Notes under the pieces: generated by a model
Seen by the model: only the letters and a program-made list of their open reading frames with translations
What the model was told of the DNA's origin: nothing
The model's database searches: none
Origin: Ferruginibacter sp.
Lineage (GTDB): Bacteria > Bacteroidota > Bacteroidia > Chitinophagales > Chitinophagaceae
Assembly (NCBI GenBank): GCA_025352525.1
Contig: JANXTG010000053.1
Span: forward strand, 1-43,792
Length of the DNA stretch: 43,792 nt
Direction of reading: 5' to 3'
Translations under genes and position numbers: made by a program
In this document: positions 1 through 43,792 of the stretch, in pieces
How the letters are laid out: the number at the start of each line of letters is the position of its first letter
How positions within the stretch are numbered: position 1 is the stretch's first letter

Positions 1-1265
1 GCTTCAGCTTTCATTAATTCATTTTCTTCAAATGTTCCACAAAGGGTAATTTCATTTGCTCCAGCATCTGGATTGGCATATATAATTACTCCGGCTATAC
101 CGTTTCCATATTTTCTAAGTGTGTAACGGGTATTAAAAGAATTTCCTCTGTCTGGATTAAAATTACCAATACCCGGACTTAAAGAACGAATATTATTTGC
201 AAATCGTTGATCTCCTGCTTTAAAATCCTGTATCCAACGCTCACTTAATTTATAAGTACCAGTAGCCGTTGCAGACGAAGCCACTTTATCCGCAATAGTA
301 GTTCCTAAAAAATCTCCATTTGCATCTGTGCGGCCTGTAAATATTAAGTCTGTTGATTTTATGCCATTGGTGGTTAACGTTAATATACTTGACCATTGTG
401 CAGCTGACATTGCAGCAATAGGCGTATTTACAAGAATATTTCTGGCTTTCATTGTGCTAATATTCCTCAAAAACTCTGCTTTTGAAAATATACCTCCTTT
501 TCCTGTTTGTAAAAAAGAAGGAATTAATTTACCCAACACCTCGTTGTATGCTGTGGTGCTTGTAACAGCTGTTAATTGAGTGGTTGCATTATCAAACATA
601 GTGTTAGATTCAGCAATAATACTCTCTTTTGAAACATAATTACCATTTGTAGACTGGTCTTCAAATGTTGCATTTTGTTTTATGCCGGCATAATAAATAG
701 AACCAATTCTTGCATAAGCATACCCTTTCCAAAAATAAGCCCAAGCTTGAATAGTAGCTTTTTTGGTAATGCCTTCAGATGTATAAGCAGATTTGCCTGC
801 AAGATTTAAAACAGTATTACTTGCCACAATCATATTATACATGTAGGCCCATTCATAATAGGTAGGATTTTCACCTGATTGTGAATTTACATTTACACTT
901 CTTAATAGTGCATACTGGGTATTAATGGCACTAGGGTTTAAAACCACACTGCTGTTATCTAAAGTTACTTTGTTAGGGCAACCAATTTGGTTTATATATG
1001 CATTGGCAGCTTCAACCCCAATGATATCTCCCATCATTTCATGAAAGCCGGTTGCGCCTGCCCAAAACCTGCCATAAACACCATCACTATATTTTAAATC
1101 ATAAAAACCATTCTTATAAATAGATCCTTGGGCTAAGGAAATCACTCCTGCTTCAGAAGCAGCCGCCGAAGGACTTGGGTTATTGGTGTCTAAAATGTTT
1201 AATTCTTTCTTACAGGAAACCACAATAAGTAAAACTAAACCAAAGGCTATTGTTATTTTTTTCAT
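1..1265 (-). CDS. SusD/RagB family nutrient-binding outer membrane lipoprotein, truncated by window edge
   Basis: Reverse-strand frame from ATG at 1265: MKKITIAFGLVLLIVVSCKKELNILDTNNPSPSAAASEAGV... with lipobox-like VVSC; open to the left edge, where it reads GTFEENELMKAEA, like the SusD NELxxAEA motif. Lies directly downstream of a SusC gene. Absent from the ORF track because no stop lies in the window. Confidence 0.9.
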   Translation of the reverse strand, partial: MKKITIAFGLVLLIVVSCKKELNILDTNNPSPSAAASEAGVISLAQGSIYKNGFYDLKYSDGVYGRFWAGATGFHEMMGDIIGVEAANAYINQIGCPNKVTLDNSSVVLNPSAINTQYALLRSVNVNSQSGENPTYYEWAYMYNMIVASNTVLNLAGKSAYTSEGITKKATIQAWAYFWKGYAYARIGSIYYAGIKQNATFEDQSTNGNYVSKESIIAESNTMFDNATTQLTAVTSTTAYNEVLGKLIPSFLQTGKGGIFSKAEFLRNISTMKARNILVNTPIAAMSAAQWSSILTLTTNGIKSTDLIFTGRTDANGDFLGTTIADKVASSATATGTYKLSERWIQDFKAGDQRFANNIRSLSPGIGNFNPDRGNSFNTRYTLRKYGNGIAGVIIYANPDAGANEITLCGTFEENELMKAE

Positions 1266-1289
1266 TTTCTTAAATTTTAATTTAGTTTA

Positions 1290-4200
1290 TTACAAAGAAA
1301 TATTAAATCCTATGGTGTAAGATTTAGTGTTTGGTATCGTGTTATGATCAACAGCCCTGTCAAATGATGAATTAGAACTTCCTGAACTTACTTCAGGATC
1401 GTACCCTGTATATTTTGTTTTTGTAATTAAGTTACGACCGGATAATACTAATTGTGTTTTTTTAAAGAAAGCAAGTTTTGTGAATTTAGCCAAATCAAAT
1501 GCAGCTGAAACATTTCTTAAGCGTAAAAAAGATGCATTCTCATAAAAATAATCTTTTGTTCCATTATTAGAGCCCGCTTGATAAATACCTCTGTAAAATG
1601 CTGTGTAAGCTTGCGTTTCAGGCTGATTGGTTGTTGGATTTGTTATTGTAATGGGAATTGAATAATTGCTGCTAATGCCATCTCTATACATCCACTCTTT
1701 TGTTTGGTTATATAAATGACTACCATATATCCAATCCAATTGCATGCTTAATGTAACAAAGTTCTTGAATGAAATTGTGTTTATAAAGCTCATGTTGAAT
1801 TTTGGATTAGGATCTCCAAATGAAAATTTATCTGTAGAGTTTGCTGGTCTCTTGGTTGTTTTATTTACAACCCAACCATTACTTGCTACTTCATAATTAG
1901 CTTGGTTAGCTTTATCTATAAATGGTAATCCTGTTTTTGGATTTAACTGGTCAACAGTTCTTAAAATAATGTAGCCATAAAGCTGACCTATTTTTTCTCC
2001 TTCTCTTAAAACATAGTTTGAACTGCCAGCTGAAGAAGTAATTACCACCTCAGCACCTGTTACTTTTGTTATTTTAGATGTTTGATTAGAAAAATTTGTG
2101 GTAAAATCCCAGGTAAACTTCTTGCTTGTTAAAACATTTAGATTTAAAGACGCCTGTATACCATTTGATCCTAAGCCGTATGCATTTTGAGGTGCGCTAC
2201 CATACCCAAGAGATGGAGCCACGTCTACATTGTATAAAACATTATCTGACTTTCTATCCCACTGAGTAAAGGAAATGGAACCATTTTTTAACCATTTACC
2301 TGATAATAATTTAAGACCCATATCAAACCCTAATTCCCTTTCTTTACTTACTTCAATTTGAACGTTTTTATTGCCTGGAGTTATAGGTAGAGTAAATACA
2401 TTATTTGGGCCAAGATTTGCAGCCCCTAAAAGAATTGTTCGCTGTCCAAAGAAAGGTTGTCCTCCTGCTTCCCCATAAGCAGCTCTTATCTTAAAATAGT
2501 TAACAACATCGTTTATTTTTCCACCTTTCCAAAAATTCAAATTAGAAATGTTGAAATAAGCATCTCCCCTTGGGAAACTTTGAGCCTTTCCTCCTTCTAC
2601 ATATGATAAGGAAGAAAAGTCACGTCTTACTCCAATTGATGCACCGGCTATATCGCTATAATCTATACGTTGGTTTATTAAAGTTCCATAAGTTACAAAA
2701 GATTCGCCACGATCGGATACAACTTTGTAAACGCCTGCCTGGCTTGCATTCCATGGGGTAAAAATAGGAGCATCATAACCATAAGCAAAAAATTGTTTGT
2801 AGTTATTTTTTCTATAATCAAAAGCAACTTGTGTACTTGTTTTGATAGGTAAGTTTATTCCAAAATCTTTTTCAAAATCTGTTCTAATAGTAGCAGTTGT
2901 TAAAAAATTTTGAAATGTTTTTCTATTGTTAATATTATCTATTTCTCCTGTTGTACTACCGGAATTATTAGGATTATAGTTACTAATAAAATATTGTTGA
3001 GACCCTGCGTTTTTGTTTAACTCCTGATTTTCATAACGATAAATTACATTTTGCTGCTGAAAGTTTATACCATATTTAGTGTCTAACTCAAGGTATTTTC
3101 TAAACTTATAATTCAAATTAAAGTTTTGAACAACATCTACTTTGTTGTCTAAAGTGCTGGAATATTGGTTTACATAATTTGGATTAGCACTATTTACTCC
3201 AACTGCGTTACCAAAATATGCGCCATAGTTACCATCTAAATCCTTTTGATCGTAGTTAGCAAATGGTCTGGTATTATTTAAACTGTAAAGGATTCCTCTA
3301 CCGGTTGCATCATTCAAGGTATTTTTTGTGTAAACCAATTGTGTGCTTGATCTTAACATTAAATTCTTAGCAAGTTCTATTCCCAGGTTACTTGTAAGAT
3401 TAGAACGCTGGTAACCTCCATTATTTTTAAAGTTTGAATTTTGTTTGTTGTTGGATGCAGAAAGTAAATAGTCCATTTTGTCTTTACTGCCTGATATAGT
3501 TACGCTGTTATTAAAGGCATATCCTTTTTGAAAAAACATTTTATAATGGTCGTAATATTGTAGGTTTTTATCGTACGCTTTGTTTGCAAAACTTGTAACT
3601 GATAGTGCACTGTAACCAACGTTTGTATTATATTCCAAATTTGTAGGGTCAAAAGAAAGTACTGTTGTGCCATTAACTACTTCGTTATTTGCATTAGTAG
3701 TGAATGCATGTAACCTTGATTTACTTACACCACCAATATTTAGTAATTCATTAGAGGTAACACTGCTACTAATTTCAATAAGTGGTTTTCCTGGTTTACC
3801 TTTTTTGCTGAACAATTGTATTACTCCATTTGCACCTTGTGCTCCATAAAGTGTTGCCGCTGCAGCACCCTGCACAACTTCAACTCTTTCGTAAGCATTT
3901 ACATCTAATGAATTAAAATCCGTTGCTTTCACTTCAACACCATCAATCATAATCAAGGGTAGTGTTCCACCTTGAATAGAATTAATTCCTCGTAAAACAA
4001 TGTTTAAAGGCGCACCGGGTGAGCCATTGGTACTGCTTATTTGTGCTCCTGCAATCTGCCCAACCAGCTGTTGTGCTACATCTCCTGTAGCTACTTTTAC
4101 CTGGTTAGAAAGGTTTACTGATTCTACAGCGAAGGCTATTTTCTTTTTGGATGTTGCGACACCCACACCTGTTACAACAATCTCCGAAAGAGATTTTGAA

Positions 4201-4481
4201 TCTTGGGTTAATGTTACTTCTGTGTTGCTGCTTCCTTTTACTGTTTGAGAAATAAATCCCACAATAGAAATTTCTAAAGCAGCGCCTTGGTCGGCTTTTA
4301 CCTCAAAAGTTCCATCTGAATTAGAAATAGTATAGGTCCTTTTTCCTTTTACATTTATGGATGCTCCAGAAATGGGAGCTCCATCTTTTGCATCTGTCAC
4401 TTTGCCTTTTACTTGCGCTTGAGTAACTAACGAAAATATACTGGCGCAAAGAATCGCCAGTATAACTTTAATTTTTATCAT
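1290..4481 (-). CDS. SusC/RagA family TonB-linked outer membrane protein
   Basis: 1063 aa; signal peptide, CarboxypepD_reg-like N-terminus (VKGKVTDAKDGAPISGASINVKG), TonB plug (SEIVVTGVGVATSKKKIAFAVESV), LPLIMIDGVEV, C-terminal beta-barrel. Confidence 0.95.
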   Translation of the reverse strand: MIKIKVILAILCASIFSLVTQAQVKGKVTDAKDGAPISGASINVKGKRTYTISNSDGTFEVKADQGAALEISIVGFISQTVKGSSNTEVTLTQDSKSLSEIVVTGVGVATSKKKIAFAVESVNLSNQVKVATGDVAQQLVGQIAGAQISSTNGSPGAPLNIVLRGINSIQGGTLPLIMIDGVEVKATDFNSLDVNAYERVEVVQGAAAATLYGAQGANGVIQLFSKKGKPGKPLIEISSSVTSNELLNIGGVSKSRLHAFTTNANNEVVNGTTVLSFDPTNLEYNTNVGYSALSVTSFANKAYDKNLQYYDHYKMFFQKGYAFNNSVTISGSKDKMDYLLSASNNKQNSNFKNNGGYQRSNLTSNLGIELAKNLMLRSSTQLVYTKNTLNDATGRGILYSLNNTRPFANYDQKDLDGNYGAYFGNAVGVNSANPNYVNQYSSTLDNKVDVVQNFNLNYKFRKYLELDTKYGINFQQQNVIYRYENQELNKNAGSQQYFISNYNPNNSGSTTGEIDNINNRKTFQNFLTTATIRTDFEKDFGINLPIKTSTQVAFDYRKNNYKQFFAYGYDAPIFTPWNASQAGVYKVVSDRGESFVTYGTLINQRIDYSDIAGASIGVRRDFSSLSYVEGGKAQSFPRGDAYFNISNLNFWKGGKINDVVNYFKIRAAYGEAGGQPFFGQRTILLGAANLGPNNVFTLPITPGNKNVQIEVSKERELGFDMGLKLLSGKWLKNGSISFTQWDRKSDNVLYNVDVAPSLGYGSAPQNAYGLGSNGIQASLNLNVLTSKKFTWDFTTNFSNQTSKITKVTGAEVVITSSAGSSNYVLREGEKIGQLYGYIILRTVDQLNPKTGLPFIDKANQANYEVASNGWVVNKTTKRPANSTDKFSFGDPNPKFNMSFINTISFKNFVTLSMQLDWIYGSHLYNQTKEWMYRDGISSNYSIPITITNPTTNQPETQAYTAFYRGIYQAGSNNGTKDYFYENASFLRLRNVSAAFDLAKFTKLAFFKKTQLVLSGRNLITKTKYTGYDPEVSSGSSNSSFDRAVDHNTIPNTKSYTIGFNISL

Positions 4482-4665
4482 ATTTATTTAGTTTAGGTAT
4501 ATGCTGACGAATATAAATAAAAAAAATAACATTTTCTTAGCATAAATTTTTAATTTTTTATTTAAATGGTTTTTTTTATAAAAAATTTCTGTTTATACAT
4601 GATTCAGTATTTTAATTTTTAATTGTGATTATAGGAAAAAAATTCACAATCCATCAACACAGATT

Positions 4666-4673
4666 TATCTTTG
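4666..4673 (+). promoter_or_regulatory. Putative Bacteroidota -7 element (TATCTTTG) upstream of recG
   Basis: Exact match to TAnnTTTG; no convincing -33 TTTG at about 19 nt spacing. Confidence 0.35.
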
Positions 4674-4749
4674 ATTAATCAGCACACTCTCCAATATATT
4701 ATACACTCCCATAGAATACATTACAGGAATTTCGGCACAGCGTGGCGAA

Positions 4750-6789
4750 ATGTTGCGCAAAGAACTGAGCGTACATACTTACAACGATCTCTTGAATCAT
4801 TTTCCATTTAGGCATGTAGATAAAACGCAGGTGGATACTATTGCATCATTAACTATGCAAAATGAATATGCCTATGTTGCCGGAATTTTACTAAGTCTTG
4901 ATATGATGGGCGAAGGCAGAAGCAAAAGGCTTGTAGCAAAATTGAAAGACAATACCGGGGTGATAGAATTGGTATGGTTTCAGGGAATTAACTATGTACA
5001 AAAAGCTATGTATGTTGGTCAGCAATATTTGCTTTTTGGCAAACTTGGTTTCTTTATGGGCACACCACAAATTGCACATCCTGAAATCGAGAATTTCTCG
5101 CCACAAAAAATGGCAGGTAAACCAAGCCTTGAACCTATTTACCCCTGTACAGAAAAACTAAAAGCAAGAGGAATTAATGGCAGTAATTTTGGCAAGTTTA
5201 CTGCAGAATTATTTACCCGCATAAATCCTAAAGACCTGCCCGAAAGCCTTCCTCAAAATCTTATTGAACAATATAAATTAATGCCCAGGTACGAAGCTTA
5301 CAGGCAGATACATTTTCCATCATCAGAAAAAAATTATGAACTGGCCCTTCGCAGATTAAAATTTGATGAACTGTTTTTTGCGCAGCTGAGAATGAACCTG
5401 GTAAAACTGCAACGGCACCGTTTTAGTAGGGGTAATATATTTGATAAGGTAGGAACGTTTTTTAATGATTTTTACAGTAATCATTTACCTTTTACATTAA
5501 CCAATGCACAAAAAAGGGTATTGAAGGAAATACGAAAAGATACAGGCAGCGGCAGGCAAATGAATCGGCTTTTACAGGGAGATGTTGGCAGTGGAAAAAC
5601 AATGGTAGCATTACTTTGTATGCTCATTGCAGCAGACAATAATTTTCAAAGTGTGTTAATGGCACCAACCGAAATTTTGGCGCAACAGCATCTATTGAGT
5701 ATTACAGAGTATTTAAAAGATATGCCCGTTAATGTGCAGTTGCTTACCGGATCAGTTAAAGCAAAAGCACGAAAAAAAATACTGGCTGATGCGGAAGATG
5801 GGACTTTAAATATTTTAATAGGAACACATGCGGTAATTGAGGATAAAGTAAAATTTAAAAACCTGGGTTTTGCTGTAATAGATGAGCAACATAAGTTTGG
5901 CGTGGCGCAACGGGCACAGCTAAGAGACAAAAATATTATTCCGCCGCATATTTTGGTAATGACGGCAACCCCCATTCCACGGACATTGGCGCTTACTGCT
6001 TATGGCGATTTAGACTACAGTGTGATGGACGAACTACCACCGGGTAGAAAACCTATTTTAACTACACACAGAAACGAATCTGCAAGGCCGCAGGTAATGA
6101 GTTTTATAAAAGAAGAGATTGATTTGGGCAGACAGGCATACATTGTTTATCCGTTAATTGAAGAGAGTAGTGCTATGGATTACGAAAACCTGATGAAGGG
6201 TTATGAAGAAGTAAAGTCTTTTTTTCCCGAACCAAAGTTTTGGATAAGCATGGTGCATGGCAAACAGCCTTCTGTACAAAAGGAAGCAAACATGCAGCGT
6301 TTTGTAAAAGGCGACACCAATATTATGGTAAGTACAACAGTTATTGAAGTTGGGGTAAATGTGCCCAATGCCTCGGTAATGGTTATTGAAAGCGCTGAAA
6401 AATTTGGTCTCTCCCAATTGCACCAATTGCGAGGTAGAGTAGGGCGTGGGGCTGATAAAAGTTATTGTGTGTTACTTACCGGCAACAAATTATCAAACGA
6501 TGCCCGGGAGAGAATGAAAATAATGGTGGCTACAAACGATGGTTTTGCCATTGCAGAAAAAGACCTTGAAATAAGAGGCCCTGGTGAAATTGAAGGTACA
6601 AAGCAAAGTGGCGCATTAAACTTTATGCTAGCAAGTCTGGTCAATGATAAAGCAATGCTGGAAGTTGCTAAAATAACAGTAGAAAATTTATTAAACACAG
6701 ATCCTGATATAATGTTGCAGGAGAATGAGCCGGTTAAAAATTTTCTTGTCTCGCAAAAAGGCAAAACCAAGTGGAGTAAAATAGCATAA
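4750..6789 (+). CDS. recG: ATP-dependent DNA helicase RecG (true start may lie upstream of the first ATG)
   Basis: 679 aa; Walker A GDVGSGKTMVAL, DEQHKFGVAQR box, TATPIPRTLALTAYGDLD, QLRGRVGRG. In-frame upstream sequence also resembles the RecG N-terminus. Confidence 0.95.
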   Translation: MLRKELSVHTYNDLLNHFPFRHVDKTQVDTIASLTMQNEYAYVAGILLSLDMMGEGRSKRLVAKLKDNTGVIELVWFQGINYVQKAMYVGQQYLLFGKLGFFMGTPQIAHPEIENFSPQKMAGKPSLEPIYPCTEKLKARGINGSNFGKFTAELFTRINPKDLPESLPQNLIEQYKLMPRYEAYRQIHFPSSEKNYELALRRLKFDELFFAQLRMNLVKLQRHRFSRGNIFDKVGTFFNDFYSNHLPFTLTNAQKRVLKEIRKDTGSGRQMNRLLQGDVGSGKTMVALLCMLIAADNNFQSVLMAPTEILAQQHLLSITEYLKDMPVNVQLLTGSVKAKARKKILADAEDGTLNILIGTHAVIEDKVKFKNLGFAVIDEQHKFGVAQRAQLRDKNIIPPHILVMTATPIPRTLALTAYGDLDYSVMDELPPGRKPILTTHRNESARPQVMSFIKEEIDLGRQAYIVYPLIEESSAMDYENLMKGYEEVKSFFPEPKFWISMVHGKQPSVQKEANMQRFVKGDTNIMVSTTVIEVGVNVPNASVMVIESAEKFGLSQLHQLRGRVGRGADKSYCVLLTGNKLSNDARERMKIMVATNDGFAIAEKDLEIRGPGEIEGTKQSGALNFMLASLVNDKAMLEVAKITVENLLNTDPDIMLQENEPVKNFLVSQKGKTKWSKIA

Positions 6790-6889
6790 TATTTGTAAGA
6801 TTTAGTTAAACAGTAAATTCAATTTCAATTTTGAAATCAGAATTTATATTTTCTACGTTTATTTAAGTAATTTGTATAAATAATTTACC

Positions 6890-9800
6890 TTGACAGCTAC
6901 AGCTAAAGTTTTTTTATTCAGTTTCTTTTTTATTCTCCTTTTTTTACAAAATAATAATGTGTGTGCACAAATGGAATTTGTGCAAAACAAAGGGCAGTGG
7001 GATAATAAAGTAAATTACAGAGGTGATTTTGCTAATGGTTCATTCTTCCTCGAAAGTAAAGGTTTTACAGTTTTAATGCATAAAGCAGATGATGTAATAA
7101 AACTTTCAGAATATACGCACAATGGTTCCTCAGTAAAATACAATTCCAAGCAAAGTGTTCCTGATACCTTTACCCTTCATTCAGCAGTTTATAAAGTTAC
7201 TTTTTTAGGAGCAAATACTGCTGCTGAACGTGTGCCCGATAAAATCTCTTTATCCTACAACAATTATTTTATCGGAAATGACCCTTCACACTGGGCAGGC
7301 AATTGCAAAATATATGGCGCAGTAACTTATAAAAACATCTATCCCAATATCGATTTAAGGTATTACAGCGATAAGGATCAGCTTAAATATGATTTTATCG
7401 TAAAGCCAGGAGGTAATCCTTCATCTATTGCCATGCGTTATGATGGTGCAACTTCTCTTTCGATTAAAGAAAAAGAACTTGTTATAAAAACTTCTGTTGG
7501 TGATGTTAAGGAGTTAGCTCCTTATTCTTATCAAACAGGGTTAAAAAACGCTTTAGGCATTAATGCGAAATATGTTATAAGGGATAATGTGGTAACTTTT
7601 AATGTAGATAAATATGATAACAAAGCAACACTTGTAATAGATCCTCAGATTATTTTTGCATCTCTCTCAGGTAGCACTTCCGACAACTGGGGCTATACGG
7701 CAACTCCAGGGCCTGACGGCACTTTTTACGCAGGAGGAATATCTTTTGCTTCGGGTTTCCCAGTATCAGCGGGTGCATTTCAAACCCAGTTTAACGGCGG
7801 TGTTACTGAAGGTGCTTTTGGTGGAGTTGATATAGCTATATTTAAATTTTCAGCTGATGGTAGCCAGAGGGTTTATGCTACTTATTTGGGTGGTAGTGGA
7901 AATGAACAGCCGCATAGTATGATTACAGATGCAGCCGGCAATTTAATTATAGCAGGCAGAAGTAATTCTACTAATTATCCGCTGCTTACGGGAATACCAT
8001 CTACGGGTGCCAATTTTGATATTATTATTACAAAATTTAATGCTGCAGGAAGCGCTTTGATCGGTTCCGTAAAAATTGGCGGTGCTAATGATGATGGCGT
8101 AAACATCAGACCTAAATATGTTGGTTCAGGCGGGGCTGATAGACTAAGAAGAAATTATGGAGATGATGCTAGAAGTGAAGTTATTCTGGATGCAAATAAT
8201 AATGTGTATCTGGCATCTTGTTCACAGTCTTCAGACTTTCCGACTTTTCTTGCAGCACAACCAATTTTTGGTGGTAAACAAGATGGCGTTATTTTAAAAC
8301 TAAGTCCAAATCTTTCAACTCTTTTATATTCAACTTATTTTGGTGGCACAGATGATGATGCATGTTTTGTTGCTTCCATAAATCCTCTAACACAAAACCT
8401 ATACGTTGGTGGTGCTACATCAAGTGCTAATTTACCCGGTAATACAACAGGTACAATCAATTCAACTTTTCAGGGAGATATAGATGGGTTTGTTACTATA
8501 CTTCCACCATCGGGAGGTTCTTTTTTAAAAACTACTTATTTAGGCACAAGTGCTAAAGATCTTGTATACGGACTAAAGTTCGATAAGGTTGGATTTCCTT
8601 ACGTAATGGGAACTACAACGGGTTCTTGGCCTGTTGTAAATGCCGCATTTCAAAATTCAGGTTCTAAACAATTTATATCAAAATTAAAACCCGATCTATC
8701 GGACTATGTTTACTCGACGGTATTTGGAAAAAGCGGAACCGATCCAAGTATTTCTCCAATTGCTTTTTTGGTTGACCGTTGTGAAAATGTTTATGTTTCA
8801 GGTTGGGGTGGTGGTATAAATGTAGGGCAAGGATATTCAACAGGAAATACATCAGGTTTGCCTGAAGTAAATCCGTTATCCCCTATACCCGCACCAGACG
8901 GTAAAGACTTCTATTTTTTTGTATTAAAAAAAGATGCCTCATCACAGTTATTCGGATCTCATTACGGCGAAAATGGTGGTAATACAGGTGACCATGTTGA
9001 TGGCGGTACAAGCCGTTTTGATGCTAATGGTGTAATTTACCAGGCAATTTGCGCCAATTGCCAGGGTAGGGTTTCTAATCCTCAGGTGTTTTTCCCCGCA
9101 ACTGCAAATGCTTGGGCTAGAATAAATGGTGGTAGTGGATGTAACCAGGGTTCAGTAAAAATAGCCATGAATTTTGCCGGTATTGGTGCAGAATTAGAAT
9201 CTACAATTGATGGAAAGGTAAATGATACACTTGGCTGTATTCCATTAACAGTTAGTTTTAAAGATCTTCAAAGAAAGGGTGTAAAATATTACTGGAATTT
9301 TAATTCTTCAGTAAACCCAAATGGGATAGATACAATAACCACTAACCCTGAAGCAGTATTTACATTTAATTTAGTTGGAGTTTACAAAGTAAGATTGATT
9401 TCTGAAGATTCATCTACCTGCAACATTAGAGATACAGCTTATATAAATATTACTGCAGGCAGTAATAAAGTAACAGCGAATTTTAATAAAATTAAAATCC
9501 CCCCTTGCGACAGTGCAATATATAGATTTACAAATACGTCTTTTTCAAGTGCCGGCTCATCATTTACAACTCAATCTTTTGTTTGGGATTATGGTGATGG
9601 TTCTCCTTTGGACACCGCAGGTTTTACTCCTGATCGAATTCACCGTTTCCCGGGTCCTGGAACTTATTTTTTAAAATTAAAAGTTATAGATCCAAGGTTT
9701 TGTAATTCTCCTGTAACGTTAAATGATACCCTAAGAATTAACCCAAAAGTTGTTGCATTACCTGCCAAAATTGCTTTAGGTTGTGTTGGTGATACAATTA

Positions 9801-10522
9801 AGTTTAAAAACAATTCACTTGCCGGTTTATCGTGGTCATGGCATTTTGGAGACCCCGCTTCCGGTGCAAACGATTCCTCAGCAAACTTTGAACCTACACA
9901 TATTTATAATGCTCCGGGTTCATACGTTTATTACTTAATTGCATTCGATTCTACAACCTGCAATAAAGTAGATACTTCTGATTTCTTTACCATTGTTATA
10001 AAAGAAAAACCTCAGGCATTATTTACTTGGGCGCCCAATCCTCCTGAGCCAAATGTACCTGTAAGATTTACCAATCTCTCTACTTTTGCAGACACCTATT
10101 TATGGGAATTTGGAGATGGTGAAACATCTAATGAATTTGCGCCCGTGCATGAATATAGTACAACAGGTAAATACAGTGCAAGGCTTACAGCATTCAGTAA
10201 AGCAGGTTGTGCTGCAATTTACGATCTGCCTGTAGATGTAATAATTAATCCATTGCTTGATGTGCCAAATGCATTTACACCGGGCAGGTTTGGCTTAAAC
10301 GGTGTGATTAATGTACGTGGTTTTGGTATCATAAAAATGGAGTGGAAAATTTATAATAGGTGGGGTCAGTTAATGTTTCAGTCAGGTAGCAAACGACAGG
10401 GTTGGGATGGTACTTTTAAAGGTAAACTACAACCTACAGATGTCTATGGATATACATTGGATGCAGAATTTAGTGATGGTAAAAAGTTGAGAAAAACGGG
10501 TGATATAACACTTTTAAGATAA
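6890..10522 (+). CDS. Large secreted protein with N-terminal FVQNKGQW domain (DUF7948-like), SBBP-like repeats, PKD domains and gliding motility-associated (T9SS type B) C-terminal domain
   Basis: 1210 aa from TTG; signal peptide; MEFVQNKGQWDNKVNYRGDF; repeated ATYLGGSGNE/STYFGGTDDDA units; PKD motifs (WDYGDGS, WEFGDGETSNEFAPVHEYSTTGKYSARLTA); C-terminus VPNAFTPGRFGLNGVINVRGFGIIKMEWKIYNRWGQLMF...GWDGTFKGK. Confidence 0.88.
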   Translation: MTATAKVFLFSFFFILLFLQNNNVCAQMEFVQNKGQWDNKVNYRGDFANGSFFLESKGFTVLMHKADDVIKLSEYTHNGSSVKYNSKQSVPDTFTLHSAVYKVTFLGANTAAERVPDKISLSYNNYFIGNDPSHWAGNCKIYGAVTYKNIYPNIDLRYYSDKDQLKYDFIVKPGGNPSSIAMRYDGATSLSIKEKELVIKTSVGDVKELAPYSYQTGLKNALGINAKYVIRDNVVTFNVDKYDNKATLVIDPQIIFASLSGSTSDNWGYTATPGPDGTFYAGGISFASGFPVSAGAFQTQFNGGVTEGAFGGVDIAIFKFSADGSQRVYATYLGGSGNEQPHSMITDAAGNLIIAGRSNSTNYPLLTGIPSTGANFDIIITKFNAAGSALIGSVKIGGANDDGVNIRPKYVGSGGADRLRRNYGDDARSEVILDANNNVYLASCSQSSDFPTFLAAQPIFGGKQDGVILKLSPNLSTLLYSTYFGGTDDDACFVASINPLTQNLYVGGATSSANLPGNTTGTINSTFQGDIDGFVTILPPSGGSFLKTTYLGTSAKDLVYGLKFDKVGFPYVMGTTTGSWPVVNAAFQNSGSKQFISKLKPDLSDYVYSTVFGKSGTDPSISPIAFLVDRCENVYVSGWGGGINVGQGYSTGNTSGLPEVNPLSPIPAPDGKDFYFFVLKKDASSQLFGSHYGENGGNTGDHVDGGTSRFDANGVIYQAICANCQGRVSNPQVFFPATANAWARINGGSGCNQGSVKIAMNFAGIGAELESTIDGKVNDTLGCIPLTVSFKDLQRKGVKYYWNFNSSVNPNGIDTITTNPEAVFTFNLVGVYKVRLISEDSSTCNIRDTAYINITAGSNKVTANFNKIKIPPCDSAIYRFTNTSFSSAGSSFTTQSFVWDYGDGSPLDTAGFTPDRIHRFPGPGTYFLKLKVIDPRFCNSPVTLNDTLRINPKVVALPAKIALGCVGDTIKFKNNSLAGLSWSWHFGDPASGANDSSANFEPTHIYNAPGSYVYYLIAFDSTTCNKVDTSDFFTIVIKEKPQALFTWAPNPPEPNVPVRFTNLSTFADTYLWEFGDGETSNEFAPVHEYSTTGKYSARLTAFSKAGCAAIYDLPVDVIINPLLDVPNAFTPGRFGLNGVINVRGFGIIKMEWKIYNRWGQLMFQSGSKRQGWDGTFKGKLQPTDVYGYTLDAEFSDGKKLRKTGDITLLR

Positions 10523-10604
10523 CTCAAAACTTATGTGTTATTTAACAGACACTCACAAACAGAAAAGATTAATTTTAAGAAGAATATTAGTTAAAAAAAG
10601 TTAG

Positions 10605-11624
10605 TTGAATAAAATTAAAAAAATATTATTAATACAGCTGATCATGTTTTCAGGAATAATTTCCTTTGGGCAGGATCTGCATTTTTCACAGTTTTTCAAT
10701 TCACCACTTACAACAAATCCAGCAAATACCGGATTTATACCGGATGCTGATTATCGCATTGGTGTTAATTATAGAAACCAGTGGAGCAATATTTTATCAG
10801 CCCCATATAAAACGATGAGTGTTTATGGAGACGCACAATTGTTTAGAGATAAATTAGAAAATGGATGGTTAGGTTTAGGCGGTGTTTTGCTCAGCGATAA
10901 AGCCGGCAGTGGTGGTTTAAGATCAGATAAATTTTATGGATCTATTGCATATCATCAAATGCTTGGATTGAGTAGTTTGTTAAGTGCAGGTTTTAATTTG
11001 GGCTATGTTTCAAAAAGAATTGACCCGAGTGCTTTAAAATTCCCGGATCAGTTTAATGGAAAGTTTTTTGATGCTACGACAGCAACCGGCGTTCAGTTTT
11101 CAAATCTGAGTATTAATTATTTTGATATGCAAGTTGGTTTAAATTACGCCTATTTTCCTAAAGAAGATATTTATATAAATGCTGGTTATTCCATTCATCA
11201 TGTAAACAAGCCAAAAGAAAGTTTTTTTGGTGATAATACAGAAGCTGGCAAAATCCCAATGCGTCATATTGGATTTGTAAATGCTATTTTAAAAGTAAAC
11301 CCAAGGGTTATCATTAATCCCAATATTTATTTTACAACACAACAAAGAGCAATGGAAATTAGTGGAGGAATTAATGCCAATTACAATCTTTCTGAATTTG
11401 GGGAAACGCAGTTGATAGCGGGTTTGTATTACCGTTATAAAGATGCACTAATTCCTACTATAGGTTTTGAAACAAAAAAAACGGCATTTACATTTAGTTA
11501 CGATGTAACAGTTTCTCCCTTAAAAACTTTTAATAATTACCGAGGCGCTGCAGAATTCAGCATTGTGAAAAAAGGTTTTTATCCGGGCAATAGCGACAGA
11601 CAAACTTTATGTCCAAAATTTTAA
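10605..11624 (+). CDS. PorP/SprF family type IX secretion system membrane protein
   Basis: 339 aa from TTG; QDLHFSQFFNSPLTTNPANTGF, YRNQWSNI, C-terminal CPKF; immediately downstream of the gliding-motility C-terminal domain gene. Confidence 0.93.
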   Translation: MNKIKKILLIQLIMFSGIISFGQDLHFSQFFNSPLTTNPANTGFIPDADYRIGVNYRNQWSNILSAPYKTMSVYGDAQLFRDKLENGWLGLGGVLLSDKAGSGGLRSDKFYGSIAYHQMLGLSSLLSAGFNLGYVSKRIDPSALKFPDQFNGKFFDATTATGVQFSNLSINYFDMQVGLNYAYFPKEDIYINAGYSIHHVNKPKESFFGDNTEAGKIPMRHIGFVNAILKVNPRVIINPNIYFTTQQRAMEISGGINANYNLSEFGETQLIAGLYYRYKDALIPTIGFETKKTAFTFSYDVTVSPLKTFNNYRGAAEFSIVKKGFYPGNSDRQTLCPKF

Positions 11625-11728
11625 TTTTATTTAAAACTTTACCTGTCTGTATTTAGCTTTTAAAGAATCTTCTTTTCTCAATTTAAACATTCCTTTATAA
11701 AACCGAACTTTGTACAAAACCTAGCTAC

Positions 11729-13150
11729 ATGAATATTGTTGCAGACAGAACAGCTTGCTTTCGGGAATATTTAGCAGCATTTAAAAATATTGTTGGAGAA
11801 TTATATGTTTTTACAGACGAAGAAACCCTGGACAATTGTGCTAAAGATGAAACTGAAAATCTTTATTTTTTACCGGATATTGTTATAAAACCCCGCACTG
11901 CCGAAGAAATAAGTGAGGTAATGAAAATATGCAATGCGCATAAAATACCTGTAACGCCAAGGGGTGCTGGCACGGGGTTAAGTGGTGGTGCATTGGCACA
12001 TAATGGTGGCGTAGTAATTTCTTTTCAACGCATGAACAGTATTTTAGAAATTGATGAAAACAATTTACAGGTAACAACTGAGCCTGGAGTAATCACTCAG
12101 GTTTTGCAAAATGCTGTTAAAGAGAAGGGATTGTTTTATCCGCCTGACCCAAGCAGTTATGGAAGTTGTTTTATTGGTGGAAATGTTGCAGAAAACAGTG
12201 GTGGTCCCAAAGCAGTAAAGTATGGTGTTGTAAAAGACTATGTTTTAAATCTGCAGATTGTTTTACCTACGGGAGAAATTATCTGGACTGGCGCAAATGT
12301 TTTAAAAAATTCAACCGGTTATAATTTAACGCAGCTTATTGTAGGGAGTGAAGGAACACTTGGACTTGTAACAAAAATTGTATTAAAACTTATTCCTCAT
12401 CCAAAATACGATTTATTAATGCTTGTTCCATTTAATGATCTGGAAAAAGCGGGAGCTGCTGTAAGTGCAATTTTTCGTGCAGGCTACACACCGAGTGCAC
12501 TGGAATTAGTCGAAGCAAATGCTTTAAAAATTGTAAGCAGGTTTGTTGACAGCAGTTCTGTAAAAATTGATGATGACGTAGCAGCCCATATTATTATTGA
12601 AGTAGATGGAAATGATATGGATGTTTTAATGAAGGAAATGGAAGCTATTGCAACTGTACTTGCAGATTATGATTGTGGCGAAATTTATTTTGCAGATGAT
12701 GCGCAGCAAAAAGCTGAATTGTGGAAGTTGAGAAGAAGCGTGGCAGAGGCTGTAAAAATTGATGGGTATACAATAGAGGAAGATACAGTTGTGCCAAGAG
12801 CTGCACTGCCAAAACTTATAAAAGGTATAAAAGCTTTAAGTGTTCAATATGATTTTGAAGTTGTATGTTACGGTCATGCAGGTGATGGTAACTTACATGT
12901 GCGTATAAAAAAAGAAGGATGTGTTTACAGTCTGAACAATGAGAAAATTATTCCTGCATTAAAAGCACTATTTATTCTTATTAAATCGTTGGGTGGTACA
13001 ATTAGCGGTGAGCATGGTATTGGGCTTATACAAAAAGAATTTATTCCAATAATGTTTGATGAAATAACACTAAATATTATGCGTGGAATAAAGAAAACAT
13101 TTGATCCCAATAATATTTTAAATGCTGGTAAAATTTTTGATCTGCAGTAA
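11729..13150 (+). CDS. FAD-binding oxidase, GlcD / D-lactate dehydrogenase-like
   Basis: 473 aa; RTAEEISEVMKICNAHKIPVTPRGAGTGLSGGALA, GGNVAENSGGPKAVKYGVVKDYV, GSEGTLGLVTKIVLKL, CYGHAGDGNLHV, SGEHGIGLIQKEF. Confidence 0.92.
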   Translation: MNIVADRTACFREYLAAFKNIVGELYVFTDEETLDNCAKDETENLYFLPDIVIKPRTAEEISEVMKICNAHKIPVTPRGAGTGLSGGALAHNGGVVISFQRMNSILEIDENNLQVTTEPGVITQVLQNAVKEKGLFYPPDPSSYGSCFIGGNVAENSGGPKAVKYGVVKDYVLNLQIVLPTGEIIWTGANVLKNSTGYNLTQLIVGSEGTLGLVTKIVLKLIPHPKYDLLMLVPFNDLEKAGAAVSAIFRAGYTPSALELVEANALKIVSRFVDSSSVKIDDDVAAHIIIEVDGNDMDVLMKEMEAIATVLADYDCGEIYFADDAQQKAELWKLRRSVAEAVKIDGYTIEEDTVVPRAALPKLIKGIKALSVQYDFEVVCYGHAGDGNLHVRIKKEGCVYSLNNEKIIPALKALFILIKSLGGTISGEHGIGLIQKEFIPIMFDEITLNIMRGIKKTFDPNNILNAGKIFDLQ

Positions 13151-13189
13151 ACGAATCGTTTTTATTTTTGTCTTATTAAATTAAAATTT

Positions 13190-13846
13190 ATGAATATGAT
13201 GAAGTTGTATATGTCTTTTTTTTGTTTAAGTGTTGTGTGTTTAAATGTAAAAGCACAAACTGAAAAAAAAGAAGAGAATGAGGTAATAAAAGGTGGTTTT
13301 AAAAAAGAAAATTTATTTGTCGGCGGTAATGTTGCATTGGGTTTGGGTTCCGGTAACTTTTCAGCTGGAGTGGGGCCATACATTGGCTACAGCATAAACA
13401 AATATATTGATGCAGCTGTTGGTTTAAACTACAGTTATCTTTCCCAAAGAGATTATTACACTACTCAAAAAAATCGTCAGTCTGTAATTGGTCCAAGTGC
13501 ATTTGTAAGATTATATCCTGTAAAATTTTTGTTTGCACATGCACAGTATGAGTATAATTTTATCAAGTATAAACAAATCTATGGCAACGGAATTCCTGAT
13601 AATGTTTATAAGATAAAGGCTTCAAGTTTTTTAATAGGGCCCGGCTTTGCAAGTGGAAGAGATGCTTACAGTAAAAGCTTTTATTATATTTCAGTATTGT
13701 TTGATGTTTTAAAGAATAAAAATTCTCCTTATACTGATAATCTTGGTCGAGTAACGCCAATAATTCGTGCAGGTTATAACGTCGCACTATTTCAGGGCGA
13801 TGGTGGTAGAAGCAACAACAGAAGAAACGAAAGAAGAAGGTTTTAA
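13190..13846 (+). CDS. Putative outer membrane beta-barrel protein, unknown function
   Basis: 218 aa; signal peptide (MKLYMSFFCLSVVCLNVKAQ), GNVALGLGSGNFSAGVGPYIGYSINKYIDAAVGLNYSY barrel-like pattern. Confidence 0.7.
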   Translation: MNMMKLYMSFFCLSVVCLNVKAQTEKKEENEVIKGGFKKENLFVGGNVALGLGSGNFSAGVGPYIGYSINKYIDAAVGLNYSYLSQRDYYTTQKNRQSVIGPSAFVRLYPVKFLFAHAQYEYNFIKYKQIYGNGIPDNVYKIKASSFLIGPGFASGRDAYSKSFYYISVLFDVLKNKNSPYTDNLGRVTPIIRAGYNVALFQGDGGRSNNRRNERRRF

Positions 13847-14379
13847 AGGTATTTTAAAAGTGCGGTCGGCTCACTAATTACGGTAAACTGGTCATCGGGA
13901 TGATTATATAAAAAACCTTCGTCATGCAAGTGTGCCATGTGCGCAACCAGATGATTGTAAAAGCCTGCAGTGTTTAAAATAAAAACCTGCTTACTGTGTA
14001 TCTTTAGCTGGTTCCATGTAAGCATTTCAAAAACTTCATCTAAAGTACCATAGCCGCCCGGCAAAATAATGGCGGCATCACATCTTTCATAAATCATTTT
14101 TTTTCGGTTGTGCATTCCATCCACTACATGTGTTTCTGTAAGTGATTCATGTAATGTTTCCTGAGTTTGCAATAATTCCGGAATAATTCCTGTAACCGTG
14201 CCTTCATTTTCTAAAACTGCATTTGCTACAGCACCCATCAGTCCTCGGTTTCCTCCACCGTAAACAACGGCTATATTTTTTTCTGCCAAAAGTTTTCCCA
14301 GAGCTCTGGTATGTTCTTCGTACAATGGATTTTCTCCTAATTTACTTCCACAAAAAACTGCAATTGCTTTTATACTCAT
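13843..14379 (-). CDS. LOG family protein (TIGR00730-type Rossmann fold, possible nucleotide 5'-monophosphate phosphoribohydrolase)
   Basis: 178 aa; VFCGSKLGENPLY, VYGGGNRGLMGAVANAV, LPGGYGTLDEVFEMLTW. Overlaps the convergent upstream gene by 4 nt. Confidence 0.93.
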   Translation of the reverse strand: MSIKAIAVFCGSKLGENPLYEEHTRALGKLLAEKNIAVVYGGGNRGLMGAVANAVLENEGTVTGIIPELLQTQETLHESLTETHVVDGMHNRKKMIYERCDAAIILPGGYGTLDEVFEMLTWNQLKIHSKQVFILNTAGFYNHLVAHMAHLHDEGFLYNHPDDQFTVISEPTALLKYL

Positions 14380-14514
14380 TTTTACATTTTTATGAATGCA
14401 ATGTGCTCAATTTTTTTATTAAAACAGCATTGGTGCAATTATTTTTTGTTATGCCAACACTCTAAAATTAAAATGTAATACCATAAATCAATATCCATTT
14501 TTTAACTTCACTTC

Positions 14515-15705
14515 ATGAACAAAAACATTTTACATTTATTAAAAATTGCCCAAAAAGAAAACCGATTAATACTCGGTTTAATGAGTGGTACTTCGTTAGA
14601 TGGATTAGATGTGGCTTTGTGTAATTTTAAAGGAAGTGGTATGCATACAGAAATGCAATTGTTGCAGTTTGAAAGTATGCCTTATGACGAAGATTTTAAG
14701 CAGGAGATAAAAACAATTTTCAGTAAAAAAAATGTAGAGCTGCAAAAGCTAACGTTGCTAAACGCATGGGTTGGTTTGCAGCATGGTAAAATGGTCAATA
14801 ATTTTTTACAAAAATGGAATATTAAAAAAGAAGATGTTGATATTATTGCAAGTCATGGCCAAACAGTTTACCATGCTCCTAAAACTTTACATGGCCTTTC
14901 AAAATTCGAAAATGCTACTTTACAAATAGGAGATGGGGACCATATTGCTGTAACAACAAGAATTATTACCATCAGCGATTTTCGTCAAAAAAATATTGCA
15001 GCGGGGGCTGAGGGTGCGCCATTAGCTGTTTACGGGGATTTTATTTTATTTAGTAAAGCAGGAGAAGACAGAATACTTTTAAATATTGGTGGCATTGCAA
15101 ATTTTACTTTTTTGCCGGGAGATATAAACCCTTCTAATATTTTGTGTACTGATGTTGGCCCGGGAAATACAATAATGGATGCTTACATACAACAATATTT
15201 TTCCGGTAAATATTTTGATGAAAATGCTGCTGTTGCCCTGCAGGGCAAAATTGACGAATCCCTTTTATCAGCGTTAAAAGCACATCAGTTTTTTAAAAGT
15301 AATTTTCCAAAAACAACCGGGCCTGAATTATTTAATCTTGCTTATTTATTGGATGCGCAACAAAAATCCAATACAATTAATTTAAGGACATACGATGTAA
15401 TGGCAACGCTTAATAAATTTTCTGCAGATATGATTGTTGAATCAATTTCGACATTAATAAAAAATAAAAATATAATTCTTTACTGCAGTGGTGGCGGTAT
15501 ACACAATCCTTTGTTAATGCAAAATATAAAAAATCAATTGCCCGAAATTTCTTTTAAAACCACAGATGATTTAAATATAAATCCTGATGCAAAGGAAGCT
15601 ATTTTATTTGCGTTGCTTGCAAACGAAGCATTAAGTGGCGGCGAAACGAATTTTGGTAAAGCTGCACCCTCAGTAAGTATGGGAAAAGTAAGTTTTCCTA
15701 ATTAA
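14515..15705 (+). CDS. anmK: Anhydro-N-acetylmuramic acid kinase
   Basis: 396 aa; LGLMSGTSLDGLDVALCNF, ASHGQTVYHAP, LLNIGGIANFTFLP, TDVGPGNTIMDAYIQ, CSGGGIHNPLLM. Confidence 0.95.
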   Translation: MNKNILHLLKIAQKENRLILGLMSGTSLDGLDVALCNFKGSGMHTEMQLLQFESMPYDEDFKQEIKTIFSKKNVELQKLTLLNAWVGLQHGKMVNNFLQKWNIKKEDVDIIASHGQTVYHAPKTLHGLSKFENATLQIGDGDHIAVTTRIITISDFRQKNIAAGAEGAPLAVYGDFILFSKAGEDRILLNIGGIANFTFLPGDINPSNILCTDVGPGNTIMDAYIQQYFSGKYFDENAAVALQGKIDESLLSALKAHQFFKSNFPKTTGPELFNLAYLLDAQQKSNTINLRTYDVMATLNKFSADMIVESISTLIKNKNIILYCSGGGIHNPLLMQNIKNQLPEISFKTTDDLNINPDAKEAILFALLANEALSGGETNFGKAAPSVSMGKVSFPN

Positions 15706-15724
15706 TTTTTTGGAAGGTACAGGT

Positions 15725-16540
15725 CTATTTTAAAGCTTCAATTGCCTTTTTAACACTCCCATTTTTTAGTAATAAATCCATAGCAGTTCTATAATCTTTT
15801 ATACCTGAATGTTCCATCAACATTTTAGTACCTCGGTCCACCAATTTATAATTAGTGAGTTGCATGTTTACCATTTTATTTCCTGCTACTCTTCCAATCT
15901 GTATCATCACCGTTGTTGAAATCATATTCAACACAAGCTTTTGTGCAGTACCACTTTTCATACGTGTACTGCCTGTAACAAACTCGGGTCCAACAACCAC
16001 TTCTATAGGATAATCTACAACTGCACTAAGTGGTGAGCCTGGGTTGCAACTTATAGCGCCGGTCATTATATTTTTAGTTCTGCATACTTCCAATGCAGCT
16101 ATCACATAAGGTGTAGTACCGCTTGCTGCAATACCAATCACAACATCATTTTTATTTATGCCATTTTCTTGCAAATCTTTCCATCCTTGTGTAAGACTAT
16201 CTTCTGCATTTTCTATTGCTTTTTGTATGGCTTTTTCACCGCCTGCAATTATGCCTATTATGATGCCATAAGGCATACCAAATGTTGGCGGTATTTCACT
16301 CGCATCTAAAATACCTAACCGTCCGCTAGTGCCTGCACCTATATAAAATAATCGGCCACCGGCAAGCATTTTGTCAACAATAATAGTTACTAGTTGTTCT
16401 ATTTGTGGAATAGCCAAAGCTACAGCAGCAGCAACGGTTTCATCTTCTTTATTAATATTTGTAAGCAGCTCAAGCACACTCATTTTTCCCAGATCATTGT
16501 AATTGCTTGTGCTCTCCGTAACCCTTATAAAGTCCTCCAT
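15725..16540 (-). CDS. murQ: N-acetylmuramic acid 6-phosphate etherase
   Basis: ORF 15725..16594; start assigned at internal Met (MEDFIRVTESTSNYNDLGKMSV). YIGAGTSGRLGILDASEIPPTFG, GVAVSC-like IAASGTTPYVIAAL, EVVVGPEFVTGSTRMKSGTAQKLVLNMIST. Confidence 0.94.
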   Translation of the reverse strand: MEDFIRVTESTSNYNDLGKMSVLELLTNINKEDETVAAAVALAIPQIEQLVTIIVDKMLAGGRLFYIGAGTSGRLGILDASEIPPTFGMPYGIIIGIIAGGEKAIQKAIENAEDSLTQGWKDLQENGINKNDVVIGIAASGTTPYVIAALEVCRTKNIMTGAISCNPGSPLSAVVDYPIEVVVGPEFVTGSTRMKSGTAQKLVLNMISTTVMIQIGRVAGNKMVNMQLTNYKLVDRGTKMLMEHSGIKDYRTAMDLLLKNGSVKKAIEALK

Positions 16541-16674
16541 TTTATTTTTTATTAATGAATGCAAATGCAATTTACAGCTAAAATTTATTTGCATTTATTT
16601 AAAAACTTTTAGCGGTTTAATAATAAAAAAACAAACTATATTTAACTGCATAAAGTGGTTACAAAATAATTTTT

Positions 16675-18597
16675 ATGGATAACGAAATAACCAAGCCCTA
16701 TCGTTTATTATCTTTCGAAAAAATTGATACCGTTATATACACTTCTACGGAGGAAGTTTGTAATGCTGTTGCAAACGAAATAGCAACACTTATCACTAAA
16801 AAAAATGCTGCGGGAGAAACAACTGTTCTCGGCCTTGCAACAGGGGCAACACCCAAAAAGGTTTATGCTGCATTAATTCGTTTACACAAAGAGCAGGCTT
16901 TAAATTTTGAAAATGTTGTAGCCTTTAATCTTGACGAATATTATGGTTTGCAACCGGATGCTATACAGAGTTACAGCAGATTCATGAACGAAAATTTATT
17001 TTATCATATCAATATAAAAAAAGAAAACTGTTTTATTCCACAGGGAAATTCAAATCCTGACGAAATAAAAAAGCATTGTGAGGCGTATGAACAAAAGATG
17101 GCGTTTTATGGTGGCATAGATTTTCAGTTATTGGGCATTGGTCGTAACGGACATATTGGTTTTAATGAACCCGGCAGCCATGTAAAATCTGTAACAAGAC
17201 TTATTACTCTCGATAATTTAACCCGTTTTGATGCAGCATATGAGTTTGGAGGTCTTGCTAACGTTCCCCGCAAAGCAATAACGATGGGTATTGGCAGTAT
17301 TTTAAAAGCAAAAAGAATTGTACTGCTTGCGTGGGGCGATGCAAAAGCAAATATTATAAGAGAATCGGTTGAAGGTCCGGTAACAGAATTTGTTCCTGCT
17401 TCTTATTTGCAGGGTCATCAAAATGTGCAGTTTGTTTTGGATGAAAGCAGTTCTGTAGAACTCACCCGTATTAAAACACCATGGCTCACAGATGATGTTT
17501 TCTGGAACAAAAATCTGATAAAAAAAGCAGTAACTAATCTCGCCTTTGCGCTGCAAAAATCTATTTTAAAATTAACCAATAACGATTATAATCAAAATGG
17601 GTTAAGCGATTTACTGGCATTGTACGGGCAGGCATACGATATAAATATTGAAGTATTTAACCAGTTACAACACAGCATTACAGGCTGGCCCGGCGGTAAG
17701 CCAAATGCCGAAGATACACACCGGCCCGAGCGTGCAATTCCTGCTAAAAAAAGAGTTCTGATTTTTAGCCCGCACCCTGATGATGATATTATTTCTATGG
17801 GTGGAACTTTTCAGCGATTGGTTGATCAAGGGCATGATGTGCATGTGGCTTACCAAACAAGCGGAAACATTGCCGTGGCCGATGATGAGGCTTTGAGGTT
17901 TATAGAATTTGTAAAAGATTACAATGAGCAGTTTAATTTAAAAAGCGAGCAGACAGAAAAAATGTACTACGATGCCCTTGACTTTTTAAAAGTAAAAAAA
18001 AATGGTGAAAAAGATATTGATGCGTTGCGGCAAGTAAAAGGAATAATACGAAAAGGAGAAGCCAAAAATACCTGTAGGTTTGTAGGCTTGCCTCCGCAGA
18101 ATGCACACTTTTTAGAACTGCCTTTTTACGAAACCGGTCTTGTGGAAAAAAACGAAATAGGAGAGGCAGATTTTAAAATAATTGAAAAAATAATTGACGA
18201 AATAAAACCCCATCAAATTTTTGCCGCCGGCGATTTGGCTGACCCACATGGCACACACCGTGTTTGCCTCGAAGGTGTTTTTGAAGCCGTAAAAAGATTA
18301 AAGCACCACCAATACATGAGTGAATGTTGGGTTTGGTTGTACAAAGGCGCTTGGGCCGAATGGGATATAGATATGATAGAAATGGCTGTGCCCATGAGCC
18401 CTGATCAGGTACTTAAAAAACGTAACGGCATATTCAAACACCAGAGTCAAAAAGACGGTGTGGTTTTTCAGGGGGCAGATAGCCGGGAGTTTTGGAAACG
18501 AGCCGAAGAGCGCAACAAAGCCACGGCAGACCTTTACAACAAACTAGGCCTTGCTGAGTATGCAGCCATGGAAGCTTTCGTGCGGTGGCGGTTTTAA
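16675..18597 (+). CDS. nagB: Glucosamine-6-phosphate deaminase fused to a C-terminal PIG-L/LmbE-like deacetylase domain
   Basis: 640 aa; N-terminal NagB motifs GLATGATPKKVYAAL, FNLDEYYGL, GIGRNGHIGFNEPGS; C-terminal VLIFSPHPDDDIISMGGT and AAGDLADPHGTHRVC. Confidence 0.93.
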   Translation: MDNEITKPYRLLSFEKIDTVIYTSTEEVCNAVANEIATLITKKNAAGETTVLGLATGATPKKVYAALIRLHKEQALNFENVVAFNLDEYYGLQPDAIQSYSRFMNENLFYHINIKKENCFIPQGNSNPDEIKKHCEAYEQKMAFYGGIDFQLLGIGRNGHIGFNEPGSHVKSVTRLITLDNLTRFDAAYEFGGLANVPRKAITMGIGSILKAKRIVLLAWGDAKANIIRESVEGPVTEFVPASYLQGHQNVQFVLDESSSVELTRIKTPWLTDDVFWNKNLIKKAVTNLAFALQKSILKLTNNDYNQNGLSDLLALYGQAYDINIEVFNQLQHSITGWPGGKPNAEDTHRPERAIPAKKRVLIFSPHPDDDIISMGGTFQRLVDQGHDVHVAYQTSGNIAVADDEALRFIEFVKDYNEQFNLKSEQTEKMYYDALDFLKVKKNGEKDIDALRQVKGIIRKGEAKNTCRFVGLPPQNAHFLELPFYETGLVEKNEIGEADFKIIEKIIDEIKPHQIFAAGDLADPHGTHRVCLEGVFEAVKRLKHHQYMSECWVWLYKGAWAEWDIDMIEMAVPMSPDQVLKKRNGIFKHQSQKDGVVFQGADSREFWKRAEERNKATADLYNKLGLAEYAAMEAFVRWRF

Positions 18598-18695
18598 AGG
18601 CTCGGTAATTTTTTTATTTTGGGCTGTGGGCTGAAGAAATTTGTTCAGGTTTTGTTGCGGCTATGCGTTACAATCTTTTTTGTTTTGTCATTCCG

Positions 18696-18715
18696 TGTTT
18701 GTCAAGGGACAAACA
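18696..18715. repeat. Perfect 8-bp inverted repeat with 4-nt loop (TGTTTGTC-AAGG-GACAAACA) in non-coding DNA
   Basis: Read directly; no T-run follows on either strand, so not a typical intrinsic terminator. Confidence 0.6.
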
Positions 18716-19050
18716 AATAAAAAAAGGATTTTCACTACTATCCGCCAGCCCTTGTGCAGTTTTGCTTTTTTGAACTGGATATATTATTTCATAAAATTTC
18801 TGTCTTCGTTTTTATACATCCATAATCTTTTACTTCTGATCTTTTACTTTGCATTTTGTCGAGGCTTGGTTTTTTACCAGCCGATCTAAGAGCTGTTTGT
18901 TCTTAAAATCAATTTATCCTTCTTGAGGATTAGAATATTTATATTGTTATTGACTGGTCGAAAAGCATGATCCGGCGTGTGAAATGAATTGGATTAAAAA
19001 CTCCCAAAGAAAAGATGCAACGTCGGCTTATCAGGTTTATATTTTAATTT

Positions 19051-19200
19051 CTATATCGTTTCTAAAATATGTTTTGTTAAATCGTTTTCTGTGTTGCCTG
19101 TGTTTAAAGTTGAAGCAGGCTCAAAAAGCATAACAGAAACTTCGTTTTCTGCAACCGGTTTGTGTTCGGTTCCTTTGGGAACAATAAGAAGTAAATCAAT
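19051..19200 (-). pseudogene. 3' remnant of a cupin-domain protein gene
   Basis: Reverse-strand frame ending at TAG (complement 19051-19053): IDLLLIVPKGTEHKPVAENEVSVMLFEPASTLNTGNTENDLTKHILETI*, matching the typical C-terminus of small Bacteroidota cupins; in-frame TAG just upstream near 19200, no N-terminal half. Confidence 0.7.
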
Positions 19201-19639
19201 CTATGAGCCACAAGCAAACCAGGTAAATGCTAAAAACTTAAAAGGATATTTATTATTTACTCATGGCAATATGGATGATAATGTACCAGCTTCCAATACC
19301 TATCTGTTAGTTGAAGCTTTGGAAAAAGCCAATAAAGATTTTGACCTCATTATTTTTCCAAATGCCCACCACCGCTATGGAGAAGACAGTTATTACATGA
19401 TGCGCCGCCGTTGGGATTATTTTGTAAAAAACTTAATGGGTGCAACGCCACCAAAAGAATTTGTAATAAAATTGACGGCGTATGAGGAGGTAAAGTGTTT
19501 TCTGTTTAGCTCGTTCAAAGTTGAACTGTTATACTTTTTTCAGAAGAATATTTATTTTAATGGTATAAAATCAAAATTATTATTCTTTTGTTGCCCCGAT
19601 AAATTAATGTCGGGGCAATTTTATTTCTCATTTTTGTAA
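19200..19639 (+). pseudogene. 3' remnant of an S9 family (DPP IV/prolyl oligopeptidase-like) peptidase gene
   Basis: Within ORF 19091..19639: YEPQANQVNAKNLKGYLLFTHGNMDDNVPASNTYLLVEALEKANKDFDLIIFPNAHHRYGEDSYYMMRRRWDYFVKNLMGATPPKEF, the S9 catalytic C-terminus with Asp and His regions; beta-propeller and GxSxGG nucleophile region missing. The frame then runs through a terminator hairpin. Confidence 0.8.
19591..19624 (+). terminator. Rho-independent terminator-like hairpin after the S9 remnant
   Basis: TTGCCCCGA (19591-19599) / TCGGGGCAA (19610-19618) perfect 9-bp stem followed by TTTTATTT. Confidence 0.8.
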
Positions 19640-19728
19640 GTAAAAATAATTTGAGAATATTTTTTGATTAACTTGTACAAAGTAGAAGTTCTTCTACAAC
19701 AAAAAATAATTTATTTTTTATTCTTATC

Positions 19729-21204
19729 ATGAAAAAAATTATTGCTCCCTTATTCTTACTGTTTCTAAATCAAATTGCATTTGCCCAGGCTAAAATAATT
19801 ACAGTTTCCACTACAGATGTAGTTGGAGGGACGGCTACTAATTATGTCGCCGGGGGAAATACATATAATTGGGCGACCTCGCCTAATAATGTACAAAAAA
19901 GAGTAACTGGTTTTTCAACAGCCGCAGGCAGTTTCGGCTATGCAAGTGCATTAGCTGGAGTAGTAAAACTTAAACGTTCTACGGGTGGCACAACAACCGG
20001 AGATTTTTCTCTTGTGTGGTCAGAAGCAAGTGTCACGGCCTCTCCATTTAATATGCAAGCAGCCATTCCCGCAAATATGGAAAGTTATTTTAGTGCTAAC
20101 ATATTTAATAAGGGAACAGATAATTTGTTTGACAATACATCTTCTAATAGTAATAATATTGAAAGATTGGATTGGATATTGAGCGCAGGTTATTCAACTG
20201 CCAATGTAACAAAAACTGGTTTTGCCGTTTTTGAAAGAGGTGCTGACGATGCACATGATCCTTTTGATATAGCCGCTATAACTGGGTTAGATGTTTCTGG
20301 TAACCCAAATGCTTATGGTCCAGTATTAAGAATTCTATCTACCAATTATGGAAATATTACAAACTCTTCAGTGTCTTACAGGATACTTAAAGGTGCAAGC
20401 GGTACCAATCTTTTAGATGCCAGCACAAATACTCAAAATAGAGGCGGCGTCTTTTTATCGTTAAGCGATTTGGGAATCACCGCAGGTGCTACAGTATATG
20501 GTTATTCCTTGCTTGCTGCTGATTTTCCTTCCAGTGCTACTTCTACTGATGTTGTTAATACAAGCAACACTACTAATTTTCCTGTTAATACTGGAGCCCT
20601 CTCGGGCGGTATAGATTTAATAGCTACAACTGGCATTTTTGCTGATTTAACTGTGCTTCCGATATCAATAGAATCTTTTACAGCAAAGCAAGAAAATTAT
20701 AACAAACTATATTGGAAAATAGCAGATCCGGAAAATGAAATAAATAATTTTACAATTTTGAAAAGTACAAATGCTGTTGATTTTTCTGAAATTGGAAATG
20801 TCAAATCCATAAATAATATTGATAATTACAATTTTACTGATTACAATTCTGCAAAAAATTACACAAGCTGCTATTATAAACTAGTAATAAAAAAGAAGAA
20901 TGGTCAGTCTGTTTTTTCAAGCATTGTAAAAATAAATGGCATCAAAAATACTGCTGCTACCATATTACCAAATCCTGTTCTTACAGATGCAGTAATTAAT
21001 TGCAATGTTTTAAAAGATGGATACATCAATATGCTTATCATTAATACGAAAGGCGAAGAAATAATTAGTCAAAAAACAAAAGTACAAAAAGGTTCAAATA
21101 ATATTCAATTGAAGAAGGTAGAAGCGCTAAAACCAGGCTCATACATTGTTAAAATTATATTACCTGACGGACATGCACAGTCCATACCGTTCATTAAAAA
21201 ATAA
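19729..21204 (+). CDS. Secreted protein of unknown function with T9SS type A sorting domain
   Basis: 491 aa; signal peptide MKKIIAPLFLLFLNQIAFAQ; Ser/Thr/Asn-rich body; PISIESFTAKQENYNKLYWKIADPENEINNFTILKSTN linker; C-terminal ATILPNPVLTDAVINCNVL...GSYIVKIILPDGHAQSIPFIKK. Confidence 0.85.
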   Translation: MKKIIAPLFLLFLNQIAFAQAKIITVSTTDVVGGTATNYVAGGNTYNWATSPNNVQKRVTGFSTAAGSFGYASALAGVVKLKRSTGGTTTGDFSLVWSEASVTASPFNMQAAIPANMESYFSANIFNKGTDNLFDNTSSNSNNIERLDWILSAGYSTANVTKTGFAVFERGADDAHDPFDIAAITGLDVSGNPNAYGPVLRILSTNYGNITNSSVSYRILKGASGTNLLDASTNTQNRGGVFLSLSDLGITAGATVYGYSLLAADFPSSATSTDVVNTSNTTNFPVNTGALSGGIDLIATTGIFADLTVLPISIESFTAKQENYNKLYWKIADPENEINNFTILKSTNAVDFSEIGNVKSINNIDNYNFTDYNSAKNYTSCYYKLVIKKKNGQSVFSSIVKINGIKNTAATILPNPVLTDAVINCNVLKDGYINMLIINTKGEEIISQKTKVQKGSNNIQLKKVEALKPGSYIVKIILPDGHAQSIPFIKK

Positions 21205-21218
21205 TATAAATTTTTACT

Positions 21219-21252
21219 AATAAAAAACAGGAGTTAATGCCTGTTTTTTATT
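21219..21252. terminator. Bidirectional intrinsic terminator between convergent genes
   Basis: AATAAAAAACAGG (21219-21231) / CCTGTTTTTTATT (21240-21252): perfect 13-bp inverted repeat, 8-nt loop, T-run on both strands. Confidence 0.88.
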
Positions 21253-21283
21253 GCAGGTAAAAAATCAAGAAATTTATCCAAAA

Positions 21284-22438
21284 CTACACTCTTACATAAA
21301 TTCTCTTCCTGTCCATGACCCATGCAAAAAACCACATCATTCCAATAAAACAAATAGCATAAATGAGCGATCCTAATCTTGGTTCTACGGGTAAAATAGG
21401 TTTACAAATATGTTCATAAAACCAGCCAAAAGGAGAGAGATAATTTTGTTTGCCTGCTGCATTTTTTGCACCGGGAATTCTTATTAATGCCAGTAACCTT
21501 GGCAGTACGCCACTGAGCACAAAAATGAATAGTGCGTTTTTCCCAAACACATCAAAAAATCGGCTCCATGCGCCTTTGGCATTTTTAAAATCTATTAAAT
21601 AAATCATTACCGAAAGTGTGAGCAATGCAAGACCTGTGGTGTAAACGGTATAACTGCTCGACCATATTTTCTTGTTGATTGGGAAAACCATATCCCATGC
21701 AAGCCCGGTAACAATGAGCACGCAACCGGCTACAAATAACCCATTAAGCATTTCCTGCGTTTTACCTTTTTGTAAAATATAATTGCCAGCTAGGTAGCCC
21801 AGAATTACTTGTACAATTCCGGTAAAACTGTTCATCAAACCTTCGGGATCAAAAGCTACTCCTTCACCCTTGTACATGTGGCTTTCGCTTAAAATATCTT
21901 TATCTATTCCGGTGCCGAACCAGCCTGCCAAACTAAATGGATCAGATGGATTCATTACCACACATAAAAACCAATAGCCTAACAAAATAAATGCGCCTGC
22001 TACAAATGCGCCCCGTACTTTAAAAAAATGAACGACGATGGATGCAAAAAAATAACACACAGCTATGCGTTGCAACACACCAAAAATTCTCAATGTATCA
22101 AAAGGCTTAGCAATAAAATTTCCGGCATCATCATACTTTATAAATGGAAACCAATTTAAAAATATACCAATAAAAAAAATCAGCAATGTTCTCTTTACAA
22201 TTTTATACCAAAAAGTTTTTTCGCCTGCAGCATTCAGTTTAGGCATTACAAAAGCCATTGCATTACCTACAGCAAATAAAAAAAAAGGAAATACCAAATC
22301 TGTTGGTGTGCAACCATGCCATGCTGCATGCTCCAATGGCGGGTAAATAAAACTCCATGAACCGGGATTATTTACCAGTATCATCAGCGCAACTGTGGCT
22401 CCTCTAAAAACATCAAGCGAATAAAAACGTTGATTCAT
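21284..22438 (-). CDS. Multi-pass membrane protein, NagX/DUF5009 (heparan-alpha-glucosaminide N-acetyltransferase-like, COG4299) family
   Basis: 384 aa; MNQRFYSLDVFRGATVALMILVNNPGSWSFIYPPLEHAAWHGCTPTDLVFPFFLFAVGNAMAF; multiple TM segments. Confidence 0.9.
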   Translation of the reverse strand: MNQRFYSLDVFRGATVALMILVNNPGSWSFIYPPLEHAAWHGCTPTDLVFPFFLFAVGNAMAFVMPKLNAAGEKTFWYKIVKRTLLIFFIGIFLNWFPFIKYDDAGNFIAKPFDTLRIFGVLQRIAVCYFFASIVVHFFKVRGAFVAGAFILLGYWFLCVVMNPSDPFSLAGWFGTGIDKDILSESHMYKGEGVAFDPEGLMNSFTGIVQVILGYLAGNYILQKGKTQEMLNGLFVAGCVLIVTGLAWDMVFPINKKIWSSSYTVYTTGLALLTLSVMIYLIDFKNAKGAWSRFFDVFGKNALFIFVLSGVLPRLLALIRIPGAKNAAGKQNYLSPFGWFYEHICKPILPVEPRLGSLIYAICFIGMMWFFAWVMDRKRIYVRV

Positions 22439-22512
22439 GGGTTAATTTTAAAAGAAGGAGTTAATTTTTTTATCAAGGTAAATTATAAAATTCTTTTAAA
22501 AAATAGTAAGGG

Positions 22513-22543
22513 TTTGATTTTATGGTTTAAAAACTTACTTTCG
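22513..22543 (+). promoter_or_regulatory. Candidate Bacteroidota promoter (TTTG -33, 19-nt spacer, TACTTTCG -7) upstream of the SSS operon
   Basis: TTTG 22513-22516, spacer 22517-22535, TACTTTCG 22536-22543 (one mismatch to TAnnTTTG). Confidence 0.4.
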
Positions 22544-22589
22544 ATTTTCTAATATCTGTACTGACACCGAATTTTCCTAAAAACTGATT

Positions 22590-24050
22590 ATGTCGCCATA
22601 CCTGCTTTTGTCTTTTGTAATTGGTTATTTTATTTTATTGTTGATAGTGGCCTGGTACACGAGCCGTAATTCTAACAACGAATCTTTTTTTATTGGTAAT
22701 AAAAATTCTAACTGGATGTTGGTGGCTTTTGGCATGATCGGTACTTCTTTGTCGGGTGTTACTTTTGTTAGTGTACCTGGTGGTGTCGGTAAAGAATCCT
22801 TTGCGTATTTTCAAATTGCAATAGGTTATCTAATTGGTTATTTTGTAGTAGCGTTTGTGTTACTGCCATTGTATTACAGGCTAAACCTAACATCAATATA
22901 TGATTATTTAAGCGGCAGACTTGGTGTAAAATCGTACAAAACAGGCGCATCATTTTTTATATTAAGCAGAACATTAGGGGCTACTGCACGATTGTATTTG
23001 GTAGTTAAAATTTTGCAGGATGCCATTCTTTCACAACTTGGTGTTCCGTTTTGGGTTACTACACTTATCATTTTATTAATGATATTAATTTATACCTATG
23101 AAGGTGGTGTAAAAACAATTGTATTTACAGATACGTTGCAAACTACTTTTATGCTGACTGGTTTGGTAGTTTGTGTGTTGTACATTTTACATACTATGAA
23201 TCTTAATTTGTTTTCTGCTTTGGAGATAATGAAGGATAAAGGTTATTCGAAAGTATTTTTTACAGACCCACAAAGCAAATTATTTTTTATAAAACAAATA
23301 CTGGCAGGTGCATTTATTACTATTACTATGACAGGTTTGGATCAGGAAATGATGCAGAAAACAATTTCAGTAAAACGCTTAGGTGATTCCCAAAAAAATA
23401 TTATTACGCTGTCTATTATACTTGTATCTGTATTGTTGTTGTTTCTTTTTTTGGGCGGGCTCTTACACCTTTACGGAACGCAGCAGGGTGTTACTGTTTC
23501 GGGTGATAAATTATTTCCTGAGTTAGCGCTTCACCACATGCCGCAGATCGTTTCTGTAATATTTATTATTGCATTAATTTCTGCATTGTTTCCAAGTGCG
23601 GATGGGGCTATTACTGCACTTACTTCGTCTATATGTATAGATATTATTGGTATGCAAAGGCGTAATGATATGACGGAAGTAACCAAAAAGAAAATGAGAC
23701 AAAGAGTGCATTTAATGGTAGCATTCGTTTTCCTTTTGTTTGTTTTGGTATTTTACCAGGTAAATAATCCGAGTATGATTGGCGTTATACTTAAAGTTGC
23801 TGCTTACACTTATGGGCCACTTTTAGGACTGTTTACTTTCGGGATAATTAGTAAAAGAAATGTGCATGATGACTTGGTACCATTTGTATGTATTGCTGCA
23901 CCATTAATCTGTTTTTTTGTAGATAAGTTTCAAAATGTATTATTGGGGGGGCTGCAAATTGGATCAGAACTTTTATTGCTTAATGGTTTTCTTACATATA
24001 TTGGTTTGTTAATAGTATCTAAAAAAGTGGAGGAACAAATAGCTAATTAA
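22590..24050 (+). CDS. Sodium:solute symporter (SSS) family protein
   Basis: 486 aa, many TM segments; NSNNESFFIGNKNSNWMLVAFGMIGTSLSGVTFVSVPG, SRTLGATARLYLVVKIL, TMTGLDQEMMQKTISV. Confidence 0.93.
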   Translation: MSPYLLLSFVIGYFILLLIVAWYTSRNSNNESFFIGNKNSNWMLVAFGMIGTSLSGVTFVSVPGGVGKESFAYFQIAIGYLIGYFVVAFVLLPLYYRLNLTSIYDYLSGRLGVKSYKTGASFFILSRTLGATARLYLVVKILQDAILSQLGVPFWVTTLIILLMILIYTYEGGVKTIVFTDTLQTTFMLTGLVVCVLYILHTMNLNLFSALEIMKDKGYSKVFFTDPQSKLFFIKQILAGAFITITMTGLDQEMMQKTISVKRLGDSQKNIITLSIILVSVLLLFLFLGGLLHLYGTQQGVTVSGDKLFPELALHHMPQIVSVIFIIALISALFPSADGAITALTSSICIDIIGMQRRNDMTEVTKKKMRQRVHLMVAFVFLLFVLVFYQVNNPSMIGVILKVAAYTYGPLLGLFTFGIISKRNVHDDLVPFVCIAAPLICFFVDKFQNVLLGGLQIGSELLLLNGFLTYIGLLIVSKKVEEQIAN

Positions 24051-24688
24051 TGGAAATTATAAACCCTCTTGTAGAAAATTATATCGAAAAACTCTCGAGT
24101 CCACCGCATGCGTTTCTGCAACAAATTTTAGATGAAACAAATGCTGATCATCCCCATGCACACATGATAAGCGGTGCAGTACAAGGCAAGTTTTTGCAGA
24201 TGATTAGCAGAATGATAAAACCGCTGAAAGTATTGGAAATAGGGGCTTTTACAGGGTTTAGTGCTTTGTGCCTTGCCGAAGGATTACAAACCAATGGCGA
24301 AATTCATACGATCGAATTAAGAGAAGATGATGCCGCAACAGCACAAAAAAACTTCAATAAAAGTTCTTTTAAAGAAAGTATAAAATTACACATTGGAGAT
24401 GCTAAAATAATAATTCCGACGTTATTACATGAATGGGATCTTATTTTTATTGATGCTGATAAAACAAGTTATATTGATTATTACGAATTAACTTTACCGC
24501 AACTCAAAAAAAATGGTTTTATTTTAGCTGATAATGTGTTGTTTCATGGGCAAGTACTCCCTGAAAATATCACCGGAAAGAATGCTAAGGCAATAGATGT
24601 TTTTAATAAACACATTGCCAGTGATACCAGAAGCGAACAGGTTTTACTTTCCGTTAGAGACGGAATTTCCATAATAAGAAAAGTATAA
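24050..24688 (+). CDS. Class I SAM-dependent O-methyltransferase (caffeoyl-CoA OMT-like)
   Basis: 212 aa; LKVLEIGAFTGFSALCLAEGL, WDLIFIDADKTSYIDYYELTLPQLKKNGFILADNVLFHGQV; start overlaps the upstream stop (TAATG). Confidence 0.93.
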   Translation: MEIINPLVENYIEKLSSPPHAFLQQILDETNADHPHAHMISGAVQGKFLQMISRMIKPLKVLEIGAFTGFSALCLAEGLQTNGEIHTIELREDDAATAQKNFNKSSFKESIKLHIGDAKIIIPTLLHEWDLIFIDADKTSYIDYYELTLPQLKKNGFILADNVLFHGQVLPENITGKNAKAIDVFNKHIASDTRSEQVLLSVRDGISIIRKV

Positions 24689-24689
24689 T

Positions 24690-25658
24690 ATGAAGAAACT
24701 TATTTTTATTATTACTGTTATAATATTAAACAGTAATTTATTTGCACAAAAAATTTCACCTGATGAATATATCCATACTTACTGTAACATGGCTGTTGCG
24801 GAAATGAAACGTTCAGGTATTCCTGCATCTGTAACGCTTGCGCAGGGTATTTTAGAAACAGAATGTGGTAACAGTGAACTGGTAAAAAAATCGAATAATC
24901 ATTTTGGTATAAAATGTAAAAGTACATGGACCGGTGAAAGTGTATCACATACTGATGATGCCCCTAATGAGTGTTTTAGGAAATACAATAATCCTGCAGA
25001 CAGTTACAAGGATCACAGCGACTATTTAAAAACTTCCCCCAGATATGCAGCTTTATTTCAATTGGCATCTTCAGACTACAAAGGCTGGGCTTACGGATTA
25101 AAAAAAGCAGGTTATGCCACAAATCCTCAATACCCACAAATAGTAATTTCTAATATTGAAAAATATAATCTACAGCAATATGATAATTTAAGCGAAAAGG
25201 ATTTGGATGACATTGCCATAAATAAAATAACCAGTGCTCAAAAGCTGGAAGTGCAAAATTTTGCTGTAAATATTACAGCCATTGAAAATTCTATTAAACT
25301 AAAAAATAAAATTAATGGTCTTAAGGCTTTAATGGCTCCAAAAGGTTCGTCTTTACTCGTTATAGCTTCAAAGGCAAATATTGATTTAGGAAAATTATTG
25401 GAGTTTAACGATCTCTCAACTGATGGGTTAATAAATGATGAGCAGGTAATTTATTTAGAGAAAAAACCTAAACAGGGTAACAGAGATTTTTACATTGTTT
25501 TGCAAGTTGAAACTTTGTATGATATTTCGCAAAACAACGCTATCCAGTTAAAATATTTATTGCAGTTTAATAATATGGATGTAAATCAGACTGTACAGAA
25601 AGGAACAAAAATTAAATTACGAAACACAGACGCAACTTCTTTAACCTTTTCAAAATAA
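24690..25658 (+). CDS. Glucosaminidase domain-containing protein with C-terminal LysM-like repeats (peptidoglycan hydrolase)
   Basis: 322 aa; signal peptide; IPASVTLAQGILETECGNSELVKKSNNHFGIKCKSTWTGESVSHTDDAPNECFRKYNNPADSYKDHSDYLK; LysM-like GSSLLVIASKANIDLGKLLEFNDL and VLQVETLYDISQNNAIQLKYLLQFNNM. Confidence 0.9.
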   Translation: MKKLIFIITVIILNSNLFAQKISPDEYIHTYCNMAVAEMKRSGIPASVTLAQGILETECGNSELVKKSNNHFGIKCKSTWTGESVSHTDDAPNECFRKYNNPADSYKDHSDYLKTSPRYAALFQLASSDYKGWAYGLKKAGYATNPQYPQIVISNIEKYNLQQYDNLSEKDLDDIAINKITSAQKLEVQNFAVNITAIENSIKLKNKINGLKALMAPKGSSLLVIASKANIDLGKLLEFNDLSTDGLINDEQVIYLEKKPKQGNRDFYIVLQVETLYDISQNNAIQLKYLLQFNNMDVNQTVQKGTKIKLRNTDATSLTFSK

Positions 25659-25664
25659 TTTTAT

Positions 25665-26204
25665 ATGTCTGTTATACAGGTTAAAGATAAAAAATTTACA
25701 CCCTATTTATCTGTTTCACAAATTGATGAACAGGTTAAAAGATTAGCTGCTGAAATTAATAAAGATTACGAAGGGAAAAGTCCTTTGTTTATAGCTATTT
25801 TAAACGGATCGTTTATGTTTGCTTCAGATCTTTTTAAAGAACTTACTATAGAAGTAGAAATTTGTTTTATAAAATTAGCATCTTATAAAGGTACCAAAAG
25901 TACAGGGCAGGTAATAACTTCAATCGGCCTCGATGCTACCTTAACAGGGCGTCATGTAATAATCTTAGAGGATATAGTAGATACAGGAAAAACATTGCAT
26001 GAATTTTTGCCACAGCTGGAAAATCACCAACCAGCATCTCTAAAAATTGCAGCTTTATTACATAAGCCTGAAGCATTGGCATATCCTATAATTATTGATT
26101 ATTTAGGATTTAATGTACCTGATAAATTTTTACTTGGCTATGGTTTGGATTATGATGGCTTTGCCAGAAATCTAAAAGAAATTTATCAGCTTAGTGAAGA
26201 CTAA
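25665..26204 (+). CDS. hpt: Hypoxanthine phosphoribosyltransferase
   Basis: 179 aa; LFIAILNGSFMFASDLFKEL, VIILEDIVDTGKTLHEFL, YLGFNVPDKFLLGYGLDYDGFARNLKEIYQL. Confidence 0.95.
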   Translation: MSVIQVKDKKFTPYLSVSQIDEQVKRLAAEINKDYEGKSPLFIAILNGSFMFASDLFKELTIEVEICFIKLASYKGTKSTGQVITSIGLDATLTGRHVIILEDIVDTGKTLHEFLPQLENHQPASLKIAALLHKPEALAYPIIIDYLGFNVPDKFLLGYGLDYDGFARNLKEIYQLSED

Positions 26205-26391
26205 ATTTTCTCTTTAAAATTGAATTATCATGGTCTATTTTTCTAATACAATCTATTAACAGGCTTAGTTATTAAAGTATTTTAATTATATTTATATGAC
26301 GAGTTTTTAAATTTAAATATTTCATCGTTTGACTTTGTTTCTTTTCGGTTACCAAAATAAATAATTATACGAAGTTCTTTCGTGCTACTGT

Positions 26392-28146
26392 TTGAAAAAA
26401 ATAGTGTCATATTGCCTGTTTATTTGTTTTGCGCTATCAGCCAAATCACAAAATTATCTTCGGGGTACCATCCGAGGTGAAAAAAATACTTTTTTACAAA
26501 ACGCCAAGATTTTTTTACATTCTTCCAAACTATCTTTTGTATCCAGTTTGGACGGGAGTTTTGGTATTCCTTCCTCAAAATTTTACGACTCTATAACCGT
26601 TAATCTAGAAGGTTATAAATCTCAGACATCTGCTATTAAAGCTGATAGCTGGCTTACTGTTACATTAAAAAGTAATGAGACAGTCTTGACTAAAAATAAA
26701 CCTAAATTAATTTCAATTACAAAAGATGCAAAAGAAACTTCGAGATATAATCCAATTATTAGCGATGAAACGTATTTTAAAATAGTTGAAAATGAATTTG
26801 TGAAAACTGAAAAATTTCCCAATGCCAGTTTTTCATTATTTGTAAACAAAGCTTCGTATAGTAATGTTCGTAGGTTTATAAATACGCAGAGCAAAGTGCC
26901 ACCAGATGCAGTAAGAATTGAGGAGATGATTAATTATTTTAATCTTGATTACGAAAATCCGGCTAGCAATGAAATCTTTAACATCAGAAGTTCAATAGCA
27001 TCGTGCCCATGGAATAAGAATAGCAAACTCTTATATTTAAAAACAAGTGCAAAAAAGATAGATTTAAACAAAACTCCCCCCGGAAATTTTGTTTTTCTTA
27101 TTGATGTTTCCGGAAGTATGGACATGCCTAATAGACTTCCTTTATTAAAGGAGGCATTTCAGCTATTTGTAAAAAATTTAAGGGCGATTGATAAAGTGTC
27201 TATAGTTACTTATGGTGGTGTTGTGAGCACTTGGCTAGAACCTACAAGTGGCAATGAAAAAGAAAAAATAAACAATTCTCTTGAGTTGCTTGTTGCTGCA
27301 GGCGATACACCCGGTGAATCTGCAATTATTGCCGCATACAAGCTAGCCAATTCAACCTTTATTAAAGATGGAAACAACAGGGTTATTTTGGCTACAGATG
27401 GTGATTTTAATGTTGGACAAACTTCAGAAAAAGCGCTCGATGAATTAATAACTAAACAACGTGAATCAGGTGTTTATCTTACTTGTCTTGGGGTAGGTAT
27501 GGGAAATTTTAAAGATTCTAAATTGCAAACACTTGCAAAACGAGGCAACGGTAATTATGCCTACATTGATGATTTAAATGAGGCTGAAAAAGTATTGGTA
27601 CACGAACTTACAGAAACCCTCTATACAGTTGCAGACAATGCTTTTATTAATGTAATTTTTGACGAAAAACAAATAGCCAGTTATCGGTTGATAGGATTTG
27701 ATAATAAACGAGATGCAGTACAGGATGTTAGCAGTGAAATTGATGGAGGCGAGATGGGAAGTGGAAGCAGTACAATGGCTTTATTTGAAATTGAGCCTAC
27801 AACAAAGTGCAGCGCTGGTATTAATATTGGGAAACTGATTTTAAAATTTCACGATCCGAGTGTAACTCCTGCAGTATTAAAAGAAATAAATTATGATATT
27901 CCTTTTAATAAAACTGATTCGGTTACAAACAGTGAAAAGTTTTCTGCTGCCGTTGCCATGTTTGGTTTAAAACTTAAAGAATCGCCTTATTTAAATAATG
28001 CAACATGGAAAGATGTAAAATCTTGTGCTTTAACTGCAGCGGATACAAAAATATTTTTACAAAACGATTTTTTAAAGCTCGTTGAAAAAGCTATAAAAAT
28101 TTATGATCCAGGTAAGAAAAAAAGAAAAAATGAAAGTGAAGATTAA
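26392..28146 (+). CDS. vWA domain-containing secreted protein (YfbK-like) with N-terminal CarboxypepD_reg-like domain
   Basis: 584 aa from TTG; RFINTQSKVPPDAVRIEEMINYFNLDYENP, MIDAS FLIDVSGSMDMPNRLPLLKEAF, ATDGDFNVGQTSEKAL; DUF3520-like C-terminus. Confidence 0.92.
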   Translation: MKKIVSYCLFICFALSAKSQNYLRGTIRGEKNTFLQNAKIFLHSSKLSFVSSLDGSFGIPSSKFYDSITVNLEGYKSQTSAIKADSWLTVTLKSNETVLTKNKPKLISITKDAKETSRYNPIISDETYFKIVENEFVKTEKFPNASFSLFVNKASYSNVRRFINTQSKVPPDAVRIEEMINYFNLDYENPASNEIFNIRSSIASCPWNKNSKLLYLKTSAKKIDLNKTPPGNFVFLIDVSGSMDMPNRLPLLKEAFQLFVKNLRAIDKVSIVTYGGVVSTWLEPTSGNEKEKINNSLELLVAAGDTPGESAIIAAYKLANSTFIKDGNNRVILATDGDFNVGQTSEKALDELITKQRESGVYLTCLGVGMGNFKDSKLQTLAKRGNGNYAYIDDLNEAEKVLVHELTETLYTVADNAFINVIFDEKQIASYRLIGFDNKRDAVQDVSSEIDGGEMGSGSSTMALFEIEPTTKCSAGINIGKLILKFHDPSVTPAVLKEINYDIPFNKTDSVTNSEKFSAAVAMFGLKLKESPYLNNATWKDVKSCALTAADTKIFLQNDFLKLVEKAIKIYDPGKKKRKNESED

Positions 28147-28168
28147 AAAATATTTGTGAATTTATAAC

Positions 28169-28206
28169 ATAAAAAAGCTTTCTTATTTGTAAGAAAGCTT
28201 TTTTAT
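28169..28206. terminator. Bidirectional intrinsic terminator between convergent genes
   Basis: ATAAAAAAGCTTTCTTA (28169-28185) TTTG TAAGAAAGCTTTTTTAT (28190-28206): perfect 17-bp stem with T-runs on both strands. Confidence 0.93.
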
Positions 28207-28225
28207 GTATTGAATACTGATTAGT

Positions 28226-28981
28226 TTATTTTACTTCAATGCCATCATTTAACTCAGCATCTACTAAAATTCTACCACAGTTTTCGCAAACCATAATTTT
28301 TTTGCGTAGTTTAATTTCGCTCTGCTTTTGTGGAGGTATAGCGTGAAAACAACCGCCACAACTGTCTCTTTCAACTGCGACAACCGCCAAACCATTTCGG
28401 TAGTTATTTCTGATACGATCATATCCTACCAAGAGTCTTTCTTCCACATGTGCCCTTGCAGATTCTATATCTTTACTAAAATGTTTTTCCTCTTTTTCTG
28501 TTTCGCTTATAATTTTTTCAAGTTCACTTTTCTTACCGCTCAAATTTGCTTCTTTGGTAGAAACTGCTCTTTTTGCAATTTCAAGTTGTCTTGCTTTTTC
28601 TCCTATTTCTTCGTTTGCATCTTTAATGTGTTTTTCGCACAGTTTTTCTTCCAGCTGCTGCATTTCAATTTCTTTGTTGATTGCTTCAAACTCACGACTG
28701 TTTTTTACGTTTTCACTTTGCTTCTCGTATTTTTCAATAAGCGCTTTTGCTTCTTTGATACCTTCTTTGCGAAGATCTATAAATTCAGTAATGCCATTTA
28801 TTTCTTCTTCAACACGTGTTTGGCGGGCATGTAATCCTTCAATTTCATCTTCCAAATCTTTAACTTCCATAGGCAATTCACCTTTAAGTACATGAATCTC
28901 GTCAAGCTTGCTGTCAATCTTTTGCAAACGTACAAGAGAAGTCAATTTTTCTTCTACTGAAAATTCTTTAACTGCTGCCAT
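28226..28981 (-). CDS. Coiled-coil C4-type zinc ribbon protein
   Basis: 251 aa; long charged coiled coil, then CGGCFHAIPPQKQSEIKLRKKIMVCENCGRILVD. Downstream of the Nif3-like gene. Confidence 0.93.
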   Translation of the reverse strand: MAAVKEFSVEEKLTSLVRLQKIDSKLDEIHVLKGELPMEVKDLEDEIEGLHARQTRVEEEINGITEFIDLRKEGIKEAKALIEKYEKQSENVKNSREFEAINKEIEMQQLEEKLCEKHIKDANEEIGEKARQLEIAKRAVSTKEANLSGKKSELEKIISETEKEEKHFSKDIESARAHVEERLLVGYDRIRNNYRNGLAVVAVERDSCGGCFHAIPPQKQSEIKLRKKIMVCENCGRILVDAELNDGIEVK

Positions 28982-28995
28982 GGTATATTTTTTTA

Positions 28996-30105
28996 TTATA
29001 TGTTTTTCGAAACAAAATACTGCACAGGGTTGGTATTGACACCTGTTTTTTGGATGGCGAAGTTAGGGAATTTATTGCTCAAAAGATCAAGGAGCAGCTC
29101 TATGGTAAACTGTTCACTTTCATAATGTCCTATATCAATTAAAAGCATTTGCGCATCTGCATCAAAAAATTCGTGGTATTTAACATCCGAAGTTATAAAA
29201 ACATCAGCACCGGCAACTTTTGCGTTGTTTATTAAAAAACTTCCTGCACCTCCACAAATGGCAATTTTTTTGCATGGTAAGTTTTTAAGTAATGTATGTT
29301 TTATGATTTTCAGTTTAAAAACAGTTGCTAATTGTTCAAGAAAATCTGCTTCGTTTATAGGCTGTGTAAGTTGACCAATTATTCCACTTCCAACTTCCTG
29401 ATAGTAATTATCTAAACTATAAATATCATATGCCACTTCTTCGTAAGGATGGTTATCCTTCATAACTTTTATAATATTGTTTTGCAGCCAGCCAGGAAAA
29501 ATTACTTCAATTCTTACTTCTTCATCAATATTTTTAAGGCCTATACTTCCAATAAAAGGATCAGTATTTTCGCCTGGTTTAAAAGTACCAATGCCTGTGG
29601 TTGTAAAACTGCATTCGCTGTAATTACCAATATTGCCTGCACCCGCCGCAAACAATGCTTCACTTAATTTTTCTTCATTTTCTTTTGGAGCAAATACGAT
29701 TAATTTTTTAAGAATATCTTTTTTAGGAGATAAAATATGGACATTTTGAAGGCCAAGCATTTCTGCAATTTTACCATTTACACCTGCAAGTACATTATCC
29801 AAATTAGTATGAACTGCGTAAATAGCAATATCATTTTTAATAGCTTTAATGATTGTTCGTTCTACGTAATTCGATCCGTTTAATTTTTTTAACCCCTTAA
29901 ATACAATAGGATGGTGTGCAATAATAAGGTTACAGTTTTTTTCGATTGCTTCCTGCACTATTGCTTCTGTGCAATCGAGACTGATAAGTGTTCCGGAACA
30001 AAAATCTTTAGCATTGCCGGTAATTAAACCTGCATTGTCATAATCTTCCTGTAATGAACAAGGTGCTATTGTTTCAAGAAAATTGGTAATATCTTTAATA
30101 AGCAT
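28996..30105 (-). CDS. Nif3-like dinuclear metal center hexameric protein
   Basis: 369 aa; LQEDYDNAGLITGN, NLIIAHHPIVFKGLKKLN, YAVHTNLDNVLAGVN, CGGAGSFLINNAKVAGADVFITSDVKYHEFFDA. Confidence 0.95.
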   Translation of the reverse strand: MLIKDITNFLETIAPCSLQEDYDNAGLITGNAKDFCSGTLISLDCTEAIVQEAIEKNCNLIIAHHPIVFKGLKKLNGSNYVERTIIKAIKNDIAIYAVHTNLDNVLAGVNGKIAEMLGLQNVHILSPKKDILKKLIVFAPKENEEKLSEALFAAGAGNIGNYSECSFTTTGIGTFKPGENTDPFIGSIGLKNIDEEVRIEVIFPGWLQNNIIKVMKDNHPYEEVAYDIYSLDNYYQEVGSGIIGQLTQPINEADFLEQLATVFKLKIIKHTLLKNLPCKKIAICGGAGSFLINNAKVAGADVFITSDVKYHEFFDADAQMLLIDIGHYESEQFTIELLLDLLSNKFPNFAIQKTGVNTNPVQYFVSKNI

Positions 30106-30191
30106 TTAAATGTTTTTTTCAATATTAAAAGTATGTTGAATTTTTAAATTGGACTAAGCAAAATAATCCGTTTCTATTAGTAATAAATGAT

Positions 30192-31694
30192 TTGAATAAA
30201 AACCTCATGAAATATCTTTCGAATTATACTCAGTATAAAAATGTACTTCAAAAAATTGCTGATATAAAATATGCCTCTGCCGTTTTGCAATGGGATCAGG
30301 AAACTTACCTACCAAAAAATGGTAACGATGCCAGAGGAAGACAAATTGCCACTTTAAATGAATTGGCTCATAAGCTGTTTATAGATAGTAAATTGGAAGA
30401 TTTAATGAAAGAATTACTTCTTTCAAATCAATTAAGTGACCATCAAAAACGAAACGTAACACTAAGCTTGGAAGATTACAATAAAAGTAAAAAACTTCCA
30501 TCAACATTTGTCCGTAGAATGAGTGAGACGGTTAATAAAAGCTTTCATGCCTGGTTAAATGCACGCCGAGAAAATAAATTCAGCATTTTTAAAAATCCTT
30601 TGCAGGAAATTATTGAATTAAAAAAACAAGAGGCTGATTTGTTGGGCTATGAAAATCACCCTTACAATGCATTGATGAATGATTACGACAAAGGTTTAAC
30701 AACAACAATTGTTGATAAATTATTTTCAGATTTACAGCCACAGCTTTCCCATATATTGGAAAAAATTACAGATCAACCCTCAACTGATGATAGCATGCTA
30801 CATCAGCATTTTGATAAAACTGCACAGGGGGATTCAGGTATTGAGATTTTAAAAAGAATGCACTTCAATTTTGATGCAGGGCGACAGGATATTAGTGAGC
30901 ATCCATTCACAACAAATTTTAGCTGCAAAGATGTAAGAGTAACTACAAGGATAAATGAAAATGACTTTAGTAATATGTTATGGAGCTGCATACACGAAGG
31001 CGGACATGCCTTGTATGAACAAGGCCTGCCGGATGACCAATATGGATTGCCTTTAGGTGAATATTGCAGCCTGAGTATTCACGAAAGCCAGAGCCGTTTA
31101 TGGGAAAATTGTATTGGACGTAGCTTGCCTTTCTGGAAACATAACTATGGGTTGTTGCAGCAAAAATTTCCTAAGCAGTTTCAAAAGAAAACGGTAGAGG
31201 AATTTTATGCAGCTATTAATAAAGTACAGCCATCACTAATTCGAACAGAGGCCGATGAAGTTACTTATCATTTTCACATAATGATTCGTTATGAAATTGA
31301 AAAATTATTGATAGAAGGAACGCTCAAAACAAAAGATATACCGTCATATTGGAATGAACAATATAAAAATTATTTGGGGGTTATTGTTCCCAATGATGTG
31401 CAGGGTTGTTTGCAAGATGTACATTGGAGCCACGGAAGTTTTGGGTACTTTGCAACCTATAGTTTTGGTAGCTTATATGCGGCACAATTTTATTCGAGCA
31501 TAAAAAATATCCATCCAAATATTGAAAACGAAATTTGCCAAGGACTTACAGAAAAAGTTTGGGATTGGCTAAAAAATAATGTCTACGAACATGGCAGATA
31601 TTTTAATTCGGAAGAATTGTGTAAAGCGGCAACAGGCAAAGTTTTGGACAGTAAATATTTTATAGATTATTTGAAAAATAAATATTTACAATAA
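30192..31694 (+). CDS. M32 family metallocarboxypeptidase
   Basis: 500 aa; ASAVLQWDQETYLP, HEXXH motif CIHEGGHALYEQGLP, SIHESQSRLWENCIGRS, RTEADEVTYHFHIMIRYEIEKLL. Start could be TTG 30192 or ATG 30207. Confidence 0.94.
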   Translation: MNKNLMKYLSNYTQYKNVLQKIADIKYASAVLQWDQETYLPKNGNDARGRQIATLNELAHKLFIDSKLEDLMKELLLSNQLSDHQKRNVTLSLEDYNKSKKLPSTFVRRMSETVNKSFHAWLNARRENKFSIFKNPLQEIIELKKQEADLLGYENHPYNALMNDYDKGLTTTIVDKLFSDLQPQLSHILEKITDQPSTDDSMLHQHFDKTAQGDSGIEILKRMHFNFDAGRQDISEHPFTTNFSCKDVRVTTRINENDFSNMLWSCIHEGGHALYEQGLPDDQYGLPLGEYCSLSIHESQSRLWENCIGRSLPFWKHNYGLLQQKFPKQFQKKTVEEFYAAINKVQPSLIRTEADEVTYHFHIMIRYEIEKLLIEGTLKTKDIPSYWNEQYKNYLGVIVPNDVQGCLQDVHWSHGSFGYFATYSFGSLYAAQFYSSIKNIHPNIENEICQGLTEKVWDWLKNNVYEHGRYFNSEELCKAATGKVLDSKYFIDYLKNKYLQ

Positions 31695-31893
31695 TTCTAC
31701 AAAGCTTTTTTATATTAAAAATCTTTCTTTAAAACTGTCTATACTTCTTTTAAAATATATTTTAAAAATTCATATCAAACGAAGTCTGAGAAAAAGATTC
31801 CCCAACTCGTAGAATTTAATAAAATTAACACTTTTTTATTCTGTAAATTTTTGTGTCTGAACAATTTTTAGAAATAAATTATGTTATATTACA

Positions 31894-31915
31894 AGGAAGC
31901 CAAAATTGGTTTCCT
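31894..31915 (+). other. Hairpin in the upstream region of the 15-PKD gene
   Basis: AGGAAGCC (31894-31901) AAAATT GGTTTCCT (31908-31915), one G:T pair; about 28 nt before the start codon. Confidence 0.35.
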
Positions 31916-31943
31916 ATATCCCAAATAGTAAAACAATTTTCTC

Positions 31944-34900
31944 ATGAGCCCACAAATGCTCATTAAACAGATAAGTTTCGTATCATTATTTGTATTAATT
32001 ACTTTTTTATCAAAATCACAACTTGTAACAAAGTTTAATGGTACCCCACTTTCGGGGTGCGCACCTTTCACAGTAAATTTTTCGGATCAATCAACCGGTA
32101 ATCCAAATTATTGGAAATGGGATTTGGGAAACAGCACAGTATCTTTTCTACGTAACCCCTCTACAATTTATTTAAACCCTGGAATTTATAGCGTAAAACT
32201 GGTAATTCGCAATGCTGCGGGTTTGGAAGATTCCTTAACTAAAACCCAGTATATCAATGTTTATGCAAAACCGTTAACTAATTTTTCTGCATACCCTTTA
32301 ACAGGCTGCTTTCCATTACCAGTAAATTTTACAGATATGAGTACCCCGGGCAGTGGTACGATCACAAAATGGTTATGGGATTTTGGTGATGGAAATACAT
32401 CCACACAAAAAAATCCATCTCATACATATACTGCATCAGGAAATTATACAATTCTTTTAGTGGTAATAAATTCAAATGGCTGTTCAAAATCTTTTACTAA
32501 ATCAAATTATATTTCAATAAACAATGGAGTTAATGCTCTTTTTACAAATTCAGCTCCTTCAAGTTGTTCTGCCCCACAAACAATAAATTTTCAAAACCAG
32601 TCTACAGGCACAGGAATGATTTTTTATCAATGGCTGTTTGGAGATGGTAACACTTCAAATCTTACAAACCCACAACACACTTATAATTCAGCGGGAAATT
32701 ACACGGTTTCACTTATTGTTACAAATACGACCGGATGTACTGACACTGCCACGCATTTAAATTCAATCATCATTGGTTCAGTAAATGCTGACTTTTCAGT
32801 ACCAACAAATATTTGCGTAGGAAATTCTTTTACAATAACCAATACCTCATTGCCAAAACCTTTAGGTGCAACTTGGGATTTCGGAGATGGAACAACATCT
32901 ACTGCTATAAATCCTGTAAAAACATACACTGCAGCAGGCATGTATAACGTTACACTTGTGAGCGATTTTGGTGGCTGCCAAGCAACTAAAAATAAATCAA
33001 TAATAGTAATTGATAAGCCACTAGCCGGATTTTCTGCTTCACCTTTAACTTCCTGCAGTACCCCGCTAAATGTAAATTTTCTAAATTCATCTACTGGTAG
33101 TGTTGCAAGTGAATGGTTGTTCGGAGACGGTTCAACTTCAACTTCTGCAACCCCCAATCATAATTATATATCTCCGGGCAATTACACAGTAACGCTTATA
33201 TCTACCAATTCTAATGGCTGTTCAGATACTTTAATTAAAACAGATTATATAAAAATTCAACTTCCGGTTGCGACCATAAATAATTTACCTCAACAAGGTT
33301 GTGCACCACTTGCTGTTACATTTGGTTCTACAGTTACAAGTTCTGACCCCGTATCAAGTTATTTGTGGAATTTTGGGAATGGGATTACATCTACTCAAGC
33401 AAACCCTACTTATACATTTACACCCGGCAATTATGATATTCAATTAATTATTACTACAACAAATGGTTGTAAGGATACAGTAATAGTCTTACAAGGAGTA
33501 AAAGCAGCCGTTAAGCCTGTTCCTAATTTCTCCGCCACGCCCCGAGATATCTGTGCAAAATTACCTGTTCAATTTTCAGATTTAAGTACAGGGCCAATTA
33601 CAACATGGGACTGGAATTTTGGAGATGGCTCACATACTAATCTGCAAAATCCAATGCATAGTTATGCAGACACCGGTTTGTTTACAATAACGTTAATAGT
33701 TGGAAATAATGGTTGCTTTGATACACTCAAAATTCCAAATTATATTCATGTAAAACCACCAATTGCTGTTTTTACTGTAGTTGGAACTTGTGCCAATAAA
33801 TTTCTAAAAATCTTTACGGATCAGTCAATAGGAGCAGATAGTTGGAATTGGGATTTTGGTGACGGTACTACCTCAACATTACAAAACCAGTCGCATACAT
33901 ATGCTTCTGTAGGAACTTACACCGTTTCGCTAACAGTGACAAATCTATCAACGGGTTGTGATTATACCAAATCAATACAAATTAGGGTGGCTGATGAGCA
34001 GGCATTGTTTACAGCCTCAGCTCTGGAAATATGTAGGAACAGCTCAACAACATTTAACGCAACATCCATACAGGGAACTCCGGCAATAGTAAGTTATGAA
34101 TGGAATTTTGGAGATGGAAGCACGGCTACAAATAACAATGTAATTCACACTTATTTGCAAACAGGTTTATATACTGTTACTTTAAAAATTACAGATGTAA
34201 ATGGTTGTATGGATTCTATCGCTAAAAATAATTATATAAAAGTTGTTGGTCCGACAGCCGCTTTTGCACCCGCTACACCAGGCAGTTGTTTAAATGCCGC
34301 TGTAACTTTTAACGATTTATCTACCACATATGGTTCACATCCATTATCTACTTGGTATTGGAATTATGGTGATGGTATTTATGATACGCTTTCTAAAGCA
34401 CCCTTTCAACATATGTATTCCAATTCAGGCGTATATTCTGTATCTCTTAAAATTAAAGATAGTTTTGGATGTACTGATAGTACAAAGTTGAATAATGCTT
34501 TAATTATCTCAACACCTGTTGCAAATTATATTAGTATTGATACATTATCCTGCCCAGGAAAACCTGTGATATTTCAAAGTCAATCGACAGGTAATTCCCT
34601 CACATATGCATGGTCATTTGGTGATGGAGGAACTAGCACTCAAATGAATCCTGTACATGTATTTAGTGCTGATGGAAATTATTCAATAAATCTTACTGTA
34701 ACCGATGTTTATGGTTGTACTGATACCAAATCAATCTCACAATATATAATCGTAAATACACCTGTTGCCAATTTTACGGTATCGGATTCTTTTACTACCT
34801 GCCCTCCATTAATTATGCATTTCACTAATTCTTCTCAGCATGTACAATCATATATCTGGGACTTTGGCGATGGCGGTGGAACATCAAGTGTTTTAAGCCC

Positions 34901-36749
34901 TCCTCACTTTTATAGTTTTGCAGGAAATTTTACAGCAAAACTAACCGTCACAACTTTTGGAGGTTGTACAGATATTAAAACAAAACAAATGATTGTAAAA
35001 GGGCCACAGGGTTCTTTTACATACAGTCCAACTATAGGCTGTACACCATTAAATTCTTTATTTACCGCAACCACACAATCGAGACTTTCTTTTGTTTGGG
35101 ATTTTAACGATGGTAACACAGCGACTACATCGGATTCTATAGTATCTCATTCATACACATTGCCGGGAATGTATGTCCCTAAAATGATTTTAACTGATTC
35201 AGGAGGTTGTAATGTTCCAATTAACGGATTAGATACCATTAAGGTCAGCGGTGTTATTACTTCATTTTCTGCTGATACTTTAGTAAGGTGTAATAGTGGA
35301 AATGTTGTATTTACCAATACTTCTGCTAGTAATGATGTTATTACAGGTTACCATTGGAATTTTGGCGACGGTGCTACTTCTACAGCTTTGAATCCTACTC
35401 ACTTTTATTCAACCACAGGATTATATTATCCAACATTAATTACTACAACACAAATGGGATGTGTTGATACAATAACTGCTCCCGTTCCTGTCAGAATAGT
35501 CAGAACCCCTCTAATTTCTGCCGCACAATCTCCAAATGGTTGTGTGCCACTAACCATGAATTTTACAGGAAATTTGCTCAATGCAGATACTTCTGCTTTA
35601 AAATGGGAATGGTTTTTTAGTAATGGTAATGTTGCAAAAGGGAAGCAATTATCTCCTATAATATACAATGTAGGAGGATCATACAATTATTCCTTAACAG
35701 TTGCAAACAGCAGTGGGTGTAAGGATACAATTTACAATTCCTTTGAAGTATTTTCTAAACCAATAATTGATGCAGGGGCAGACATAAGTATCTGCCAGGG
35801 GGTTGGTCAATTATTGAGTGCAACAGGTGCTGCTTCTTTAACTTGGTCACCAGCTGCAGGTTTAAGTTGTATTAATTGTTCATCTCCTGTTGCCACACCT
35901 GATTCACTAAAAGATTATACAGTTACCGGAACTTCACCGCAGGGTTGTATTAATACAGATGTGGTAAGGGTTTCAGTAAAATTTCCATTTCAAATGCAGG
36001 GAGGATCAAAAGATACATTGTGTTTAGGTCAATCTGAAATACTTACTGTTTCGGGTGCTGCTAGCTACGTCTGGACGCCTACAACAGGGTTAAGCTCTGC
36101 CACGGGTCCAACTGCAAAAGCTACACCTTTGGTTACTACAAATTATATGGTGATAGGTAAAGATGACAAGAATTGTTTTAGTGATACTGCTTATTTCCCC
36201 GTAAAAGTTTACCCTATACCAACAGTAACAGCGGGAGCAAATAAAACAATTAATGTAGGTCAGACAATAACATTGACACCAACTTTTTCTGCTGATGTTA
36301 CTAATGTAAAATGGTCACCAACCTCATGGCTCGTAAGCAGTGCAATGCCTTCTATTACTGTAAAACCAAATCTTGAAACACAGTATACCGTAAAAGTTTC
36401 TAATTTGGGCGGTTGCTTAGCATCTGCTTCAGTAAATATTTATGTATTGTGTAACGGAGCCAATGTTTTTATACCAAATACCTTTTCTCCAAATGGAGAT
36501 GGAAATAATGATGTTTTTTATCCAAGAGGTACGGGGTTGTTTACAATAAAACAGGCAAGAATTTTTAACCGGTGGGGAGAAGAGGTTTTTGCCCGATATA
36601 GTTTTAAAGCAAACGACGCCAGCTTGGGTTGGGATGGTACTAACAAAGGTCAAAAACTGGGGGTTGATGTGTACGTTTATATGATAGAAATACAATGTGA
36701 TAACAACAGTACTTTGGTTTATAAAGGAAATATAGCTCTTGTAAAATAA
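31944..36749 (+). CDS. Large multi-PKD secreted protein with gliding motility-associated (T9SS type B) C-terminal domain, SprB-like adhesin candidate
   Basis: 1601 aa; signal peptide; about 15 PKD-like units (W-[DNL]-FGDG...NP-H-Y...G-Y-V-L); C-terminus NVFIPNTFSPNGDGNNDVFYPRGTGLFTIKQARIFNRWGEEVFARYSF...GWDGTNKGQKLGVDVYVYMIEI. Confidence 0.93.
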   Translation: MSPQMLIKQISFVSLFVLITFLSKSQLVTKFNGTPLSGCAPFTVNFSDQSTGNPNYWKWDLGNSTVSFLRNPSTIYLNPGIYSVKLVIRNAAGLEDSLTKTQYINVYAKPLTNFSAYPLTGCFPLPVNFTDMSTPGSGTITKWLWDFGDGNTSTQKNPSHTYTASGNYTILLVVINSNGCSKSFTKSNYISINNGVNALFTNSAPSSCSAPQTINFQNQSTGTGMIFYQWLFGDGNTSNLTNPQHTYNSAGNYTVSLIVTNTTGCTDTATHLNSIIIGSVNADFSVPTNICVGNSFTITNTSLPKPLGATWDFGDGTTSTAINPVKTYTAAGMYNVTLVSDFGGCQATKNKSIIVIDKPLAGFSASPLTSCSTPLNVNFLNSSTGSVASEWLFGDGSTSTSATPNHNYISPGNYTVTLISTNSNGCSDTLIKTDYIKIQLPVATINNLPQQGCAPLAVTFGSTVTSSDPVSSYLWNFGNGITSTQANPTYTFTPGNYDIQLIITTTNGCKDTVIVLQGVKAAVKPVPNFSATPRDICAKLPVQFSDLSTGPITTWDWNFGDGSHTNLQNPMHSYADTGLFTITLIVGNNGCFDTLKIPNYIHVKPPIAVFTVVGTCANKFLKIFTDQSIGADSWNWDFGDGTTSTLQNQSHTYASVGTYTVSLTVTNLSTGCDYTKSIQIRVADEQALFTASALEICRNSSTTFNATSIQGTPAIVSYEWNFGDGSTATNNNVIHTYLQTGLYTVTLKITDVNGCMDSIAKNNYIKVVGPTAAFAPATPGSCLNAAVTFNDLSTTYGSHPLSTWYWNYGDGIYDTLSKAPFQHMYSNSGVYSVSLKIKDSFGCTDSTKLNNALIISTPVANYISIDTLSCPGKPVIFQSQSTGNSLTYAWSFGDGGTSTQMNPVHVFSADGNYSINLTVTDVYGCTDTKSISQYIIVNTPVANFTVSDSFTTCPPLIMHFTNSSQHVQSYIWDFGDGGGTSSVLSPPHFYSFAGNFTAKLTVTTFGGCTDIKTKQMIVKGPQGSFTYSPTIGCTPLNSLFTATTQSRLSFVWDFNDGNTATTSDSIVSHSYTLPGMYVPKMILTDSGGCNVPINGLDTIKVSGVITSFSADTLVRCNSGNVVFTNTSASNDVITGYHWNFGDGATSTALNPTHFYSTTGLYYPTLITTTQMGCVDTITAPVPVRIVRTPLISAAQSPNGCVPLTMNFTGNLLNADTSALKWEWFFSNGNVAKGKQLSPIIYNVGGSYNYSLTVANSSGCKDTIYNSFEVFSKPIIDAGADISICQGVGQLLSATGAASLTWSPAAGLSCINCSSPVATPDSLKDYTVTGTSPQGCINTDVVRVSVKFPFQMQGGSKDTLCLGQSEILTVSGAASYVWTPTTGLSSATGPTAKATPLVTTNYMVIGKDDKNCFSDTAYFPVKVYPIPTVTAGANKTINVGQTITLTPTFSADVTNVKWSPTSWLVSSAMPSITVKPNLETQYTVKVSNLGGCLASASVNIYVLCNGANVFIPNTFSPNGDGNNDVFYPRGTGLFTIKQARIFNRWGEEVFARYSFKANDASLGWDGTNKGQKLGVDVYVYMIEIQCDNNSTLVYKGNIALVK

Positions 36750-36852
36750 TATGGTTTTGTGGACAAGTAAAAGAGTTTTATTATAACATAAAAAAACAGA
36801 TTACGTTAAATAGTTGCAACAATACAATCCAAATAATTATATACTAATTATT

Positions 36853-37890
36853 ATGAAAAAATTTATACTGATTTCCCTTCTGAACTCTTTGTTACTTGCA
36901 GGTAATATAGGTTTTGTAGAAGCTCAGGATATACATTTTTCTCAGATTTTTGAAACTCCATTGCTTCGAAATCCTGCATTGGCAGGGCTTTTTTCGGGTG
37001 ATATAAGGGTACAAACCGTTTACAGATCCCAATGGAATAGCGTTACCAATGCTTACAGTACATCATCTGCCAATGTAGAATATAAATTACCCGTAATTAA
37101 AAGTACAGATTATGTAACTATTGGCGGGCAGGTCCTTTACGATAAAGCAGGCACTGTAGACCTTACATCAACCCATATTTTGCCTGCTATCAACTACCAT
37201 AAATCGTTAAGTGCTGCAAGAAGTATGTATTTATCTATGGCCGTTATGGGCGGTTATGTGCAGAGAAGTATTGACAGAAGTAAGATAACGACCAACAGCC
37301 AGTTTAATGGTAATGCTTACGATCCCAACATGGCAACCGGAGAAACATTTTCAAAATCTTCTTATTCTTATTTTGATGGAACCGCAGGCCTAAGTTTTAA
37401 TACTCAGCTTGGCGAAAACACCGATAATAATATGTTCGTTGGTATAGCTTATCATCATTTTAATAAATCAAAAAAAGTCTCTTTTTATAGCGATTACAAA
37501 ATGGAGCTAATGCCGAAATGGGTTGCTTCCGGTGGCTTAAGAATGAGTACAACAGACTATTCTTTTATAACAATTGAAGCAGACTATACAACACAAGGGC
37601 TAAACAGAGAAATTATGGGGGGTGTTATGTATTCTCAAAAATTGGATGATCCTGATAACCCGAAATATATTATACATGGCGGCGCTTACATGAGGTTAAA
37701 CGATGCAATTATTCCTGTTTTAAAAGTAGAATCAAAACCAATTGCAGTTGCTGTTAGTTACGATGTAAATATATCGGGCTTAAAAAAAGTAAGTACTGGC
37801 AGAGGTGGTTTTGAGATCTCATTGATATTCCAGAAATTTTTAGAAAAATACAACAGTAGCAGTGATGCTACAAGATGCCCAAAATTTTAA
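36853..37890 (+). CDS. PorP/SprF family type IX secretion system membrane protein
   Basis: ORF 36814..37890; ATG at 36853 gives a clean signal peptide (MKKFILISLLNSLLLAGNIGFVEAQDIHFSQIFETPLLRNPALAGLF), YRSQWNSV, C-terminal CPKF. Confidence 0.93.
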   Translation: MKKFILISLLNSLLLAGNIGFVEAQDIHFSQIFETPLLRNPALAGLFSGDIRVQTVYRSQWNSVTNAYSTSSANVEYKLPVIKSTDYVTIGGQVLYDKAGTVDLTSTHILPAINYHKSLSAARSMYLSMAVMGGYVQRSIDRSKITTNSQFNGNAYDPNMATGETFSKSSYSYFDGTAGLSFNTQLGENTDNNMFVGIAYHHFNKSKKVSFYSDYKMELMPKWVASGGLRMSTTDYSFITIEADYTTQGLNREIMGGVMYSQKLDDPDNPKYIIHGGAYMRLNDAIIPVLKVESKPIAVAVSYDVNISGLKKVSTGRGGFEISLIFQKFLEKYNSSSDATRCPKF

Positions 37891-37922
37891 TTAAGAGTTT
37901 TGTTTTATTGATTGTTTAGATT

Positions 37923-37954
37923 GAGAGCCTACTGGAAAGCAGGCTCTCTTATTT
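37923..37954 (+). terminator. Terminator-like hairpin after the second PorP/SprF gene
   Basis: GAGAGCCT (37923-37930) / AGGCTCTC (37941-37948), perfect 8-bp stem followed by TTATTT. Confidence 0.65.
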
Positions 37955-37980
37955 AGAGTGTTTCAACATCTATTTTTATT

Positions 37981-37988
37981 TATCTTTG
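37981..37988 (+). promoter_or_regulatory. Putative -7 element TATCTTTG upstream of the peroxiredoxin gene
   Basis: Exact TAnnTTTG match; overlaps the TTG used as ORF start at 37986, favouring ATG 38004. No good -33 at 19 nt. Confidence 0.4.
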
Positions 37989-38003
37989 AAAATAAAATCC
38001 GAT

Positions 38004-38480
38004 ATGTCTATAACTATAGGAGCTAAAGCACCTGATTTCTTACTTTACGATTCAGATAAAAACAAAGTAACTCTTAGTGATTTTAAAGGCAAGAAAAATG
38101 TTCTGCTGCTTTTTTTCCCAATGGCATTTACCGGCACCTGTACAGATGAACTTTGTGCCGTAAGAGATGATATTGCTACATACAGCAATGCCAATGCGCA
38201 TGTCTTAGGCATTTCGGTAGATTCTGTTTTTACGTTAGCAAAATACAAAGAAGAGCAGAGCTATAATTTTCCACTGCTAAGCGATTTTAATAAAGAAGTA
38301 TCTACTGCTTACGAAACAATTTATGAATCCTTTACACCCATGAATATGAAAGGAGTAGGTAAAAGATCTGCATTTATAATAGATAAAGAAGGTTTCGTAC
38401 AATACAAAGAAGTGCTTGAAAATGCAGGTGATCTGCCTAATTTCATTTTTATCAACAACAAACTGGAAAGTTTAGGTTAA
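38004..38480 (+). CDS. Peroxiredoxin/redoxin (AhpC/TSA family)
   Basis: ORF 37986..38480, start assigned to ATG 38004; IGAKAPDFLLYDSDKNKVTLSDFKGKKNVLLLFFPMAFTGTCTDELCAVRDD with PxxxTxxC and a second Cys 5 residues on. Confidence 0.93.
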   Translation: MSITIGAKAPDFLLYDSDKNKVTLSDFKGKKNVLLLFFPMAFTGTCTDELCAVRDDIATYSNANAHVLGISVDSVFTLAKYKEEQSYNFPLLSDFNKEVSTAYETIYESFTPMNMKGVGKRSAFIIDKEGFVQYKEVLENAGDLPNFIFINNKLESLG

Positions 38481-38578
38481 TCTCAAAATAGATTGTTTGA
38501 AATTTAAATAATAAATAACAATGTTAAACGTTTTAATTTTTTAATACTCTTTTAAATCATTTTACTATTTTTACGTAG

Positions 38579-38929
38579 TTGAAACAAATACTTTTCATAC
38601 TAATATTAATTATTGGAATAAAATTTACATCTTTTGCACAAAACAGAACCTTCAGTGATGAAGTTGGCGTTCAAACAAAATTTATAAAATCCTACCCCAA
38701 TCCTGCCTCTTCGGTGGTCAATTTTGAGTTTCAAAAAGGGTACAACAAATCATATTCTATACAGGTATTAAATTCCATTGGAAAAAAAATATTTGAAGCC
38801 AAGAATATTTCTTCATTGCTTTCTATAAATTTAAAAGAAGAAAAATTTTATAGGGGTATATACATTTACCAATTGATAGATAGAAACGGTATTGTTATTG
38901 AATCTGGAAAAATACTTGTCGTTAATTAA
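38579..38929 (+). CDS. Small secreted protein consisting mostly of a T9SS type A sorting domain
   Basis: 116 aa from TTG; signal peptide to FAQ, about 15-residue spacer, then FIKSYPNPASSVVNFEFQKGYNKSYSIQVLNSIGKKIFEAKNIS...FYRGIYIYQLIDRNGIVIESGKILVVN. Confidence 0.82.
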   Translation: MKQILFILILIIGIKFTSFAQNRTFSDEVGVQTKFIKSYPNPASSVVNFEFQKGYNKSYSIQVLNSIGKKIFEAKNISSLLSINLKEEKFYRGIYIYQLIDRNGIVIESGKILVVN

Positions 38930-38976
38930 TTCCCCAATTTTTTATTTATTGATGTCAATTTGACTGAAAACTTGCA

Positions 38977-39006
38977 TTGGCAAAATGTTTGACTGTTGTA
39001 CATTTG
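38977..39006 (+). promoter_or_regulatory. Candidate Bacteroidota promoter for grpE-dnaJ
   Basis: TTG (38977-38979), 19-nt spacer, TACATTTG (38999-39006) exact TAnnTTTG; 25 nt before the grpE start. Confidence 0.5.
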
Positions 39007-39031
39007 AATACATTTAAACATAAAATTACTT

Positions 39032-39589
39032 ATGCAGGATACAGAAAAAATAATTCCTATTGCAGAAGAGCAAATAGATATAAATTCAGTCGCTGATATA
39101 CCGGGAAATACCCATTTAAGCAATCCTGAAAGTGTTACAGAAAATATTTCCGAAAAATTAGAGGTAGAAGTTCAGGAACAAAAAGATAAATATTTACGTC
39201 TTTTTGCTGAATTTGATAATTACAAACGTCGAACAGCCAAAGAACGTTTAGAGTTGATGCAAACTGCAGGTAAAGAAATGGCAATATCCTTATTAGATGT
39301 TGCCGACGATATGGATAGGGCAGAAAAGCAAATTGCTAACGACGATGATGTGACCCATGTAAGAGAAGGAGTACAATTGGTCTTTAATAAATTACGATCG
39401 CTACTGCAACAAAAAGGTATTGTTGCAATGATTAGTCTTGACTCTGATTTTGATGTAGAAAAGCATGAAGCAGTAACTGAAATACCTGCGGGAGAAGAAA
39501 AGACAGGTAAGGTCGTAGATGAGTTGCAAAAAGGTTATTACATGAATGATAAACTCATTCGATTTGCAAAAGTTGTAGTGGGAAAATAA
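39032..39589 (+). CDS. grpE: Nucleotide exchange factor GrpE
   Basis: 185 aa; KDKYLRLFAEFDNYKRRTAKERLELMQTAGKEMAISLLDVADDMDRA; followed by dnaJ. Confidence 0.95.
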   Translation: MQDTEKIIPIAEEQIDINSVADIPGNTHLSNPESVTENISEKLEVEVQEQKDKYLRLFAEFDNYKRRTAKERLELMQTAGKEMAISLLDVADDMDRAEKQIANDDDVTHVREGVQLVFNKLRSLLQQKGIVAMISLDSDFDVEKHEAVTEIPAGEEKTGKVVDELQKGYYMNDKLIRFAKVVVGK

Positions 39590-39686
39590 TACGCAATTGG
39601 GCATATTTGCTATGAAGCAACAAAGCCTTTATAATTAAATACTTTGCACATTTGCATTTTTGTAAAATGGCATATTACCAAGTTTT

Positions 39687-40856
39687 ATGAAGAGAGATTA
39701 TTATGAAATACTTGGCGTACAAAAAGGCGCCTCGCAAGATGAAATTAAGAAAGCATATCGCAAAACGGCTATGCAGTTTCACCCCGACCGTAACCCTGGC
39801 GACAAAGCCGCTGAAGATAAATTCAAAGAAGCAGCGGAAGCTTATGAAATATTAAATGATTCCGATAAAAAAGCACAGTACGACCGCTTTGGCCATAATG
39901 CATTTGCCGGAGGCAGAGGCGGCTCTCAAGGTTTTGGTGGCATGAACATGGATGATATCTTTAGCCAGTTCGGCGATATTTTTGGTGGTGGCGGTGGCAA
40001 TGATGAAGGGTTTGGTAGTTTTTTTGGTGGAGGAAGACGAGGCAGCGGCGGCAACAGCCGTGGCACAAGAGGCAGTAATCTAAGGGTGAAAATGAAATTA
40101 TCCTACGAAGAAATTGCAAAGGGAGTAACTAAAACAATTAAAGTAAAAAAGTACGTAAAATGTACTACCTGCACTGGCTCCGGTGCAAAAGATAAAAACA
40201 GCATGCAAACCTGTGGCACTTGTGGCGGCAGTGGCCAGGTGCGGAAAGTACAAAATACTTTTTTAGGGCAAATGCAAACCGTAACAACCTGCCCATCGTG
40301 CAGCGGCGAAGGCAGTACCATAACGGCAAAATGTGCACCCTGCAAAGGCGAAGGACGGGTATATGATGAAGAAACCGTAACGGTTGATATTCCTGCAGGC
40401 GTACAGGAAGGAATGCAGCTAAGCGTTTCGGCCAGAGGTAATGCAGGAGAACGTGGAGGTTCAGCAGGAGATTTAATTGTACTTATTGAAGAAGAAGCGC
40501 ACCAGCACCTTACCCGAGAAGGTTTAAATGTTGGGTTTGATTTGCACATCACATTCCCCGATGCAGTATTTGGGACACAGGTAGAAGTGCCAACTATTGA
40601 CGGAAGAGCAAAAATAAAAGTACCGCCAGGCACACAAAGCGGTAAGATTTTTAGATTAAAAGGCAAAGGGTTTCCTAATGTGAACAGTTATGAAAAAGGC
40701 GATCAGTTGATACAGGTAAATATTTGGACACCACAAAATATAAGTAACGAAGAAAAAGAAGCACTTGAAAAAATGCACAATTCTAAAAACTTTACACCAA
40801 ACCCTGAAAAAAGTGACAAGTCATTTTTTGACAAAGTGAGAGAGGTGTTCAGTTAA
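39687..40856 (+). CDS. dnaJ: Molecular chaperone DnaJ
   Basis: 389 aa; J domain with HPD (FHPDRNPGD), Gly-rich region, four CxxCxGxG-type motifs ([32 protein letters not shown]). Confidence 0.97.
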
Positions 40857-40879
40857 GAATTTTATTAAAATTATAATTT

Positions 40880-40916
40880 ATAAATGCCTGCAGTTTTGCG
40901 GGCATTTATTTTTTGG
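40880..40916 (+). terminator. Intrinsic terminator after dnaJ
   Basis: ATAAATGCC (40880-40888) / GGCATTTAT (40901-40909), extendable with TGC/GCG (one G:T), followed by TTTTTT. Confidence 0.85.
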
Positions 40917-40951
40917 GGCTGTATAATTTATAAATCAATTAAGCATTTGTT

Positions 40952-41012
40952 CGTTGCCCGCCTGCAATGTTTTTGCCTAAAGGCAGCAAAAACGATTTAC
41001 GGCTAAGCAACG
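40952..41012. repeat. Nested inverted-repeat intergenic element
   Basis: Outer arms CGTTGC (40952-40957) / GCAACG (41007-41012) enclose GTTTTTGC (40969-40976) / GCAAAAAC (40986-40993); more GC-rich than flanks, no ORF. Confidence 0.5.
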
Positions 41013-41148
41013 CAGCCCTTCATCTGTAAAACCTTTATCAACTTTTATTGCGTAATAGATTTTCTTAACACAATAATTAAATCACTTAAACAAAATCAAT
41101 TATCTACCATGCTGCGAGTTCATTTTTCGTTAATTTGCCCTTACAATT

Positions 41149-42801
41149 ATGCTTCAAAAATTACGAATACTTAACTACGCTATTATTGATGAACTAACGA
41201 TCAGTTTTTCTAAAAAACTGAATATTATTACAGGCGAAACCGGCGCAGGTAAAAGCATACTTATGGGTGCGCTTGATCTTGTATTGGGTAAACGGGCAGA
41301 TACTGCAATTTTAAAAGAGAAAGATAAAAAATGTATTGTAGAAGCCACATTTGTTGTAAAAAATAATGAAGCCATTCAGCTATTTTTTGTAGAAAATGAT
41401 CTTGATAAAGAGGAGGAGATTTTAATAAGAAGAGAGATTGCAGCCAATGGTAAAAGCAGAAGTTTTGTAAATGATACACCGGTAAATCTTTCACAATTAA
41501 AAGAGTTAACCGCAAACCTTGTAGATCTGCACCGACAGTTTGATACGCAGGAAATTGGTTCGGAAAATTTCCAGAGAGAAGTGATGGATGCACTTGCAGA
41601 TAACGCACTATTACTTGCGCAATTAAAAACTGTTTATGGAAAATACAGTACCGTAAAAAATGAATTGGAAGCCTTACATGTGCAACAAACGAATGCAGAC
41701 AAGGAAGCTGATTACAACAAATTTTTACTGGAAGAATTTACAGAAATTAACCTGAAAGAAAATGAGTTGGAAGATCTCGATACTGAAATAAAATTTCTCA
41801 GCAATGCAGAAAATATAAAAATGCAGTTGGGTGCTGTATATGGTTTTCTTTCTGGTGGCGAAGAACCCGTTGTACAAAATTTAAAATCTTTCTCGCAAAA
41901 ACTCTCTGGTTTAAAAGAATTTCATACAGCTATTGAAGACCTGCAAAAAAGATTGATTAGTGCACAGCTGGAAATACAGGATGTTGCAGACGAACTGGAA
42001 AGAATAGACGACGAAATTGTATATGATGCAGAACGTATAAATGCAGTAAATGAAAGGGTTTCTGCCGGATATAAATTATTAAAAAAGCATGGCGTTATAA
42101 ATACTGCACAGCTTTTAGAAATACAGGAAACACTGCAACAAAAACTGGATGCTGTTTTTAATATTACAAATGCCATTGAAAAGGCAGATAAAGAAAGTAA
42201 AAAACTATTTGACGAAGCAACAGTGCTTGCAGTTAAAATTAATGCTAATAGAGTTGCTCAGGTAAAACCATTTGTGCTTAAAGTAAATGATTTGCTTACT
42301 CAGGTTGGTATGCCGAATGCACAAATAAAAATTGCCATAAATTCTGTTGCACTTTCTGCAAATGGAACTGATGAAATAAACTTTTTATTTGATGCAAATA
42401 AAACGAATCGTTTTGAACCTTTGCATAAAGTAGCAAGTGGCGGAGAGTTAAGCAGATTGATGCTTTCGGTTAAATCGTTGGTAGCAAAAAAACTAGAATT
42501 ACCTGTGCTTATATTTGATGAAATAGATACCGGAATAAGCGGTGAAGCTGCTAAGCAGGTTGGTTTCATTATGAAAGAACTTTCCGGGTCGCACCAATTA
42601 ATTGCCATAACCCACCAGCCTCAAATTGCAGCAAAAGCAAATGCGCATTATTTTGTTTACAAACAAATTGTAAAAGATACCATCCAAACATCGGTACGTC
42701 TTTTAAATGAAGATGAAAGAATTGTAGCCATTGCACAAATGCTGAGCGGCGAAAAACCTACCGCTGCAGCTTTGGAGAATGCAAAGGAAATGATGAACTA
42801 A
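41149..42801 (+). CDS. recN: DNA repair protein RecN
   Basis: 550 aa; MLQKLRILNYAIIDELTISFSKKLNIITGETGAGKSILMGALDLVLGKRAD, LHRQFDTQEIG, VASGGELSRLMLSVKSLVAKK, LIFDEIDTGISGEAAKQVG, ITHQPQIAAKANAHYFV. Confidence 0.96.
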   Translation: MLQKLRILNYAIIDELTISFSKKLNIITGETGAGKSILMGALDLVLGKRADTAILKEKDKKCIVEATFVVKNNEAIQLFFVENDLDKEEEILIRREIAANGKSRSFVNDTPVNLSQLKELTANLVDLHRQFDTQEIGSENFQREVMDALADNALLLAQLKTVYGKYSTVKNELEALHVQQTNADKEADYNKFLLEEFTEINLKENELEDLDTEIKFLSNAENIKMQLGAVYGFLSGGEEPVVQNLKSFSQKLSGLKEFHTAIEDLQKRLISAQLEIQDVADELERIDDEIVYDAERINAVNERVSAGYKLLKKHGVINTAQLLEIQETLQQKLDAVFNITNAIEKADKESKKLFDEATVLAVKINANRVAQVKPFVLKVNDLLTQVGMPNAQIKIAINSVALSANGTDEINFLFDANKTNRFEPLHKVASGGELSRLMLSVKSLVAKKLELPVLIFDEIDTGISGEAAKQVGFIMKELSGSHQLIAITHQPQIAAKANAHYFVYKQIVKDTIQTSVRLLNEDERIVAIAQMLSGEKPTAAALENAKEMMN

Positions 42802-42848
42802 AATGACGCAGGTTTTGTTTTAAGTTGAAAAATGATATGTTGCCCAAG

Positions 42849-42916
42849 CGCTGCGGGATAGTAGCGAAAAGCCCACAATGAAGCGCAGCGAAATGAGGAC
42901 TTGCAGCGAATAGCCC
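42849..42916. repeat. GC-richer intergenic element with inverted repeat and duplicated AGCGAAWAGCCC motif
   Basis: CGCTGCG (42849-42855) / CGCAGCG (42884-42890); AGCGAAAAGCCC (42863-42874) and AGCGAATAGCCC (42905-42916). Confidence 0.6.
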
Positions 42917-43025
42917 GAATAAAATTTGAATAGAATGCCTAGGATGAGAGCGCCAAGCCTTCTTTTAAAATATTATTAATTAATTTAGCCTTTTACTAAA
43001 CAACTTTTCAAACAACAAACTTGCT

Positions 43026-43792
43026 ATGTATAATTTATTAAAAGGAAAAAAAGGAATCATATTTGGTGCGCTGGATGAAAAATCTATTGCATGGATTACC
43101 GCTCTTAAATGCCATGAAGAAGGTGCAGAAATTGTACTGAGCAATGCGCCTGTGGCCATGCGCATGGGAGAAATAAATAAGCTTGCAGAAAAAATTGGCG
43201 CACCTGTAATTGGTTGTGATGTAAGCAGCGCCGATGATGTAGAAAACCTGATTGCAAAAACAATGGAGCATTTTGGTGGTGGCTTTGACTTTATTTTACA
43301 CTCCATAGGTATGAGCATAAATGTGCGCAAAGGCAAGCATTATACCCAAATAGATTATACACATAACCTTAAAACTTTTGAAATTAGCAGCATGAGCCTG
43401 CACAGGGTTTTGGCTTGTTGTATGAAGCATGATGCATTGAATGAATGGGCCAGTGTAGTTGCACTTACCTACATTGCTGCGCAAAGGGTTTTCCCTGATT
43501 ATAATGAAATGGCTGATGCAAAATCTTTATTGGAAAGTGTTGCACGGAGTTTTGGTTATCACTACGGGGTTAAAAAACATGTTCGTGTAAATACAGTATC
43601 TCAATCACCAACAAGAACTACTGCAGGTAGTGGTGTAAAGGGATTTGACGGATTTATTTCTTATGCGGAAAAGATGAGTCCCCTTGGTAATGCAAGTGCA
43701 GAAGATTGTGCCAACTATTGTGTTACGCTTTTTAGTGATCTTACAAAAATGGTAACAATGCAAAATTTATTTCACGACGGTGGTTTTTCTAA
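43026..43792 (+). CDS. fabI: Enoyl-[acyl-carrier-protein] reductase FabI, truncated by window edge
   Basis: Frame from ATG 43026: MYNLLKGKKGIIFGALDEKSIAWITALKCHEEGAEIVLSNAPVAMRMGE...FILHSIGMS...YNEMADAKSLLESVARSFGYHYG (Y-x6-K); open to the end. Absent from the ORF track for lack of a stop. Confidence 0.95.
   Translation, partial: MYNLLKGKKGIIFGALDEKSIAWITALKCHEEGAEIVLSNAPVAMRMGEINKLAEKIGAPVIGCDVSSADDVENLIAKTMEHFGGGFDFILHSIGMSINVRKGKHYTQIDYTHNLKTFEISSMSLHRVLACCMKHDALNEWASVVALTYIAAQRVFPDYNEMADAKSLLESVARSFGYHYGVKKHVRVNTVSQSPTRTTAGSGVKGFDGFISYAEKMSPLGNASAEDCANYCVTLFSDLTKMVTMQNLFHDGGFS

Follow-up and report, generated by a model that had tools for sequence, protein, structure and literature searches.

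How did the 3' ends of two unrelated genes come to lie back to back in a contig of an uncultured Ferruginibacter-like bacterium, each having lost its 5' part at the same point? The window, that is the whole stretch of 43,792 nucleotides analysed here, is contig C229 of the genome G000 (3.08 Mb in 247 contigs, 98% complete, 1.7% contaminated), and the comparison set comprised 93 congeneric genomes, this one included. An initial annotation had seen at the site a cupin gene on the minus strand and an S9 peptidase gene on the plus strand, both cut short by a single deletion. The features of the site and its surroundings are listed in Table 1.

Table 1. Features at and around the cupin/S9 join (coordinates are those of the window)
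Feature	Position	Strand	Remarks
Glucosamine-6-phosphate isomerase/PIG-L gene ("NagB")	16675-18597		Left of the remnants
Flavo-1 RNA (RF01705) copy	18650-18754	minus	Rfam gathering match, 51.2 bits; between the NagB gene and the remnants, outside the scar
Cupin 3' remnant	19051-19190 (translated piece to 19194)	minus	Final ~46 codons and stop; residues ~1-73 gone
Spurious 182-aa ORF	19091-19639	plus	Composed of antisense cupin DNA, the S9 tail and a read-through of ~50 residues
Cupin/S9 junction	19188-19191		Blunt, without visible filler; DNA alignments with L097/G087 (S9 side) and G084/G002 (cupin side)
Secreted DPP-IV-type S9B peptidase, 3' remnant	19191-19493	plus	Final ~95 of ~724 codons; catalytic Asp and His regions kept
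Terminator-like hairpin 3' of the S9 remnant	19590-19619	plus	12 pairs, then T-rich; 1 found against 0.8 expected by chance
491-aa T9SS-type protein	19729-21204		Right of the remnants; weak secretion-tail match
HGSNAT/DUF5009 gene	21284-22438	minus	Next after the 491-aa protein
Second Flavo-1 copy	~42813-42931		Inverted relative to the first; DNA similarity only

Two gene remnants and their blunt join

The plus-strand piece is the catalytic C-terminus of an S9 peptidase, as initially described. The segment 19191-19471 matches Peptidase_S9 (PF00326, E-value = 4.1e-13) at profile positions 133-210 of 213, i.e. over the last ~78 positions of the profile, and is 71-88% identical to the intact S9 genes of relatives (~724-730 aa). 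The best relative is a 724-residue protein at locus L097 of Ferruginibacter sp. GL140_3_metabat_121, 88% identical over its C-terminal ~95 residues; it carries the DPPIV_N (PF00930) and Peptidase_S9 domains of the DPP-IV-like S9B enzymes. The remnant shares with them the C-terminal alpha/beta-hydrolase similarity. In contrast to those enzymes it is a fragment with neither the N-terminal propeller nor the catalytic serine, the alignment beginning after the GHSGGG serine motif of the relatives, and its stop is frameshifted. When the G000 genome was searched with residues 1-625 of an intact S9 protein, only paralogues of 27-32% identity were returned, and nowhere else in it does a match to the S9 tail exceed 42% identity.

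The minus-strand piece is equally genuine as a cupin C-terminus. Its translation ending at 19051 (LLIVPKGTEHKPVAENEVSVMLFEPASTLNTGNTENDLTKHILETI, followed by the stop) is 73% identical (E-value = 7.5e-17) in one alignment, and 71% identical over residues 74-118 in another, to the intact 119-aa cupin of genome G002, which itself matches Cupin_2 (PF07883) in Pfam (2e-12). The 47-aa piece by itself has no Pfam match. Its C-terminal 46 residues place it with the small single-domain cupins of this family, from which it differs in that the first ~73 residues are gone, and with them the HxH part of the metal site; the complete pair of cupin motifs 1 and 2 is lacking, residues ~74-119 alone being left. 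An intact relative of this cupin is present in about 20 congeners. In the search of the 98%-complete G000 genome with the intact protein, the 3' piece is the sole match, and residues 1-73 were found nowhere.

A separate cupin fragment of ~30 residues, adjoining the CoaE gene, was observed in genome G008 (L055, about 9226-9315; G008:C19:38225-38314). Loss of the cupin apparently occurred repeatedly among these genomes, because this fragment stands at the CoaE-adjoining site where G015 and G079 keep an intact cupin.

The two pieces meet at one clean breakpoint, from which their 3' ends face outward, and relatives carry both genes at full length. S9 homology begins at 19191 (GTAAATC, paired with GGTAAAACG in L097), and cupin homology extends to at least 19188, possibly 19190. 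The single join of the initial annotation is thereby borne out; its position is slightly to the left of the 19195-19205 first proposed, and the microhomology that was to be looked for there amounts to at most ~2 nt in the DNA alignments of both sides. When the DNA of 18880-19728 was compared with the 93 genomes, each match covered either the cupin side or the S9 side, and one across the join was found in the window alone.

The 182-aa ORF called across the join had been suspected of being false, and it is indeed an artefact of the join. The frame that stays open across the breakpoint is the one point in favour of two conserved short genes or of a new functional fusion ORF, readings that we consider very improbable. 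The joined arrangement occurs in 0 of the 92 other congeneric genomes, and the candidate of conserved short genes was rejected on this ground. As to a fusion, the ORF is built of antisense cupin DNA and of read-through beyond the old stop, it contains neither the catalytic serine nor the propeller, and promoter-like signals are not in excess. That the join created a chimeric ORF (antisense cupin plus S9 tail) that is now expressed and kept is scarcely credible.

Neither piece contains an internal stop. The dN/dS values against intact relatives (0.087/2.19 for S9 against L097, 0.13/2.5 for the cupin against G084) resemble those of intact-gene pairs and are a rough guide only, dS being near saturation. 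Taken as such, they suggest that the bulk of the divergence arose under selection, and the break would be recent because dN/dS is still low in both pieces. The S9 tail lacks 2 nt between 19479 and 19480 relative to L097, G087 and G068, so that the ancestral S9 stop (19491-19493) is out of frame. It also deviates at two of the 34 columns with a conservation of 95% or more, with a proline changed to alanine and a glycine changed to arginine; the latter (codon 19373) directly follows the catalytic histidine and is a glycine in 82 of 84 homologues. Among the 85 sequences, remnant included, two show two departures from such near-invariant columns and one shows three. The frameshifted stop and the conserved-column departures are signs of lost constraint. 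The site is a pseudogene pair in ordinary gene decay.

The flanks of the join

Two real gene halves might have been wrongly united in the contig by the assembler. The assembly is in 247 contigs, and a blunt join with slight decay is what a false join is expected to look like. However, the missing halves are not present elsewhere in the assembly, no shared repeat able to mislead an assembler lies at the join, and the frameshifted S9 stop and the lost near-invariant glycine would be left unexplained. Moreover, both flanks match the same relative, G084, mostly at ~76-84%: the left one (10858-18757) corresponds to contig C220 of that genome (~76-92%) and the right one (21284-41467) to its contig C147 (~77-84%). 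The LOG-family gene (13843) has the symporter gene (22590) as its neighbour, in unchanged order, in G082, G068, G022, G029, G079, G089 and G090; because these neighbours are kept in congeners, the left and right flanks preserve an ancestral order, and both sides of the join are parts of a single region. The DUF5009 gene of G087 adjoins the MurQ and AnmK genes, which in the window stand across the interval. This conserved flanking gene order makes an assembly chimera at 19190 unlikely.

In several congeners, the genes for AnmK, MurQ, NagB/PIG-L, the T9SS-type protein and DUF5009, as well as the remnants, are missing between the LOG and symporter genes, and the interval 13843-22590 therefore looks like an insertion hot spot. 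Its NagB-DUF5009 part contains extra genes and has a Flavo-1 repeat as one boundary. In the relatives' loci compared, no match was found for the 273 bp to the left or the 237 bp to the right of the remnants, and a search of these loci for the origin of the 491-aa T9SS-type gene gave no close match.

The Flavo-1 copy at 18650-18754 has 13 DNA matches in its own genome, itself included, and the gathering score is also passed by several further copies in the sampled G000 loci and by one in G084. With these copies, Flavo-1 is a dispersed element in this genome. Contig C220 of G084 ends about 190 bp past its own Flavo-1 copy. A scar made directly by a Flavo-1 rearrangement was considered and is not supported, because ~300 bp separate the cupin stop from the nearest copy. 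In the library searched, no literature on Flavo-1 was found.

A segment of ~21.6 kb (21284-42955) has the opposite orientation in the closest relative, G084, where 16 bp separate the FabI-gene block (42955-43792 of the window, reversed) from the end of the DUF5009 gene. Gene order in outgroups suggests that this inversion arose in the G084 lineage.

Origin of the join

The initial annotation regarded the two genes as former divergent neighbours. The congeners do not bear this out. No cupin of this family occurs in the flanks (up to about 6-10 kb) of the 91 S9 loci, and S9 is found near one of the 32 cupin loci, the window itself, and near none of the intact ones. Intact divergent cupin and S9 genes were looked for in related genomes, and none were found; where both genes share a contig they are convergent, 41 kb apart in G079 and 470 kb apart in G067. 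The shared divergent promoter proposed with this arrangement is likewise unsupported, as it would need both genes to have moved here first, which is seen in no relative.

We favour, with moderate confidence, a scar left when a non-homologous event truncated both genes. What lies in the DNA is two remnants, their missing 5' parts, a blunt join and the onset of decay. One illegitimate event, recent in this lineage, would have joined a break in the cupin gene to a break in the S9B gene, with loss of the 5' part of each. In its simplest form this event would be a deletion, acting on two genes already present in the NagB/PIG-L-HGSNAT/DUF5009 interval with their 5' ends facing and possibly with other DNA between them. 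The initial proposal that one deletion removed both 5' halves stands as far as the losses coincide at one join; the deletion itself, and with it the presence of both genes at the site beforehand, is what we infer. A deletion after the genes came together and a larger illegitimate rearrangement would each fit the data. Speaking against a local deletion, no relative has the two genes close together, the relatives' sites lie on other G000 contigs from which both genes are gone, and the DNA directly beside the remnants (273 and 237 bp) is without a match in the relatives' loci compared. In either form, no product would be made from the site.

These vacated sites bear on the possibility, which we entertain tentatively, that truncated fragments were brought together by inversion or translocation, or were inserted already broken, without ever having been adjacent intact genes here. 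Relatives hold the two genes at unrelated positions. In G082 the S9 gene has an MBL-fold gene on one side and a gene for an M24 peptidase on the other, of which the G000 counterparts are on contigs C30 and C60, without S9; a Flavo-1 copy precedes the M24 gene in G000. In G084 the cupin gene is divergent to a gene whose G000 counterpart starts on contig C38, where a penicillin-acylase-like gene (named from its sequence) stands next and the cupin is absent. Because the relatives' positions map to other, vacated G000 contigs, the pieces may have moved to the present site as fragments. The NagB-DUF5009 interval, with its extra genes and its Flavo-1 boundary, also lies at one end of the segment inverted between G000 and G084. 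However, the assignment of this inversion to the G084 lineage speaks against such an origin, and the site of any single relative is a weak guide to the ancestral one because almost every congener has other genes beside S9. The G082 and G084 sites thus hint at the ancestral places, as clues and not as proof.

Returning to the scar of a non-homologous event, bacterial genes broken by illegitimate recombination ordinarily leave truncated remnants with blunt joins and early decay mutations, which are absent from relatives. The junction site shares all four properties in this general comparison, for which a literature search on truncated bacterial genes returned nothing specific. It differs from the ordinary case in that a single join cuts two unrelated genes, their 3' ends facing outward.

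The finding is an ordinary gene-decay scar, and its wider consequence is small. It is a clear example of recent decay in which a single breakpoint terminates two genes. At such scars ORF callers create false hybrid genes, in this case one of 182 aa, for which the Pfam label would be that of a peptidase.
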